Shown: positions 1 to 64,000 of the stretch, piece by piece | Position numbering within the stretch: position 1 is the stretch's first letter | Layout of the letters: every line of letters starts with the position of its first letter | NCBI GenBank assembly: GCA_016794525.1 | Contig: JAEUJY010000167.1 | Location: 1-64,000, forward strand | Reading direction: 5' to 3' | DNA: 64,000 bases | Source: Myxococcales bacterium | Lineage (GTDB): Bacteria; Myxococcota_A; Polyangia; Haliangiales; Haliangiaceae | The notes under the pieces: model-generated | What the model was told of the DNA's origin: nothing | Database searches by the model: none | Seen by the model: only the letters and a program-made list of their open reading frames with translations | Position numbers and translations under genes: made by a program

Positions 1-659
1 GCCGGCGGCGGGGTGGCCGGCGCGCCGGGAGTCGGCGGCGGCGGCGGCGGCGCGATCGCGCGGAACGTCGACGCGGTGAACTTCGCGGTCAGCAGCAGCT
101 GGCCGTTGACCACCCGCGGGTTCGAGACGTTGACGTCCTCGACCGTGACGATCCGATCCTTCTCGGCGCTGCCGACGCCGGGCGTCGCCGCGGTGGCGTC
201 GGTGCGCGGCCGCAGCGACGCGAAGAACTGCTTGATCTGGTAGTAGGTGCCGACGATCTCGACGTCGACCGGCGCCTTGACGAAGTTCTCGACCGAGATC
301 TCGCGCTTCACCTCGCGGCGGTTCACCTGCACGCCGGCCTCGGCGAACTTGCGCGCCAGCATGTCGAAGAACGCCGGCATCTCGGCGTCGGTCGGCAGCG
401 CCTTCTGGTTCTGCTCGATCTGCGCCTTGAGCTGCTCCTGGGTCGCGACCAGGGCGTCGCGCTCCTTCTTCTCCTTGGCCAGCTGGCGCGAGGTCGCGAC
501 CTGCGACTCGAGCTCGGCCTCGGCCTCCTTGACCGCGGACCGCACCGGCGACAGGCCGAACTGCCAGTACAGCAACCCGAGCGCGGCGGCCACGCCGACG
601 TACACCGCGGCCCGGGTCCCGGGCGGCCGACGCGCGAAGTCTGAAAGTGCGCTCGCCAT
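1..659 (-). CDS. pilO: Type IV pilus inner-membrane alignment protein PilO (3' end outside window)
   Basis: PilO pairs with PilN in the inner membrane and couples the PilM ring to the secretin of the type IV pilus machine. The reading frame opens with ATG at 659-657, one base into the TGA stop of pilN (TGATG), and stays open to base 1, so at least 219 residues are present and the C-terminus is missing. A short cytoplasmic start, one membrane helix at about residues 18-34, a charged coiled-coil stretch (about 40-90) and a ferredoxin-like periplasmic part follow the PilO plan. The last visible part is Pro/Ala-rich. Identification rests mainly on gene order M-N-O and on architecture. Confidence 0.88.
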   Translation of the reverse strand, partial: MASALSDFARRPPGTRAAVYVGVAAALGLLYWQFGLSPVRSAVKEAEAELESQVATSRQLAKEKKERDALVATQEQLKAQIEQNQKALPTDAEMPAFFDMLARKFAEAGVQVNRREVKREISVENFVKAPVDVEIVGTYYQIKQFFASLRPRTDATAATPGVGSAEKDRIVTVEDVNVSNPRVVNGQLLLTAKFTASTFRAIAPPPPPPTPGAPATPPP

Positions 660-1324
660 CAGTAGAGCACCTTTCCGCTGAGCGTGAACTTGTAGTAGGC
701 GACGTCGCTCTGGCCGGGCTGCGGCGTCCCGGTCGGCTCGACGCGCTCGCTCTTGGGCGAGGTCACCTCGGCGAAGTAGATCGACGCCGCCATGCGCTTG
801 GCCAGCTGCGGGATGTCCGACTCGGCCTGGGCGCCACCTTCCAGCGTGAAGGTGTCGGCCTTGGTCGTGAAGGTGGTGATCCAGACGTGCTTGGGATCCC
901 AGTCGTTGGAGAACCGCTTGTTGGGATCGCCGTCGGCTGTGTTGCTGGTCAGCGTCGTCATCGCCAGCGACATCGTCGGCCCTTCGCTGGTGAGGATCAT
1001 CGACAGCTCGTGCAGCACGTTGTCGGGCAGCACGGTCGTGCCGACCAGGCGATCGATCGACTCCTTGCGCTTCTGCTCGGCCTCGACCGCGGCCTTGAGC
1101 TGCGGCAGGTCGGCGACCTTGGTGCGCGCGCGCTCGTTCTTCTCGGCCAGCTCCTGCACCTCGCCCTTGACGCGATCGCGCTTGGCGGCCTGGGGCCGGT
1201 GCACGGCGAAGTACATCAGCGCCGCCGCGGCCATCATGCCCGCCATCACCAGCCCGACCTCGAGCTGGCCGGGCTCGGCCTGCTTCTTCGGCTTGCGCTG
1301 CGGGAGGAGGTTGATCTTGATCAT
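659..1324 (-). CDS. pilN: Type IV pilus assembly protein PilN
   Basis: 221 residues. PilN is a bitopic inner-membrane protein whose cytoplasmic tip binds PilM. The N-terminus MIKINLLPQRKPKK is the conserved PilN peptide that docks in the PilM groove. One membrane helix follows (about 25-43), then a charged coiled coil (about 48-90) and a periplasmic ferredoxin-like domain. The start lies 11 bases after the pilM stop and the stop overlaps the pilO start by one base, so the three genes form one translationally coupled operon on the minus strand. Confidence 0.92.
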   Translation of the reverse strand: MIKINLLPQRKPKKQAEPGQLEVGLVMAGMMAAAALMYFAVHRPQAAKRDRVKGEVQELAEKNERARTKVADLPQLKAAVEAEQKRKESIDRLVGTTVLPDNVLHELSMILTSEGPTMSLAMTTLTSNTADGDPNKRFSNDWDPKHVWITTFTTKADTFTLEGGAQAESDIPQLAKRMAASIYFAEVTSPKSERVEPTGTPQPGQSDVAYYKFTLSGKVLY

Positions 1325-1334
1325 GGCGACGACC

Positions 1335-2381
1335 TCACTTGTCTCCCGGCGAGCGCAGCGCGAGGCCCAGCCCGACCAGGGCCTCGGGCGCGTGGGCCGC
1401 GAGGTAGCCGCGGTCCAGCCCGGGGTCGATCTCGATCTGCTTCCAGCTGTCGATGACCTCGACGGTCAGGCGGCTGCGCCGCTCGATCGCGCGGTGCAGC
1501 GCGGCGACCTTGGCGGTGCCGCCGGCCAGGCACACCCGGGTGACGTTGGCGTCCGCCGAGGTGGCCATGAAGAAGTCGAGCGAGCGCTGGAACTCGCCGG
1601 CGATCACCTCGGCGACGCCCTCGATGATCCGCTCGACCTCCTGCGGCACGACGCCGTGCTCGTCGTAGCTGCCGCCGACCTTGTAGGCCTCGGCCTCGTC
1701 GGCCGACACCCCGAGCTGCTTCTGGATCTCCTCGGTGAACGCGTTGCCACCGATCGTCACGTCGCGGGTGAACAGGCTGGCGCCGCCGCGGACGATGTTG
1801 ATGTTCGAGATCGCCGCGCCGATCGTGATGATCACGGCGGTCTCGCGCGGGTCGAGGTTGTAGTTGAGCTCGAAGCCGTTCTGGCTGGCGAACGACGCGA
1901 CGTCGACGACGTGCGGCGTGAGCGACGCGTCGCGCACGACCTGGACGTAGTCGGCCACGGTCTCGCGCTTGGCCGCGACCAGCAGGAGCTCGGTCTGGCC
2001 CATCGGGTTCTGCGGGTTGACGACGTGGTAGTCGATCTCGACGTCGTCCTTGGCGAACGGGATGTGGTGCTCGGCCTCTTGCTTGATCTGGTTGTCGAGG
2101 TCGTCGGCCCGGGTCTGCGGGACGGCGATCTTCTTGATGATCACCGAGTGGCCCGCGATCGCGATCGCGACGTCCTTCTGGCGAAGCTTGAGCCGGCTCC
2201 ACAGCGCGCGGATCGCCTCGACCACCGCCGCCTGGTCCATGATGGCGCCATCGACGATCGTCTGCGGCACCAGGGGCTGCATGCCGAACGCGGTCAGCGC
2301 GTAGCCGGTGCGGGACTTCTTGAGCTGCACCGCCTTGATGCTGCTCGAGCCGATGTCGAGGCCTATGCAGTTCTTCGCCAT
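1335..2381 (-). CDS. pilM: Type IV pilus assembly ATPase-fold protein PilM
   Basis: 348 residues, the usual PilM length. This is an actin/FtsA-fold cytoplasmic protein that forms a ring at the base of the type IV pilus and binds the PilN N-terminus. The phosphate-1 loop GLDIGSSSIKAV (about residues 7-18) and later actin-like Gly-rich motifs (TIGG near 220, LAGGTAKV near 290) are visible. It is the first gene of the pilMNO operon and reads away from the vWA lipoprotein cluster. In myxobacteria these pili drive social motility, so a gliding or twitching lifestyle is a reasonable inference. Confidence 0.94.
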   Translation of the reverse strand: MAKNCIGLDIGSSSIKAVQLKKSRTGYALTAFGMQPLVPQTIVDGAIMDQAAVVEAIRALWSRLKLRQKDVAIAIAGHSVIIKKIAVPQTRADDLDNQIKQEAEHHIPFAKDDVEIDYHVVNPQNPMGQTELLLVAAKRETVADYVQVVRDASLTPHVVDVASFASQNGFELNYNLDPRETAVIITIGAAISNINIVRGGASLFTRDVTIGGNAFTEEIQKQLGVSADEAEAYKVGGSYDEHGVVPQEVERIIEGVAEVIAGEFQRSLDFFMATSADANVTRVCLAGGTAKVAALHRAIERRSRLTVEVIDSWKQIEIDPGLDRGYLAAHAPEALVGLGLALRSPGDK

Positions 2382-2403
2382 TGGCGTCCCGTCAGAGTTG
2401 GAG

Positions 2404-2497
2404 TTGCCTACCTGATGCGACTCTTGCCTACAAGGTAGGATGCAGTGGGATGGATGCGCAAATTATTTCGTGTCGGGGGAACGAAATCAAATAATTT
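2404..2497. promoter_or_regulatory. AT-rich upstream region of pilM with direct and inverted repeats
   Basis: The 415-base gap between pilM and the first vWA gene holds no gene. TTGCCTAC occurs twice, 20 bases apart (2404-2411 and 2424-2431), and the second copy sits in the small palindrome CCTAC-AAG-GTAGG. Next to it lies an unusually AT-rich inverted repeat: AAATTATTTCGT (2460-2471) is mirrored by ACGAA (2481-2485) and ATAATTT (2491-2497), with a five-base interruption in the right arm. Regular 20-base spacing (two helical turns) suits a regulator site for the pilM promoter. No clear sigma-54 element was found. Function is inferred only. Confidence 0.4.
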
Positions 2498-2646
2498 CTA
2501 GCGCTTGGATTTGGTCGCCGACCCTGGCGCACCCCGTTCTCCGACGAGAAACCGCACCTGAAACCGTACCACGCGCCTCATGGCCCGGCCATCTTCCGGA
2601 GTTGAGCCCTATCCCTCCGGAACCCCGACCTGGCAACGATCTAGGC

Positions 2647-2690
2647 GATCGACAACTTGGTTGGCGCAGTCGATCCCCTGCACGATCGAC
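2647..2690. repeat. Three GATCGAC half-sites upstream of the first vWA gene
   Basis: GATCGAC at 2647-2653, its reverse complement GTCGATC at 2669-2675 and GATCGAC again at 2684-2690 lie about 110 bases before the first vWA start codon. They could be operator half-sites, but GATCG-type words are very common throughout this window, so chance is a real alternative. Confidence 0.25.
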
Positions 2691-2796
2691 TAACCATGCG
2701 GGCAGGCTTCGATCTATGCTGGCCGCCGCCTTGCAACCTTCGGCAACCGCGGGCGTCGCGGTCGGGGATTCGCTTCGTTTCTTCTCTGGAGGCACC

Positions 2797-4215
2797 ATGC
2801 GCCGTCTCGTCGTTCCCACTGTCCTCAGCGTCCTCGCCGGGACGCTCCTCACCGCCTGCCCGGACCGGTCGCTGTCCGAGGTAGAGCCGATCCCGGAGAA
2901 CGTCGAGAAGAAGACGATCCCGGTCAAGCTGAACCGCAACATCGACCTCCTGTTCGTGGTCGACAACTCGGGCTCGATGATCGAGGAGCAGGCGTCGCTG
3001 ACCGCCAACTTCCCGGCGTTCATCAACGTCCTCAACACGATCCAGGGCGGCCTCCCCGACGTCCACATCGGCGTCATCTCGACCAACGTCGGGACCGGCG
3101 GCGTCAACATCGGCGGCTGCAGCTCGGCGACGCGCGTCAACGGCGATGACGGCAACCTGCTGACCAACAACTGCGCGGGCCTCACGGCGGCGTACATCGA
3201 GGACATCAAGACGGCCTCGGGCACGCGCATGCAGAACTACTCGGGCGATCTCGCCACGCTGTTCGGCTGCATGGCCCGCCTCGGCACCAACGGCTGCGGC
3301 TTCGAGCAGCCCCTCGAGTCGGTGTACCGCGCGCTCCAGCCGGGCAAGAACGCCGGCTTCCTCCGCGACAACGCGATCCTCGCGGTCGTGATCATCTCCG
3401 ACGAGGACGACTGCTCGGCCAAGGACGGCGGCGCGCTGTTCGGTGACCCGAACGGCACGATCGCCTCGCCGCTCGGCCCGCGCACCTCGTTCCGCTGCCA
3501 CGAGTTCGGCGTGCAGTGCGACAACGATCCCAACCCGCGCGCCTTCGGCACCCGCACCGGCTGCGTGCCCCGCGCCAACGCGCAGTACATGAAGGACATC
3601 CAGCCGTACGTCGACTACCTGAAGGGCCTCAAGAGCGACCCGCAGAAGGTCGTCGTCGCCGGCATCATCGGCAACGTCGACGATCAGCGCACCGTGGTCA
3701 TCGGCGCCGACCCCGACGACACCACCCGCCCGATCGTCAACGCCTCGTGCTCGTCGGGCTCGGGCGTCGCGTTCCCGGCGTTCCGCACCAAGACCTTCCT
3801 CGAGTCGTTCCCCGAGCGCAACAGCATCACCACGATCTGCAACGACAACCTGACCGACGCGCTCACCGAGATCGCCGAGCTGGTCAAGCTGGTCGTCGGC
3901 AGCCCGTGCATCGACGCCGAGCTCTCGGACCGCAACGACGACCTGCCCGGCGTGCAGCCGGAGTGCTCGGTCGCCGACGTGACCGACCCCAACGGCCCGG
4001 GCCGCACCGAGACCGTCATCCCGTCGTGCGACGTGAGCGGCGGCGCCACCCCGTGCTGGCGCTTCATCTCGGACCCGATGAACTGCGCGATGGCGCCGAT
4101 GAACCGCGCGATCGAGGTCGACCGCGGCGGCGTGTCGGTGCCCGACGACACCGTCCTCGAGCTGCAGTGCGTGACCTGCACGCCGAACCCGAACGATCCC
4201 GGCGCGTGCCCGTGA
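2797..4215 (+). CDS. vWA-domain lipoprotein, first of three tandem paralogues
   Basis: 472 residues. The start is ATG at 2797, behind a GGAGG Shine-Dalgarno at 2787-2792; longer in-frame extensions have no signal peptide. Residues 1-21 are a lipoprotein signal ending TLLTAC, so Cys21 would be lipidated. A von Willebrand A domain follows with the metal site DNSGS (56-60) and a DEDDCS motif near 205 that both paralogues share. The rest is Cys-rich, suggesting a disulfide-stabilised surface protein. No enzyme motif is visible. Binding of an extracellular ligand or partner is inferred from the vWA fold. The gene is followed by a good terminator, so it is probably its own unit. Confidence 0.88.
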   Translation: MRRLVVPTVLSVLAGTLLTACPDRSLSEVEPIPENVEKKTIPVKLNRNIDLLFVVDNSGSMIEEQASLTANFPAFINVLNTIQGGLPDVHIGVISTNVGTGGVNIGGCSSATRVNGDDGNLLTNNCAGLTAAYIEDIKTASGTRMQNYSGDLATLFGCMARLGTNGCGFEQPLESVYRALQPGKNAGFLRDNAILAVVIISDEDDCSAKDGGALFGDPNGTIASPLGPRTSFRCHEFGVQCDNDPNPRAFGTRTGCVPRANAQYMKDIQPYVDYLKGLKSDPQKVVVAGIIGNVDDQRTVVIGADPDDTTRPIVNASCSSGSGVAFPAFRTKTFLESFPERNSITTICNDNLTDALTEIAELVKLVVGSPCIDAELSDRNDDLPGVQPECSVADVTDPNGPGRTETVIPSCDVSGGATPCWRFISDPMNCAMAPMNRAIEVDRGGVSVPDDTVLELQCVTCTPNPNDPGACP

Positions 4216-4252
4216 TCTAGCGAAGCTCCAGCATCCAACGGGGGATGCCCGG

Positions 4253-4285
4253 ACGGCTCGGCTCACGCCGGGCCGTTCGTCTTTT
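4253..4285 (+). terminator. Intrinsic terminator after the first vWA gene
   Basis: A ten-pair stem ACGGCTCGGC (4253-4262) / GCCGGGCCGT (4267-4276) with one G-U pair and a TCAC loop is followed by TCGTCTTTT (T-run 4282-4285). It lies 38 bases after the stop codon and ahead of the second vWA gene. Confidence 0.75.
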
Positions 4286-4323
4286 CGGTGACGGATGGCG
4301 GGGGCTGATGACACGCACGGGTC

Positions 4324-5673
4324 ATGCCCCACCGCGCCCCTCCCCTGCTCGCCGCCGCGGCGCTCCTCGCGGCGTGCGGCGGCGATCCCTCCACGCCGCC
4401 CCCCACCACCCCGACCGAGACGCTGGCGTTCCCGGCGATGCTCAACCGCGACATCGACATCCTGTTCGTCGTCGACGACTCGGGCTCGATGCTCGAAGAG
4501 CAGGCCGCGCTGGCGGCGGCGTTCCCCGAGTTCGTCGCGATGCTCGGCCGCATCGACGGCGGCGTCCCCAACGTCCACCTCGGCGTGGTGTCGACCAACG
4601 TCGGCACCGGCGGCGAGCCGATCGGCGGCTGCAGCACGGCGACCGAGCCCGACGGCGACGACGGCGCGCTGCTGACCGGGCAGTGCGCCGGGATCACGGA
4701 CAGCTTCCTCAGCGACCTGGCGCGGCCCGACGGCACCCGCGAGGTCAACTACACCGGCACCCTGGCCGATCAGTTCTCGTGCATCACCGCGCTCGGGGTC
4801 GGTGGCTGCGGCTACGAGCAGCCGCTCGAGGCGATGCGCCGCGCGCTGTCGCCCGGCCGCAACCTCGGCTTCCTGCGCCCCAACGCGGCGCTCGCGGTGG
4901 TGTTCGTCGGCGACGAGGATGACTGCTCTGCCAGCGACCCCGCGCTGTTCGGCGATCCCAACGCCGGCCCGGGGTCGCCGCTGGGCCCGCGCACGTCGTT
5001 CCGCTGCTTCGAGTTCGGTACCGTCTGCGACCCCGACGCCGACCCGCGCGCGTCCGGCACCCGCACCGCCTGTCGCTCACGCGAGGACTCGCCGTACCTG
5101 GCCTCGGTGGCGTCGTACACCGCGTTCTTGCGCGGGCTCAAGGCCGACCCCAGCCAGGTCGTCGTCACCTCGCTGATCGGCGCGGTCGACGACGCGCGCA
5201 CCGCGGTCGTCGGCCCCGATCCGAACCAGCCCGACGCGCCGGCGCTGCAGCCGTCGTGCACGTCGGATCGCGGCGTCGCGTACCCCGGCTTCCGCCTGGC
5301 CGACTTCACCGCGGCGTTCCACGGCACCAGCCGGTCGATCTGCGAGCCCACGTTCGCCGCGCCGCTCGGTACGTTCGCGGCGCGCATCACCACCGCGCTG
5401 GGCGTGCCGTGCTTCGAGCACGCGCTCAAGGACGCCGACGCCGCCGTGGCCGGCGTCCAGGCCACGTGCACCGTCACCGACCACGCGCGGACCACCGGCG
5501 CGACCGCCGCGGTGCCGGCGTGCGACGACGATCCCAGCGGCACCTGCTGGCGGATGGTCGCCGACGCCGCGCGCTGCCCGCTGGCGCCCGGCAACCTGCG
5601 GATCGCGATCGAGCGTCCCGGCGCCGCCGACCTCACCGGCGTCACCACCACCGCCAGCTGCGCGATCGAGTAG
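4324..5673 (+). CDS. vWA-domain lipoprotein, second tandem paralogue
   Basis: 449 residues. The lipoprotein signal ends LLAAC (Cys18), followed by a Pro/Thr linker and a vWA domain with the metal site DDSGS (51-55). It keeps the paralogue-specific landmarks: NVGTGG, GCGYEQPLEA, DEDDCSASD, the GPRTSFRC segment and a Cys-rich C-terminal part. The match to the first copy runs the full length, so these are duplicated genes and not only shared domains. It starts 39 bases after the terminator of the upstream gene. Surface-exposed and of unknown ligand. Confidence 0.87.
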   Translation: MPHRAPPLLAAAALLAACGGDPSTPPPTTPTETLAFPAMLNRDIDILFVVDDSGSMLEEQAALAAAFPEFVAMLGRIDGGVPNVHLGVVSTNVGTGGEPIGGCSTATEPDGDDGALLTGQCAGITDSFLSDLARPDGTREVNYTGTLADQFSCITALGVGGCGYEQPLEAMRRALSPGRNLGFLRPNAALAVVFVGDEDDCSASDPALFGDPNAGPGSPLGPRTSFRCFEFGTVCDPDADPRASGTRTACRSREDSPYLASVASYTAFLRGLKADPSQVVVTSLIGAVDDARTAVVGPDPNQPDAPALQPSCTSDRGVAYPGFRLADFTAAFHGTSRSICEPTFAAPLGTFAARITTALGVPCFEHALKDADAAVAGVQATCTVTDHARTTGATAAVPACDDDPSGTCWRMVADAARCPLAPGNLRIAIERPGAADLTGVTTTASCAIE

Positions 5674-5800
5674 CGGCGATCGCCAGACGATCGATCGCCG
5701 ATCGCACGTCGATCGCGTGACGGATCGCCGGGCCGCGCCCCACTGACTCCGAGCGAACGACGCGCGGGTGGCCCGCGCGGTCGCGCCGAAAGGTGGTCCC

Positions 5801-7141
5801 ATGCGTACCGTGTCCGTAGGCCTCGCGTGCCTGCCGCTCCTGGCGTGCATCGATCGCAGCCTCAGCGAGCTGCCGCCAACGCCCGACACCGTCGAGAAGA
5901 AGACGGTGGCGATCAGCCTCAACAACGAGCTCGACCTGCTGTTCGTCGTCGACAACTCCGGCTCGATGCTGCAAGAGCACCAGTCGCTCGAGACGCGGTT
6001 CCCCGAGCTGATCCGCGCGCTCGACGAGCTGGGCCCGCGCCGCCCCGACCTGCACATCGGCGTGGTCACCTCCGACATGGGCACCGGCGCGGTCAACACC
6101 GGCGACACCCGCTGCAACCACAGCGACGGTGGCCGCATGCAGGGGGCGTCGTGCGCCGCGCTCGGCGGCGCCACCTTCCTCAGCGATGTGGTCGGCCCCG
6201 ACGGCACGCGCGTGACCAACTACACCGGCACGCTCGACGCGGCGTTCGCGTGCATGGCCGACGTCGGCACCAACGGCTGCGGCTTCGAGCAGCACCTGGC
6301 GTCGATGCAGGCGGCGCTGTCGCCCGGGGTCAACCCCGGCTTCCTGCGCAAGTCGGCCAACCTCGGCATCGTGATCCTCGCCGACGAGGATGACTGCTCG
6401 ACCGAGGACGACCACCTGTTCGCCACCGACCCCGCGCTGGGCCCGGTCACCGACTTCCGCTGCTTCGAGCACGGCGTCACCTGCGATCCGGTGACCGACC
6501 CGCGCGCGCCCGGCGTGCGCACCGGCTGCGTGCCGCGCGAGGACTCGCCGTACCTGTTCGAGATCGAGCAGTACATCGCGTTCCTCGGCGGCCTGAAGGA
6601 CCGCGCCGATCAGGTGTTCGTCGCGGCGATCGTCGGCGATCCCGAGCACGTCGAGGTGCGCGCCGGCGCCAACAACCGGCCGACGCTGGCGCCCGGTTGC
6701 ACCGGCGGCCTGGGCGAGGCCGCGCCCGCGGTCCGGCTGGCCGGCTTGATCGACGCCTTCCCCGGCCAGAGCCACCGCGAGACGATCTGCACCGGCGACC
6801 TCGGCGCCGCGCTGCGCAACATCGGCGCCAGCCTGCCGCCGCCCCCGGCCTGCTTCGCGCGCCCGCCGGTCGACCAGGACCAGATCACCCCGGGCATGCA
6901 GGCCGAGTGCTCGGTGGTCGAGGTCACCGACCCCGACGGCCCGAACCGCCGCGAGAACCCGCTGGCGGCGTGCCGCGCCGGCGGCCCGCGCCCGTGCTGG
7001 CAGATCATCGCCGACCCGCAGTGCACGCAGACCGCCGAGCACTGGCGGATCGACGTGGACCGCGCCGGCGTCCCCGGCCCTGCCGGCGGCAACCTCGAGG
7101 TGCAGTGCGTGGTGTCGATCCCCGTCCCGCCGCCGGTGTGA
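5801..7141 (+). CDS. vWA-domain lipoprotein, third tandem paralogue
   Basis: 446 residues from ATG at 5801; the frame upstream of it lacks a signal peptide. The lipobox is PLLAC (Cys16). The metal-ion site DNSGS lies at 51-55. Its N-terminal linker (SLSELPPTPDTVEKKT) is almost the same as that of the first copy, so copies one and three look closest there. It retains CGFEQ, LADEDDCSTED and the Cys-rich C-terminus. The 127-base gap before it contains many CGATCG words and no obvious promoter or terminator. Function is inferred only as a secreted, lipid-anchored binding protein. Confidence 0.87.
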   Translation: MRTVSVGLACLPLLACIDRSLSELPPTPDTVEKKTVAISLNNELDLLFVVDNSGSMLQEHQSLETRFPELIRALDELGPRRPDLHIGVVTSDMGTGAVNTGDTRCNHSDGGRMQGASCAALGGATFLSDVVGPDGTRVTNYTGTLDAAFACMADVGTNGCGFEQHLASMQAALSPGVNPGFLRKSANLGIVILADEDDCSTEDDHLFATDPALGPVTDFRCFEHGVTCDPVTDPRAPGVRTGCVPREDSPYLFEIEQYIAFLGGLKDRADQVFVAAIVGDPEHVEVRAGANNRPTLAPGCTGGLGEAAPAVRLAGLIDAFPGQSHRETICTGDLGAALRNIGASLPPPPACFARPPVDQDQITPGMQAECSVVEVTDPDGPNRRENPLAACRAGGPRPCWQIIADPQCTQTAEHWRIDVDRAGVPGPAGGNLEVQCVVSIPVPPPV

Positions 7142-7215
7142 CCGCGGCCCGGACGGCGGCGGCGCGGGGACGGTCGACGCCCGGCCAGCCGCACCCTTGC
7201 CGCCGCGATTTGCGG

Positions 7216-7221
7216 TAGGGT
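7216..7221 (+). promoter_or_regulatory. -10-like TAGGGT six bases before the GTG start
   Basis: TAGGGT ends exactly six bases before the GTG start at 7228. Transcription would begin at or near the start codon, giving a leaderless mRNA. TTGCCG at 7197-7202 is the nearest -35-like word, but its spacing (13 bases) is too short. Confidence 0.45.
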
Positions 7222-7227
7222 GCGCCC

Positions 7228-8316
<1,089 letters not shown>

Positions 8317-8319
<3 letters not shown>

Positions 8320-8400
8320 GACCTCGAGAGGGTCTTTCGCAAAGACCCTCCCCCACAAGACGTGGGGCCCCCACCCGAAACGCGAGATCCTCCTCGCGGA
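8317..8400 (+). repeat. Double-hairpin repeat, copy A, beginning at the stop codon
   Basis: The element starts with the TGA stop of the preceding gene (TGAGACC). It has a perfect ten-pair hairpin GAGGGTCTTT/AAAGACCCTC (8328-8350, loop CGC), an adjoining six-pair hairpin CCCCAC/GTGGGG (8351-8367), then the tail CCCCCACCCGAAACGCGAGA (8368-8387). Other copies are at 14451 and 52781, with diverged copies at about 14566 and 14708. No T-run follows, so if it ends transcription it does so without the usual U-tract. The rest of the gap up to 8592 shows nothing else recognisable. Confidence 0.8.
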
Positions 8401-8592
8401 CTCGCGCTTCGACCGCGCCACAGGGCGGTGGACCCGAGCATCACCGAGACGACAGTCCGCGGGGCCTCCCGGGAGATGCGTGGCGGTCGGGCGGCTTGCG
8501 TCACGTGAACCGGAGCTGTTGGCGCGGTCGAGCTGGCGGATGGAGTTCACGGTTTCGGTTCCCAGCCGCGGGCGTTCGCGTGTCAATGGAGC

Positions 8593-9663
8593 ATGCGAAC
8601 CCGCTGGGTGCTGTGCGCGCTGCCGCTGGCGGCGTGCGTGACGACGATCGACGAGCACGCGAGCCCGATCGGCGAGGTCGTGCGCGACTGCGTGGTGCCG
8701 CCACCGGCGGGCGTGGCCGCGCTCGACGCGCCGGTGTCGCTGGAGTACCCCGATCGCAGCCTGTGGCTGTGGGAGGAGCTGCCCGGCGCCGACGGGATCC
8801 CGCGGCGCGGCGTGGGCGCCTGGGTGGCGAGCGTCGACGACGCCTGCGCCGGGCCGCGCCTGATCGCCGACGGCGCGGGCGCGCCCGCCGCGGTGCTGGC
8901 GCTGACCCCGGCGGAGGAGGCGGCCAACGCCGGCCGCACGGACGGCAAACGCCTGGCGCTGGCGCCGACCGGCGGCGTGGTCCACGCCGGCACCGGCTAC
9001 CTGTTCTACGACCTGATCGAGCGCGGCCCGGGACCGCTCGACGCGACGACGCTGGGCACCGGGCTGTGCACGCTGGCCCCCGACGCCACCGCGTGCGTCC
9101 GGGTCGCCGACGGCGCCGGCGCGACGCGCTTGTGGGCGCCGACCGCGCGGGTGCTCGATCGCGGCGGCGTGGTGGTGGCCGACGCCGACGCCGCGGGTGG
9201 TGCGCGCGCGGTCATCGCCGGGTGCCGCCGCGTGGCCGCGTTCGACGATCCGTGCGTCGTGAGCGGCGCGCCGGTCGCGGCGCTGGCCGATCCCGCCGCG
9301 TACCAGGTCTACAGCGTGTTCGATGGCTGGGTCGACGCGCTCACCGACGCGACGACCATCGCCGACGCGCCGGGCGCGCTGACGCTGGCGCCCTACGACG
9401 GCGGCTACGTCGCGACCGCGATGGCGATCTTCGACAACCGCGTCGTCGTCCACCGCTCGCCGCGCGCCACCGACGGCTTCGGCCGCCCGATCGCCGCGTT
9501 CGACGTGGTGCCGCCCGACGCGTGGTGGTTCGTCCGCGGCGGCCGCGAGCACGCGGCGCTGCGGCCGACGCCGCGCTCGATCGTGGTCAGCTACGCGACC
9601 GACGGCGCCGCCGCCCCCGGCCTGCACCTGGTGGCGTTCCGCTTCTTCGGAGACTTCCAGTGA
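8593..9663 (+). CDS. Exported lipoprotein of unknown function
   Basis: 356 residues. A short signal ends PLAAC (Cys15), so it is probably lipid-anchored. The body has repeated beta-strand/loop patterns and several aromatic 'Y-x-V/F-D' turns, loosely like a beta-propeller with DUF4185-like character, but no catalytic motif was identified. The next gene starts inside its stop codon (GTGA), so the two are translationally coupled and likely act together at the cell envelope. Confidence 0.7.
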   Translation: MRTRWVLCALPLAACVTTIDEHASPIGEVVRDCVVPPPAGVAALDAPVSLEYPDRSLWLWEELPGADGIPRRGVGAWVASVDDACAGPRLIADGAGAPAAVLALTPAEEAANAGRTDGKRLALAPTGGVVHAGTGYLFYDLIERGPGPLDATTLGTGLCTLAPDATACVRVADGAGATRLWAPTARVLDRGGVVVADADAAGGARAVIAGCRRVAAFDDPCVVSGAPVAALADPAAYQVYSVFDGWVDALTDATTIADAPGALTLAPYDGGYVATAMAIFDNRVVVHRSPRATDGFGRPIAAFDVVPPDAWWFVRGGREHAALRPTPRSIVVSYATDGAAAPGLHLVAFRFFGDFQ

Positions 9664-10538
9664 GGGCGGCGATCGTCGCCGCGCTGGCGCTGGTCGTCGC
9701 CGCGCCGCCGCTCGCCCACGCCGAGCGCACCTGGCTGGGCCCGGCGCGGCGGGTGCCGCGCACGTGGTCGGCGTCGCGCGACGCGCCGACGCTCAACCTG
9801 CTGGTCGCGCCGCGCGACGTCCGCACCGCCGGGGCCGAGCTGGCGATCGCGACCCTGCGCGGGCCGACCCGCAGCTGGCGGTTCGGCTTCGCCGGCCTGC
9901 TCGAGCTCGAGAACGACGGCCAGACCACCGGGTTCGGCAACGTCTTCCCCGCGGCCAGCGGCACGATCCTGTGGCGCGGCTCGTACGCGTACTACGCGGC
10001 GCTGGCGCTCGACGCCGCGGCGGCGCGGTGGTGCGCCGGGTGCGCGCTCGAGCTGTCGGCGCAGTACCGCCACGAGAGCCAGCACTACACCGGCTCCAAC
10101 CACGGCGACGTCGGCATGGACGTCACCGCCGAGCCGTTCGTCGGCGACGACGTGATCGTCGACGCCGCCGCCACCGCGACCCGCGGCGCGTGGCAGGTCA
10201 GCGGGCGCGCGCTGGCGTTCGCGTTCTTGCCCGGCCGCTCCAGCTACCACGGCGGCCCCGGGCTCGACGTGCACCTGCGCTGGCGCGGCTGGGGCAACCG
10301 CCAGCCGTTCGTCAGCGGCTACGTCGAGCAGCTGTGGGGCGCCGAGCTCGGCGGCCGCCGCTTCGCCGACGCGTACCTGGCGCGCGCGATGGCCGGCGTC
10401 GCGCTGCACTCCGATCTCGGCGACGTCATGATCTACGCCGTCGGCGACGTCGGCAACCGCAAGGGCATCCGCGGCCTCACCGAGGAGGCCACGCTGGGCG
10501 TCGGCGTGCGGCTCGCGCTCGGCGCCGCGCCGCGGTGA
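9660..10538 (+). CDS. Putative outer-membrane or periplasmic beta-rich protein
   Basis: 292 residues starting from GTG at 9660, which overlaps the upstream stop by four bases. A Sec signal peptide ends near AHAE (about residue 21). The rest alternates short aromatic and Gly-rich strands, with an RHESQHYTG motif near the middle and a C-terminal strand typical of barrel proteins. It may be a small beta-barrel partner of the coupled lipoprotein. No homologous enzyme family was recognised. Confidence 0.65.
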   Translation: MRAAIVAALALVVAAPPLAHAERTWLGPARRVPRTWSASRDAPTLNLLVAPRDVRTAGAELAIATLRGPTRSWRFGFAGLLELENDGQTTGFGNVFPAASGTILWRGSYAYYAALALDAAAARWCAGCALELSAQYRHESQHYTGSNHGDVGMDVTAEPFVGDDVIVDAAATATRGAWQVSGRALAFAFLPGRSSYHGGPGLDVHLRWRGWGNRQPFVSGYVEQLWGAELGGRRFADAYLARAMAGVALHSDLGDVMIYAVGDVGNRKGIRGLTEEATLGVGVRLALGAAPR

Positions 10539-10545
10539 GCGGTCG

Positions 10546-11517
10546 CTACGGCGCGGACGCGCCGCACTGCGCGGCGGCGTGGTCGTTGACGGCCGCCGAG
10601 TAGCCGGGCGTGCCCCAGCGCTTGTCGGCGGGGTTCGAGAACGCGCCGAAGACGCGGGGCAGCGGCTTGTCACCGCCGTCGGCGTAGCCGGTGGCCGCGC
10701 CGCGCCGCACCGCCGCGTAGTCGCCGCCCTTGGCGAACGCGGTGACCGCGCCCTCGAGCGCGGCGGCCGACGCCAGCAGGAAGTCGCGGGTCATGACCAG
10801 CGGCACCTGGTGCGGCCCGGGCACGACCGCCTGCATGTACGGGGCGGTGTGACAGGCGATCGCGATCACGCCGCGGCTGCGATCGTCGCCGCGCGCCGCG
10901 ATCGCCCGCCAGTCGAACGTCGCCAGGTCCATCAGGCGGTTGTGGCCGACGTACGCGACGACGTGGGCGTCACCGCCGGCGGCCAGCGTCGTGCCGTCGG
11001 CCAGCGCGATCGCCTGGGTGTGCGCGCCGTACAGATCCTCGGCGTAGCGGCCGAGCGCGCGATCGATCGCGGTGCCGCGCCAGGCCTGGGCCACGACGTA
11101 CACCGTCACGCGCTTCGGGGCGCCGGCCGCCCGCCACCGCGCCGGGGTCGCGACCTCGCGCCGCCACACCCGCAGGTCGAGCACGTCGGGCTCGCCGATC
11201 GCGTCGCCGGTGGCGACCAGCGCCGGCTTCCAGCCGCTGCCCTTGCGCCCGAACCAGCCGAGGAAGCCCTCGGTGGTGGCCCAGTACAGGTTGGTGCGCG
11301 GGTTGTCGCCGTCGCCGAGCTTGGCGTTGCCGCACGCGATGATCGTGCCCTCGCACAGCGGCACGTGCACCTGCACCACCAGCGGCCGCCCGGCGGCCAG
11401 GTCGGCGGCGACCCGCGCGTCCAGCCCGTCGAACCACGCCGTCGCCTCGGCCGACGGCGCCGCCCGCGCCGCATGCACCGCGAGCAACATCACGACGAGC
11501 AGCGCCCACGTCCGCAT
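10546..11517 (-). CDS. Exported protein with a caspase-like His-Cys dyad
   Basis: 323 residues from ATG at 11517, chosen because it begins a clear signal peptide (MRTWALLVVMLLAVHAARA); the upstream extension is Arg/Pro-rich and lacks one. Two short strands, VVAYVGHN (His192) and VIAIACHT (Cys222), sit in the order and at about the spacing of the catalytic His and Cys in caspase-fold (clan CD) peptidases. The surrounding segments fit alternating alpha/beta structure. A Cys-rich N-terminal segment (LCEGTIIACG) may hold a disulfide. Peptidase activity is an inference from these two motifs only. The stop lies 8 bases from that of the convergent gene. Confidence 0.6.
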   Translation of the reverse strand: MRTWALLVVMLLAVHAARAAPSAEATAWFDGLDARVAADLAAGRPLVVQVHVPLCEGTIIACGNAKLGDGDNPRTNLYWATTEGFLGWFGRKGSGWKPALVATGDAIGEPDVLDLRVWRREVATPARWRAAGAPKRVTVYVVAQAWRGTAIDRALGRYAEDLYGAHTQAIALADGTTLAAGGDAHVVAYVGHNRLMDLATFDWRAIAARGDDRSRGVIAIACHTAPYMQAVVPGPHQVPLVMTRDFLLASAAALEGAVTAFAKGGDYAAVRRGAATGYADGGDKPLPRVFGAFSNPADKRWGTPGYSAAVNDHAAAQCGASAP

Positions 11518-11572
11518 GGCCAGGAGCATGACACCGCGATCGGCGCCGCGCCCATCGGCCGAGCCAACGAGC

Positions 11573-11600
11573 TTGACCGCGCTCCTGGCGGCGCTACCAT
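11573..11600 (+). promoter_or_regulatory. Promoter of the toxin-antitoxin pair, probably leaderless
   Basis: TTGACC (11573-11578), a 16-base spacer and TACCAT (11595-11600) form the best sigma-70-type promoter in the window. TACCAT ends six bases before the ATG at 11607, so the first transcribed base should be at or next to the start codon. Confidence 0.65.
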
Positions 11601-11606
11601 CGAGCC

Positions 11607-11795
11607 ATGCGTGAACCTTGGGCGAAGGTGGGGGAGGTCCGTCCGGACGACGACGTCGAGTCGCAAGCGGAGCTTGGCGTCGACGCCGTCCCACCGACGG
11701 ACCGCGAGCGCGCGCTTCTGGCCGTGGCCCTCGCCGCAGCCGATCGCGCCGGCCCAGACGACTGGATCCCGGCGTCGCAGGTCATCCGGCGCTAG
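11607..11795 (+). CDS. Putative antitoxin of a type II toxin-antitoxin pair
   Basis: 62 residues, acidic in its first half, with a short helical segment RERALLAVALAAADRAG and a C-terminal WIPASQVIRR. It lies 34 bases upstream of a RelE/ParE-like toxin gene on the same strand and has its own promoter. Size, charge and position fit an antitoxin, but no DNA-binding fold is obvious and the family is not recognised with certainty. The alternative is an unrelated small protein. Confidence 0.6.
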   Translation: MREPWAKVGEVRPDDDVESQAELGVDAVPPTDRERALLAVALAAADRAGPDDWIPASQVIRR

Positions 11796-11829
11796 CCAAG
11801 ACGTGCAGTGACCGTGGGGGAGGTGAGGT

Positions 11830-12120
11830 GTGGAGGCGGAGTTCGAGGTCGTGTTCGCGCGCCGTGCCGTGAAGCAGGTCGAGGTCGCACGCCGGTGGTG
11901 GCGAGCCGAGCGACCGGAGGCGCCGGATCGCGTCGACGACGAACTCGCCGCGCTCGTCGCCCGGCTCGCGCGGCAGCCTCGACTCGGGACGGCGCTCACG
12001 GGAACGGGCGTCCGACGGGTCACGCTCGCGACCACGCGGTACGCCGTGTACTACCGCGTCCGGCCGCGCGCACGCCGGTGCGAGATCATCGACGTCGTCC
12101 ACGCGAGCCGCATCGCCTGA
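11830..12120 (+). CDS. RelE/ParE-family toxin
   Basis: 96 residues from GTG at 11830, preceded by a strong purine-rich Shine-Dalgarno (GGGGGAGGTGAGG). The fold pattern is that of ParE/RelE: an N-terminal strand plus helix with a WW pair, a second helix with Pro-Arg-Leu-Gly at its end (PRLG, near 58), then strands VRRVTLATTRYAVYYRV and CEIIDVVHASR. The Arg-rich beta sheet and the terminal V-x-H-A-S-R are typical of the family. ParE poisons gyrase and RelE cuts ribosome-bound mRNA; which applies cannot be read here. Confidence 0.85.
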   Translation: MEAEFEVVFARRAVKQVEVARRWWRAERPEAPDRVDDELAALVARLARQPRLGTALTGTGVRRVTLATTRYAVYYRVRPRARRCEIIDVVHASRIA

Positions 12121-12136
12121 CGCCCCGTCGGCGCCG

Positions 12137-13111
12137 CTACAGCCAGCGCTTCATCCGGAACCACACCAGCATCGTGATCGGGATGGCGACGCAGGACCCG
12201 ATCATCACCCACATCAGGCCGTCGTGGGTGGTCCAGTCGTGGAAGCCGGGCATGTCCTGGAAGTTCTGGCCGAAGAAGCCGACCACGAACGCCAGCGGCA
12301 GGAACACCGCGCTCATCAGCGTCAGCGCCTTCATGATCTCGTTGGTGCGCTGGCCGACCGCCGACAGGTACGCGTCGAGCGCGTTGCCCAGCAGATCGCG
12401 GTTGGACTCGATCGACTCGTTGATGCGGACGAGGTGGTCGTAGACGTCGCGCAGGTACAGCGCGGTGCGCTCGCTGACCCGGCTGTCGCCGCGCTTGGCC
12501 AGGAGGCCCAGCACGTCGCGCTGCGGCGACAGCACCTTGCGCATCGCGACCAGGTGGTGCTTGAGGTGGAAGATGCGCTGCAGGTCGGCGCGCTTGGGCG
12601 ACGACAGCACCGCGTCCTCGAGCTCCTCGAGCTCGTCGGCGATGTGGTCGAGGATCGGGAAGTTGTCGTCGACGATGCCGTCGGCCACCAGGTAGTAGGC
12701 GAAGTCGACGCCGCGCTCGAGCAGCTTCGGATCCCCCGACAGCCGCCGCCAGGTCTTCTCGAGCGCCGCGATGTTGCCGAGGTGGACGGTCACCATCCAG
12801 CCGTTGCCGAGGAACGTGTGCAGCTCGTGCAGCTCGAGCTCCTCGACGCGGGTGCCGGCGCACGCGAAGCCCTGGGTCACCAGGAAGATGTGGTCGGCGT
12901 ACTCCTCGAGCTTGGGCCGCTGATCCTCGTGGGCGCAGTCCTCGATCGCCAGCGGGTGGAAGTTGAACCGCTCGCGCAACAGCTCGAGCTGCGCCTCGTC
13001 CTGCGATCGCAGATCGATCCAGCGCACCACGCCGGCCGGCGGCGGCCCGACGTGGTCGGTGCCCTCGAACAGGTCGACCTTGCCGTCGCGGAGCTCCAGG
13101 ACGCGGAACAT
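12137..13111 (-). CDS. corA: CorA-family divalent metal ion transporter with GQN signature
   Basis: 324 residues: a large N-terminal cytoplasmic domain, a long helix (about 150-260) and two C-terminal membrane helices, as in CorA. The family signature after the first membrane helix is normally YGMNF; here it is FGQNF, with GQN at 281-283. CorA pentamers carry Mg2+ (or Co2+/Ni2+), and the signature loop forms the outer selectivity filter, so the Gln could alter ion preference. The C-terminal KRWL is basic, as in other members. A TAGGAT hexamer lies six bases before the start. Confidence 0.9.
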   Translation of the reverse strand: MFRVLELRDGKVDLFEGTDHVGPPPAGVVRWIDLRSQDEAQLELLRERFNFHPLAIEDCAHEDQRPKLEEYADHIFLVTQGFACAGTRVEELELHELHTFLGNGWMVTVHLGNIAALEKTWRRLSGDPKLLERGVDFAYYLVADGIVDDNFPILDHIADELEELEDAVLSSPKRADLQRIFHLKHHLVAMRKVLSPQRDVLGLLAKRGDSRVSERTALYLRDVYDHLVRINESIESNRDLLGNALDAYLSAVGQRTNEIMKALTLMSAVFLPLAFVVGFFGQNFQDMPGFHDWTTHDGLMWVMIGSCVAIPITMLVWFRMKRWL

Positions 13112-13117
13112 GGGGGC

Positions 13118-13123
13118 ATCCTA
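13118..13123 (-). promoter_or_regulatory. -10-like TAGGAT six bases before the corA start
   Basis: Read on the minus strand, TAGGAT is followed by six bases and the ATG at 13111. No convincing -35 element is present. It matches the recurrent leaderless arrangement seen elsewhere in the window. Confidence 0.4.
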
Positions 13124-13152
13124 CGCCGGAACGGCCGGCGCAGGCCGCGGGC

Positions 13153-13905
13153 TCAGGCGCGGGCGCGCCAGCGGGCGCGGGCCTCGCTCGCCACCCGGGT
13201 GCCGAACGAGCGCAGCAGCACCCACGGGATCGGGTGCAGCGCGGTGCCGAGGTTGATGCCGCTCTTCCACGCCGGGCCGTAGACCGGGCGCACCGGCACG
13301 TCGAGCACGCGCATGCCGGCGATGTGGAAGTGCGACAGCAGATCGTTGGGGTAGCCGTAGCGCGGGAACACGCGGTCGAGGTCGATCGCCCGCAGCGCGC
13401 GGGTCGACGCGACGGTGTAGCCGCACTGCGAGTCGAAGACGTGGGTGTAGCCGGAGGTCACCTTGGTCGCGGCCGACAGCACCAGGTTGCCGACGATCCG
13501 GGCCGGCGGCATCGCGGTCCACACCTCGGGGTGCCGGAACCGGTTGCCCTTGACGTAGTCGGCGACGCCGGCGGCGATCGGGTCGAGCAGCGACGGCAGA
13601 TCGGCCGGGTCCATCTGGCCATCGCCGGCCATCACCGCGACCGCGTCCACGCCCAGCGCCAGCGCGCGGTGGTAGCCGGTGACGATCGCCCCGCCGACGC
13701 CGCGGTTGACCTCGTGCACCACGACCTCGCCGCCGGTCCGGTCGGCGACCGCGGCCCGCGCCGCCGCCGCGGTGCCGTCGCCCGAGGCGTCGTCGACGAC
13801 GATCACGTGGTCGACGTAGGCCGGCACGTCCGCCACCACCCGCGCGATCGCGCGCTCCTCGTTGTACGCGGGGATGACGACGGCGATGCGCAACTGCTGG
13901 TACAT
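13153..13905 (-). CDS. Family 2 glycosyltransferase (dolichol-phosphate-mannose-synthase-like)
   Basis: 250 residues with no C-terminal membrane helix, so probably a soluble or membrane-associated GT2 enzyme. The GT-A fold is shown by AVVIPAYNEE (8-17), VVDDASGDGT (about 35-44), VNRGVGGAIVTGY and the metal-binding region MAGDGQMDP in place of a classical DXD. Members transfer a sugar from a nucleotide sugar to a lipid phosphate or glycan; donor and acceptor are unknown. A TACAAC word seven bases before the ATG resembles a leaderless -10. No polysaccharide genes lie next to it. Confidence 0.88.
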   Translation of the reverse strand: MYQQLRIAVVIPAYNEERAIARVVADVPAYVDHVIVVDDASGDGTAAAARAAVADRTGGEVVVHEVNRGVGGAIVTGYHRALALGVDAVAVMAGDGQMDPADLPSLLDPIAAGVADYVKGNRFRHPEVWTAMPPARIVGNLVLSAATKVTSGYTHVFDSQCGYTVASTRALRAIDLDRVFPRYGYPNDLLSHFHIAGMRVLDVPVRPVYGPAWKSGINLGTALHPIPWVLLRSFGTRVASEARARWRARA

Positions 13906-13988
13906 CCGGGCGGTTGTAGCCCCGCCAGGGCACCCGACTCAAGCTGTCATACGACCGTGCTACGTCCCAGGGCAAGGAGAGCTGACCC

Positions 13989-14453
13989 ATGGCTGGCGGA
14001 GTCAACAAAGTCATCCTCATCGGACACCTCGGCGCGGATCCCGACATGCGGTACACCCCCAGCGGGGCCGGCGTGTGCGAGCTCCGGGTCGCCACCAGCG
14101 AGAGCTGGAAGGACAAGAACGGTCAGCGCCAGGAACGCACCGAGTGGCACCGCGTGGTCGTGTGGGGCAAGACCGCCGAGATCTGCGCCAAGTACCTGGC
14201 CAAGGGCCGGCAGGTGTACATCGAGGGCCGGATCCAGACCCGCTCCTACGACGACAAGGAAGGCCAGAAGCGTTACATCACCGAGGTCATCGCCAACGAC
14301 GTGCAGTTCCTGTCGAGCGGCCGCGACGGCGGTGGCGGCGGCGGGCGGCGCGGCGCGGACGACGGTCCGCCTCCGCCCGAGCCCGACTTCGGTGGCGGCG
14401 GCTTCGGCGGCGGTGGCGGCGGCGGCGGGCCCGACGACGACATCCCGTTCTGA
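13989..14453 (+). CDS. ssb: Single-stranded DNA-binding protein
   Basis: 154 residues. The N-terminal OB-fold (about 1-110) contains the SSB landmarks [21 protein letters not shown], the [14 protein letters not shown] segment and [10 protein letters not shown] Gly-rich linker follows, ending in the conserved acidic tip DDDIPF that recruits replication and repair partners. It coats single-stranded DNA as a tetramer. The start has a good Shine-Dalgarno (AAGGAGAG, 13974-13981). The TGA stop is the first codon of a double-hairpin repeat. Confidence 0.96.
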
Positions 14454-14552
14454 GACCTTTGAGGGTCTTTCGCAAAGACCCTCCCCCACAAGACGTGGGG
14501 CCCCCACCCGAAACGCGAGAGCCCACATCGCGGACCTGTATTGGGATCAACC
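14451..14552 (+). repeat. Double-hairpin repeat, copy B, beginning at the ssb stop codon
   Basis: TGAGACC starts at the ssb stop. GAGGGTCTTT/AAAGACCCTC forms a perfect ten-pair stem (14461-14483) and CCCCAC/GTGGGG a second (14484-14500), followed by CCCCCACCCGAAACGCGAGA (14501-14520). The core 14461-14520 is base-for-base the same as copy A. Confidence 0.8.
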
Positions 14553-14750
14553 CGCTGCGATCCGTTGAGGGGTTTCTCGCGAAACCCTCCCCCGGCATGC
14601 GCCGGGGCCCCCACCCGAGACGGCCCGGAGCGTGTGGCGAAGGATCGTGGTGAAACGCGAGAGCCCACATCGCGGACCTGTCTTGGGATCGACCCGCTGC
14701 GATCCGTTGAGGGGTTTCTTGCGAAACCCTCCCCAGGCATGCGCCGGGGC
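14510..14750 (+). repeat. 99-base direct repeat pair containing diverged double hairpins
   Basis: Bases 14510-14608 and 14652-14750 align without gaps, with four mismatches that I can count. Each starts GAAACGCGAGAGCCCACATC and ends in a diverged pair of hairpins: GGGTTTC/GAAACCC and CCCCGGC/GCCGGGG (the second stem is CCCAGGC/GCCGGGG in the last copy). The same two-stem layout as at 14461-14500 is therefore kept with different bases. The 43 bases between them are unrelated. The 431-base gap between ssb and the kinase gene holds only this array and a promoter. Confidence 0.82.
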
Positions 14751-14844
14751 GTGAGGTGGGCGTGAGGCGGGGGTGGTGTGGCGCGCTGTCGCGCTGGTGG
14801 AACAGTGCGTCGATTGCCGTGGGGTAGGCGCGGGGTGGGGGTGG

Positions 14845-14874
14845 TTGACTTGGGCGGCGTGGACGCTGGACCCT
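14845..14874 (+). promoter_or_regulatory. Possible promoter of the PknK-like kinase
   Basis: TTGACT (14845-14850), an 18-base spacer and GACCCT (14869-14874) lie ten bases before the ATG. The -35 is good and the -10 weak. Confidence 0.35.
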
Positions 14875-14884
14875 GACCACGTCG

Positions 14885-17800
14885 ATGGACGACGCGTCCC
14901 AGGTGCTGCCCGAGCGCTTCGAGCTGATCCGCGAGGTCGGCGCGGGCGGCATGGGCGTGGTCTACGAGGCCCACGATCAAGTGCTGGGTCGATCGGTCGC
15001 GGTCAAGGTGTTCCACGATCGCTCGCCCGAGACGATCGCTCGCATCAAGCAAGAGTTCCGGCTGGCGGCGGCGGTGCGCCACCCGAACCTGGTGCGCCTC
15101 GGCGAGCTGTTCGAGCACGACGGCTCGCTGTGCTTCTCGATGGAGCTGGTGGAAGGCGTCGGCCTGACGACGTGGGTGCGCGCCGGCGACGTGCCCGCGC
15201 GGGTCCGGGCCGCGATCGCCCAGGTCGCCGCTGCGCTGGCGGCGCTGCATCGCGCCGGCGTCGTGCACCGCGACGTCAAGCCGAGCAACGTCGTGGTCAC
15301 GCCCGACGAGCGGGTCGTGCTGCTCGACCTGGGCCTGGCCGCGGCGATCGGCGCCAAGGCGCTCGAGGTCGCCGGGACGATCGAGTACGTCGCGCCCGAG
15401 TCGTTGAGCGAGGCGGCGCAGACCCCGGCGATCGATCTGTACGCGCTGGGGGTCACCGGCTTCGAGCTGCTCACCGGCCGCACGCCGTTCGACGGCACGC
15501 CCGCCGAGATCCTGGTGGCCAAGAGCCAGCGCGAGCCGCCCACGACGACCGGCGTCGCCGATCTGCCGCCCCCGCTCGACGCCCTGATCACGGCCATGCT
15601 GGCGCGCGATCCACGCGCCCGGCCGACCGCGGGCGACGTCGCGGCGCAGCTCGGCGAGGCGCCCGCGCCGACCCCCGCGCCACGCCGCCGCCGCGGCACC
15701 GCGCGCCAGCCCGCGCTGATCGGGCGCGCCGAGGAGCTGGCGACGCTGCTGGCCGCGACCGAGGAGCTCGGCGGTCGCGACCGGACGACGCTGTTCCTGG
15801 TGCGCGGCACCGCGGGCGTCGGCAAGACCGCGCTGCTGGCGGCGTTCGCCGCCGCCGCCGCCGCGCGGGGTCACGTCGTCGCGATGGGGCGCTGCTCGGC
15901 GCGCGAGCACCTGCGCTACAACGCGTGGGACGCGCTGATCGACGAGCTGGCGAGCTACCTGGCGCAGCTGCCGGCCGACGCCCGCGCCGCGATCCTGCCC
16001 GAACGCGCCGAGGCCCTGACCCGGCTGTTCCCGTCGTTCGGCCGCGTCGCCGAGGTCGCGCACCCCAGCGCCGAGTCGCTCGACGAGGTCGTCGCCGACG
16101 CGGTGTCGGCGCTGCGGGCGATCCTGCGCCGGATCGCCCGCACCCACCGCGTCGTGTCGATCCTCGACGACGCCCACGGCGCCACCGAGGACAGCTTCGC
16201 GCTCTTGCTCGAGACGCTGCGGGCTCCGTCGCCGCCGTGCGTCGTCGTGTTCTGCGTGCGCCTGTCGCCGCACCTCCCGGCCTCGGCGCAGGTGCGCCTC
16301 GAGCAGCTGCGCAAGCTGCCGATCGACCTGCGCGTGCTCGACGTGCGCCCGCTGACGCCCGCGGACACGATCGCCTTCGGCACCCGGCTCACCGGCGACG
16401 CCACGCTGGGCCGGCGGATCGGGCTGGCCGCGAACGGCAACCCGACCTTCGTCGAGCTGCTCGCCAGCGACCCCGACGCGGAGACGCGCGACGTGCGCGA
16501 GCTGCTGGCGCGCCGGGTGGCGCAGCTCGGCGGCGACGCCGCGCGGGTGCTGCGGATGATCGCCGCGGCCGGCGAGCCGCTCGCGCAGCAGGTGATCGGC
16601 CACGCGCTGGGGATGGGCCACGACACGCTGGCGTCGGTGCTCGAGGCGCTCGCCGATCTCGGGCTGGTGCGCCTGGCCGGGCTGACCCCGGCCGACACCT
16701 GCGAGCTGATGCACGAGCCGATCGCCGCCGCGGTGGGGGCCAACGCCGCCGATCCGGCGCTGGTCGCCGAGCACCGCCGGCTGGCCAACACGCTCGACGA
16801 GCTCGAGCCAGGCGGGCCGCGCTCGGTCGAGCACTGGGTCGCCGCCAGCGACGGCGCGCGCGCGGCGGCGGCGGCGCTGATGGTGTGCGACCGCGCCCGC
16901 GACGTCGTCGGCATGGGCCGCGCCGCGGCGCTGTGCGAGCTGGTGCTGACGCGGGCGCGGCCGGCGAACGCGGCGACCTTCGGCGGTCGCTACGCCGACG
17001 CGCTGGCGAGCTCGGGCCAGGGCGAGCGCGCCGCCGAGGCGTACCGCACCGCGAGCCTCGACGCGACCGGCGCCCAGCGCCTGGATCTCGAGCGGGCCGC
17101 GGCGGCGCACTTCCTCCGCTGCGGCCGACTCGACGAGGGCACCGCGCTGGCGCGGCGGGTCGCCGCCGGGCTCGGCCTCGACCTCGGCGTCACCGCCGGC
17201 CGGATGCTCGGCAAGATCACGCTGGAGCGGATCCGCAACCGCTGGCGTGGCATGGCGCTGGCCGCGACGCCGTCGCCGCACGAGGGGCTCCTCGCCGACG
17301 CCTGCTACTCGCTGTCGAACGGCATGGCGATGATCGATCTGGTGCGCGCGGCGTGGTTCACGAGCCGCGGCGTCCGCCACGCGCTCGACAGCGGCGCACC
17401 CGAACGCGCCGCCCGGGCGCTGGCGATGGAGGCCGCGCTGCTGGCCGGCCGCGGCCGCGCCCACACGGCGCGCGCGCGAGAGACGCTGGCCCAGGCGCGC
17501 GCGTTCGCCACCCGGGCCGGCGATCCGTCGGTGCTGGCGCTGGTCGAGCTGGCGGCTGGGCTGGTGGCGCTGCAGCTTTGCGACTACCGCGCCACCCGCG
17601 ATCACTGCGAGCGCGCGGTCGTCATGTTCCGCACCGGCGTCGCCGGCGTCGCGTTCGAGCAGCACATCGCCGAGTACTACGCGATCGTCGCCGACTACTG
17701 GCTGGGCGCCTGGGGCCGGCTGGCCGTGAACAAGCAGGCGCTCGAGCGCGTCGCCGACGCGACCCAGGATCGCTTCGCGCGGCTGTCGGCGCGGTCGGGG

Positions 17801-18394
17801 GTCGGCCTGATCGGCGATCTGATCGCGGGCGCCAGCCCCGACGCGCTCCACGCCGAGATCGACGCCGGCCTGCGCGCGTGGCCGCGCCTGCAGGCGCCGG
17901 CCGCGTACCTGCGGCAGCTGGTAGCGGCGACGATGGTGGATCGCTACCACGGCCGCGACGCGGCGGCGGTCGCGCGGCTCGACGCCGCGTGGCCGCACCT
18001 GACGCGGACCCGCGCGCTCACCTCGGAGCAGGCGCGCGGCACGCTGCTGGCGCTGCGCGCGGTGGCGTACCTGCGGGTCGCGCGCATCGCCGACGCGCGC
18101 GCCGACGCGCGGACGCTGCGCGGCCTCGCGGCGATGACCGGCCCGGCCGCGCTGATCGAGGCCGCGATCGCCCACGCCACCGGCGGCGACGCCGGCGCGC
18201 TGCTCGACGAAGGCATCGACGCGTGCGCCGCCGTCGGGTACGAGGCCTACGTCGCCGCCGCCCGCGAGCGTCGCGGCCGGTTGCGCGGCGGCGACGCCGG
18301 CGCCGGGGCGCGGCTGGTGGCGCTCGATCAGGCCAGCCGCCTGGGCCTGGGCGACGCCGACCGCGCGTTCGACTTCCTGGTGCCGTGGGCCTGA
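14885..18394 (+). CDS. PknK-like Ser/Thr protein kinase fused to an AAA-type ATPase and helical repeats
   Basis: 1169 residues. The kinase domain (about 12-260) has GAGGMG (19-24), the ATP lysine in AVK (Lys41), HRDVKPSN (128-135) and a variant DLG at 148-150 where DFG is usual. A Pro/Arg linker leads to an ATPase domain with Walker A GTAGVGKT (308-315) and a Walker-B-like VVSILDDAH. The C-terminal 650 residues look like TPR-type helical repeats. The same order occurs in signalling kinases that regulate transcription, but no DNA-binding domain is visible here. It is probably cytoplasmic; its substrates are unknown. Confidence 0.88.
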   Translation: MDDASQVLPERFELIREVGAGGMGVVYEAHDQVLGRSVAVKVFHDRSPETIARIKQEFRLAAAVRHPNLVRLGELFEHDGSLCFSMELVEGVGLTTWVRAGDVPARVRAAIAQVAAALAALHRAGVVHRDVKPSNVVVTPDERVVLLDLGLAAAIGAKALEVAGTIEYVAPESLSEAAQTPAIDLYALGVTGFELLTGRTPFDGTPAEILVAKSQREPPTTTGVADLPPPLDALITAMLARDPRARPTAGDVAAQLGEAPAPTPAPRRRRGTARQPALIGRAEELATLLAATEELGGRDRTTLFLVRGTAGVGKTALLAAFAAAAAARGHVVAMGRCSAREHLRYNAWDALIDELASYLAQLPADARAAILPERAEALTRLFPSFGRVAEVAHPSAESLDEVVADAVSALRAILRRIARTHRVVSILDDAHGATEDSFALLLETLRAPSPPCVVVFCVRLSPHLPASAQVRLEQLRKLPIDLRVLDVRPLTPADTIAFGTRLTGDATLGRRIGLAANGNPTFVELLASDPDAETRDVRELLARRVAQLGGDAARVLRMIAAAGEPLAQQVIGHALGMGHDTLASVLEALADLGLVRLAGLTPADTCELMHEPIAAAVGANAADPALVAEHRRLANTLDELEPGGPRSVEHWVAASDGARAAAAALMVCDRARDVVGMGRAAALCELVLTRARPANAATFGGRYADALASSGQGERAAEAYRTASLDATGAQRLDLERAAAAHFLRCGRLDEGTALARRVAAGLGLDLGVTAGRMLGKITLERIRNRWRGMALAATPSPHEGLLADACYSLSNGMAMIDLVRAAWFTSRGVRHALDSGAPERAARALAMEAALLAGRGRAHTARARETLAQARAFATRAGDPSVLALVELAAGLVALQLCDYRATRDHCERAVVMFRTGVAGVAFEQHIAEYYAIVADYWLGAWGRLAVNKQALERVADATQDRFARLSARSGVGLIGDLIAGASPDALHAEIDAGLRAWPRLQAPAAYLRQLVAATMVDRYHGRDAAAVARLDAAWPHLTRTRALTSEQARGTLLALRAVAYLRVARIADARADARTLRGLAAMTGPAALIEAAIAHATGGDAGALLDEGIDACAAVGYEAYVAAARERRGRLRGGDAGAGARLVALDQASRLGLGDADRAFDFLVPWA

Positions 18395-18458
18395 CCGGCC
18401 GCGCGGCCGAGCCTCAGAAATTCGTCAACGACAATCGGCGTGTGGAGCTAGATCGCGG

Positions 18459-18518
18459 ACGCGGGACCCGCGTTGGAAAGGAGCACGGCACGCATCCACC
18501 GCCGTGCTCCCCAGGAGG
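18459..18518 (+). promoter_or_regulatory. Structured leader with two inverted repeats before the exported-protein gene
   Basis: ACGCGGG-A-CCCGCGT (18459-18473) is followed by a perfect ten-base inverted repeat GGAGCACGGC (18480-18489) / GCCGTGCTCC (18501-18510) with an 11-base loop. The true Shine-Dalgarno AGGAGG (18513-18518) lies three bases after the stem, while a second one, AAAGGAG (18477-18483), runs into its left arm. The stem may control translation, or it may be the terminator of the kinase gene; no T-run follows. Confidence 0.5.
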
Positions 18519-18526
18519 ATCCCGCC

Positions 18527-19210
18527 ATGTTCCGCCGCCTCGCCCGCCTCGCTCTCGCCTGCACCCTCGCCGCCGCCACCGTCACCACCGCCACCGCCGG
18601 CGGCTTCGCCGCCCCACCGTCCGCGGGCGCCCCGATGCCGGTCGCCGACCGCGCCGAGCCCGATCCGGACACCGCGATCGTCCGGATGCGGCCGGCGCTG
18701 TCCGACGCGGCCCGCCAGCGCCTGCGCGTCGTCCTGACCAAGCACCGCGATCAGAACCTGCGCGCGTTCGGCGGCTACGTGCGCCGCGGCGTCTTCCCGC
18801 ACAACTTCGAGAACGACGGCCAGCTCAACGTGTGGCGCGACCGCGACGGCCACCTGTGCGCGGCCGCGACGATGATCTTCCGCTCGGGCGCCAAGAAGCT
18901 GGTGGCCAAGGTCGCCCGCACCGACAACTTCATCCGGCTGGCCGACGTCACCGACGGTCCGCTGCTCGACTGGATCCTGACGTCGGGCCTGACCCACGCC
19001 GAGGTCGTCGCGATCCAGGAGCCGTTCATGGGCAACGAAGGCGACCTGCCGGTCCGCGACTGGCGCACCGCCGAGGACGCCCGGCTGCGCGCGCGCTACG
19101 CCGAGGTCCGGGCCCAGCTCGCCGCCGATCGCGACGCGTCGCTCGACGCGGCGCTCGACGAGCTGGCGCTGCGCCCCGACCTGGTCGCCAAGCTGCTCGG
19201 CGCGGCGTGA
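18527..19210 (+). CDS. Exported protein of unknown function
   Basis: 227 residues from ATG at 18527, chosen for its AGGAGG site and because a signal peptide begins there (MFRRLARLALACTLAAATVT). The mature part has a conserved-looking segment with WRDRDGHLCAAATMIFRSG and a long charged helical C-terminus. There are no lipobox, membrane helix or enzyme motifs. Secretion to the periplasm is likely; the role is unknown. It converges on the enhancer-binding-protein gene with a gap of three bases. Confidence 0.7.
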   Translation: MFRRLARLALACTLAAATVTTATAGGFAAPPSAGAPMPVADRAEPDPDTAIVRMRPALSDAARQRLRVVLTKHRDQNLRAFGGYVRRGVFPHNFENDGQLNVWRDRDGHLCAAATMIFRSGAKKLVAKVARTDNFIRLADVTDGPLLDWILTSGLTHAEVVAIQEPFMGNEGDLPVRDWRTAEDARLRARYAEVRAQLAADRDASLDAALDELALRPDLVAKLLGAA

Positions 19211-19213
19211 TCG

Positions 19214-20176
<963 letters not shown>

Positions 20177-20269
20177 GGCGCAAGTGTGTCGCGGATTCGC
20201 GGCAGCGTCCGAGAAAACCGCGTACATTCTGTCGCAAATCGCGGTCGCCCGACCGAATCGCCGCCACCG

Positions 20270-20764
20270 ATGGTCGCGGCGCGGCACCCGGCGCCCCGTA
20301 CGCCCCGTCCGCCACCGTCGCCCGCCGCCGCTCCGACGGTGGCGCGGGCTGGTACGGCGGTTGCTCTACGGCTGGCCGTGCCCGCGGCGCCGCGCCCCAC
20401 CGCTCCCACCGTCCTGGTGGTGACCCGCTCGTCGCAGGCGAGCGAGGTCGGCCGCTACCTGGACGAGGCCGGGTTGCCGGCGCAGGTCGCGGCCAGCGTG
20501 CCGGCGCCGAGCCGGCTGGCGCCCGGCGTCACCGCGGTCGTGGTGTTCCCCGACGATCTGCCGCTGGCGATGGCGGCGATGCTCAAGCTGCGGCGCGCGC
20601 GCAAGGCGCTGCTGCTGCTGCTGGTCACCAGCCACCCCGGGCGCTACCAGCCGCTCACCGCGCTGGCGCCCGACACCACCACGCTCCTGCCGGCGCCGGC
20701 GTTCGGCTGGCACCTCGTCGACGAGATCCGTCGCCACCACGGCGCCATCGGACGGTCGCCATGA
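20270..20764 (+). CDS. Pseudo-receiver-like protein leading the complex-I-like operon
   Basis: 164 residues from ATG at 20270; a shorter start is possible. After a Pro/Ala-rich stretch (1-45), TVLVVTRSSQASEVGRYLDE begins an alternating beta/alpha segment similar to a response-regulator receiver. A strand VVVFPDD stands where the phospho-acceptor Asp strand would be and LLLLLVTSHP at the Thr strand. The conserved Lys and the N-terminal acidic pair are not evident, so it probably is not phosphorylated. Its stop overlaps the next start (ATGA). Being first in the operon suggests a regulatory or assembly role. Confidence 0.6.
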   Translation: MVAARHPAPRTPRPPPSPAAAPTVARAGTAVALRLAVPAAPRPTAPTVLVVTRSSQASEVGRYLDEAGLPAQVAASVPAPSRLAPGVTAVVVFPDDLPLAMAAMLKLRRARKALLLLLVTSHPGRYQPLTALAPDTTTLLPAPAFGWHLVDEIRRHHGAIGRSP

Positions 20765-22734
20765 CCGCGTTGTTGCTGGCGATCCCGGTGCTCCTGGCCG
20801 GCGTGGTGCTGGCCACCGCGCTGCCCGGCCGCACCGTCAAGTTCGCGGCGGCGGTCGGCTCGCAGGCGGTGGCCGCCGCGCTGGTGCTGTGGACGGTGGT
20901 GCCGGTGCTCGCCGGCCGCCCCGCGGTGCTCGATCACACCTACGCGTGGTCGTACCCGTTCGAGGACATCCGGGTCCACGTCGACGCGCTCGCTGCGTTC
21001 TTCCTGGTGTGGTCGCTGCCGCTCACGCTGCTGGGCACGATCTACGCGCGCGGCTACCTGGCGCGCGCGGTCGACGAGGGGCGCGACCCCGGCCCGCACT
21101 TCGCGCTGCTCAACCTGGTCGCGCTGTCGTTCGTCGTCGTCTACACCGTGCAGAACGCGCTGGTGTTCCTGCTCGGCTGGGAGACCGCGGCGGTGTCGGC
21201 GTGGCTCCTGGTCATCTGGGACTACCGCAGCCAGAAGATCCGCTTCGCCGGCTTCAACTACCTGGTGTCGACGCACATCGGGCTGTTCGTGCTGGTCGCG
21301 GCGTTCATGCTGATGCACAGCCGCACGCAGTCGATGGACTTCGCCAGCTTCGCGACCGTGCTGGCCCAGCCCGGCGAGCTGCGCGACGGCGTGTTCGTGC
21401 TGCTGGCGGTGGCGTTCGCGCTCAAGGCCGCGTTCTTCCCGATGCACACCTGGCTGCCGCGCGCCCACGCCGCCGCGCCGGCCCACGTCTCGGCGCTGAT
21501 GTCGGGCGTGATCCACAAGGCCGGCCTGTTCGGCCTGCTGCGGTTCCTGCTGTACCTCGGGCGCCCCGACGAGTGGATGGGCTGGGCGATCCTGGTGTTC
21601 GGCTTGTTGTCGGCGCTGTTCGGCGTGCTGTCGACCGCCGCGCAGCGCGACCTCAAGCGCCTGCTCGGCTACTCGTCGACCGAGAACGTCGGCATCGCCG
21701 CGGTCGGCTTCGGGCTGGGTTGCCTGGGCCTCACGTGGCAGCAGCCGGCGCTGGTGGTCGCGGGCTTCGGCGGCGGCGTCTTCCACCTGTTCAACCACGC
21801 GCTGTTCAAGTGCCTCCTGTTCTACGCCGCCGGGGCGATCTACCGCGCCACCCACTCGGTCGATCTCGAGCGGCTGGGCGGGCTGGCCCGCGCGATGCCG
21901 TGGACCGCCGCGCTGTTCTTGATCGGCGGCCTGGCGATCGCCGGGCTGCCGCCGCTCAACGGCTTCTGGAGCGAGTTCCTGGTGATCGGCGGGCTGGCCG
22001 GCGGCGGCGCGCCGAGCGCGCTGGGCAACGTCGCGCTGGCGGTGGCGGCCGCGCTGCTCGGGTTCGTCGGCGCGACCAGCGCGCTCGCGGTGACCCGCGC
22101 GTTCGGGATGGCGTTCCTCGGCACGCCGCGCGATCCCAAGGTGCACACCGCCGACCCGCCGGCCTCGATGCGCGGCGTCATGGTCGCGCACGCGGTCGGC
22201 GTGATCGCGGTCGGGCTGGTGCCGACGCTGGGCCTGGCGCTGGTGCAGCCGGTGGTGGCGCAGTTCACCGCCGGCGTCGCCGACGCGCCGACCACCGCGT
22301 CGCGGCTCACCGACGTCCAGCACGGCGTCTGGATCGCCGTCGCGATCGCCGCCGCCACCGTCGGGGCCGGCGTCGCGCTGGCGCGGCGGGTCCGGCGCCA
22401 CGTGACCTGGGGCTGCGGCTACACCGTCGCGACGCCGCGCCTGCAGTACACCGCGACCTCGTTCTCGGCGCTGTTCAACCGGCTGTTCGAGGTGGTGCTG
22501 CCGTCGCGGCAGCGCGGCAGCCTGCCCAAGGACGTGTTCCCGACCAAGCACGGCAACCTCGAGATCGATCACGCCGATCCGGTCGAGGGCCGGATGTTCG
22601 AGGTGCTGGCGCAGAACGAGGAGATGGCGGTCAAGGTCTCGCAGCGGGTGCCCGACCGGCCGCGGCTGTCGCTGGGCCTGGGCCTGGCCGTGCTGGTGGC
22701 GCTGGTGGTGCTGGCGCTGGGAGGCCGCGCGTGA
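20761..22734 (+). CDS. Complex I/Hyf-type antiporter-like membrane subunit (HyfB/NuoL family)
   Basis: 657 residues with about 14-16 predicted membrane helices. It belongs to the Mrp-antiporter/NuoL-HyfB family that moves protons or sodium. The conserved glutamate sits in LLGWETAAVSAW (about 140), and the lysine and His helices appear in FALKAAFFPMHTWLP and SALMSGVIHKAG. The polar C-terminal part has a CGYTVATPRLQYT segment, as in HyfB. The gene is joined to both neighbours by four-base overlaps, so the subunits are made together. Cation specificity cannot be told from sequence. Confidence 0.9.
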   Translation: MTALLLAIPVLLAGVVLATALPGRTVKFAAAVGSQAVAAALVLWTVVPVLAGRPAVLDHTYAWSYPFEDIRVHVDALAAFFLVWSLPLTLLGTIYARGYLARAVDEGRDPGPHFALLNLVALSFVVVYTVQNALVFLLGWETAAVSAWLLVIWDYRSQKIRFAGFNYLVSTHIGLFVLVAAFMLMHSRTQSMDFASFATVLAQPGELRDGVFVLLAVAFALKAAFFPMHTWLPRAHAAAPAHVSALMSGVIHKAGLFGLLRFLLYLGRPDEWMGWAILVFGLLSALFGVLSTAAQRDLKRLLGYSSTENVGIAAVGFGLGCLGLTWQQPALVVAGFGGGVFHLFNHALFKCLLFYAAGAIYRATHSVDLERLGGLARAMPWTAALFLIGGLAIAGLPPLNGFWSEFLVIGGLAGGGAPSALGNVALAVAAALLGFVGATSALAVTRAFGMAFLGTPRDPKVHTADPPASMRGVMVAHAVGVIAVGLVPTLGLALVQPVVAQFTAGVADAPTTASRLTDVQHGVWIAVAIAAATVGAGVALARRVRRHVTWGCGYTVATPRLQYTATSFSALFNRLFEVVLPSRQRGSLPKDVFPTKHGNLEIDHADPVEGRMFEVLAQNEEMAVKVSQRVPDRPRLSLGLGLAVLVALVVLALGGRA

Positions 22735-23654
22735 TCACCGTCGCGATCGTCGCCGCCCACGTCGCCGCGCTGGTGGCGTGGCCGATCTTGCTGGTCGGCA
22801 TCGTCAACCGCGTCAAGGCGCGCTGGGCCGGACGCCGCGGCCCGCCGCTGTGGCAGCTGGGCTTCGATCTGTGGCGGCTCGTGCGCAAGGACGTCGTGCG
22901 CAGCACGACCAGCACCGCGGTGTTCGCGATCGCGCCGTGGATCGTGCTGGCCAGCGCGCTCGCCGCCAGCCTGGTGGTGCCGCTCGCGGGCCCGGCGCCG
23001 CTCGGCTTCCGCTTCGACTTCCTGCTGCTCATCTACCTGTGGGGTCTGGGCCGGCTGGCGCTGATGCTGGGCGCGCTCGACACCGGCAGCCCGTTCGAGG
23101 GCATGGGCGCGAGCCGCGAGGCGACGTTCGGCGCGCTGCTCGAGCCGGCGCTGGTGCTGGTGCTGATCGCGCTGGCCGCCGCGACCCACGGCGCCAGCCT
23201 GGCCGAGGCGCTGGCGACCCGCCCCGACGATCCCCAGGCCGCGCCGGTGTGGATCGCGGCGATCGTCGCGCTGCTGGTGGTGATCCAGGTCGAGGGCGCG
23301 CGCATGCCGGTCGACGATCCGACGACGCACCTCGAGCTGACGATGATCCACGAGGTGATGATCCTCGATCACAGCGGGCCCGACCTGGCGGCGGTGCAGG
23401 CCGGCGCGGCGGTCAAGCTCGCCACCGCGTGCGCGCTGGTCGCCAACCTGATCAACCCGGTGCCGGCCGACGCCGGCCGGCTGGCGGTCGCCGGCGGCCT
23501 GCTCGCCGCCAGCGTCGGCGTGGCGCTGGTGATCGGCGCGGTCGAGGCGACGGTCGCGCGCCTGCGCCTGCGCGCGGTGCCGCAGTACATCCTGATCGCG
23601 GTGGTGGCCAGCATGGTGGCGGTGCTGGCGACGCGGTGGCGGGGGCTGGCATGA
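22731..23654 (+). CDS. Complex I subunit 1-type membrane anchor (HyfC/NuoH family)
   Basis: 307 residues starting from GTG at 22731 inside the upstream stop (GTGA). About eight membrane helices. NuoH-family marks are GSPFEGMGASREATFG (about 115-130) and the VEGARMPVDDPTTHLELTMIHE loop, which carries the acidic residues that face the quinone/iron-sulfur interface in complex I. It anchors the hydrophilic arm to the membrane and lies at the start of the ion pathway. Confidence 0.92.
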   Translation: MITVAIVAAHVAALVAWPILLVGIVNRVKARWAGRRGPPLWQLGFDLWRLVRKDVVRSTTSTAVFAIAPWIVLASALAASLVVPLAGPAPLGFRFDFLLLIYLWGLGRLALMLGALDTGSPFEGMGASREATFGALLEPALVLVLIALAAATHGASLAEALATRPDDPQAAPVWIAAIVALLVVIQVEGARMPVDDPTTHLELTMIHEVMILDHSGPDLAAVQAGAAVKLATACALVANLINPVPADAGRLAVAGGLLAASVGVALVIGAVEATVARLRLRAVPQYILIAVVASMVAVLATRWRGLA

Positions 23655-24262
23655 GCACCGCGCTGGTGGTCTTCGTGCTGGTGCTGCTGCTGCCGCTGTT
23701 CCTGGCGTCGTGGCGGGTCAGCCTGGTCGGCCTGGCCGGCCAGGGCGCGCTCATGGCGTGGCTGGCCTACGATCGGGACGGCGTGACCACGGTCGCCGAC
23801 GGCGTGCGGCTGGTGGACCTGGGGCTGGTGCGGACGCTGATCGTGCCGGTCGCGCTGTACCGCGTGATGGCCGCGCGCAACACCGGCCCGCGCAACGACG
23901 TCATCGCGCCCAACCTGGTGTCGTGGACGCTGGCGTTGACCGCGGTGCTGGTCGGGTTCCGGTTCGCGGCCCACATGCCGCTGCCCGACAGCGAGCGGCC
24001 GTTCGTCGCCGCGGCGGCGTCGGCGCTGCTGCTGGCCATGCTGGTGCTGGCGTCGAGCGAGCGGGTGTTCAGCCAGGTGGTCGGCGTGTTTCGCTTCGAG
24101 AACGCGCTCGCGCTGTTCGAGCTGTCGCGCCCCGAGCCCGAGGCCGAGCCCGCCTTCCGCGTCGGCCTGCTGGTCGTGCTGGTCGTGACGCTGGCGCTCG
24201 CGCGCTGGTACCTGCGCACGCTGACGCCGGCCGGGGACGCCCCGGCGCCGGAGGCCTCGTGA
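23651..24262 (+). CDS. HyfE-type (NuoK-like) membrane subunit
   Basis: 203 residues, about six membrane helices, coupled by ATGA to the previous gene and by GTGA to the next. Size and position between the NuoH-like and the second antiporter-like subunit match HyfE of hydrogenase-4-type complexes. The conserved NuoK glutamates are not obvious; the segment FRFENALALFELS carries two candidate acidic residues in a helix. Identification is mainly by position. Confidence 0.8.
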   Translation: MSTALVVFVLVLLLPLFLASWRVSLVGLAGQGALMAWLAYDRDGVTTVADGVRLVDLGLVRTLIVPVALYRVMAARNTGPRNDVIAPNLVSWTLALTAVLVGFRFAAHMPLPDSERPFVAAAASALLLAMLVLASSERVFSQVVGVFRFENALALFELSRPEPEAEPAFRVGLLVVLVVTLALARWYLRTLTPAGDAPAPEAS

Positions 24263-25677
24263 ATCCGGCGCTGTGGCTGCTGGCGCCGCTGGCGTTCCTG
24301 GTCGTGATCGGCCCGGGGCGCCGCCACAACGCGCTGGCGCTGGTGGCGGCCGCCACCGTCGAGGTGATCGTCGCGACGGTGATCGCGATCGGCGACGTCG
24401 ACACCGGCGCCGACGACCTGCTCACCACCGACGCCACCGCGCGGCTGTTCCTGCTGGTCATCGACTGGGCGTTCGTCGGCGTCGTGGTCTACGCGTGGAA
24501 CCGCGCGCGCGTCGACGCGGCGCGCCCGGAGGCCAGCGCCCGCCGCGCCTACCTGGGCATCGCGTTCCTGGTGGCGATGAACGTCGTCGTGATCGCCAAC
24601 CACGTGCTGCTGGCGTGGCTGGCGCTCGAGGTGACCAGCCTGACCGCGGCGCCGCAGATCACCCAGGCCAGCCTGCCCGGCTCGCGCGGCGCGGCGTGGC
24701 GCTACCTGGTGTTCTCGATCGTCGGGCTGGGCCTGGCCTCGCTCGGCTTCTGGTGCCTGGGCCACGGCGGCGCCGACGGAGCCCACGCGTCGATGCGCTT
24801 CGACGTGCTCGCACACACGCCGGCGCCCGCCGACGACCCGTGGCGGGACCTGGGCTTCGCGCTGCTGGTGCTGGGCCTGGGCACCAAGCTCGGCCTGGCG
24901 CCGATGTACTCGTGGCTGCCCGAGACCTACGACGAGGCGCCGGCGGCGATCACCGCGATGTTGGCGGCGGTGCAGTTCAACGGCACGCTGGTGCTGCTGG
25001 TGCGCGTGCTGCAGATCCCCGGCGCCCGCGCCGGGGTCGCCGGCGACGCGCTGCTGGTGCTGGGCCTGGCGTCGATGGCGGTGTCGGCCGGCAGCATCCT
25101 CGCCACCCGCAACGTCAAGCGGCTGGTCGCCTACGCGTCGATCAACCACGCCGGCGTGATCGCGATCGGCCTGGGCCTCGGCGGCGAGGCCGCGTACGGC
25201 GTGCTGCTCTACGCGGTGTCCAACGCGTTCATCAAGGCGATCTTGTTCCTGTCGATCGGCCACATCGAGCAGCACTACCAGACCAAGCAGATGCGCGACG
25301 TCGGCGGGCTGATCAAGGACCTGCCGTACACCGGCCTGTTCCTGATGGTCGGCACGTTCGCGCTGCTCGGCTTCCCGCCGTTCGGGAGCTTCCTCGGCGA
25401 GCTCTTGATCCTGTCGGCGCTCGCGGCCTCGGGCCAGATGCTGGTGTTCGCCGGCTTCTGCGCGGTGATCGCGACGACCTTCATCGCCACCGGCCGCTCG
25501 GTGTTCCCGATGATCTGGGGCGAGTCGCGGATCAAGGCCACCTGGCACCGCCAGCGCCTGCTGCCGCACCTGCCCAAGCTGGTGCTGTTGATCGCGCTGG
25601 TGATGATGGGCCTGTACCTGCCGACGTCGGTCAACACGCTGTTCCGCGAGGTCGCGGCGTCGATGGGGTCGCGATGA
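24259..25677 (+). CDS. Second antiporter-like subunit (HyfF/NuoN family)
   Basis: 472 residues from GTG at 24259, with about 13-14 membrane helices. The antiporter-family glutamate is in LLAWLALEVTSLTAAPQ, and the conserved lysines are in LGLGTKLGLAPMYSWLPETYDEAP and NAFIKAILFLSIGHI. The conserved fifth-helix Glu/Lys pairs therefore look functional. Together with the larger HyfB-like subunit it would give the complex two ion-translocating modules plus the NuoH/NuoK-like connection. Confidence 0.9.
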   Translation: MNPALWLLAPLAFLVVIGPGRRHNALALVAAATVEVIVATVIAIGDVDTGADDLLTTDATARLFLLVIDWAFVGVVVYAWNRARVDAARPEASARRAYLGIAFLVAMNVVVIANHVLLAWLALEVTSLTAAPQITQASLPGSRGAAWRYLVFSIVGLGLASLGFWCLGHGGADGAHASMRFDVLAHTPAPADDPWRDLGFALLVLGLGTKLGLAPMYSWLPETYDEAPAAITAMLAAVQFNGTLVLLVRVLQIPGARAGVAGDALLVLGLASMAVSAGSILATRNVKRLVAYASINHAGVIAIGLGLGGEAAYGVLLYAVSNAFIKAILFLSIGHIEQHYQTKQMRDVGGLIKDLPYTGLFLMVGTFALLGFPPFGSFLGELLILSALAASGQMLVFAGFCAVIATTFIATGRSVFPMIWGESRIKATWHRQRLLPHLPKLVLLIALVMMGLYLPTSVNTLFREVAASMGSR

Positions 25678-27140
25678 GCGCGCTGGTGGTCCACGCGGTC
25701 GCGCTCGACGAGCTGCCGGTGCTCGAGCCGCGGGCCTGGCGCAACTGGGTCAAGGGCGAGCTGTTGCAGGGCAGCCGGCCGGTGATGCTGTGGGGCCGCC
25801 GGGTCGACGCCGGCGTCGAGGTGTCGGTCGCGCTGCAGCGCGCCGACCGCGGGCTCGACGTGCTGCGCACGACCGTCGATCCGGCCCACGGCTACTTCGC
25901 GCTGACCGAGGTGGCGCTGGCGCTGCACGGCTGCGAGCGCGAGCTGCACGAGACGCTGGGCGTGCGCCTGACCGGCCACCCGTGGCTCAAGCCGCTGCGC
26001 CACCACGGCCAGACCCAGGCCGAGATGGCTGCCTATCCGTACTACCGCCTCGACGGCAAGTGCGTCCACGAGGTCGCGGTCGGCCCGATCCACGCCGGCG
26101 TGATCGAGCCAGGCAGCTTCCGCTTCCAGTGCAGCGGCGAGCTGGTCCACCACCTCGAGATCCAGCTCGGCTACCAGCACCGCGGCGTCGAGGCGCTGCT
26201 GGATCGCGGCGATCCGCGGCGCGCGGTGCCGCTGGTCGAGACGATCGCCGGCGACGCCAGCGTGGCCCACGCGTGGGCGACCTGCGCCGCGCTCGAGCGG
26301 CTGGCCGGCGTGACGCTGGCGCCCGAGGTCGAGCTGGCCCGCGCGACGCTGCTCGAGCTCGAGCGGGTGGCGATGCACCTCGCCGGCCTGGCCGGGCTGG
26401 CCACCGACGTCGGCTTCGTGCCGGGCGCGTCGACCTACGGCCGGCTGCGCACGACCGCGATCAACACGACGATGCGGCTGTGCGGCAGCCGGTTCGGCCG
26501 CGGCGCGCTGCACCCGGGTGGCGTCGCGATCACGCCCGACCCGGCGGCGGTCGCGGCAGCGGTCGCGCTGCTCACCGCGCACGGCGCCACCGCCGACGCG
26601 TGCTTCTTCGGGTCGCGCGTGGTCCAGCACCGCCTGCAAGGCGTCGGCGCGCTGACCACCGCGCAGGCGCAGCAGATCGGCCTGGTCGGCCCCGCGGCGC
26701 GCGCGTGCGGCGTCGCGCTCGATCAGCGCGAGGGCGCCGGCGGCGCGTACGCCGCGCGGCCGATCGCCGTGACCACCGAGCCGAGCGGCGACTGCTGGGC
26801 GCGCGCGCGCATGCGCGGCCGCGAGCTGACGGCATCGCTGGCCTGGCTGGCCGACGCGGCGCCGGCGCTGACCGCGGTGCCGGCGCGGCAGCCGCCCGGC
26901 CAACCGGTCGGCGCGCTGGCCCCGTCGCACCTGGTGCTGGCGCTGGCCGAGAGCTGGCGCGGCGAGGTCGTGCACGCGCTCGAGACCGACGCCGCCGGGC
27001 GCGTCGTCCGCCACAAGGTGCAGGACCCGTCGCTGCGCAACTGGCTCGGCCTCGCGCTCGGCATGCGCGACAACGAGATCTCCGACTTCCCGATCTGCAA
27101 CAAGAGCTACGACCTCTCCTACTGCGGGAACGACCTCTGA
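25674..27140 (+). CDS. NiFe-hydrogenase/NuoCD-like large subunit lacking the Ni-Fe ligands
   Basis: 488 residues: an N-terminal NuoC/HycE-N-like part (about 1-115) followed by a NuoD/hydrogenase large-subunit domain. In real group 4 hydrogenases the first ligand motif is R-x-C-G-x-C; here the aligned place reads ETIAGDASVAHAW (AGDA at 192-195). The C-terminal D-P-C-x-x-C motif is replaced by DFPICNKSYDLSYCGNDL, whose two Cys (475 and 484) are too far apart to form the motif. So no Ni-Fe centre can form and it should not be called a hydrogenase. The NKS...LSY..ND tail recalls the Ehr group between complex I and hydrogenases. Its substrate is unknown. Confidence 0.85.
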   Translation: MSALVVHAVALDELPVLEPRAWRNWVKGELLQGSRPVMLWGRRVDAGVEVSVALQRADRGLDVLRTTVDPAHGYFALTEVALALHGCERELHETLGVRLTGHPWLKPLRHHGQTQAEMAAYPYYRLDGKCVHEVAVGPIHAGVIEPGSFRFQCSGELVHHLEIQLGYQHRGVEALLDRGDPRRAVPLVETIAGDASVAHAWATCAALERLAGVTLAPEVELARATLLELERVAMHLAGLAGLATDVGFVPGASTYGRLRTTAINTTMRLCGSRFGRGALHPGGVAITPDPAAVAAAVALLTAHGATADACFFGSRVVQHRLQGVGALTTAQAQQIGLVGPAARACGVALDQREGAGGAYAARPIAVTTEPSGDCWARARMRGRELTASLAWLADAAPALTAVPARQPPGQPVGALAPSHLVLALAESWRGEVVHALETDAAGRVVRHKVQDPSLRNWLGLALGMRDNEISDFPICNKSYDLSYCGNDL

Positions 27141-27889
27141 TGTGGAAGCTGCTGCAGCTGCGACGCGAGCAAGGCCGGCAGGCGATCCCCGACCTGCGCG
27201 CCGCGCGGCCCGAGGGCTTCCGCGGGCTGCCGGTGATCGCCACGACGCCGTGCGCCGATGGCTGCCGCGCGTGCGTCGACGTGTGCCCGACCGCGGCGAT
27301 CACCGCACCGCCGGTGCGCCTCGATCTCGGCCGCTGCACGCTGTGCGGCGCGTGCGCGCCGGCGTGCCCCACCGGCAAGATCGCGTTCACGCCCGAGGTC
27401 GCGATGGCCGCCAGCCGCCGCGACGACCTGGTGGTCACCGAGGGCCCGCCGCGCGTCCCCGAGGTCGACATCGGCGCCGCGCTGCGGCGGCGGTTCGGAC
27501 GCTCGCTCAAGCTGCGGCAGGTGTCGGCCGGCGGCTGCAACGGCTGCGAGCTCGAGCTCAACGCGCTGGCCAACGTCAACTTCGACATCGGCCGCCACGG
27601 CATCGAGTGGGTCGCGTCGCCGCGCCACGCCGACGCGCTGGTGGTGAGCGGCCCGATCACCCGGACGATGGCCGACGCGGTCCAGCTAGCCTGGGACGCG
27701 ATGGCCGAGCCGCGCTTCGTGATCGCGGTCGGCGCGTGCGCGATCTCCGGTGGCCTGTACGACGGCGCGCCCGGCGTCGACCGCGGCTTCTTCGACCGCC
27801 AGCCGCCGCTGATCTACGTCCCCGGTTGCCCGCCCCACCCGCTCACGATCGCCCGCGCCCTGCTCGCCGCGCTGGCGCGCGAGCGCTAG
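27140..27889 (+). CDS. Fused ferredoxin (NuoI/HyfH-like) and NuoB/HyfI-like iron-sulfur subunit
   Basis: 249 residues; the ATG overlaps the upstream TGA by one base. The N-terminal half has two [4Fe-4S] motifs: Cys38-x3-Cys42-x2-Cys45-x3-Cys49 (first gap one residue longer than usual) and Cys66-x2-Cys69-x2-Cys72-x3-Cys76. The C-terminal half is NuoB/HyfI-like with all four cluster ligands (Cys133, Cys136, Cys200, Cys230 in GGCNGCELEL, VGACAISGG, VPGCPPHP). Two subunits that are separate in complex I and Hyf are thus one chain. It would pass electrons between a soluble partner and the large subunit. It is the last gene of the operon. Confidence 0.9.
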   Translation: MWKLLQLRREQGRQAIPDLRAARPEGFRGLPVIATTPCADGCRACVDVCPTAAITAPPVRLDLGRCTLCGACAPACPTGKIAFTPEVAMAASRRDDLVVTEGPPRVPEVDIGAALRRRFGRSLKLRQVSAGGCNGCELELNALANVNFDIGRHGIEWVASPRHADALVVSGPITRTMADAVQLAWDAMAEPRFVIAVGACAISGGLYDGAPGVDRGFFDRQPPLIYVPGCPPHPLTIARALLAALARER

Positions 27890-28863
27890 CTCCGCTTCTT
27901 GCGGCGGACGACCTTGTTCAGGCGCTCGGTCTGCAGGCGCAGCGCGCGGCGCAGGCCCTGGCGACCACCGACCGCGCCCAGGCCCATGCCGTACATCTCG
28001 TCGATGCCGCGCACCGCGACCGTCCACATCGTCACCAGGATGGCCAGGTCGGCGGCGGCGCGGCGGGTCGACGCCGCCGGGATCACCAGACCGTAGGCTT
28101 CGGACACGAAGCGCAGGTTGCGCAGGATCTTGACGATGCCGTCGCGGTCGATGTCGCCGTGCCAGTAGACGACGCGCGAGACGATCAGCTCCTGGTGGCG
28201 GCGCAGGAACTCGGCCATCGAGATCGGGTTGGTGATGCGGCCGGCCGGCTTGCAGATCTCGAGCAGGTCCTCGAGGTACTCGTTCCAGTACAGCGCCAGG
28301 CTGCGGTTCTCGGGCCGGCGCAGGAACTTGATGCGGTCGATCGAGAAGTCGGCCTTCACCGGCGCGCGGAACCGCGGCTGGATGGCGTGCAGGTCGTACA
28401 GCACCGGCGGCTTCTCGCGATCGAAGTCGACGTCGTCGTAGTGCCAGCGCGCGCGCAGCTGGGCCCAGGTGTGGATGGTCAGCACCGGGTCTTGCTCGGA
28501 GTCGATCACCAGGAACCGGTTGCCCTCCACGCCGACCACGGTGATCCAGTGCGTCCACTCGTCCACGCACAGCAGCACCGGCACCTGATCGTCGCGCAGC
28601 AGCTTGATCAGCCGCTTGCGCGCCTCTTCGGCGTGCCGCGACCGCTCGAGCACCAGATCGCAGTCGAACGAGCGCGCCGCGCGAGCGAGGCGGATCTCGT
28701 TGGTCCCGCTCCACCAGTGCGTGCGCGCGGTCTGCGCGATCTCGCTGGCGTGCACGGTGCGACCGAGCGCGACCAGCGCGTGCTTGAGCGCGAATGGACC
28801 GCACGTCCACTCGTTGGGCTGAGGGTAGAAACCGGGGCGATGAGCGAGGGTCTGCGTGGCCAT
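27886..28863 (-). CDS. C39-like papain-fold peptidase domain protein
   Basis: 325 residues, no signal peptide. The N-terminal half has the papain-like triad in order: Cys21 in NEWTCGPFALKHAL, His105 in WTHWITVVG and Asp121 in FLVIDS, as in C39 (bacteriocin-processing type) and related peptidases or transglutaminase-like proteins. The C-terminal half is helical, basic at the end (RLNKVVRRKKRS), with no membrane or ABC domain. It converges with the complex-I-like operon, the two stop codons overlapping by four bases. Substrate unknown; peptidase activity is inferred from the triad. Confidence 0.72.
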   Translation of the reverse strand: MATQTLAHRPGFYPQPNEWTCGPFALKHALVALGRTVHASEIAQTARTHWWSGTNEIRLARAARSFDCDLVLERSRHAEEARKRLIKLLRDDQVPVLLCVDEWTHWITVVGVEGNRFLVIDSEQDPVLTIHTWAQLRARWHYDDVDFDREKPPVLYDLHAIQPRFRAPVKADFSIDRIKFLRRPENRSLALYWNEYLEDLLEICKPAGRITNPISMAEFLRRHQELIVSRVVYWHGDIDRDGIVKILRNLRFVSEAYGLVIPAASTRRAAADLAILVTMWTVAVRGIDEMYGMGLGAVGGRQGLRRALRLQTERLNKVVRRKKRS

Positions 28864-29156
28864 CGAGCTTCCAGAAGGGTATCGCCCCCGCGTGTCGGCG
28901 CCAGTCTTTAGATCGCCTATTAATCCAATGATTTCATAGTTTTATCACGGAAGAGATCCCTCCTGAAGCGCCCCGAAACCGCCCCGCTCGGCCGGTTTTT
29001 GCCCCCTGGACCGGGCCGGGCGAGCCCTGCCGGGGCGCGGCGGCCTAATCGTTTCGGTCAGTTATACCGGCCGGGCGGCGCGGCGGGGGATGTCTTCGAG
29101 ACAATACACAATAGTCTCGGCATCTTACGATGGACGATCGGCCTCGAAAATCGACG
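28864..29156. other. AT-rich intergenic region with a terminator-like stem and an inverted repeat
   Basis: No gene. Bases 28900-28950 are far richer in A/T than the window average and probably hold the promoter of the C39-like gene on the minus strand. On the plus strand AAACCG (28976-28981) pairs with CGGTTT (28993-28998) and is followed by a T-run to 29000, like an intrinsic terminator that has no coding gene before it. CGAGAC (29097-29102) and GTCTCG (29114-29119) form a six-base inverted repeat around an A/T-rich loop. A short untranslated RNA ending at 29000 is possible but unproven. Confidence 0.35.
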
Positions 29157-29963
29157 TCACAGCGGCCAGTTTTCGCCCGCTACCACCGCCTCGGCCCCCA
29201 GTCCCTGGCCGTGGAGCTGGTCGATCATGACCGCGCACGACGGGCACGGATCGAGCGCGGCGCCGGCCGCGAAGAACGGATCGTCACCGCTCGCCTCGCA
29301 CCGGATCGAGCCCGGCCCCAGCGCGGCGAGCGCCTCGCGCAGCTGTGCACCCGAGAGCGCGCCCGGCGCGACCTGCGATCGACGCTCGCAGCTCGCGAGG
29401 TAGTGCGAGAGGCCGCGCGGCAGCGGACACGCGCCAGCGGGCGCGCCGCCCGGCAGCAGCCGATCGCGCGTCACCGCCTGCACCCACGCGACGTAGTACG
29501 CGCCGAAGTCGCGCGCGATCGGGCGCAGCGCGCCATCGGCGCCGCGCGCGTCGATCCACACCTCGCCCGCGTGCGCGCCGCGCACGATCAGCAGCGCGAT
29601 CTGACCGCAGCCCACGTGCCCCAGCCCGATCACGCCCTGGTACGCCGCGCGGCCGGGCGCGGTGGGCGCGAACACGCCGGCCGCGATCGCGCGCTGCAGC
29701 GGATGCGCGAGCGGCCACAGGCCGTAGTACGGCCCGGCGCCGCCATCGCCCAGGGTGGTGACGAAGGCGCGGTAGGCCGCGGGCAGCGCGCCACCGCTCG
29801 CGGCCTCGAACGCGTCGACCGTCGCGGCCGCCAGCGGCGCGCCGAGCTGGTAGCGATGCCGCGCGGCGCCGAAGCGGCGACGCCGCGGGTCCGCGGCCGC
29901 GGTCGCGGTCAGCCACGCCGCCAGCGTGGGCGCCAGCGCCTCGAGCGTGTCGTCGCGGTCCAT
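29157..29963 (-). CDS. SMI1/KNR4 (SUKH) family protein
   Basis: 268 residues from ATG at 29963; the upstream extension is Arg-rich and follows a TTGACA -35 element that would be cut by a longer gene. The SUKH pattern is seen in TVDAFEAASGGALPAAYRAF (acidic helix, Leu-Pro-x-x-Tyr) and the following Gly-rich YYGLWPL turn. Members often act as immunity proteins against contact-dependent toxins, and others have unrelated roles. A C-terminal CPSCAV pair may bind metal or form a disulfide. No toxin gene lies beside it, so an immunity role is unsupported here. Confidence 0.72.
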   Translation of the reverse strand: MDRDDTLEALAPTLAAWLTATAAADPRRRRFGAARHRYQLGAPLAAATVDAFEAASGGALPAAYRAFVTTLGDGGAGPYYGLWPLAHPLQRAIAAGVFAPTAPGRAAYQGVIGLGHVGCGQIALLIVRGAHAGEVWIDARGADGALRPIARDFGAYYVAWVQAVTRDRLLPGGAPAGACPLPRGLSHYLASCERRSQVAPGALSGAQLREALAALGPGSIRCEASGDDPFFAAGAALDPCPSCAVMIDQLHGQGLGAEAVVAGENWPL

Positions 29964-30104
29964 CGCCCTGAGGTCGCAGGTCGCGCCCGAGGTGTCAAGG
30001 CGACGCGCGGCGGCCACCCGACGCGCGCCGGGGCGGGCCCGCAAGGCCGCGTCGCAGCAGGAACTTCAACCCGCTCCAGGTTCTGGGCTATCGTGCGCCG
30101 GCTC

Positions 30105-31877
30105 ATGCGGTACGTCGACGAGCTCACCGATGCGGTGCGGTCGCAGCTCGCGCTGGCCTACGGCATCAAGGACCAGCTCGGCAGCGCGCTGCGGGCGCGG
30201 ATGCGCGAGGGCTACTCGCTGGCCGACCTGCGCGCCGACGCCCGCGCCGGCCTCGCGGTGGCGCTGCTGGCGGTGCCGCTGGCGATGGCGCTAGCCCGGA
30301 CCACCGGCGTCGCGCCCCAGCACGGCCTGTACACCGCGATCATCGCCGGCATCGTCGTGTCGCTCCTGGGCGGCAGCCGGCTGCAGATCACCGGCCCGAC
30401 CGCCGCCTTCGTGGTGATCCTCGAGCCGATCGTCGCGCGCCACGGGCTCGGCGGCGTGCTGGTCGCCGGGCTGATGGCCGGCGCGATCCTGGTGCTGATG
30501 GGCGTGGCGCGGCTCGGCAAGCTGATGCAGTTCCTGCCCCACCCCGCGACCACCGGCTTCACGACCGGGATCGCGGTGGTGCTGGTCGTGCTGGCGGGGC
30601 GCGACGCGCTGGGCGTCGACCTCGCCGGCCGCCCGAGCGGCACGATCGAGGTGATCGGCGCGCTGTGGGACGCGCGCGCGCAGGCCCATGCCTGGGACGC
30701 GGCGTTGTTCGGCGTGACGCTCGTGCTGTTGATCGCGCTGCCGCGCATCCACCGGCGCATCCCGGCGCCGCTGGTGGCGCTGACCGCCGCGGCGCTGCTC
30801 GCGGTGGTGGCCAGCCACCTGCTCGACGGCTTCCACGCCCGCACGATCGGCTCGACCTTCGCGACCGTGATCGACGGCGAGCGGGTGCGCGGCATCCCGC
30901 CGCTGCCGCCGCTGCCGGTGTGGCCGTGGCGGCTGGGCGACGCCACCGGCTCGGCGTTCGCGATCGACTACGCGCTGATCCGCGAGCTCTTGCCCGCCGC
31001 GTTCGCGATCGCGATGCTGGGCGCGATCGAGACGCTGATGTCGGCGGTGATCGCCGACGGCATGGCCGGCACCAAGCACGACCCCAACGCCGAGCTGATC
31101 GCGCTCGGCATCGGCAACATGGTGTGCCCGTTCTTCGGCGCGATCGCCTGCACCGGCGCGCTGGCCCGCACCGCGACCAACGTCCGGGCCGGGGCGCGGT
31201 CGCCGCTGGCCGCGGTGATCCAGGCGCTGGTGGTGCTGGGCGCGACGATCGCGCTGGCGCCGCTGATGGCGTACCTGCCGCTGGCGGCGCTGGCGGCGCT
31301 GGTGCTGGTGTTCGCCGGCGCGATGGTCGAGGCGCGCCACGTCGTCCGGCTGATCCGCATCGCGCCGCGCAGCGACGTGCTGGTGCTGGTGACCTGCTTC
31401 GCGCTGACCGTGCTGGTCGACATGGCGCTGGCGGTGTCGGTCGGCGTGATGCTGGCCGCGCTCCTGTTCATGCGGCGGATGGCGGCGCTGACCAAGATCA
31501 CGCTCGACACCGACGTCGCCGAGCGGCTGCAGATGCCGCCCGGCATCCGGCTCTACGAGATCGCCGGCCCGATGTTCTTCGGCGCCGCCAACAAGGCGAT
31601 GGAGATCCTCGACACCGTCGGCACCGACGCCCGGGTCGTGATCCTGGCGATGAAGCGGGTCGACGTGATGGACGCCACCGGGCTGATCGCGCTGGAGTCG
31701 ACGCTCGATCGCCTGAACCGCAGCGGCCGGATGGTGATCCTCGCCGGCCTGGCGCCCGAGCCGGCGGCGCTGCTCGAGCGCGCCGGCATCAAGCGCGTCC
31801 CCGACCGGCTGGCGATCGCCCCCGACCTCGACACCGCGGTCAGCATGGCGATCGTCCACACCGCCCGCGCGAGCTGA
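30105..31877 (+). CDS. SulP-family anion transporter with STAS domain
   Basis: 590 residues. About 12-14 membrane helices (about 45-440) form the SulP core; VAPQHGLYTAIIAGIV and ITGPTAAFVVI match the substrate-site helices TM1 and TM3. A cytoplasmic STAS domain ends the protein (about 465-585) with KRVDVMDATGLIALE. SulP proteins move sulfate, bicarbonate or C4-dicarboxylates; the ion cannot be told. The start is ATG at 30105, ten bases after a TATCGT hexamer (30089-30094). No partner genes. Confidence 0.9.
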   Translation: MRYVDELTDAVRSQLALAYGIKDQLGSALRARMREGYSLADLRADARAGLAVALLAVPLAMALARTTGVAPQHGLYTAIIAGIVVSLLGGSRLQITGPTAAFVVILEPIVARHGLGGVLVAGLMAGAILVLMGVARLGKLMQFLPHPATTGFTTGIAVVLVVLAGRDALGVDLAGRPSGTIEVIGALWDARAQAHAWDAALFGVTLVLLIALPRIHRRIPAPLVALTAAALLAVVASHLLDGFHARTIGSTFATVIDGERVRGIPPLPPLPVWPWRLGDATGSAFAIDYALIRELLPAAFAIAMLGAIETLMSAVIADGMAGTKHDPNAELIALGIGNMVCPFFGAIACTGALARTATNVRAGARSPLAAVIQALVVLGATIALAPLMAYLPLAALAALVLVFAGAMVEARHVVRLIRIAPRSDVLVLVTCFALTVLVDMALAVSVGVMLAALLFMRRMAALTKITLDTDVAERLQMPPGIRLYEIAGPMFFGAANKAMEILDTVGTDARVVILAMKRVDVMDATGLIALESTLDRLNRSGRMVILAGLAPEPAALLERAGIKRVPDRLAIAPDLDTAVSMAIVHTARAS

Positions 31878-31899
31878 GGCCCCGCGCCGCGCGCCCGGG

Positions 31900-34800
31900 T
31901 CACCGCGGCGGCGGCGCGGCCTCGACCACCGCCGCGCCGGCCTGGTCGTCGACCACCAGCAGCGCGAACCGCTCGACCCGATCGAGGTCGTCGGTGGACA
32001 GGGTCGCGTAGTCGAAGCGACCGCAGACGTCGGTGTAGCCGTCCTTGTAGAACTGCACCGCGCCGCCGCGCAGGCGCGCGTAGCACTTCACGTAGGCCGC
32101 GATCCGCGGCGCGCCGGTCGCCGCGTGGCGCACCTGCACCCGGCCGTAGGGCGCGGTCACCGCGATCGCCAGCTGGTGCGCGAAGTGGGTCGCGCTGGCC
32201 CGGGCCCCGGTCGCGACCGCCTCGACCACCAGCGCGTGCCGGCGCAGGTCGTCGGGCAGCGGCCAGCGCGTCGGGCCGGTCGCCGGCAGCGCCAGCGCCT
32301 CGACGCGCCCGGCCTCGATGAACCCGAACCGGCTGGCGTCGGCGCCGAAGAACGGCTGGCGCGAGAACAGCAGCTCGAGATCGACGCGGTACAGCCGCAC
32401 CTCGGCGCGCTCGACGCCGGCGTGATCGATCACGACGTGCTCGCCATCGACCCGCACCGCCAGGGTCGGCGTGGCCCGCGCCGCCGCGGCCAGCACCTGC
32501 TCGCGGTTGTCGGCGTCGAGCGCCGCGGTCGGCGCCGCGCCGCCCTCGGCCTCTGCCACCAGCTCGGCCAGCGCGCCGAAGCGGGTGCGCCAGCGGTCGA
32601 CCGGGTGGTCGCGGTACGGCGCGAGCGCGCCGCGCGCCACCGCCAGCTCGCCGCCGACCACGGCGGCGTAGGCGCGCAGGTAGTCGCGCTGCAGCGCGGC
32701 CTGCGACGCGGTCGCGTCGACCCGGGCCAGCCACGCGATCGCCTCGTCGGGGCGATCCATCGCGAACAGGTAGTGGGCGGCGGCCAGGTAGTCCTCGCCG
32801 CGCGGCCGCGGCCGGTGGGCGAGTTGCTCGACGAACGCCTGCCACTGCGCGGCCAGGCCGTCGTTGAGGATCGTCCGCCGATCGCCCAGCCGGTGCGCGC
32901 GGGCGTTGATCAGCGGCGCGTACTCGAGGTGCTGGTAGGTGCCGCGCTCGACCGGCTCCCAGCTCACCAGCGGGCTGGCGAACACCGGCCCGAGGTCGCC
33001 GAGGTCGGCGCCGCGCGTGGCCAGCCACTCGGCGGTGCGGGCGCGGTCGCGGTGGCACAGCGCGTACGACCACAGCGTGTCGTCGTAGACCCGCCGCGCG
33101 GCCAGCGTGTCGACGATGCGCGCGAACGCGGCGCGATCGTGGCAGCGCCACGCGATCGCCGCGAGGTCGACCCGGCCGAGGTTCTGGCCGGCCAGGTACG
33201 CGCAGACGTCGTCGAGGGTGCCGTGCTGCGCCAGGTGCGGCCACGACGTCGGATCGACCGTGGTCGGCACCGCGACGACGTCGAGCGCGCGCGGCGGGAT
33301 CGCCGCCAGCAAGAGCGCCGCGGCGTCGGCGGCGCGGGTGACCTGGGCCCCGTAGTGATCGAAGCGGCCGGCGGCCGGGAAGTAGAAGCGGTACTCGATC
33401 GTCGTCGACTCGTACGGGTCGAGCCGGCAGCGCGTCGTCGCGGTGGCGATCGCGCCGCCGACCGCGATGGCGCCGGCGGGGATCTGGTGCAGCACCGCCA
33501 GCGCCTGGCTGCGGCTGGTCGGGTTGGTGACGACGATCTGGCAGGCGTAGACCACGCCGGCCACCAGCTCGCCGGTGACGTACTTCTCGACCTGCTCGGC
33601 GCCCTCCCAGGTGTAGCGATCGTCGGCGCGGAAGTAGCTCTGGCCGATCAGCACCTGCTGGTTGGGCGGCCCGGGCACCGTCGCGACCTCGACCACGGCG
33701 GCGATCGCGTGGCTGCCGGCGGTGACCGTGGCGCCGGCGCCGTGGGCGACGACCGCGTGGGGCTGCGCGGCGAACGGCAGGTCGAGGAACGCCAGCGCGG
33801 CCATCGCCGCCGGCAGGCTGGTCGCGGCGTCGACGACGTGCGGCGACAGGAACGGCCCGTCGCGGTGGGCCGCGAGGTCGCGCCACAGCCGCGCCGCGGC
33901 GATCAGCTCGGGGCCGATCGCGTCGATCCGCCGCTGCCACCAGTTGTGCTCGGCCCACTCCTGCGTGCGGTCGGCGGCGCGGTACATCGGCGCCTGCTCC
34001 TCGCGCATCATCATCATGTCGCCCTTCTGGTCGTCGGCCTCGTCGGCGAGCTCGGCGCTGCGCCGCCGCGACGCCGCCTTCTTGGCCTTGGGCGGGGCCA
34101 TCGTCGCCGCCGGGGCGGCCATGGAGATCCCGCGCGCCAGCTCCTGGGGCGCCGGCTCGTCGGCCTCGGCCGCCGCCGCCATCTTCTCGCCGAACCCGTC
34201 GCCGCCCAGCGCGCCGCCGGCGACGATCGTGTCGACCAGGCGATCGTCGGCGCCAGGGTCGGGCGCGATCAGCTCGACGGCGTCGGCCAGCCGGCGGTGC
34301 AGCACCGGGCCGACCTCGGGGTGGCGGCGCGCCAGGAGCGCCAGCTCCAGCGCGTTGAGCCGCGCCAGCCGGTGCGGCGCCAGGTACGGCGTCAGATCGG
34401 CGTCGATCAGCCAGTGGTCGACGAACGTCGGGTGCAGCTTGGCCGCGAGGTACGGCTTGAGCGCCCGATCGAACCACGCGCGATCCTTGCCGTGGATGAA
34501 CAGCGCCAGCTCGTGGCACGCGTGGCGCGAGTACAGCGTGCGCCGCTCGGCCTCGGGCAGCGACGCCCAGCGCGGCAGGAAGTCCCAGCTCGCGAGCGTG
34601 GCGTCGCCCGACAGCGCGCACAGCGCGCGGTACAGCTTGTCGACGGTGTCGACCAGCTCGACCCGCGACGTCGCGCGATCGACGACCGCGATCGACGACG
34701 CCGCCGGCACCGCGGCGAGCCGCCGGTCCTCGCGCACGTGGCGATCGAGCGGCAGCGGCGCGGCCAGGCGGCGATCGCGCACCGCCAGCGGCGCCGTCGC

Positions 34801-37800
34801 GCGCACCAGCCGGTGCGCGGTGGTCGCCGACGGGTCGACGATCACGACGTGCAGCTGCGCGGCGTCGCCGAGGGCGGCGGCGGCGACCGCCACCTCGCCG
34901 GCAGCGTCGGGCGCCAGGTTGGCCAGCACCCGCGCCGGCGCGGCCAGGAAGTCGTAGGTGGCGAACGCCGGATCGTCGCTGGCGCCGCCACCGCCGCCGC
35001 GCTCGCGGGCCATCGCGCCGCCGTAGCCCGCCGCGCCCATCGCCGGCGCCGGCGCCGGGGCCGCGAACGGCGCGCCCGCGCGGGCCTGCTGGGTGGCGGT
35101 CGACGTCGTGCGCAGGGCCCACGGGTTGAGCAAGAGCGACGGCTTGTCGAGCAGCACGCCGGGGCGACGCGGCAGCCGCTGGCGATCGAGCACGTAGCGG
35201 TACTCGTCGCCGATGTCGCGGCCCGACAGGTAGCTGGCGCGCCCGAGCCGACCGCGCTGGCCGCCCGGCTCGCGCACCGCGGCCGGCAGGCGCGGATCCT
35301 CGACCGGCGCCGGCGCCAGCGCCGACGCGACGACGTGGACGCGGGTCGCGGCCGAGCCGCCGCGCACGCTGACCCGCAACCCGCCGTCGGCGGTGAGCGC
35401 CACCGCCGCGGTGGTGGGCGGCCGCGCGGTCAGCTCGATCAGCCCGTCGGGCAGCGGCGCCCAGCCGCGCACCGCCGCGATCGCCGCGGGCACGACGACC
35501 ACGCGGTACGCCGCGTCGCCGACCTGGGCCTGGTACTCGCCCGGGCGCAGCCGCTCGAGCCGCAGCGCGCCCGGCTCGGCGTGGACGTCGGCGGTGACGT
35601 CGCGCAGCGGGGCGCCGCCGCGCCGCTCGATCACCTGCCAGGCCAGCGGTCGCGGCGCCGCGCCGGTGCGATCGGTCGGCGCCGGCAGCACGACCGGCTC
35701 GCCCTCGCGCACCACCTGCGTGCGCGCGACCACCGGCGCCAGCTCGTCGAACGCGAAGCGCTGGCTCAGGTCGCCGCAGGTGGCGGTGACGCCGGTGACG
35801 CCGGGCAGCGCGCCCAGCCTCAGCTCGCCGCGCTCGTCGGTCGCCAGCGTCACCTCGATCGGCCAGGTCACCGCGCGCACCGTCAGCGCCAGCGCCACCG
35901 CGCGCCCCGGCCGCGGCTCCCCCGACTTGCCGTACAGCCCGAGCCGCAGGCCGTCGGGCGCGGGCCGCAGGTACATCGCCGCGGTGGCGTCGCCGTCGTG
36001 CATCGTGCCGATCGCGTAGGTGCGATCGGCGCGCAGGTCGAGCGTGCGCTGCTCCGACACCACGCGCACCCGGCCGCCGATCGCGAGCCCGACCTGGCGC
36101 GCGTCGATCGGCACCGCGACCTCGATCTCGGCGTCGGCGTCGTCGGCCAGCGGCAGCGGCTGGCGGTGGGTCGCGGTGACCGCCTTGCGATCGACGGTCG
36201 TGATCTCGAGGAACGCGTCCTCGAGCAGCGCCCGCGACACCGGCACGCCGCCCAGCCGCAGCGACACCCGCGCCACCGCCGCCGCGACCTCGCCCGCCAC
36301 CAGGCCCTGGCGATCGAGCAACCAGGCCACGTCGAGCTGGTAGCCCTCGCCGCGCAGCTCGACGGCCGTCGCCACCGCGACGTCGCCGTCGACCACCAGC
36401 GCCGGCGTCGGCCCCGGCCGCGTCGAGAACGGCAGCGCGATCGCGCCGTCGACGCCGGCGCGGAACTCGCGCCCGCCGAGCCACAGGCTGGCCGCCGGGC
36501 ACGCCTGGCCGCGCTCGTCGACGACGTCGATCGCCAGCCCGGCCGCGGTCGGCCGGCTGGCCAGGCGCAGGTCGCCCTTGCGGATCAGCGCGCGGCTGGC
36601 GCGACCGCCGCCGATCAGCTCGATGACGTAGGTGCCGGGCCGCGCGCACGCCGGCAGCGGCAGCCGCACCACCTGCCGCACCATCGGCGGCGCCGCCAGC
36701 TCGCGCACCTCCTCCCAGCCCGCGGTCATGCCGTCGAGATCGATCGCCAGGTCGACGTCGGCGCCGCGCGCCGCGAACCACGCCGCGGTGTTGATGCGGA
36801 ACACCCGCACCCGCAGCGTCGGCACGTGCTTGACCGCGACCGCGAGGCTGACCTCGGCGTCGCGCGCCCACCGCGACGGGTTGATCGGCAGGAGCTCGAG
36901 CTCGACCCGCTCGCGCAGCGCGGCCACCGCGTCGGCGCCGAGCTGGCCGGCCCAGCGCGGGTCGTCGGCCCCCGCCAGCAGCCGCACCTCGGCCCGCACC
37001 TGCGTCAGCCACACGCCGTCGAGCACCTCGGCCAGGTCGGCGCCGTCGTCGTCGGCCAGCACCGCCTCGACGTAGCGGCGCACGACGTCGGAGTCGTCGC
37101 CGATCGGCGGCAGCGCCACCGCGGCGGCCAGCCCCTGCTCGACCGCGATCAGCCCGTCCTTCTCGTAGCGCGCCCGCACCGCGCGGCTGGCGCCGGCGCC
37201 GGCCCGGGGCAGCCCGAGGTACGCCACCAGGCGCGCGCGATCGAACGTGCCGAGCCGCACGTCGCACGCGAGCCGGTGGTAGCCGACCAGCGCCTGCAGC
37301 GGCGCGAACGCGCGCGGCAGCCCCGCGACCTGCGCCGCGAGGTCGTCGAGGTAGGCGACCCGCGCGCCGAGATCGTCGGTCCAGTCGACGTGCTCGGGCG
37401 GGCGCCGGCGGGTCAGCTTCGCCGCGACGAAGTTGGGATCGACGCGCAGCGCCGGGCGCAGCCGCTCGAGCAGCGTCAGGTCGGCGGCGGTGAGCTGGCC
37501 GTGGACCGCCAGCGAGCCGAACCCGCGCGACGAGGTCTCCGCGAGATCGGCCGCGACCGCCTCGACCAGGCCGGGCGCGCCGACGCGATCGATGCGCTCG
37601 AGGTACTGCCGGCGGCGGGCGGCGTCGAGGCCGTCGGGCTTGAGCCAGCGGACGCCGTGCGCGGTCAGCTCGGCCAGCCCGCGCCCGCGCTCGAGCGCGC
37701 GCGCGATCAGCGTCGGCTCGTCGAGCAGCGCCGGGTCCAGCGCGGTCGGGTAGCGATCCGCCGCCAGCGCGGCGTCGGGCTGGTGGTGGAACGACACGCC

Positions 37801-38070
37801 GAGCTCGTCGGCCAGCGCCGCGCCGTGGGCCGCGAGGTCCTGCCCCGCCCGCAACAGCCGCTGCCGCAGCGTCAGCCGCTGGTGGCGCGCGGTCGTGCCG
37901 TGGCGATCGCGCCAGGTCGCGAGCAGCGCGTCGACCTCGTCGAGCGCGCCGCGGTGCTGCAGCTCGATCGCGCGCCAGTAGTCGTGGTCTTCGCTGCCGG
38001 GCACCAGCCGGGCCAGCGCCGCGGCGCGATCGTCGGAGAGGGCCAGCGCTTCGAGCTGCTCGATGTCCAT
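31900..38070 (-). CDS. Giant 2056-residue protein of unknown function with A2M-like beta modules
   Basis: The ATG at 38070 is preferred to that at 38079, because a TACGAT -10-like word overlaps the latter and lies seven bases before the former. There is no signal peptide or membrane helix. About 1-420 are helical. From 420 to 990 and again near 1900, beta-strand segments with Gly/Pro turns (GTYVIELIGGGRASR, PGEYQAQVG) suggest stacked macroglobulin-like sandwiches. A Pro/Ala/Gly hinge lies near 995-1030 and a basic/Met hinge (MMMM at 1352-1355) near 1325-1360. Then come an EWAEHNWW segment and a helical-repeat region. The C-terminus has YVKCYARLRGG and YKDGYTDVCGRFDY. No thioester motif was found. 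Role unknown. Confidence 0.85.
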   Translation of the reverse strand: MDIEQLEALALSDDRAAALARLVPGSEDHDYWRAIELQHRGALDEVDALLATWRDRHGTTARHQRLTLRQRLLRAGQDLAAHGAALADELGVSFHHQPDAALAADRYPTALDPALLDEPTLIARALERGRGLAELTAHGVRWLKPDGLDAARRRQYLERIDRVGAPGLVEAVAADLAETSSRGFGSLAVHGQLTAADLTLLERLRPALRVDPNFVAAKLTRRRPPEHVDWTDDLGARVAYLDDLAAQVAGLPRAFAPLQALVGYHRLACDVRLGTFDRARLVAYLGLPRAGAGASRAVRARYEKDGLIAVEQGLAAAVALPPIGDDSDVVRRYVEAVLADDDGADLAEVLDGVWLTQVRAEVRLLAGADDPRWAGQLGADAVAALRERVELELLPINPSRWARDAEVSLAVAVKHVPTLRVRVFRINTAAWFAARGADVDLAIDLDGMTAGWEEVRELAAPPMVRQVVRLPLPACARPGTYVIELIGGGRASRALIRKGDLRLASRPTAAGLAIDVVDERGQACPAASLWLGGREFRAGVDGAIALPFSTRPGPTPALVVDGDVAVATAVELRGEGYQLDVAWLLDRQGLVAGEVAAAVARVSLRLGGVPVSRALLEDAFLEITTVDRKAVTATHRQPLPLADDADAEIEVAVPIDARQVGLAIGGRVRVVSEQRTLDLRADRTYAIGTMHDGDATAAMYLRPAPDGLRLGLYGKSGEPRPGRAVALALTVRAVTWPIEVTLATDERGELRLGALPGVTGVTATCGDLSQRFAFDELAPVVARTQVVREGEPVVLPAPTDRTGAAPRPLAWQVIERRGGAPLRDVTADVHAEPGALRLERLRPGEYQAQVGDAAYRVVVVPAAIAAVRGWAPLPDGLIELTARPPTTAAVALTADGGLRVSVRGGSAATRVHVVASALAPAPVEDPRLPAAVREPGGQRGRLGRASYLSGRDIGDEYRYVLDRQRLPRRPGVLLDKPSLLLNPWALRTTSTATQQARAGAPFAAPAPAPAMGAAGYGGAMARERGGGGGASDDPAFATYDFLAAPARVLANLAPDAAGEVAVAAAALGDAAQLHVVIVDPSATTAHRLVRATAPLAVRDRRLAAPLPLDRHVREDRRLAAVPAASSIAVVDRATSRVELVDTVDKLYRALCALSGDATLASWDFLPRWASLPEAERRTLYSRHACHELALFIHGKDRAWFDRALKPYLAAKLHPTFVDHWLIDADLTPYLAPHRLARLNALELALLARRHPEVGPVLHRRLADAVELIAPDPGADDRLVDTIVAGGALGGDGFGEKMAAAAEADEPAPQELARGISMAAPAATMAPPKAKKAASRRRSAELADEADDQKGDMMMMREEQAPMYRAADRTQEWAEHNWWQRRIDAIGPELIAAARLWRDLAAHRDGPFLSPHVVDAATSLPAAMAALAFLDLPFAAQPHAVVAHGAGATVTAGSHAIAAVVEVATVPGPPNQQVLIGQSYFRADDRYTWEGAEQVEKYVTGELVAGVVYACQIVVTNPTSRSQALAVLHQIPAGAIAVGGAIATATTRCRLDPYESTTIEYRFYFPAAGRFDHYGAQVTRAADAAALLLAAIPPRALDVVAVPTTVDPTSWPHLAQHGTLDDVCAYLAGQNLGRVDLAAIAWRCHDRAAFARIVDTLAARRVYDDTLWSYALCHRDRARTAEWLATRGADLGDLGPVFASPLVSWEPVERGTYQHLEYAPLINARAHRLGDRRTILNDGLAAQWQAFVEQLAHRPRPRGEDYLAAAHYLFAMDRPDEAIAWLARVDATASQAALQRDYLRAYAAVVGGELAVARGALAPYRDHPVDRWRTRFGALAELVAEAEGGAAPTAALDADNREQVLAAAARATPTLAVRVDGEHVVIDHAGVERAEVRLYRVDLELLFSRQPFFGADASRFGFIEAGRVEALALPATGPTRWPLPDDLRRHALVVEAVATGARASATHFAHQLAIAVTAPYGRVQVRHAATGAPRIAAYVKCYARLRGGAVQFYKDGYTDVCGRFDYATLSTDDLDRVERFALLVVDDQAGAAVVEAAPPPR

Positions 38071-38168
38071 CGCCGCCATCGTATCGCCGCGGTTCCGGAT
38101 GGTCGGGCCAGGGGCACCGCAAGATCGGGAGTGGCGGCGTTTTCGGCCGCGGGCCCGACGGTGCGTAG

Positions 38169-38174
38169 TACGGT
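38169..38174 (+). promoter_or_regulatory. -10-like TACGGT six bases before a GTG start
   Basis: TACGGT, then six bases, then GTG at 38181. No clear -35. It shares the short intergenic space with the TACGAT word of the divergent giant-protein gene. Confidence 0.4.
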
Positions 38175-38180
38175 CGGGGC

Positions 38181-38903
38181 GTGGTCCGCCCGCTCGCCGT
38201 GCTCGCCGCCATCGCCGCGTTGACCCTCGCGGTCGACGACGCCGACGCGCGCAAGCACAAGCGCACGCCGACCAAGTCCAAGCGCCACAAGCACGTGCGC
38301 CACCACCGCCCCAACATGCCCGACGGCTGGGCGTGGCCGCCGACCCGCGAGATGCGCGCGGCGGGCAAGGCGTGCACCGACGAGCTCGATCGCCGCGGCG
38401 TGGCGTGGAAGCCGGCCAAGGCCGAGCGTAAGATCACCACGCCGATCACCGTGCCGGCGATGGTGTTCGGTGGCGTCAAGCTGGTGCCGACCTTCCGCAA
38501 GCCGCCGTTCGTGATGGACTGTCAGCTGGCGCGGGCGCTGACGATCCACGGCGAGGCGCTGTTCGCGCGCGGCGTGCGCGAGCTGCACTTCTCGCGCATC
38601 TACGGCTACACCCAGGTGCGCACCCGCGGCCGCACGCTCAGCGCGCTGTCGCGCCACGCGCTCGGGCTCGCGGTCGACATCCGCGCCGTCGTCGACGACA
38701 CCGGCCACAAGGGCGTCGTGCTCGGCGACTACCTCGCCGGCGATGCGCTCTTGGCCGCGGTCGAGACCTACCTCAACGACTCGGGCGGCTTCCGGATGGT
38801 GCTGACGCCGCGCAACGATCCCAAGAGCCACTACGATCACTTCCACGTCGAGGCCCGCGCCGACTACCGCGCGCCGGCGCCGTCGGGCAAGCCGCGGTCG
38901 TGA
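38181..38903 (+). CDS. Extensin-like C-terminal-domain protein, probable peptidoglycan peptidase
   Basis: 240 residues from GTG. A signal peptide (about 1-23) is followed by a Lys/His-rich stretch and an extensin-family catalytic domain. FVMDCQLARAL, the RHALGLAVDIRA motif (His and Asp of the zinc site) and SHYDHFHVEAR (second and third His) match the LAS fold shared with D,D-carboxypeptidases. It probably cleaves peptide cross-links in peptidoglycan in the periplasm. The M28 peptidase starts inside its stop codon (GTGA), so the two peptidases are co-made. Confidence 0.83.
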   Translation: MVRPLAVLAAIAALTLAVDDADARKHKRTPTKSKRHKHVRHHRPNMPDGWAWPPTREMRAAGKACTDELDRRGVAWKPAKAERKITTPITVPAMVFGGVKLVPTFRKPPFVMDCQLARALTIHGEALFARGVRELHFSRIYGYTQVRTRGRTLSALSRHALGLAVDIRAVVDDTGHKGVVLGDYLAGDALLAAVETYLNDSGGFRMVLTPRNDPKSHYDHFHVEARADYRAPAPSGKPRS

Positions 38904-39802
38904 GGGCGCTGGCGCGCGGCGCGCTGGCGCTGGCCGTCGCCGCCTGCGCCGACGACGCTCCCGGCGACGGTCCCGACGCCGCCGCCACCTGTCGCGCGCC
39001 GACCGCCGCGCCGGCGTGGCTGGACGGCTACCTGGCGACGACGATCGCGAAGCTCAGCGGCGCCGCCGACGTGGCCCCCGGCGTGCGCCTGGCCGATCGC
39101 GCGACGGTCGCGCGGCGCGCCGCCGCGCAGCGGTTCGCGCTCGACGAGCTGGCCGCGGCCGGCCTCCCGGCGGCGCTCGACGACTACGGCACCGGCGCCA
39201 ACGTCACCGCCGAGCTGCCGGCGACCGCCGCCGCCCCCGGCCCGCTGGTGCTGGTGGGCGCGCACCTCGACAGCGTCGCCGGCAGCCCCGGCGCCGACGA
39301 CAACGCCAGCGGCGCCGCGGCGGTGCTGGCCACGGCGCGGATGCTGACCGAGGTGGCGTGCCGCGATCGCCCGGTGCGGTTCGTGCTGTTCGATCAGGAG
39401 GAGGTCGGGCTGATCGGCTCGACCTACCTCGCCAGCGCGCTGCGCCAGGCCGGGACCGCGGTGGCCGCGGTGCACACCGTCGATCAGATCGGCTGGGACG
39501 GCGACGGCGATCGTCGCCTCGAGATCGAGCAGCCGACCGCCGCGCGCCTGGCCGAGTACCAGGCCGCGGCGACGACGCTGGGGCTCGCGGTGACGGCGAC
39601 CGCGAGCGGCCGCACCGACCACGTGGCGTTCCGCGAGGCCGGCTTCGACGCGGTCGGCGTCAGCGAGGAGTTCACCGGCGGCGACGCCACGCCGCACTAC
39701 CACGCCGCGACCGACACCGCGGCGACGCTGGATCTGCCGTTCGTCGCGCTCGGCGCCCGCCTGGTGGCGCTGGTGATCGCGCGCGAGGTCGGCGCGCCGT
39801 AG
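38900..39802 (+). CDS. M28-family zinc aminopeptidase lipoprotein
   Basis: 300 residues from GTG at 38900. A lipobox VAAC places the lipidated Cys at 16. The M28 zinc-site residues are present: His122 in GAHLDS, Asp133 in GADDNASG, the Glu167-Glu168 pair in DQEEVG, an Asp in VDQIGWD and the His pair in ATPHYHAATDT. It would act as an aminopeptidase on extracellular or periplasmic peptides, fitting a predatory or scavenging lifestyle. It is coupled to the extensin-like gene. Confidence 0.9.
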   Translation: MRALARGALALAVAACADDAPGDGPDAAATCRAPTAAPAWLDGYLATTIAKLSGAADVAPGVRLADRATVARRAAAQRFALDELAAAGLPAALDDYGTGANVTAELPATAAAPGPLVLVGAHLDSVAGSPGADDNASGAAAVLATARMLTEVACRDRPVRFVLFDQEEVGLIGSTYLASALRQAGTAVAAVHTVDQIGWDGDGDRRLEIEQPTAARLAEYQAAATTLGLAVTATASGRTDHVAFREAGFDAVGVSEEFTGGDATPHYHAATDTAATLDLPFVALGARLVALVIAREVGAP

Positions 39803-39814
39803 CCCGCGCCCGCC

Positions 39815-41131
39815 CTACCCGTCGATGCCGTCGCCGGCCAGCTCGGCGGCGCTGGCGGCGCGCGGCACGGTGCCCGCGGGGTGCGCGTACCAGCCGGGGT
39901 CGGCGTCGCCGGTGAGCCCGTCGCGCACCTTCACGATCGTGAACATGCCGCCCATGTCGATCGCGCCGTATTGGCCCTTGCCGCCGCGCATCGAGATCGC
40001 GTTGTCGGGCAGATCCATCTGCATCATGTCGGCCATGCCGGTCGTGCCCATCGTCATGTAGCCGGGGGCGAGCTTGCGGATCCGGCCGTCGACGCCCTGG
40101 ACGTCGGCGCCCAGCCAGTTGGGCACGTCGTGGCCCATCTGGTTCATCGCGTGGTGGGTCATGTGGCAGTGCAGCGGCCAGTCGCCTGGCTGGTCGGCGA
40201 CGAACTCGATCACCCGCACCGAACCGACCGGCACCCACACCGTCGTCTCGGGCCAGCGCGCGCCCGGCGGCACCTGCCCGCCGTCGGTCTCGACGACGGT
40301 GAAGCGGTGGCCGTGGAGGTGGATCGGGTGGCCGTCCATCGGCCCCAGGTTGCCGATGCGGATGCGCACCAGGTCGCCGGTGGCGGCGGTGAGCGGCGTC
40401 GTCGCCGGGAACGCCTTGCCGTTCCACGCCAGCTGGTTGAAGTCGCTCATCGCCAGCGGATCGGGCCGGCGCGCGCCGGGCACGATCTTCCACTCGTGGG
40501 CCATCATCACGAAGTCGCGCACGCGGCGCTCGCTGGCCGGCCGGCGCTTCGGGTGCACGACGATCATGCCGACCATGCCCAGCGCGATCTGGGTCATCTC
40601 GTCGACGTGCGGGTGGTACATGAACGTGCCGGCGTGGGGCAGCACGAACTCGTAGCGCCAGGTCTCGCCGGGCGGGATCGTCGGCTGGGTCAGGCCGGCG
40701 ACGCCGTCCATGCCGTTGGGCACCACCAGGCCGTGCCAGTGCACGGTGGTCGCCTCGGGCAGCTTGTTGGTGACGTAGATGCGCACGCGCTCGCCCTCGG
40801 TGGCCTCGATCACCGGGCCCGGCGTGCCGCCGTTGTAGCCCCAGGTGTCGATCACCAGGCCGGGCGCCACCTCGTGGCGGATCGGCTCGGCGACGAGGTG
40901 GTAGACGCGCACGCCGCCGACCTTGCGGCCGGTGAGGACGCGACCGTCGGGCACGATCAGCGTGCTGCCGGCGGACGTGGCGCTCGGCGCCGCGGCGACC
41001 GCGGGAGCGGGCGCGGCCGGCGGCGGCGCGGCCGGCGCAGCCGGCGGGGCTGGCTGGGCGACGGCGCGGCGCGCGATCGCGGTGGCGACGCCAGCCGCGA
41101 GGGACGTGGAGAGCAGATCTCGACGACGCAT
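39815..41131 (-). CDS. Tat-exported multicopper oxidase
   Basis: 438 residues. The N-terminus MRRRDLLSTSLAAGVATA is a twin-arginine signal. All four copper-binding motifs are present: HWHG (131-134), HPH (173-175), HPIHLHGH and HCHMTHHAMNQM, supplying the type 1, 2 and 3 sites, so it should be an active laccase or cuprous oxidase. Late Met-rich segments (MTMGTTGMADMMQMD) resemble Cu(I)-binding regions of CueO-type enzymes. It follows a TolC-like lipoprotein gene by 10 bases, suggesting periplasmic copper detoxification. Confidence 0.92.
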   Translation of the reverse strand: MRRRDLLSTSLAAGVATAIARRAVAQPAPPAAPAAPPPAAPAPAVAAAPSATSAGSTLIVPDGRVLTGRKVGGVRVYHLVAEPIRHEVAPGLVIDTWGYNGGTPGPVIEATEGERVRIYVTNKLPEATTVHWHGLVVPNGMDGVAGLTQPTIPPGETWRYEFVLPHAGTFMYHPHVDEMTQIALGMVGMIVVHPKRRPASERRVRDFVMMAHEWKIVPGARRPDPLAMSDFNQLAWNGKAFPATTPLTAATGDLVRIRIGNLGPMDGHPIHLHGHRFTVVETDGGQVPPGARWPETTVWVPVGSVRVIEFVADQPGDWPLHCHMTHHAMNQMGHDVPNWLGADVQGVDGRIRKLAPGYMTMGTTGMADMMQMDLPDNAISMRGGKGQYGAIDMGGMFTIVKVRDGLTGDADPGWYAHPAGTVPRAASAAELAGDGIDG

Positions 41132-41141
41132 GGTGGCTCCG

Positions 41142-42497
41142 TCAGTGCGCGCCGGGCGCGCTGGTGGTGGTGGTGGTGGTGAGGGACGCCGCCGCGGGCG
41201 CGGCCGGCGCGAGGGTGACGCCGTGGCGCAAGGCCGCGACCACGACCTCGGCGCGGGCCAGGCGCAGCCGCGCCGTCAGCGCCGCTTGCTCCGCCATCGC
41301 CTGATCGCGACGCGCGGCCAGCAGCTCGAACGGGCTGGCGTTCATCGCGTTGTAGTGACGCACGGTCTCGGCGACGACGTGGCGGGTCAGCGGCACCACC
41401 ACGTCGGCGAGGTGGCGCGCCTCGGCGTACGCCGCGCGCGCCTCGAGCTGCGCCGCGCGGGCGGCGGCGCGCAGCTCGATCTCGGCCGCGCCCTGCTGCG
41501 CGGTGGCGACCGCGGTCCGCGCGCGGGCGGCGGCGGCGCCGCCGGCGTCGCCCGACCACAGCGGGATGCCGACGCGCAGCGCCGGGCCCACGGTCCAGCC
41601 GTCGGCGCCGTGCTCGCCGACCGCGCCGATCGCCAGGCCGGGCAGCCACGCCGCGATCGTGCGGGCCCGGGCGTCGCTGGCGGCGGCGCGGCGATCGGCG
41701 GCGGCGGCCTCCAGCACCAGGCTGTGCGCGACGGCGGCGGCCTCGAGGTCATCGACCGCGGGCGCCGCGGCCGGCAGCGGCGGCAGCTCGTCGCCGAGCT
41801 GCCAGCCGGTGGCGTCGCCGCTGATCCCGAGCGCGTCGTCGAGCGCGATCCGCGCCTGCGCCACCGCGGTCTCGGCGCGCGCGACGTCGACCCGCGCCAG
41901 CTCGCGCGCGCTGGCGGCGCGGGCCCGGGCCAGCTCGGTGGTGCCACCCGACGCCGCGATCCGCTCGGTCAGCTCGGCGGCGGTCGCGAGCGTGTCGTAC
42001 GCGTCCTGGGCCAGCGCGCGCTGCGCCACCGCCGCGGCCGCGTCGAGCCAGGCCAGCTCGGCGCGGGCGGCCAGCCGCAACAGCTCGCTGGCGGCGCGGG
42101 CCTGCGCCGCGGCCAGCTGCGCCTCGCCCGCGGCGCGCCGCGGCGCCGCGGTGATCAGGTCGACGACGTCGTGCACGACCGCGACGTCGAGCGTCGGGTC
42201 GTCGCCGGTCAGGCGCGCCTCGAGCTCGACCTCGGTGTGGCCGAGGCCGCGGCGCCGGCCGAGGTCGCCGGCGGCGATGCCCAGCTCGGCGCGAGCGGCG
42301 GCGGCCCGCGGGTGGTGGGCGACGGCGATCACCACCGCGTCGGCGCGCGTGATCGGCCGCGCCAGCCGGATGGCCGAATCGTCGCCGACGCCGACGCCGA
42401 TGCGGTCGTAGATCAGCCGGTGCACTGGCGCCTGGACGGCGCCGACGCTAGGCGCGCAGGCGGCCAGCGCCAGCGCGAGCAAGGAGAGACGAGTCAT
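41142..42497 (-). CDS. TolC-family outer-membrane efflux lipoprotein
   Basis: 451 residues from ATG at 42497, behind GGAG; the lipobox LAAC puts the lipidated Cys at 14, so the longer start is unlikely. Long Ala/Arg/Glu-rich alpha-helical hairpins, with two repeated halves (about 75-215 and 255-420), are the OEP/TolC pattern. It would form the outer-membrane channel of a metal efflux system. The membrane-fusion and RND pump genes that usually go with it are not in this window. It ends in a Thr-rich tail. Confidence 0.85.
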   Translation of the reverse strand: MTRLSLLALALAACAPSVGAVQAPVHRLIYDRIGVGVGDDSAIRLARPITRADAVVIAVAHHPRAAAARAELGIAAGDLGRRRGLGHTEVELEARLTGDDPTLDVAVVHDVVDLITAAPRRAAGEAQLAAAQARAASELLRLAARAELAWLDAAAAVAQRALAQDAYDTLATAAELTERIAASGGTTELARARAASARELARVDVARAETAVAQARIALDDALGISGDATGWQLGDELPPLPAAAPAVDDLEAAAVAHSLVLEAAAADRRAAASDARARTIAAWLPGLAIGAVGEHGADGWTVGPALRVGIPLWSGDAGGAAAARARTAVATAQQGAAEIELRAAARAAQLEARAAYAEARHLADVVVPLTRHVVAETVRHYNAMNASPFELLAARRDQAMAEQAALTARLRLARAEVVVAALRHGVTLAPAAPAAASLTTTTTTSAPGAH

Positions 42498-42577
42498 GAC
42501 AGCTCCGTAGCGTGAGATCGAATCGCGCCGACCACGGCGCACCATCCCCGTCACCGATCAGGTCGCCACCCGATCGG

Positions 42578-42964
42578 TCACAAGCGCAGCGCGCAGTGGC
42601 GCAGCCACGACGGTGGCCCGATGGCCCGCACCTCGATCAGCGGCGCCGGCGCGACGACCAGCGCGCGCGCTAGCGGCGCCACCGCGATGACCGCCGTCGG
42701 CGCGACCGCCGCGGGCATCGCCGCGATCACCGCAGGCGGCGCCGGCCGCGCCCCCGGGGCGGGCGCGTCGATCGTGCAGCAGCGCGGCGCGATCGACGGC
42801 TCGGGCGCCGCCTCGTGGCGCGGACAGCACCGGCATTCGGCGCGCTCGCGCACCGGGCCGACGCTGGCGATCGCCCACCCGCGCTGCCCCAGCAGCACCG
42901 CCACCAGCGTCGCCGTGGCGAGCACGAGGTGGGGCACGCGGCCGAGGCGCATGCGGACGACCAT
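42578..42964 (-). CDS. Small Cys-rich exported protein ahead of the TolC-like gene
   Basis: 128 residues from ATG at 42964 (a second Met is at residue 5). A signal or membrane segment (about 8-28) precedes a Cys cluster: ECRCCP and PRCCTID, five Cys within about 30 residues with a His between them. The rest is an Ala/Pro/Val-rich tail. Small proteins with Cys and His after a signal often lead metal-resistance operons; here it precedes a TolC-like protein and a copper oxidase. A metal-binding role is inferred. The family is not recognised. Confidence 0.55.
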   Translation of the reverse strand: MVVRMRLGRVPHLVLATATLVAVLLGQRGWAIASVGPVRERAECRCCPRHEAAPEPSIAPRCCTIDAPAPGARPAPPAVIAAMPAAVAPTAVIAVAPLARALVVAPAPLIEVRAIGPPSWLRHCALRL

Positions 42965-43005
42965 GCGGCATGCCCCCGCCGCCGTCAACCCGGCGCCCAG
43001 GGTGC

Positions 43006-43011
43006 TACCAT
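43006..43011 (+). promoter_or_regulatory. -10-like TACCAT eight bases before a GTG start
   Basis: TACCAT, with GTCAAC 16 bases upstream (42984-42989) as a possible -35. The GTG start at 43020 follows after eight bases. The 55-base divergent space to the Cys-rich protein gene is shared. Confidence 0.4.
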
Positions 43012-43019
43012 CCTCGACG

Positions 43020-43895
43020 GTGCGCGCCGCCGTCCTCTGCCTACCCGCGCTGTTCGGGTGCAACCAGGTGTTCGGCCTCGATCCGCCGCGCCTGCCCGAC
43101 GCCGCCGCGATCGACGCGCGGCCGGCCTGCGGCGACCCAGGCGGCGCCCCCGACGAGGACGGCGACGGCTTCCGCGACGAGTGCGACAACTGCCCGCACG
43201 TCAAGCAAAGCGGCGACAGCGAGCGCAAGGACGACGACGGCGACCTGATCGGCGCGGCGTGCGACCCGCACAAGACGGCGCCGGATCGGATCGTCGCCTT
43301 CGAGCGCTTCGACCAGCCCACGCTCCCGTCGCAGCTGCACCCCCTGGCCGACGCGGCCGGCGGCAGCTGGATCGTCGCCGGGGGCGACCTGGTGGCCAGC
43401 GGCACCACGCCCGGCACCGACATGCTGGCCCGGCTCGACGTCGGCCTCGCCGGGGTGACCATCGACGTCGACCTCACGCTGCCCGCCAGCCTGCCGCTGC
43501 TGGCGAAGGGCACCACCCAGAGCGTCGGCGTGTGGGTCGACGTCGAGCCGCCCCCCGGCACCGCGCCGTACGATCCCACCTTCCCGCGTGGCGTCGTGCT
43601 CGAGGTCCTCGAGGCCCAGGGTCTACAGCTCGACCAGAAGGCGCACCTGGTCGACACCACCACCAACCTCGGCGACGACACCAACGCCGCGCCCGATCTG
43701 TTCGCGGCCAGCGCGCGCTACCGCGTGATCCTGACCTGCGAGGGCGACGGGCAGTGCACCGGCGAGGTCTGGCGCGACGGGACGCGGCTCGACACGCTGC
43801 TGCTCGCCGCGACGACGCGCCCCGGCTCGGTCGGCCTGCGCAGCTACGGCGTCGACGCCCGCTTCCACCACCTGATGGTCTACGCGCCGATGTGA
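43020..43895 (+). CDS. Lipoprotein with thrombospondin type 3-like calcium repeats
   Basis: 291 residues from GTG at 43020, chosen because a lipoprotein signal begins there (LPALFGC). After a linker, DEDGDGFRDECDNCPH and a second KDDDGDLIGAACDPH segment are thrombospondin type 3 repeats, which bind calcium. The remaining 200 residues look like a jelly-roll or LamG-type beta sandwich. Probably a surface protein; ligand unknown. Its 3' end overlaps the convergent serine hydrolase gene by 16 bases. Confidence 0.75.
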   Translation: MRAAVLCLPALFGCNQVFGLDPPRLPDAAAIDARPACGDPGGAPDEDGDGFRDECDNCPHVKQSGDSERKDDDGDLIGAACDPHKTAPDRIVAFERFDQPTLPSQLHPLADAAGGSWIVAGGDLVASGTTPGTDMLARLDVGLAGVTIDVDLTLPASLPLLAKGTTQSVGVWVDVEPPPGTAPYDPTFPRGVVLEVLEAQGLQLDQKAHLVDTTTNLGDDTNAAPDLFAASARYRVILTCEGDGQCTGEVWRDGTRLDTLLLAATTRPGSVGLRSYGVDARFHHLMVYAPM

Positions 43896-45157
43896 CGCCG
43901 CCCGTCGCGCGGCACCCTGCGCGCGATCGTCGACAGCAGCCACCACAGCGACGCCAGCCCCGGCGACAGCGCCGGCTTGCCGGTGGTCATCAGCGCCGCG
44001 GCCAGGTCGCGCTCGGGGTCGGCCCACACGAAGACGTTGGTGAAGCCGAGGTGGCCGAAGGCCTTGGGCGTGCCCAGCCCGAACGGGCTGGTGACGTGCG
44101 AGCCCAGCAAGAAGCCCGCGCCGTAGCGGATCGGCGCGCCCAGCGTGAGGTCGAGCTCGAGGTAGCTCTGCTCGGCGATCGCCCGCGCGATCGTCCGCGG
44201 CTCGAACACCCGCACGCCGCCCAGCGTGCCGCCGTCGAGCAAGAGCTGCATGAAGCGCGCGGCGTCGCTGGCGCTGGTGCAGATGTTGCCCGCCGGGATC
44301 ACCGCGTGCAGGAACCGCGGATCGTTGGAGATGCGCACCGCGTCGCTGAACCCCACCGACAGCGCGCGCTTGATGAAGCCGGCCAGCGGCGGCACCACCG
44401 GCGGCCCGGTGAACGCGTTCTCGGCGACGTCGCGCAGCCGCGCCGGCGCCACGCCGAAGCCGAAATGCCCCAGGCCCAGCGGCCGGCTGATCTCGTCTTG
44501 CAGGAACGTCTGCACGTCCTTGCCGGTCACCCGCTCGATCACCGCGCCCAGCACGTAGCCGCCGGTCAGCGCGTGGTAGCCGAGCCGACGGCCCGGCCGC
44601 CACACCGGCGCCTGCTCGCACAAGAGGCCCAGGATCTCCGCCGGCCGGCCCAGCAGGTTGGGATCGGCGAACTCCGGCGGGATGCGCGGGATGCCGGCGC
44701 GGTGGGTCAGCACGTGGCGCAGCGTGATGCGGTGCTTGCCCTTCTTGCCGAACTCCGGGATGTAGTGCGCGACCGGGTCGTCGAGGTGGATCTGGTGGCG
44801 CTCGTCGAGCAGGTGCACCAGCATCGCGGTGACCATCTTCGACGCCGAGAACATGCAGTACAGGCCGTCGTGGCGCGCCGGCACCTTGCGCACGTCGGCG
44901 GCGTCGGCCGGGCCGTTGCCGCGGGCGTGGCCGATCGCCCGGTCGAGGATGACCTTGCCGCGGCGGCGCAGGCACAGCGCCAGCGCCGGGTACAGGCCGC
45001 TGTCGTAGGCCGCGACCGCCGCGCCCCAGATCGCGTCGACGTCGGCGGTGCTGACCCCGGCGGCGGCCGGGTCGCCCTCGGGCCCGATCGACGTGACCTC
45101 GAGCGCGGGGTACGGGCGGATCAGCGTCTCGAGTCCACGGCGCAACAGAGCCGGCAT
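43880..45157 (-). CDS. Serine beta-lactamase-like hydrolase (class C/esterase type)
   Basis: 425 residues from ATG at 45157, where the family homology begins. The nucleophile motif is S-A-S-K at 104-107 (CMFSASKMVTA). The following LLDERHQIHLDDPVAHYIPEF, the LRHVLTHRAGIP segment and the YHALTGGYVLG Tyr motif are typical of the beta-lactamase/D,D-peptidase/EstB family. The third motif appears as FGHLGF near the C-terminus. No signal peptide, so it is probably cytoplasmic and more likely an esterase than an antibiotic-degrading enzyme. Confidence 0.87.
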   Translation of the reverse strand: MPALLRRGLETLIRPYPALEVTSIGPEGDPAAAGVSTADVDAIWGAAVAAYDSGLYPALALCLRRRGKVILDRAIGHARGNGPADAADVRKVPARHDGLYCMFSASKMVTAMLVHLLDERHQIHLDDPVAHYIPEFGKKGKHRITLRHVLTHRAGIPRIPPEFADPNLLGRPAEILGLLCEQAPVWRPGRRLGYHALTGGYVLGAVIERVTGKDVQTFLQDEISRPLGLGHFGFGVAPARLRDVAENAFTGPPVVPPLAGFIKRALSVGFSDAVRISNDPRFLHAVIPAGNICTSASDAARFMQLLLDGGTLGGVRVFEPRTIARAIAEQSYLELDLTLGAPIRYGAGFLLGSHVTSPFGLGTPKAFGHLGFTNVFVWADPERDLAAALMTTGKPALSPGLASLWWLLSTIARRVPRDGRRHIGA

Positions 45158-45200
45158 CGTGGAAGCATCGGCGCCGGCCGGCGGCGACGCAAGTTCCCCG

Positions 45201-46391
45201 TCAGCGCACCCCGCGGGCGCGACGCCCCGCCGCGGTGGCGCGCAGCCCGACCGCCGCCGCGACTCCGAGAATCGCGCAGGCCACCCACGGCCCACGCGGC
45301 CCGCCGACCGCCACCGCTGCCTGCCCGGTCGACGGCGCGCCCATCGCCGCCATCCCGAACGCGACGCTGAACACGCCCTGGTAGCGCCCGCGGGCCGTGG
45401 CCGGCGCCAGCGTCGACACCACCGTGCCGTAGAACGGCGACTGCAGGATCTCGCCCAGCGTCCACACCACCACCGCCGCGACGTGCAGCGGGATCGCCGC
45501 GCCGACGCCGTGGAGGCCGAAGCCGGCGCCGCACAGGAGCGCCGCCGCGGTCAGCACGCGGGTGCTGTCGTGGCGGGTGGCCCACGCCGCGAGCCACGGC
45601 TGCAGCGAGATGATCAGCACGCCGTTGACCGCGACGATCGCGCCGTAGGTCGACGCCGCGTAGCCCTGCTGGGCCAGGTGCACCGACAAGGTCAGCGTCG
45701 ACTGGTGGAACACCAGCGCGGTGGCCAGCGTCAGGCCGACGAACGCCATGAACACGCGGTCGCCGAGGACCGTGCCCAGCGACACCGCGGGCGCGTCGAC
45801 GCTGGCCGGCGCCGGCTTCGACTCCGGCAGCCGGATCAGCACGATCAGCCCGTAGATCGCCATCGTCGCCGCGTCGCCGATGAACAGCGCGCGGTACGAC
45901 CACGACGCCAGCGCCCCCGCGGCCAGCGGCGCGATCGTGAAGCCGAGGTTGATCGCCCAGTACAGCGCGCCGAACGCCCGCGGCCGATCGGCGGCCGGCA
46001 CCACGTCGGCGACGAACGCCATCACCGCCGGACGGTACAGCTCGCCGACCAGCCCCAGCGCCGCCGCCGCCGCGCCGATCGCGACCGGGTCGCGGGCCTC
46101 GGCCAGCGCCAGCATCGTCACCGCGCCGCCCAGCAGCGACAGCGCCATCGTCCGCTTGCGGCCCAGGCGATCGGCCAGCACGCCGCCGACCACGCCGGCC
46201 ACCATCGCGCCGGCCCCGTAGCAGGTGCCGATCGCCACCGCCTCGCCGCGCGACAGCCCGCGCGCCTCGGTGAGGTAATAGCCGAGCATCGGCAGCACGA
46301 AGCCGCCGGCGCGGTTGACCAGCGTGCCCAGCCAGACCAACCAGAACGCCGACGGCAGGCCGCGGCGCAGCTCGACGAGACGCGCGAACAC
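45201..46391 (-). CDS. MFS-family transporter
   Basis: 396 residues from GTG at 46391. Twelve predicted helices; the loop 2-3 signature is LADRLGRKRTM. RPAVMAFVADVVPAADRPRA is like the drug-exporter type of MFS protein. It lies 43 bases downstream of the start of the serine hydrolase gene and on the same strand, but reads first, so the two could be co-transcribed. Substrate unknown; efflux of a small molecule is the likeliest role. Confidence 0.88.
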   Translation of the reverse strand: MFARLVELRRGLPSAFWLVWLGTLVNRAGGFVLPMLGYYLTEARGLSRGEAVAIGTCYGAGAMVAGVVGGVLADRLGRKRTMALSLLGGAVTMLALAEARDPVAIGAAAAALGLVGELYRPAVMAFVADVVPAADRPRAFGALYWAINLGFTIAPLAAGALASWSYRALFIGDAATMAIYGLIVLIRLPESKPAPASVDAPAVSLGTVLGDRVFMAFVGLTLATALVFHQSTLTLSVHLAQQGYAASTYGAIVAVNGVLIISLQPWLAAWATRHDSTRVLTAAALLCGAGFGLHGVGAAIPLHVAAVVVWTLGEILQSPFYGTVVSTLAPATARGRYQGVFSVAFGMAAMGAPSTGQAAVAVGGPRGPWVACAILGVAAAVGLRATAAGRRARGVR

Positions 46392-46499
46392 GAGTGCGAG
46401 CGGCCAGGGTGACCGGATTCGCCGCGGTCCGCAACCCGCGCGCGCCGTCGGGATCCGCTATCCTGCCGCCGGGGGCGGCCACCACGGCCGACACGTCAC

Positions 46500-47596
46500 A
46501 TGTCCAACACCGACAAGGCTCGCGAGCGCGCCCAGGCAGCCATGCGCTCGCTCGGCGGCAACCCATCCCGGCTGTGGTTCGTCGGCGCCGCGATCGTGCT
46601 GGTGATCATCGGCTCGCGCTCGTGCGTGACCGTCGAGCCCGGCCACGTCGCGGTCCGGGTCAACAACCTGACCGGCGCGGTCGAGACGATCACCCAGCCC
46701 GGCCTGATCGTGCGCCTGCCGTTCGGGATCCACACCGTCTACACGATCGAGGCGGCGCCCCAGACCTTCCACATGCGCGGCGACAAGAACATCGACGCGC
46801 TCAACGTCAACGAGCTCACCGTCCGCGCCTCGGACGGCTCGAACTTCGTCTTCAACGACACGACGATCCTGTTCCGGGTCATCCCGTCGCAGGGCGCCCG
46901 GGTCATCGCCGACGCCGGCGAGGGCCACAACTACCGGATGTGGATGCTGCCCTACGCCCGCTCGATCCTGCGCGACGAGTTCGGCAAGGAGTCGACGATC
47001 AGCGTGTCGAACCCGACGACGTTCGGCCAGGCCACCGAGCGCGCGCGCACCCGCATCAACGAGCTCTTGACCAAGCACGGCCTCGAGGTCACCAGCATCG
47101 TCACGCCGCGGCCCCGGTTCTCGAACGAGTACGAGGAGCTGATCGAGTCGCGCAACCAGACCGAGAACGAGCTGTCGGTGATCGACTCCAACCTGCAGCG
47201 CGCCGAGACCGAGCGCAGCCGCCGGCTGGCCGAGGTCGATCGCGACCAGAACAAGATCATGCAGGAGAAGCGGGCCGAGCTCGAGGCGGCGCTGGCCACC
47301 GCGGTCGCGGCCCAGACCGAGACCCACCGCGCCGTCGACACCACCAAGATCGAGAAGGTCGCCGGCGGCGAGGCGTCGCTGTCGGCGGCGCGCCAGCGCG
47401 CCATCGAGCTCAAGGGGCAGCTGCAGGCGCAGTACGAGGCCAAGAAGGCCGAGATCGACGCGTTCCGCGTGCAGCCGCTCGAGCGGGTCATGGAGCGCCT
47501 CGGCGAGCGGCTCGAGGGCGTGACCATCGACATCCAGCCGTGGGCCAACGACTCGGTGCCGTCGCGGCTCCAGGTCGAGAAGGTGGGAGGTGCCGA

Positions 47597-47600
<4 letters not shown>
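46500..47600 (+). CDS. SPFH (prohibitin/HflK-like) membrane protein 1
   Basis: 366 residues. One membrane helix (about 25-43) anchors an SPFH domain ([18 protein letters not shown]...; about 45-230), followed by a long charged coiled coil (about 225-345). SPFH proteins form large membrane rings that scaffold proteases or organise lipid domains. It is coupled to the next gene, also SPFH, by an ATGA overlap. A TATCCT word (46459-46464) may be the promoter; no Shine-Dalgarno is seen. No FtsH gene is nearby. Confidence 0.85.
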
Positions 47601-48811
<1,211 letters not shown>

Positions 48812-48817
48812 CGCGCC

Positions 48818-49948
48818 CTATGCGTGATCGTGCCCGTGCCCGTGCCCGTGCCCGTGCCCGTGCCCGTGATCGCGCCCGTGATCGCGCCCGTGATCGTCGC
48901 CGTGATCGTGGCGGGTGCCGAGCCAGGTCAGCAGGCCGTCCTTGGCGATCTCGAGCAAGGTCAACGCCGCCAGCGCGATCGCCGCGCCGATCGCCACCGG
49001 CCGCGGCACCACCGTCGCGGCGTCGGCCATCGCCTCGCCGATCGAGCGCACGCCGTCGACGTCGGTCAGGCCGGTGGCGGCGTAAGCCGCGATCACCAGG
49101 CCCAGCGCGGTGACCGGCCCGGTGACCGCCCGCAGCACCGTGCGCGGCGAGCGGCGATGGGCCGGCGCGGTCAGCGCCGCCAGCGCGCCGCCGGCGACGA
49201 TCCACGGCGCGGCCGCGATCACCACCGTGATGAGATCCTCGCGCAGGGTGTGAGTCAGCCCGCTGTGCTCGTGGCCGCCGGTGACGAACGGCAGCGACGC
49301 GCCGATCGCCACGCCGATCGCCTCGAGCGGCCGGGTCGCCGCGGGCACCTCGCGATCGCCGGAGTCGTGGACCAGCACGTGGAGCAACAGGCCGCTGACC
49401 GCCGCGTTGAGCCAGGGCTCGGCTGACGGCAAGAGGGTGTCGTCGGCGCGGGTCAGGACGATGCCGACCACGGTGGCCGCCAGCATGCCGAGCGCGCGCA
49501 CCACCGCGGCGCGACGACCGCCGAGCTCGGCGAACGTCAGCGTCAGCATCGCGATCAGCGGCACGGTGTGGGCGCCGACGCCGATCAGCAGGTCCCAGTG
49601 GCGCACCTCGTCGGTGGCGGCGCCCAGCGCCAGGCCGTCGGACAGCTGGTGGAACAGCACCGCGACGTAGCCGAGCTCGGCCGCCATCCGCCGGTGGCGC
49701 GCCCCGAGCCGGGCGGTGGCGCGGCTGACGAACAGCGGCGCGATCAGGCCCGCGGCGGCCACCGCCAGCACCGGCCAGCCGCCGCCGTCGATGGCCTCGG
49801 GCAGGATGTGCACCGCGATCGCCATCGCCACCGCGACCACGGCGAAGGCGCGCACCGGCGCCAGCACCCACAGCCGCGCGTCGGCGACCACCGCGGCGAT
49901 CACGCCGGCGGCGACCGACGCGACGGCGATGACGAGCGCCAGGTCCAT
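48818..49948 (-). CDS. ZIP-like metal transporter with His-rich C-terminal tail
   Basis: 376 residues from ATG at 49948; a GTG four codons upstream overlaps a TAGCGT hexamer and is less likely. About 10 membrane helices. AVHILPEAID and FHQLSDGLALGA resemble the metal-binding His/Glu motifs in ZIP helices TM2 and TM4, and GAHTVPLIAML that of TM5. The C-terminus from about 344 is a long run of His-Asp-Gly and His-Gly units (more than ten His), a probable Zn/Ni/Co sensor or buffer. The family assignment is by motif only; a divergent ZIP or related transporter is meant. Confidence 0.65.
   Translation of the reverse strand: MDLALVIAVASVAAGVIAAVVADARLWVLAPVRAFAVVAVAMAIAVHILPEAIDGGGWPVLAVAAAGLIAPLFVSRATARLGARHRRMAAELGYVAVLFHQLSDGLALGAATDEVRHWDLLIGVGAHTVPLIAMLTLTFAELGGRRAAVVRALGMLAATVVGIVLTRADDTLLPSAEPWLNAAVSGLLLHVLVHDSGDREVPAATRPLEAIGVAIGASLPFVTGGHEHSGLTHTLREDLITVVIAAAPWIVAGGALAALTAPAHRRSPRTVLRAVTGPVTALGLVIAAYAATGLTDVDGVRSIGEAMADAATVVPRPVAIGAAIALAALTLLEIAKDGLLTWLGTRHDHGDDHGRDHGRDHGHGHGHGHGHGHDHA
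48831..48866 (+). repeat. Six tandem TGCCCG hexamers encoding the His-Gly tail
   Basis: Six exact copies of TGCCCG follow each other, flanked by TGATCG/CGCCCG variants up to about 48892. Read on the other strand they encode His-Gly pairs at the end of the ZIP-like protein. Gain or loss of a unit keeps the frame, so tail length could vary between strains. Confidence 0.85.
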
Positions 49949-50010
49949 GGGGGGCGGCACGCTACCACGAACCCCCGGAACGAGCCGCCCACCCGGCCCG
50001 GGCGCTCGGG

Positions 50011-50016
50011 TAGCAT
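50011..50016 (+). promoter_or_regulatory. -10-like TAGCAT six bases before the GH92 gene
   Basis: TAGCAT, six bases, then ATG at 50023, with no recognisable -35 or Shine-Dalgarno. Fits leaderless initiation. Confidence 0.42.
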
Positions 50017-50022
50017 CGCGCC

Positions 50023-52278
50023 ATGCGCCGCTGGCTCGGGACCCTCGCCGTCGTGATCGCGTGTGGCGGAGACGACGCGCCGGCGCCGCCGCTGCCCGAG
50101 GTGACCGATCCGCTGCCGCTGGTCGATCCGACGATCGGCACCGGCGGCCTGGGCTTCGGCTACGGCTCGAGCTTCGTCGGCGCGGCGGTGCCGCACGGGC
50201 TGGTCAAGCTGGGCCCCGACACCAGCGGCGACTTCGGCACGGTCGCGTTCCAGCACTTCTCCGGGTACTTCTTCGACGACGACACGATCGAGCAGTTCAC
50301 GCACCTGCACCTGCACGGCGCCGGCGCGTCGGACTTCGGCGTGCTGGCGGTGATGCCGACCGCGGCGTTCGATCCCGGCAAGCGCCGCGCGTCGGACTAC
50401 CGGGCGCCGTTCGCCAAGGCCGACGAGCACGCCACCGCCGGCCGCTACGCGGTCACGCTGGCCAGCGGCATCGCCGCGTCGCTGACCGCCACCGCGCGCG
50501 GCGCCCACCACGTCTACACCTTCCCCGGCGGCGGCGGCGCGCTGGTGCTGGATCTAGCGGCGGCGCTCGACGGCGGCGACGTCACCGACGCCGCGCTCCA
50601 CCTCGACGCCGCGACCCAGACCATCCGCGGCCACCTCCACGCCGCCGGCGGCATGTCGGGGCGCTACGGCGGCTACGACCTGTACTTCACGGCGCGGGCG
50701 CGGACCGCGTGGACCGCGGCGCAGGTGTGGTCCGACGCGCAGCCGCCCGCCATCGGCGTCGACGCCGTCGGCACCGGGGTCGGCGCCGCGCTGACCTTCG
50801 CCGGCGGGCCGGTCGAGCTGCAGCTGGCGGTGTCGCTGGTCGACGCCGCTGGCGCCGACGCCAACCTCGCCGCCGAGCTGCCGGCGTGGGACGCCGACGC
50901 CACCTACGCCGCGGCCCAGGCGGCGTGGCGGGCCAAGCTCGGCACCGTCGCGATCACCGGCGGGACGCCCGCCGAGCGCCGCACGTTCTACACCAGCCTG
51001 TACCACGCGTTCTTGATGCCGACGGTGATCGGCGACGTCGACGGGCGCTACCGGCTGCACGGCATGGCCGCGCCGGCGACCGCCGCCGGCTTCACGCCGA
51101 TGTCCGACTTCTCGCTGTGGGACACCTACCGCACCGTCCACCCGCTGTACGCGTGGCTGGCGCCGACCAGCGCGCGCGACTCGAGCGGCTCGCTGGCCGC
51201 GTTCGCCGCGATCGGCGGCTGCCCGCGCTGGCCGATCGCGATCGGCGAGAGCGGCACGATGCTCGGCGCCAGCTGCGACGTGGTGATCGCCGACGCGGCG
51301 GCCCGCGGCGTGGTCGATCACGCCGCGACGGCCTGGCCGCTCTTGCGCGCCGCCGCCCTCGACGCGACCGCGCCACCGATGGGACGCGGCGGCCGCGATC
51401 AGGTCGAGCCGTACATCCAGTACGGCTACGTGCCGGCCGCGGTCGGCCGCTCGGTCAGCCACACCACCGAGTACGCCCACGACGACTTCGCGCTGGCCAA
51501 CCTCGCCGAGCTGCAGGGCGACACCGCCGCCGCCACCGCGCTGCGGGCGCGCAGCCACGGCTGGCAGATGCTGTTCGATCCCGCCGTCGGGTTCCTGCGC
51601 GCGCGCAACGCCGACGGCAGCTTCCCGACCGGGTCGTTCGATCCGCTGGCGATGACCGAGGACTACGCCGAGGCCAACGCCTGGCACTCGCTGTGGATGG
51701 CCGGCATCCACGACCCCGACGGCATGGCGACGTTGTTCGGCGGCCGAGCCGGCGCGATCGCCAAGCTCGAGACGTTCTTCACCGAGGCCCGGCGCGACTG
51801 GGACGAGGCCGACCCGTCGGCGGCGAACTTCCCGCGCCCGTACTACTGGCACGGCAACGAGCCCGACCTCAACGCGGCGTTCCTGTTCGCGCAGCTGGGC
51901 CGCCCCGATCTCACCCACACGTGGGCCCGGTGGATCATCGACACCCACTACGCCGACACCCCGGCCGGGGTCGCCGGCAACGACGACGGCGGCACGCTCG
52001 GCTCCTGGTACGTGTTCGCCGCGCTGGGCCTGTACCCGATCGCGGGCAGCGCCGACTACGTCGTCAGCACACCGATCTTCGAGCGGGCCCGGGTCGTCGT
52101 CGACGGCCACGAGCTGATCATCGACGCGCCGGGCGCGACGAGCGCGCGCCGCTACGTCGCCGGCGTGACGATCGACGGCGCGCCGCTATCGACGCCGCGG
52201 CTGACCCAGGCCGACCTGCGCACCGCCCACACGATCGCGTTCGCGATGTCGGACACGCCGACCACCTGGGGCCAGTGA
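50023..52278 (+). CDS. GH92-family alpha-mannosidase lipoprotein
   Basis: 751 residues. The signal ends VVIAC (Cys14), so it is probably lipid-anchored. GH92 marks run through its length: VDPTIGTGG near the mature N-terminus, THLHLHGAGASDFG, SLWDTYRTVHPLY, VSHTTEYAHDDFA, YWHGNEPD and the catalytic-region NDDGGTLGSWYVFAALGLYP near the end. These are calcium-dependent exo-alpha-mannosidases. It would release mannose from external glycans, useful to a scavenging or predatory bacterium. Linkage specificity cannot be read. Confidence 0.92.
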   Translation: MRRWLGTLAVVIACGGDDAPAPPLPEVTDPLPLVDPTIGTGGLGFGYGSSFVGAAVPHGLVKLGPDTSGDFGTVAFQHFSGYFFDDDTIEQFTHLHLHGAGASDFGVLAVMPTAAFDPGKRRASDYRAPFAKADEHATAGRYAVTLASGIAASLTATARGAHHVYTFPGGGGALVLDLAAALDGGDVTDAALHLDAATQTIRGHLHAAGGMSGRYGGYDLYFTARARTAWTAAQVWSDAQPPAIGVDAVGTGVGAALTFAGGPVELQLAVSLVDAAGADANLAAELPAWDADATYAAAQAAWRAKLGTVAITGGTPAERRTFYTSLYHAFLMPTVIGDVDGRYRLHGMAAPATAAGFTPMSDFSLWDTYRTVHPLYAWLAPTSARDSSGSLAAFAAIGGCPRWPIAIGESGTMLGASCDVVIADAAARGVVDHAATAWPLLRAAALDATAPPMGRGGRDQVEPYIQYGYVPAAVGRSVSHTTEYAHDDFALANLAELQGDTAAATALRARSHGWQMLFDPAVGFLRARNADGSFPTGSFDPLAMTEDYAEANAWHSLWMAGIHDPDGMATLFGGRAGAIAKLETFFTEARRDWDEADPSAANFPRPYYWHGNEPDLNAAFLFAQLGRPDLTHTWARWIIDTHYADTPAGVAGNDDGGTLGSWYVFAALGLYPIAGSADYVVSTPIFERARVVVDGHELIIDAPGATSARRYVAGVTIDGAPLSTPRLTQADLRTAHTIAFAMSDTPTTWGQ

Positions 52279-52298
52279 TCCCGACCGCGATTTCGCGG

Positions 52299-52327
52299 TT
52301 GACGATCGCGGCGGCGGCGGCGAGCAT
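52299..52327 (+). promoter_or_regulatory. Promoter of the small exported protein
   Basis: TTGACG (52299-52304), a 17-base spacer and GAGCAT (52322-52327), then six bases and the ATG at 52334. Same distance from -10 to start codon as in the toxin-antitoxin promoter. Confidence 0.45.
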
Positions 52328-52333
52328 CGAAGC

Positions 52334-52783
52334 ATGGGATCTCGCGCGCTCGGCGCGTCGCTCGTGCTGGGCCTGCTCGTCGCCGGGCCCGCGCACGCCG
52401 AGCGGCCGGTCCCGCCCGCCGCGGCGATGACCTCGACGCCGCCGCCGAGCGTCGGCGACGACCTCGCCTCGCGCCTGGCCCGGCTCGGCGAGGCCATCGA
52501 CGCCGAGCTGGGCGCGCTCAGCCTCGACGCGGTGCAGTTCCGGATCGACGGCCGGGCGCGGCGCGCCTACCTGGGCGTGCACCGCGACGGCCCGCGGGTC
52601 GGCTTCCGCATCGAGAGCTCGATCGGCGTGCGCCGCGACGCCGCCGCGATCGACACCCGGCTCGAGCTGGCGATCGCCGGCCGCCACCTCGCGCTGGTGG
52701 TGCCGATCGAGCTGGCGCCGCGCAGCTACCTCGGCGAGCGCTACCTCGAGGTGCGCGTGCCGATCATCCGTCAGCCGTTCTGA
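52334..52783 (+). CDS. Small exported protein of unknown function
   Basis: 149 residues. A signal peptide ends AHAE (about residue 23), then a Pro-rich linker, a short helix and an all-beta domain with alternating charged and hydrophobic strands (RRAYLGVHRDGPRVGFRIES). It ends RQPF, and the TGA stop begins a double-hairpin repeat. Probably periplasmic. No family was recognised. Confidence 0.65.
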   Translation: MGSRALGASLVLGLLVAGPAHAERPVPPAAAMTSTPPPSVGDDLASRLARLGEAIDAELGALSLDAVQFRIDGRARRAYLGVHRDGPRVGFRIESSIGVRRDAAAIDTRLELAIAGRHLALVVPIELAPRSYLGERYLEVRVPIIRQPF

Positions 52784-52850
52784 GACCCTGGAGGGGCTTT
52801 CGCAAAGCCCCTCCCCCATGAGACGTGGGGCCCCCACCCGAAACGCGAGA
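52781..52850 (+). repeat. Double-hairpin repeat, copy E, beginning at a stop codon
   Basis: TGAGACC at the stop is followed by a perfect 11-pair hairpin GGAGGGGCTTT/AAAGCCCCTCC (52790-52814, loop CGC), a second stem CCCCA/TGGGG, and the tail CCCCCACCCGAAACGCGAGA (52831-52850). In the first stem both strands differ from copies A and B at the same pair (T-A there, C-G here), so pairing is kept. It separates two convergent genes. Confidence 0.8.
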
Positions 52851-52876
52851 GCGTGCGCGCGGACGCGAGTGCGGGG

Positions 52877-53868
52877 TCAGAACCGCACCGAGGTCCCGAC
52901 CGTCGCGCCGCTGGGCGCCGGGTTGACCTCGACGGCGGCGCCGGGCTCGAGCACGAGCGTGAGCACCGCGGCGATCGCGGCGGCGCCGGCGACGCCGAAG
53001 CCGACGTTTGCGTACAGCGCCTGGCGCTGGCCGCGATCGCGCAGCGCGAGCGCCTCGTCGAAGCTGTGCTGATCGCTGGCGGCGTTGAGCGCGGCCAGCT
53101 CGTCCTCGGTCTGCCCGACCTGCCAGGCGAAGTAGCCGCCGACGCCGGCGCCGACCAGCGCGACGCCGGCCCAGGTCGGCCAGCGCACCAGCGTCGGCCA
53201 GCGATGGCTCGCGCGGCGCCGCGGCGTGACGGCCTCGTCGGCTGGCGCGCCATCGGGCGGCGGCGCGACCGCCGGCGTCGTCCCGACGAACTCGCGGCGC
53301 ACCAGCTCGTCGCCCGCCGGATCGATCAGCGCGACGGTCACCGTCACCGCCGCGGCGTCGGCCGTCGGCAGCACCGCGCGGCGATCGTTCACCGACACCT
53401 CGGTGCCGTCGCCGACCCGCACCCGCATGCCGGTCACCATCGCCAGCGGGTCCTTGCCGACGATCGTGACGACGACGCGATCGCGTTCGCGCGCGACCGC
53501 GGCGTCGGCGGTGAACGCGCCGAGCTGGGTGGCCGCGGTGCGCGCGCGGCCGAACGGCCCAGCGATCTTCGGCGACGCCCCCGGGGCCAGCGCCGCGTCG
53601 GGCGCCAGCACCAGCCAGCGCGTGAAGTGCTCGCGCGCCGCGGCGTCGTCGCCCAGCGCCGCCGCGCTCTCGCCCAGCAGGCGGTGCGCCCGCTCGAGGT
53701 CCTGGCGAGCCAGCGCTCCCTCGGCGAGGGCCTTGGTCGCCAGCTTGCGCGCGGTCGCGTAGTCGACGTCGTCGATCGCCTGCTGGGCCTGATCGAGCAA
53801 CAGCGCGTCGGCGCGGGCCGCGCCGGCGTGGGCCAGCGCCGCGGCCACGATCAGCGTCGCCAGGCGCC

Positions 53869-53872
<4 letters not shown>
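52877..53872 (-). CDS. TPR-like exported protein coupled to the PEGA kinase
   Basis: 331 residues from GTG at 53872, overlapping the kinase stop (GTGA); another GTG lies one codon earlier. A signal peptide (about 1-21) precedes TPR-like helices (about 25-95) and a beta domain (about 115-190). There are two membrane segments: WAGVALVGAGVGGYFAW near 230 and a second near 290. It is probably the partner of the membrane kinase, reporting an envelope signal or assembling with it. No enzymatic motif. Confidence 0.72.
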
Positions 53873-55569
<1,697 letters not shown>

Positions 55570-55734
55570 GACGACGCCGACGCGGCGGACCGCGTCGACG
55601 AAATTGTATCAGCGGCGACCCGGCCGCGATCCATCCAAGCGCCGACGCGCCGCGGCGCTAACCCGGCGCACACCCGACGGTGTGTGCGTGCCGTGGATAC
55701 ACACGGCCCCTCGCGCGCCGGCCGCGCCGCGGTC

Positions 55735-55740
55735 TACACT
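55735..55740 (+). promoter_or_regulatory. -10-like TACACT six bases before a GTG start
   Basis: TACACT, six bases, GTG at 55747. No Shine-Dalgarno or clear -35 is present. Confidence 0.42.
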
Positions 55741-55746
55741 CGCGGG

Positions 55747-57096
55747 GTGACGCCCCGGACCGCGCTGCTCGGCCTCGTCGCGTGCGCCGCGGCGTGCAGC
55801 TTCGACCAGGGCTTCGACGGCACGCGCTACCTGTGCGGCAACGGCGAGCGGTGCCCCGACGGCCAGAGCTGCGTCGGCGGCGTGTGCCAGGCCAGCGCCA
55901 CCGACGCCGGCCCCGACGGTGCCGACGACGCCGGCCCCGATGGCGCGATGCCGCCCGCCACGTGCGGCGGGATCGAGCTGTTGCGCGACACCTTCGATGG
56001 CAACGGCGCCGGCCCGTACTGGAACCCGTTCGCCGACCCCGGCGCGTCGGCGAACGAGGTCGGTGGCCACCTCGTGCTGGCGATCCCGGCGGCCTCGTCG
56101 TCGTACGCCGGCTACCGCGCGCGGTTCTACTACGACCTGCGCGGCAGCGCGGCGACCGCGCGGGTGGCGCAGGTCGGGGGCGCCAACAACATCCTCGAGG
56201 TGCGCAACCAGTTCGGCAACGCCATCCAGCTGGTCTACGACGGCAGCGAGATCTACGCCGGCATCTTCAACGCGCCGGGCGCGGGCACGCTCGCGCACCG
56301 GCCGTGGAACCCGGCCGAGACGTTCTGGCGGATCCGCGAGAGCGCGGGCGTGCTGTTGTGGGAGCTGTCGACCGACGGCCAGAACTGGAGCGAGCTGTAC
56401 CGGCGCGCCGTGCCGTTCGCGATCGAGCACGTCCAGGGCGTGCTCGCCGCCGGCGACAGCGGGGCCGCGGCGTCGGTGACCCGCTTCGACGATCTCAACG
56501 CCGCCGCCGCGGCCGGCCAGTTCTGTCCGGTCGATCAGCTGCGCGAGGACTTCGCGGTGGCGCCGCTACCGCCGCAGTGGGAGCCGTACTGGGACACCGG
56601 CTGCACGATCGACGAGGTCGGCGGCGCGCTGAGCGCGACCTACACCACCGGCACCGGCAACGTCTTCTGCGGCGTGACGTCGCTGCACCTGTGGGACCTG
56701 TCGCGCGGCGACGGCGTCACCGTCGATGGCGCCGCGTTCCCCAGCCGCCAGAACTTCGTCAGCTACGTGGCGGCCGGCGTGCCCGGCAGCAGCGACCGGA
56801 TCGAGATGACGCTCGACGGCACCGCGTTCGAGTACCGGATCTACGCCGGCGGCACCGCCGTCGCCGTGCACCCGATGACGATCGATCGCGCGCAGCACCG
56901 CTACTGGCGGATGCGCGGCGTCGGGACCACGGCGATCTGGGAGACCTCGGTCGATCGCAGCAGCTGGACCGAGCGCTGGCGCGCCACCGCGCCGTTCGCG
57001 CTGACCGCGCTCGAGCTCAACATCGGCTTCGGCCACTACGACGTCAGCCCGGGCACGCCGTTCACCGTCGCGCTGCCCGGCGTCAACGCGGACTGA
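55747..57096 (+). CDS. Lipoprotein with two LamG-like (DUF1349-type) domains
   Basis: 449 residues from GTG. The signal ends AAACSF, giving a lipidated Cys at about 17. A small Cys-rich module with CGNGERCPDGQSCVGGVC (about 33-50, six-Cys EGF-like) comes next, then an Asp/Gly linker. Two similar beta-sandwich domains follow (about 77-255 and 265-449), each with a W-x-P/Y start and a terminal F-DL or FGHYD strand; both resemble concanavalin/LamG lectin-type folds. It probably binds sugars or surfaces outside the cell. The two domains seem to be a duplication. Confidence 0.75.
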   Translation: MTPRTALLGLVACAAACSFDQGFDGTRYLCGNGERCPDGQSCVGGVCQASATDAGPDGADDAGPDGAMPPATCGGIELLRDTFDGNGAGPYWNPFADPGASANEVGGHLVLAIPAASSSYAGYRARFYYDLRGSAATARVAQVGGANNILEVRNQFGNAIQLVYDGSEIYAGIFNAPGAGTLAHRPWNPAETFWRIRESAGVLLWELSTDGQNWSELYRRAVPFAIEHVQGVLAAGDSGAAASVTRFDDLNAAAAAGQFCPVDQLREDFAVAPLPPQWEPYWDTGCTIDEVGGALSATYTTGTGNVFCGVTSLHLWDLSRGDGVTVDGAAFPSRQNFVSYVAAGVPGSSDRIEMTLDGTAFEYRIYAGGTAVAVHPMTIDRAQHRYWRMRGVGTTAIWETSVDRSSWTERWRATAPFALTALELNIGFGHYDVSPGTPFTVALPGVNAD

Positions 57097-57129
57097 GCTT
57101 CCTGAGCGAGCGGGTCGCCGTCGCGCGCG

Positions 57130-57564
57130 TCACGGCGGCGGCGGGCGCCGGGCCGCGACCAGCGCGTACAGCTCGTCGAGCCCGCGCAGCACGCCGCCGA
57201 GGCGGAGCGCCTCGCCGTGGACGCCGCGCAGCTCGATCGCGACGACGGCGCCGTCGACGGTGACCGCGTCCCACGCGGCGAGCTGATCGTACGGCAGCTC
57301 GAGCACACCGGTCTTGCTGCGCACCCGCAGGCCGCGCTCGCACACCTCGACCGCCTCGCTGCGCGGCGCGCGCAGCCACGACAGCGAGCTCGAGCCCGCG
57401 CGCGGCAGGTTCATCGCGCTGAGCCCGAGGTAGCCGCCGCGCGGTCCGCCGCCCGCGCCCAGGTAGCGCGGCCGCCGCGGCACCGCGAAGGTCCGCACCA
57501 CGTCGCCCAGGCGATCGAGCGCCGGGCTGCGGTACGGCCCCAGGGTGCCGTCCCGATCCGTCAC
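57130..57564 (-). CDS. Small protein of unknown function coupled to the OmpA-like gene
   Basis: 144 residues from GTG at 57564, overlapping the stop of the OmpA-like gene (GTGA). No signal peptide. The second half alternates strands and a final helix (CERGLRVRSKTGVLELPYDQLAAW... then RGLDELYALVAAR), like a small PH-type or beta-barrel domain, but this is only a shape guess. Translational coupling to the OmpA-like lipoprotein suggests shared function. Confidence 0.6.
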   Translation of the reverse strand: MTDRDGTLGPYRSPALDRLGDVVRTFAVPRRPRYLGAGGGPRGGYLGLSAMNLPRAGSSSLSWLRAPRSEAVEVCERGLRVRSKTGVLELPYDQLAAWDAVTVDGAVVAIELRGVHGEALRLGGVLRGLDELYALVAARRPPPP

Positions 57565-58340
57565 GGCTGATCGGTGGTGAGCTGCGGCAGCTCCGACAGG
57601 TTCGGCACCAGGATGATCTCGATGCGGCGGTTGAGCTCGCGGTTGGCGTCGCTGTCGTTGGGCGCGACCGGATCCTCGGCGCCGTAGCCAGCGGCGGCGA
57701 CCGCCGACACCGGCATGCCGCTCGCGGTCATGAACTCGAGCACTGCCACCGCGCGCGCCGTCGACAGCACCCAGTTGTTGCGGAACGTGCGCGTCTTGAT
57801 CGGCACGTTGTCGGTGTGGCCGGCGATCAGGAAGCGGCGGTCCTTGAACTCGACGAGGATCGCGGTCACGTCGGCCAGCGCCGCCTCGCCCGCCGCCGAC
57901 AGCTTGTCCGAGCCGCTCGGGAACAAGATCGACGACGGCAGCTTCACGACCATCTGGCCGTTGCGGAACCCGATCTCCAGCTTCCCCGAGTCGACCAGCG
58001 CGCGGAACTTCTGCTGCAGCTGCCGGTACGCCGCCAGCCGCTGCTCCTGCGCGTCGCGCTGCCGCCGCAGCTCCTCCAGCTCCGCCACCGTCGCCTCCTT
58101 CTCGCCGCGCACCCGCGCCAGCTCCTCCTCCTTCGTCTTCGCCGCCGCCTCCCGCTCCCCGCGCTCCTTCTCCATCGCCGCATTCAGATCGCGGATCCGC
58201 TCCTCGTCCGCCGCCGCCGCCCGCTTCTTCGCCTCCACCTCCGCCTCCAGCTCCTTGATATGCGCCAGCGCCTTGTCATGCGTCGACTGACGCACCACGC
58301 ACCCGCCCATCAGCACAGCCACGATCGCAAGTCTCTTCAT
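57561..58340 (-). CDS. OmpA-like peptidoglycan-binding lipoprotein with coiled coil
   Basis: 259 residues. Lipobox LMGGC (Cys14). A long coiled coil (about 25-115) leads to an OmpA/MotB-type domain (about 135-255) with ILFPSGSDKLSAAG, the diaminopimelate-binding GHTDNVPI and NRELNRRIEI. It tethers the membrane to peptidoglycan through its coiled-coil stalk. The stalk's charged heptads differ from Pal, so it is Pal-like and not Pal itself. It leads the two-gene unit. Confidence 0.9.
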   Translation of the reverse strand: MKRLAIVAVLMGGCVVRQSTHDKALAHIKELEAEVEAKKRAAAADEERIRDLNAAMEKERGEREAAAKTKEEELARVRGEKEATVAELEELRRQRDAQEQRLAAYRQLQQKFRALVDSGKLEIGFRNGQMVVKLPSSILFPSGSDKLSAAGEAALADVTAILVEFKDRRFLIAGHTDNVPIKTRTFRNNWVLSTARAVAVLEFMTASGMPVSAVAAAGYGAEDPVAPNDSDANRELNRRIEIILVPNLSELPQLTTDQP

Positions 58341-58341
58341 T

Positions 58342-58606
58342 GGGGACAGGATCTACCCCCTCAACCTTCTGGAATCAATCGGGCTTTTCGCCTCACTGCG
58401 TCGCAAATAGGGACACTTTCCTATCCCTCAAGCCCCCAATATCAAGCTGGTTTTCCGCCCAGACGTCCCAGGCGGTGCCGGTGCGAGCAGTCGAATAGCG
58501 CAGCAATTCCAGCGTCTTGGCACCCTGGAAAGTGTCCCTTCCTGCGACGCACCACGGTCGATTTCGCCAGCAATCTTGGGATGATGACACCCCGGATCCT
58601 GTCCCC
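58342..58606. mobile_element. Nested inverted-repeat element, REP/MITE type
   Basis: GGGGACAGGATC (58342-58353) is exactly mirrored by GATCCTGTCCCC (58595-58606). Inside lies a 25-base inverted repeat, TGCGTCGCA-aat-AGGGACACTTTCC (58397-58421) and its mirror at 58527-58551, differing only in the three middle bases. Composition is also lower in G+C than the neighbours. Such nested palindromes with GGGACA ends recall the repeats that Y1 (RAYT) transposases move; no transposase gene is present, so it would be non-autonomous. It fills most of the 304-base gap, which holds no gene. Confidence 0.72.
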
Positions 58607-58612
58607 GCGTAA

Positions 58613-58628
58613 AGTGTCACTTGACACT
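58613..58628. repeat. Palindrome AGTGTCA-CT-TGACACT before the reductase operon
   Basis: AGTGTCA (58613-58619) and TGACACT (58622-58628) form a perfect inverted repeat 16 bases before the ATG at 58645. It repeats the AGTGTC word of the adjoining element, so it could be part of that element or an operator for the MerR protein of this operon. Confidence 0.5.
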
Positions 58629-58644
58629 GGCACGCGGTGGCGGC

Positions 58645-59760
58645 ATGCTGCGGTCCATGCTCGAGCAGCTGCGGCGCGACGTGACGATGCTGGTGCGGGG
58701 GTTGGCGGGGCGGACGCCGCCGCCGCTGGTGAAGCGGATGGAGCGGCGGGCGACGGCGGCGCGGGGCGTGACGGTGCGGACGGTGGTGATCGAGGCGGTG
58801 ACGCGCGAGACGGCGGAGGCGGTGTCGGTGACGCTGCGCGACCCGAGCGGCGCCGAGCTGGCGTTCACGCCGGGGCAGTTCTTCACGATCGAGGCGACGA
58901 TCGACGGCGAGCGGGTGCGCCGCGCGTACTCGGCGTCGAGCGACGCGCGCGATCGCGGCCGCGCGACGATCACGGTGAAGCGGGTCGCGGGCGGCCGGAT
59001 GTCGACGTTCCTGTGCGAGCGCGCCGCGCCCGGCATGACGCTCGGCCTGCTCGGCCCGTCGGGCGACTTCGCGCTGCCCGCCGCCACCGCGCCACGCCAC
59101 GTGCTGGCGATCGCCGGCGGCAGCGGCATCACGCCGATCATGGCGATCGCCCGCGCCACGCTGGCCGCCGAGCCCACGACGCGGCTCGCGCTGGTCTACG
59201 CCAACCGCACCCGCGCCGCGATCATCTTCGCCGACGCGCTCGATCAGCTCGCCGCGCAGCACGCCGGCCGGCTCGCGATCGTCCACCGCCTCGACGACGT
59301 CGACGGCGAGCTCACCGCCGCGGCGCTCGCCCCCCTGCTCGCCCCCGACGCCAGCGACGTGCTCCTGTGCGGCCCCGATCCGATGATGGCGCTGGCCCGC
59401 GAGGCGCTGGCCGCGCGCGGCATCGCCGCCGCCCGCGTGCGCGAGGAGCGGTTCTTCGCGCCCAGCCGCCCGACCGCCGCGACCACCGCGCAGGCGCTGA
59501 CGATCCGCCGCGGCGGCGCCGTCACCCGCGCGATCGTCCGCCCCGGCGACACGCTGCTCGACGCCGGCCTCGCCGCCGGCGTCCCGCTCAAGCTGAGCTG
59601 CGCGATGGGCGGCTGCGGCGCGTGCGCGGTCACGCTGGTCGACGGCGAGGTCACGATGGACGAGCCCAACTGCCTGACCGCCGCCGAGCGCGCCGGCGGC
59701 AAGGTGCTGGCCTGCGTCGCGCGCCCGGTCTCGCCGTGCACCGTCGAGGCGCCGACGTGA
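58645..59760 (+). CDS. FAD/[2Fe-2S] oxidoreductase, probable reductase of a diiron oxygenase
   Basis: 371 residues from ATG at 58645; another ATG is at 58657. The FAD domain (about 40-150) has RRAYSASS, the NAD(P)H domain (about 150-275) has AGGSGITPIM and LLCGPDPMM, and the C-terminus is a plant-type ferredoxin with LSCAMGGCGACAV and a later CVAR (C-x4-C-x2-C...C, four ligands). This is the arrangement of reductases that feed electrons from NAD(P)H to oxygenases. The operon's third gene encodes a diiron protein, the likely acceptor. Confidence 0.88.
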   Translation: MLRSMLEQLRRDVTMLVRGLAGRTPPPLVKRMERRATAARGVTVRTVVIEAVTRETAEAVSVTLRDPSGAELAFTPGQFFTIEATIDGERVRRAYSASSDARDRGRATITVKRVAGGRMSTFLCERAAPGMTLGLLGPSGDFALPAATAPRHVLAIAGGSGITPIMAIARATLAAEPTTRLALVYANRTRAAIIFADALDQLAAQHAGRLAIVHRLDDVDGELTAAALAPLLAPDASDVLLCGPDPMMALAREALAARGIAAARVREERFFAPSRPTAATTAQALTIRRGGAVTRAIVRPGDTLLDAGLAAGVPLKLSCAMGGCGACAVTLVDGEVTMDEPNCLTAAERAGGKVLACVARPVSPCTVEAPT

Positions 59761-60531
59761 ACCCCAGCCAGCGCCGCCGCACCCCGCGCCCGCGCAAGCC
59801 GGCCGCCGCCGGCGCGCCGCGCCTGCGCATGAAGGACCTGTGCGCCGCCACCGGCCTGTCGCGCCAGGCCATCCACTTCTACATCCAGCAGGGCCTGCTC
59901 GCCGAGGGCGACAAGACCGGCCGCAACATGGCCTGGTACGGGCCGGCCCACGTCGAGCGGCTGCAGCTGATCCGCCGGCTGCAGGAGGAGCGCTTCCTGC
60001 CGCTCGCGGCGATCCGCGCGATGCTCGCCGACGACACCGCCGCGCTGCCGCCCAGCCAGCAGGGCCTGCTCGCCGAGATCGCCGCGCGCCTGCCCACCGA
60101 GCTGCTCGGCGACCACGGCCGCACCGTCAACCTCGCCGAGGCGCTGGCCCGCCACGGGGTCGAGCCCGCCGACGGCGAGCGCCTGATCGAGCTCGGCTTC
60201 GTCGCGGTGCGCGGCGAGGGCGCGGCCCGCGAGCTGCCCGCCGAGCACGAGCGGCTGCTCGGGCTGTGGGCGCAGTGGCGCACGCTCGGCTTCACCCCCG
60301 ACCGCGGCTTCGCGCCCGACGATCTGGCGATCTTCCTCGAGGTCGCCGAGCGGCTGGTCGCCCACGAGACCCGCGTCCTGCTCGATCGCTTCGGCGATCT
60401 GCCGGCCAGCGCCGCCGCGCCGCTGCTCGAGCGGGCGCTGCCGCTGGTCCACGCCACGTTCATCCACTTCCACCAGACCGCGGTCGCTCGCTTCTTCGCC
60501 ACCGCCGACCTGCCCACGCCCCGGAGGCCCG

Positions 60532-60545
<14 letters not shown>
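59757..60545 (+). CDS. MerR-family transcriptional regulator
   Basis: 262 residues from GTG at 59757 (GTGA overlap). After a basic, Pro-rich start, LRMKDLCAATGLSRQAIHFYIQQGLL (about 22-47) is a MerR helix-turn-helix, followed by the wing and HVERLQLIRRLQEERFLPLAAI. The remaining part is long and helical, probably a ligand domain, unlike the metal-sensing MerR proteins with short Cys tails. Lying between the reductase and oxygenase genes, with overlaps at both ends, it probably controls this operon. Confidence 0.88.
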
Positions 60546-61743
<1,198 letters not shown>

Positions 61744-61772
61744 CCCACTTGCCCGCGCGGTGACGGTCGAGA

Positions 61773-61800
61773 TACATCGTCGCCTCCAAGGAGGCGACGA
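61773..61800 (+). promoter_or_regulatory. Perfect inverted repeat at the start codon, enclosing the Shine-Dalgarno
   Basis: TCGTCGCCTCC (61777-61787) is followed by AA and its exact mirror GGAGGCGACGA (61790-61800), whose last base is the A of the ATG. AAGGAGG (61788-61794) is the Shine-Dalgarno. If transcribed, the stem would hide the ribosome site; as DNA it would make an operator over the start. The TACATC (61773-61778) and TTGCCC (61749-61754) words, 18 bases apart, are a possible promoter just before it. Confidence 0.6.
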
Positions 61801-62969
61801 TGAAGCGCTCGACGATCGCGATCTCGATGGTGGCCGCGCTGACGCTGGCCACGGGCTGCAAGAAGAAGGCGGAGGACAAGCCGACCCCGCCGACCACCGG
61901 CACCGCCGCGGGCACCGGCAGCGGCACCGCCGCGGGCACCGCCACGCCCCCGGCGCCGACGCCGCTCACCGGCGAGGCGCTGGCCAAGGCCTACCTGGCG
62001 AGCTGGGACGCCTGGAACGCCGGCGACAAGGCGGCGTTCCGCGCCACCTACGCCGACGACGCGATCAGCCACTGGCCCGACAGCCCGATGCCCGAGCGCA
62101 AGGGCGGCGACGCGATCACCGAGCAGGCGATGGCCTTCCGCGCCGGCTTCCCCGACGCCAAGGCGTCGGCGCAGCTGGTGCTCGTCAACGGCCGCACCGT
62201 GACCGGCGTGTGGCTCACCACCGGCACCAACTCGGCGGCGATGAAGACGCCGATGGGCGAGATGCCGGCGACCAACAAGAAGATGGGCATGCTGCTGTTC
62301 CACTCGGTGTCCTACAACGACGCCAACAAGGTCAGCGAGGACTGGTTCCTCATGGACGGCAACACCATGGCCAACCAGCTCGGCATGTCGCCGCAGCCGG
62401 GCCGGCCGGTGATGGAGGCCGGCGCCGCGGCGCCGGTGATCGTCGTGTCGGCCGGCTCGGACGTCGAGAAGACCAACCTCGCGGCGAGCCAGAAGGGCAA
62501 CGACGACTTCAACAAGCACGACGTCGCCGCGGTCATGGCGGGGATGGCCGACGACGCGATCGAGAGCGACCAGGCGTCGCCCGCCGACACCGTCGGCAAG
62601 GCCAAGATCGAGGAGGGCACCAAGATGTTCATGGGCGCCTTCTCCGACGGCAAGATCACGCCGATCTCGCTGTGGGCGGCCGGCGACTACGTCGTCGCGG
62701 TGTCGACGTTCACCGGCACCAACGACGGCGACATGGGCCCGATGAAGAAGACCGGCAAGCCGGTGAAGATCACGGTCGCCGAGATCAGCAAGTTCGACGG
62801 CGGCAAGGTCAAGCAGCTGTGGCGCTTCTGGGACTCGGCGGCGATGGCCGTGCAGATGGGCCTGATGCCCGACCCCGCCGCCGCCGGCAAGGCGCCCGCC
62901 GCGCCCGCCGATCCGGCCGCGCCCGCGCCCGCCGCGCCCGCCGATCCGGCCGCGCCCAAGACCAACTGA
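61800..62969 (+). CDS. Lipoprotein with two NTF2/SnoaL-like domains
   Basis: 389 residues. Lipobox LATGC (Cys20). After a Thr/Gly/Ala/Pro linker, two alpha+beta SnoaL-like domains follow: SWDAWNAGDKAAFRATYADDA (about 62-190) and GNDDFNKHDVAAVMAGMADDA (about 225-350). A C-terminal Ala/Pro tail with repeated PADPAAP follows. SnoaL folds bind small hydrophobic ligands, sometimes with isomerase activity; no catalytic residues are clear here. Duplicated domains suggest an internal gene duplication. Exported and membrane-anchored. Confidence 0.82.
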   Translation: MKRSTIAISMVAALTLATGCKKKAEDKPTPPTTGTAAGTGSGTAAGTATPPAPTPLTGEALAKAYLASWDAWNAGDKAAFRATYADDAISHWPDSPMPERKGGDAITEQAMAFRAGFPDAKASAQLVLVNGRTVTGVWLTTGTNSAAMKTPMGEMPATNKKMGMLLFHSVSYNDANKVSEDWFLMDGNTMANQLGMSPQPGRPVMEAGAAAPVIVVSAGSDVEKTNLAASQKGNDDFNKHDVAAVMAGMADDAIESDQASPADTVGKAKIEEGTKMFMGAFSDGKITPISLWAAGDYVVAVSTFTGTNDGDMGPMKKTGKPVKITVAEISKFDGGKVKQLWRFWDSAAMAVQMGLMPDPAAAGKAPAAPADPAAPAPAAPADPAAPKTN

Positions 62970-62987
62970 GCACGCTGCCGGCGGCCG

Positions 62988-63812
62988 TCAGCCGAGCAGG
63001 CGCGGCGCCGCAGCGATGATGCGCGCCGCGAGCTGATCGAGCGGAGACGGCGTCGACGCCAGCGGCGGCCGACGGACCAGGTAGAGCGCCGTCGGTGCCA
63101 GCGCCGGGCCGGCGACCCGCGCGAGGCCGCGGGCCCGCGCCAGCACCGCCGGCACCGCGGCCACCAGCGCGGTGGTCGCGCACGCTTGCAGCACCGCGTC
63201 GAGATCGGGCGAGGTCAGCGCGACCGTCCTCGGCCGCTCGGCCGGCCAGCCGTCGGCGCCGCCGGTCCACACCGCGAACCGCGGCTCGCCGCGCCGCCGC
63301 CGCGCGCTGCCCGCGACCACCTGCCGGACCGCGCCGAGCCGCGCGATCGCCAGCCGATCGTCGGCGTGCGCGCGCGTCGTGACCGCCAGGTCGACCTGCC
63401 CGCGCAGCAGCCGCGCCGCGAGTTCGCTCTCGGGGACGGCGTGGTGATCGACCACCGCGTCGCCCGCGCTCGCCAGCGCCAGCGCGACCACCCACGGCGA
63501 CGGCCCGGCGATCCGGACCGGCTCGCGGGCGGCGGCGTCGCCGGCGCGGCCCAGACGGTCGTCGAGCCCGCGCATCGCCTCACGCACCGCCGCCAGCACC
63601 TCGCGGCCCGCGGGCGTCAGGCGCAGCGCGCGGTTGCGCCGGACGAACAGCGCCTGCCCCAGCGCGTCCTCGAGCTGCCGCACCGATCGCGACAGCGCCG
63701 ACGGCGTGACGTGGAGCAGCCGCGCCGCGGTCGGCAGGTGCTCGGTCTCGGCCACCGCCCGGAACGCCGGCAGCCAGTTCCAGAACCGGGTCAGGCGCAG
63801 CGCGCGGTCCAC
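62988..63812 (-). CDS. LysR-family transcriptional regulator
   Basis: 274 residues from GTG at 63812, chosen because LysR homology starts about 13 residues later and a TAGGGT word lies five bases upstream; ATG at 63827 or 63866 are alternatives. The winged helix (FRAVAETEHLPTAARLLHVTPSALSRSVRQLE, about 16-47) is clear, followed by a type 2 periplasmic-binding-protein effector domain. It is divergent from a lipoprotein gene across a palindrome and probably regulates it. Confidence 0.87.
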   Translation of the reverse strand: MDRALRLTRFWNWLPAFRAVAETEHLPTAARLLHVTPSALSRSVRQLEDALGQALFVRRNRALRLTPAGREVLAAVREAMRGLDDRLGRAGDAAAREPVRIAGPSPWVVALALASAGDAVVDHHAVPESELAARLLRGQVDLAVTTRAHADDRLAIARLGAVRQVVAGSARRRRGEPRFAVWTGGADGWPAERPRTVALTSPDLDAVLQACATTALVAAVPAVLARARGLARVAGPALAPTALYLVRRPPLASTPSPLDQLAARIIAAAPRLLG

Positions 63813-63840
63813 GGCCGACCCTAGCATCGTTGATGTCGCC

Positions 63841-63864
63841 GCAACGATTCGTTGCGTTCGTTGC
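63841..63864. promoter_or_regulatory. Palindrome in the LysR/lipoprotein divergent region
   Basis: GCAACGA-T-TCGTTGC (63841-63855) is a perfect inverted repeat, directly followed by a second TTCGTTGC (63857-63864). Position between a LysR gene and a divergent gene fits the autoregulatory site of LysR proteins. Confidence 0.55.
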
Positions 63865-63911
63865 ATGTATCCCGACGCCCACCTCGCCGTAGGTGTGGCC
63901 GGAGGAACTCG

Positions 63912-64000
63912 ATGACGCTCACCCGCTACCCGGTCTTGCTCGCTGTCCCTGGCCTGTGCCTGACGCTCGCCTGCACCAGCCCCGACCCCGCCGTCGGCGA
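63912..64000 (+). CDS. Lipoprotein, 5' part only
   Basis: The frame opens with ATG at 63912, seven bases after GGAGG (63901-63905), and is open to the end of the window. The first 29 residues are a lipoprotein signal with the lipobox LTLAC (Cys21), followed by TSPDPAVG. Divergent from the LysR gene. Nothing can be said about the mature protein. Confidence 0.75.
   Translation, partial: MTLTRYPVLLAVPGLCLTLACTSPDPAVG

Follow-up and report, generated by a model that had tools for sequence, protein, structure and literature searches.

Our analysis centers on an operon for a complex I- and hydrogenase-like assembly in a Myxococcales bacterium. The window, meaning the whole stretch of 64,000 nucleotides that was analysed, is part of contig 72 of a 9.8-Mb genome. 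Six genes on the plus strand each overlap the next by a few bases, with the gene for the large subunit in fifth place. They are listed here together with the features found upstream of them.

19214..20287, minus strand: divergent sigma-54 activator (AAA and Fis-type HTH) in an FhlA/HyfR-like position; Pfam Sigma54_activat 3.6e-63, HTH_8
20350..20365, plus strand: sigma-54 -24/-12 promoter-like site TGGTACGGCGGTTGCT; the sole match with one mismatch in the window
20378..20764, plus strand: small receiver-like ORF, start codon uncertain; reading frame conserved in the sister genome L038; overlaps the next gene start by 4 bases
20761..22734, plus strand: HyfB/NuoL-like antiporter subunit, 657 aa; NCBIfam hydrogenase 4 subunit B 1.2e-131, alignment, family conservation
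22731..23654, plus strand: HyfC/NuoH-like membrane anchor, 307 aa, with the Ehr-specific TMH5-6 loop DDPTTHLELTMIHEVMILDHSG; Pfam NADHdh 1.5e-30
23651..24262, plus strand: HyfE-like membrane subunit, 203 aa; position, 23% identity to E. coli HyfE, same place in 69 relatives
24259..25677, plus strand: HyfF-like antiporter subunit, 472 aa; NCBIfam hydrogenase 4 subunit F 8.3e-63, alignment
25674..27140, plus strand: Ehr large subunit, 488 aa, without Ni-Fe ligands; alignment with HycE/HyfG, family alignment, tree, fold
27140..27889, plus strand: 2x[4Fe-4S] ferredoxin-like domain fused to a NuoB/HycG-like small subunit, 249 aa; Pfam Fer4 and Oxidored_q6, HycG/NuoB alignment

The large subunit joins a NuoC-like N-terminal part to a NuoD/HycE-like part. 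In the product of the last gene, the cluster cysteines of the ferredoxin domain (38, 42, 45, 49, 66, 69, 72 and 76) are kept in relatives, as are all four cysteines of the proximal cluster (C133, C136, C200 and C230), which form the hydrogenase-type CxxC arrangement as opposed to the adjacent cysteine pair of complex I. The content and order of the operon match those of 70-80 relatives, and the components that define an Ehr complex, namely antiporter-like subunits, a NuoH-like anchor and NuoB- and NuoI-like parts, lie together within it. The promoter-like site sits between the divergent activator gene and the operon; the receiver-like ORF, for which no Pfam family was found at E<=1, follows between this site and hyfB. 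A perfect TGGCACGTCGGTTGCT is present at the aligned place in L038, again beside the same divergent activator gene (3600-4583, minus strand). These features suggest that the activator is the probable regulator of the operon, which in this genus is probably under sigma-54 control. The site is not a property of the family at large, as beyond the two Kofleriaceae we found just two-mismatch sites, which are of little weight.

A preliminary description of this DNA had placed AGDA at residues 192-195 of the large subunit, where group 4 hydrogenases have CGxC, and the translation of the open reading frame (25674-27140) and its alignment with E. coli HycE and HyfG confirm this. The first ligand pair of HycE, C241/C244 in CGIC, corresponds to A192-G-D-A195, and the second, C531/C534 in DPCYSC, to S482/G485; in place of the four cysteines of a group 4 [NiFe] hydrogenase (CGxC and DPCxxC), the protein has A192, A195, S482 and G485. 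The two C-terminal cysteines of the same description are present, at 475 and 484, but its view of them as a kept remnant of CxxC does not stand, since neither aligns with a ligand. C475 aligns with an isoleucine of HycE and is kept in 99 of 101 homologues; C484 aligns with the serine between the two HycE cysteines and, being Cys, Ala or Ser (87/8/6) among relatives, is no obligatory ligand. A loose CxxC formed by these two residues is ruled out by their positions and by the variation at C484. CGxC occurs in none of the 101 family members, one of which has a single unrelated CVLC. A genome of the same genus carries the same large-subunit sequence at 79% identity, which rules out a frame or sequencing error, and the CxxC pairs that a frame correction might have restored are not regained. 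The protein ends at GxDL, as do its relatives, whereas HycE is about 30 residues longer; the large subunit is therefore without a maturation tail, and the C-terminal extension that serves the maturation protease in hydrogenases is absent.

The pocket left by these substitutions is rebuilt and new rather than decayed, as it is near-invariant in the 101 homologues. H140, I144, E145, R170, G193, D194, N476, K477, S478, L481, S482, Y483, G485 and D487 are identical in all of them, and the near-invariant parts, G193-D194, C475-N-K-S and a fixed C-terminal end, extend over many phyla. In HycE, protons reach the Ni-Fe site by way of E193, R478, H284, E437 and R395 (PMC9474812). The first three correspond to E145, R429 and H235, each kept in 101/101, and the others to E384 (100/101) and R343 (98/101). 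R429 also takes the place of the canopy Lys/Arg found in complex I, and the canopy Asp529 of HycE corresponds to D480 in the window protein, a position that is mostly Asn in the family. The His and Tyr that hold the quinone head group in complex I and quinone-reducing NDH (Nqo4 H38 and Y87) are replaced by I144 and G193 in 101/101. With the metal ligands and both quinone residues gone and the proton relay kept, the pocket has lost both known chemistries and retains proton delivery. Both pocket loops have a pLDDT <50 in the predicted structure.

As a whole, the fold of the large subunit is predicted with a mean pLDDT of 88.6, and its best match among solved structures is HycE (Z 40.6, 472 residues, rmsd 2.6). 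Complex I chains come next, with Z 36-39 over the whole NuoD-like part. A phylogenetic tree of 72 sequences was constructed, in which the 34 Ehr rows form one clade with a support of 100/99, and the CxxC-bearing and complex I rows lie outside it. Two more divergent CxxC-less proteins (L125 and L027) branch beside Ehr, and the window protein groups with Myxococcota and betaproteobacteria in a subclade supported at 100/100. The loss of the ligands and the placement in a CxxC-less clade therefore make this an Ehr complex, a member of an already published family, and we regard the assignment as near certain. The preliminary description had denied the complex a hydrogenase function and compared it with the Ehr group; both statements are upheld, the former by the substitution of all four ligand positions and by a placement outside the catalytic hydrogenases, the latter by the tree, the shared operon and the published accounts. 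At least 584 relatives were found across many bacterial phyla in a scan of named genomes, and, among the matches listed, the nearest named genome is that of Kofleriaceae bacterium Gw_SlAct_bin_340 (Myxococcota), whose large subunit is 78-79% identical. The founding paper on these energy-converting hydrogenase-related complexes is reportedly that of Marreiros et al. 2013; the definition used here is that given in later papers citing it. In earlier papers the same family is described as one of unknown function (PMC10284858, PMC6349859, PMC12342949, PMC10432482), and Ehr has also been reported in Nitrospira, Melainabacteria, Margulisbacteria and ammonia-oxidising archaea. We found no literature match for a hydrogenase-4-like/CxxC combination.

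The membrane arm and the proximal-cluster cysteines are present, as had been proposed, and the arm has the ion-channel Glu and Lys residues of complex I. The proton-channel residues are E141, K222, K253 and E405 in the HyfB-like subunit and E124, K210, K326 and E381 in the HyfF-like subunit; the TM5 Glu, TM7 Lys and TM12 Glu are retained in both and conserved across the family. The NuoH-like anchor is likewise present, with an altered coupling loop. The TMH5-6 loop, which forms one link between the active site and the pump in complex I, MBH, MBS and FHL (PMC7684303, PMC9474812), reads PVDDPTTHLELTMIHEVMILDHSG here, as against the PFDxxEAEQEL type of NuoH, HycD and HyfC. About 71 of 73 relatives have the family form, DDPxTHLELTMIHE, and a close form occurs in two outlying CxxC-less loci (L152 and L153); the motif is absent from all four hydrogenase loci with a readable loop (L149, L150, L151 and L154). 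This replacement of the NuoH-type coupling loop by a family motif is new here.

To consider the electron partner of Ehr we surveyed 80 loci together with as much as 10 kb of flanking sequence. No partner dehydrogenase is conserved beside the operon in these loci, where nothing beyond the remaining five operon genes is conserved next to the large subunit. The one additional neighbour that recurs is an HTH-PTS EIIA-like regulator, found upstream in 34/80 and absent here. A link with classical [NiFe] hydrogenases is weak (5/22 Ehr-positive against 7/119 Ehr-negative Myxococcota genomes, p 0.02). A 2-oxoacid:ferredoxin oxidoreductase (POR_N) was found in all but one of 30 Ehr genomes. Across the same 141 Myxococcota genomes, NifJ-type PFOR is present in 18 of the 22 carriers, missing in four, and in 26 of the 119 others (p 1.2e-7, uncorrected for kinship). 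The association with Rnf is weaker (p 0.048, likewise uncorrected), and Rnf is absent from 12 of the 18 genomes with both Ehr and PFOR, among them the genome of the window and its sister. PFOR may be merely a marker of an anaerobic life style. The fused 2x[4Fe-4S] domain and the co-occurrence with PFOR together suggest that ferredoxin is the likeliest electron partner; on balance, the evidence favours it as the electron carrier and speaks against hydrogen, formate and a quinone site of the usual kind.

From these observations we tentatively propose that Ehr, a minimal form of the complex I superfamily, is a ferredoxin-linked ion pump whose acceptor site is proton-coupled and is neither a Ni-Fe site nor a canonical quinone site. 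Electrons would be exchanged between soluble ferredoxin and the fused 2x[4Fe-4S] domain and would then reach the proximal cluster at C133/C136/C200/C230. By way of E145 and the R429/H235/E384/R343 relay, protons would arrive at a pocket made up of A192-G-D-A195 and the CNKSxxLSYxGxDL tail at the C-terminus, where they and the electrons would react with an acceptor. Changes in the pocket could be transmitted by the THLELTMIHE loop to the membrane arm and so drive ion translocation; in the reverse mode, ion flow could generate reduced ferredoxin. The preliminary description had suggested that some other redox reaction may be coupled to ion transport by the complex, and this suggestion is supported.

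The main rival to this proposal is a quinone acceptor, since the organism of the window encodes quinone synthesis genes. A ferredoxin:menaquinone oxidoreductase would have the same electron entry and the same pump, and its quinone would be bound in a non-canonical manner in the old Ni-Fe pocket. MenD, encoded in the sister genome and, over the cut-off, in the organism of the window, the several UbiA-family proteins of both genomes, the resemblance of the NuoD-like fold to quinone-reducing chains of complex I and the canopy equivalent R429 are all in accord with such an enzyme. We nevertheless consider it somewhat unlikely, as both head-group residues are replaced throughout the family and this pocket is shared by lineages in which no quinone synthesis was detected (see also PMC3787301, PMC6349859). 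Neither MenD nor MqnC is over or near the cut-off in Gastranaerophilales, Elusimicrobia, some Omnitrophota and other carriers, and two carrier genomes are without any UbiA-family protein; many of these genomes are MAGs, so that such absences may be gaps. Melainabacteria with a six-subunit complex of the Ehr kind reportedly have neither quinones nor a respiratory chain; in the same paper it was proposed that the complex may reduce ferredoxin using an ion gradient (PMC3787301). As the pocket is the same throughout the family, a shared, non-quinone acceptor is favoured: most likely one acceptor is common to the whole family and is therefore no respiratory quinone.

Electrons could also be drawn from a formate dehydrogenase, as in formate hydrogenlyase, and passed to another acceptor. 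This has been proposed for Margulisbacteria and Saganbacteria (PMC6349859) and accords with the resemblance of the operon to hyf and of its sigma-54 control to that of hyf/hyc; it is made improbable by the absence of a conserved fdh near Ehr in the 80 loci and of a HycB/HyfA-type linker subunit from the operon. FdhA-type formate dehydrogenase is over the cut-off in 11/30 carriers and has no match at 1e-60 in 14/30, which leaves it unsupported as a general partner. A sulfane-sulfur reductase acting at the proximal [4Fe-4S] cluster is very unlikely, even though the archaeal MBS is likewise without Ni-Fe ligands and quinone residues, reduces polysulfide at this cluster (PMC7684303), and has in the near-invariant C475 of Ehr a possible point of comparison. 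MBS is described as proton-independent and without a proton pathway (PMC7684303), whereas Ehr keeps the pathway; MBS retains two of the four hydrogenase cysteines, of which Ehr keeps none, and has one non-cysteine-ligated Fe in its proximal cluster, which is not predicted for Ehr with its conserved set of four cluster cysteines; MBS chains also match only weakly. That the complex is a decayed hydrogenase, or one with other metal ligands, is scarcely credible: the tree does give it a common stock with the group 4 hydrogenases, but the six-gene operon is intact, the new pocket is near-invariant over many phyla, no cysteine occupies any ligand position, the maturation-protease extension is absent, and in Nitrospira moscoviensis expression of Ehr is not raised by H2 (PMC12342949).

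A comparison with related systems highlights how the ferredoxin-linked pump proposed for Ehr would differ from each. Other Ehr complexes have the same CxxC-less group 4-like large subunit, antiporter-like subunits, NuoH-like anchor, and ferredoxin and NuoB parts, and form the same separate clade adjoining the group 4 hydrogenases; this genus differs in its sigma-54 promoter-like site, divergent activator and upstream receiver-like ORF, and the window protein in its Myxococcota/betaproteobacteria subclade. With hydrogenase-4 and formate hydrogenlyase of E. coli (Hyf, Hyc) the complex shares the gene order B-C-E-F-G-I, the HycE fold, the proton relay, the antiporter residues and regulation of the sigma-54 type. 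Unlike these it has no Ni-Fe ligands and no HyfA or HyfD, its HyfH and HyfI are fused, its operon is without a maturation protease gene, and its loop is THLELTMIHE in place of the EAEQEL type. Respiratory complex I (NuoCD/NuoB/NuoH/NuoL,M,N) has the same fold, membrane arm and proximal cluster, but here there is no NADH module and no quinone His/Tyr, the cluster ligands are of the hydrogenase CxxC type, and there are just two antiporter-like subunits. The sulfane reductase MBS of Pyrococcus is also a complex I relative, one in which Ni-Fe chemistry has been lost and both quinone residues are absent; Ehr has lost all four cysteines where MBS has lost two, and keeps the proton relay and four proximal-cluster cysteines.

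What is new here, beyond the published descriptions, is the rebuilt pocket, the coupling-loop motif, the absence of a partner dehydrogenase together with the tracking of PFOR, and the genus-level sigma-54 promoter and activator. Ehr is widespread, occurring in many phyla and in aerobes as well as fermenters, and it is possible, if doubtful, that it represents a further terminal chemistry of the complex I superfamily: a ferredoxin-linked pump with a proton-coupled reaction in the rebuilt Ni-Fe pocket, whose substrate would be other than H+, quinone or sulfane sulfur and would be common to aerobes and quinone-less fermenters across many bacterial phyla. Our analysis narrows the question of Ehr function to a ferredoxin carrier, a proton-coupled pocket (E145, D194, C475, N476, K477 and Y483) and a family coupling loop, and the sigma-54 control in Kofleriaceae hints at a regulated use of the complex. 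As the pocket lies at the site where quinone is reduced in complex I and H2 is formed in the hydrogenases, the identity of the Ehr substrate would inform our understanding of coupling across the superfamily.

Two divergent large subunits that lack the CxxC motifs, L125/L152 (genome G185) and L027/L153 (G110), adjoin Ehr in the tree, and these loci have in common with Ehr a loop resembling THLELTMIHE, the sequence specific to the Ehr NuoH-like anchor between TMH5 and TMH6; the conserved C-terminal tail of the Ehr large subunit, which begins CNKS, is absent from L027. These two may represent further unnamed Ehr-like groups.

Three HycE-like large subunits, L118 (G218), L119 (G178) and L120 (G180), carry in-frame TGA codons precisely at the site of the first Ni-Fe ligand motif (CGIC in HycE), as in the stretch AERI*GI*GYIHS, where asterisks mark TGA. 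Reading TGA as U gives U-G-I-U in L118 and L120 and U-G-I-C in L119, and this exact placement in frame suggests that these group 4 hydrogenase large subunits contain one or two selenocysteines.

The Ehr operon in the window is flanked by the following features, the two upstream elements being conserved in two Kofleriaceae genomes:

19214-20287, divergent, upstream: sigma-54 activator gene
20350-20365, upstream: predicted sigma-54 promoter
27889-28863 (-), downstream: 325-aa gene with just weak similarity to C39-type cysteine peptidases
29475-31877 (+), downstream: SulP-type transporter with a STAS domain

Of the 80 loci compared, 34 have a helix-turn-helix/PTS EIIA-type fusion regulator immediately before the Ehr operon, on its upstream side (L090:4226-4984 and its counterparts in the 33 others); the domain make-up of this regulator was examined by Pfam in one representative. 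Through this regulator, a link between Ehr expression and PTS signalling is possible.
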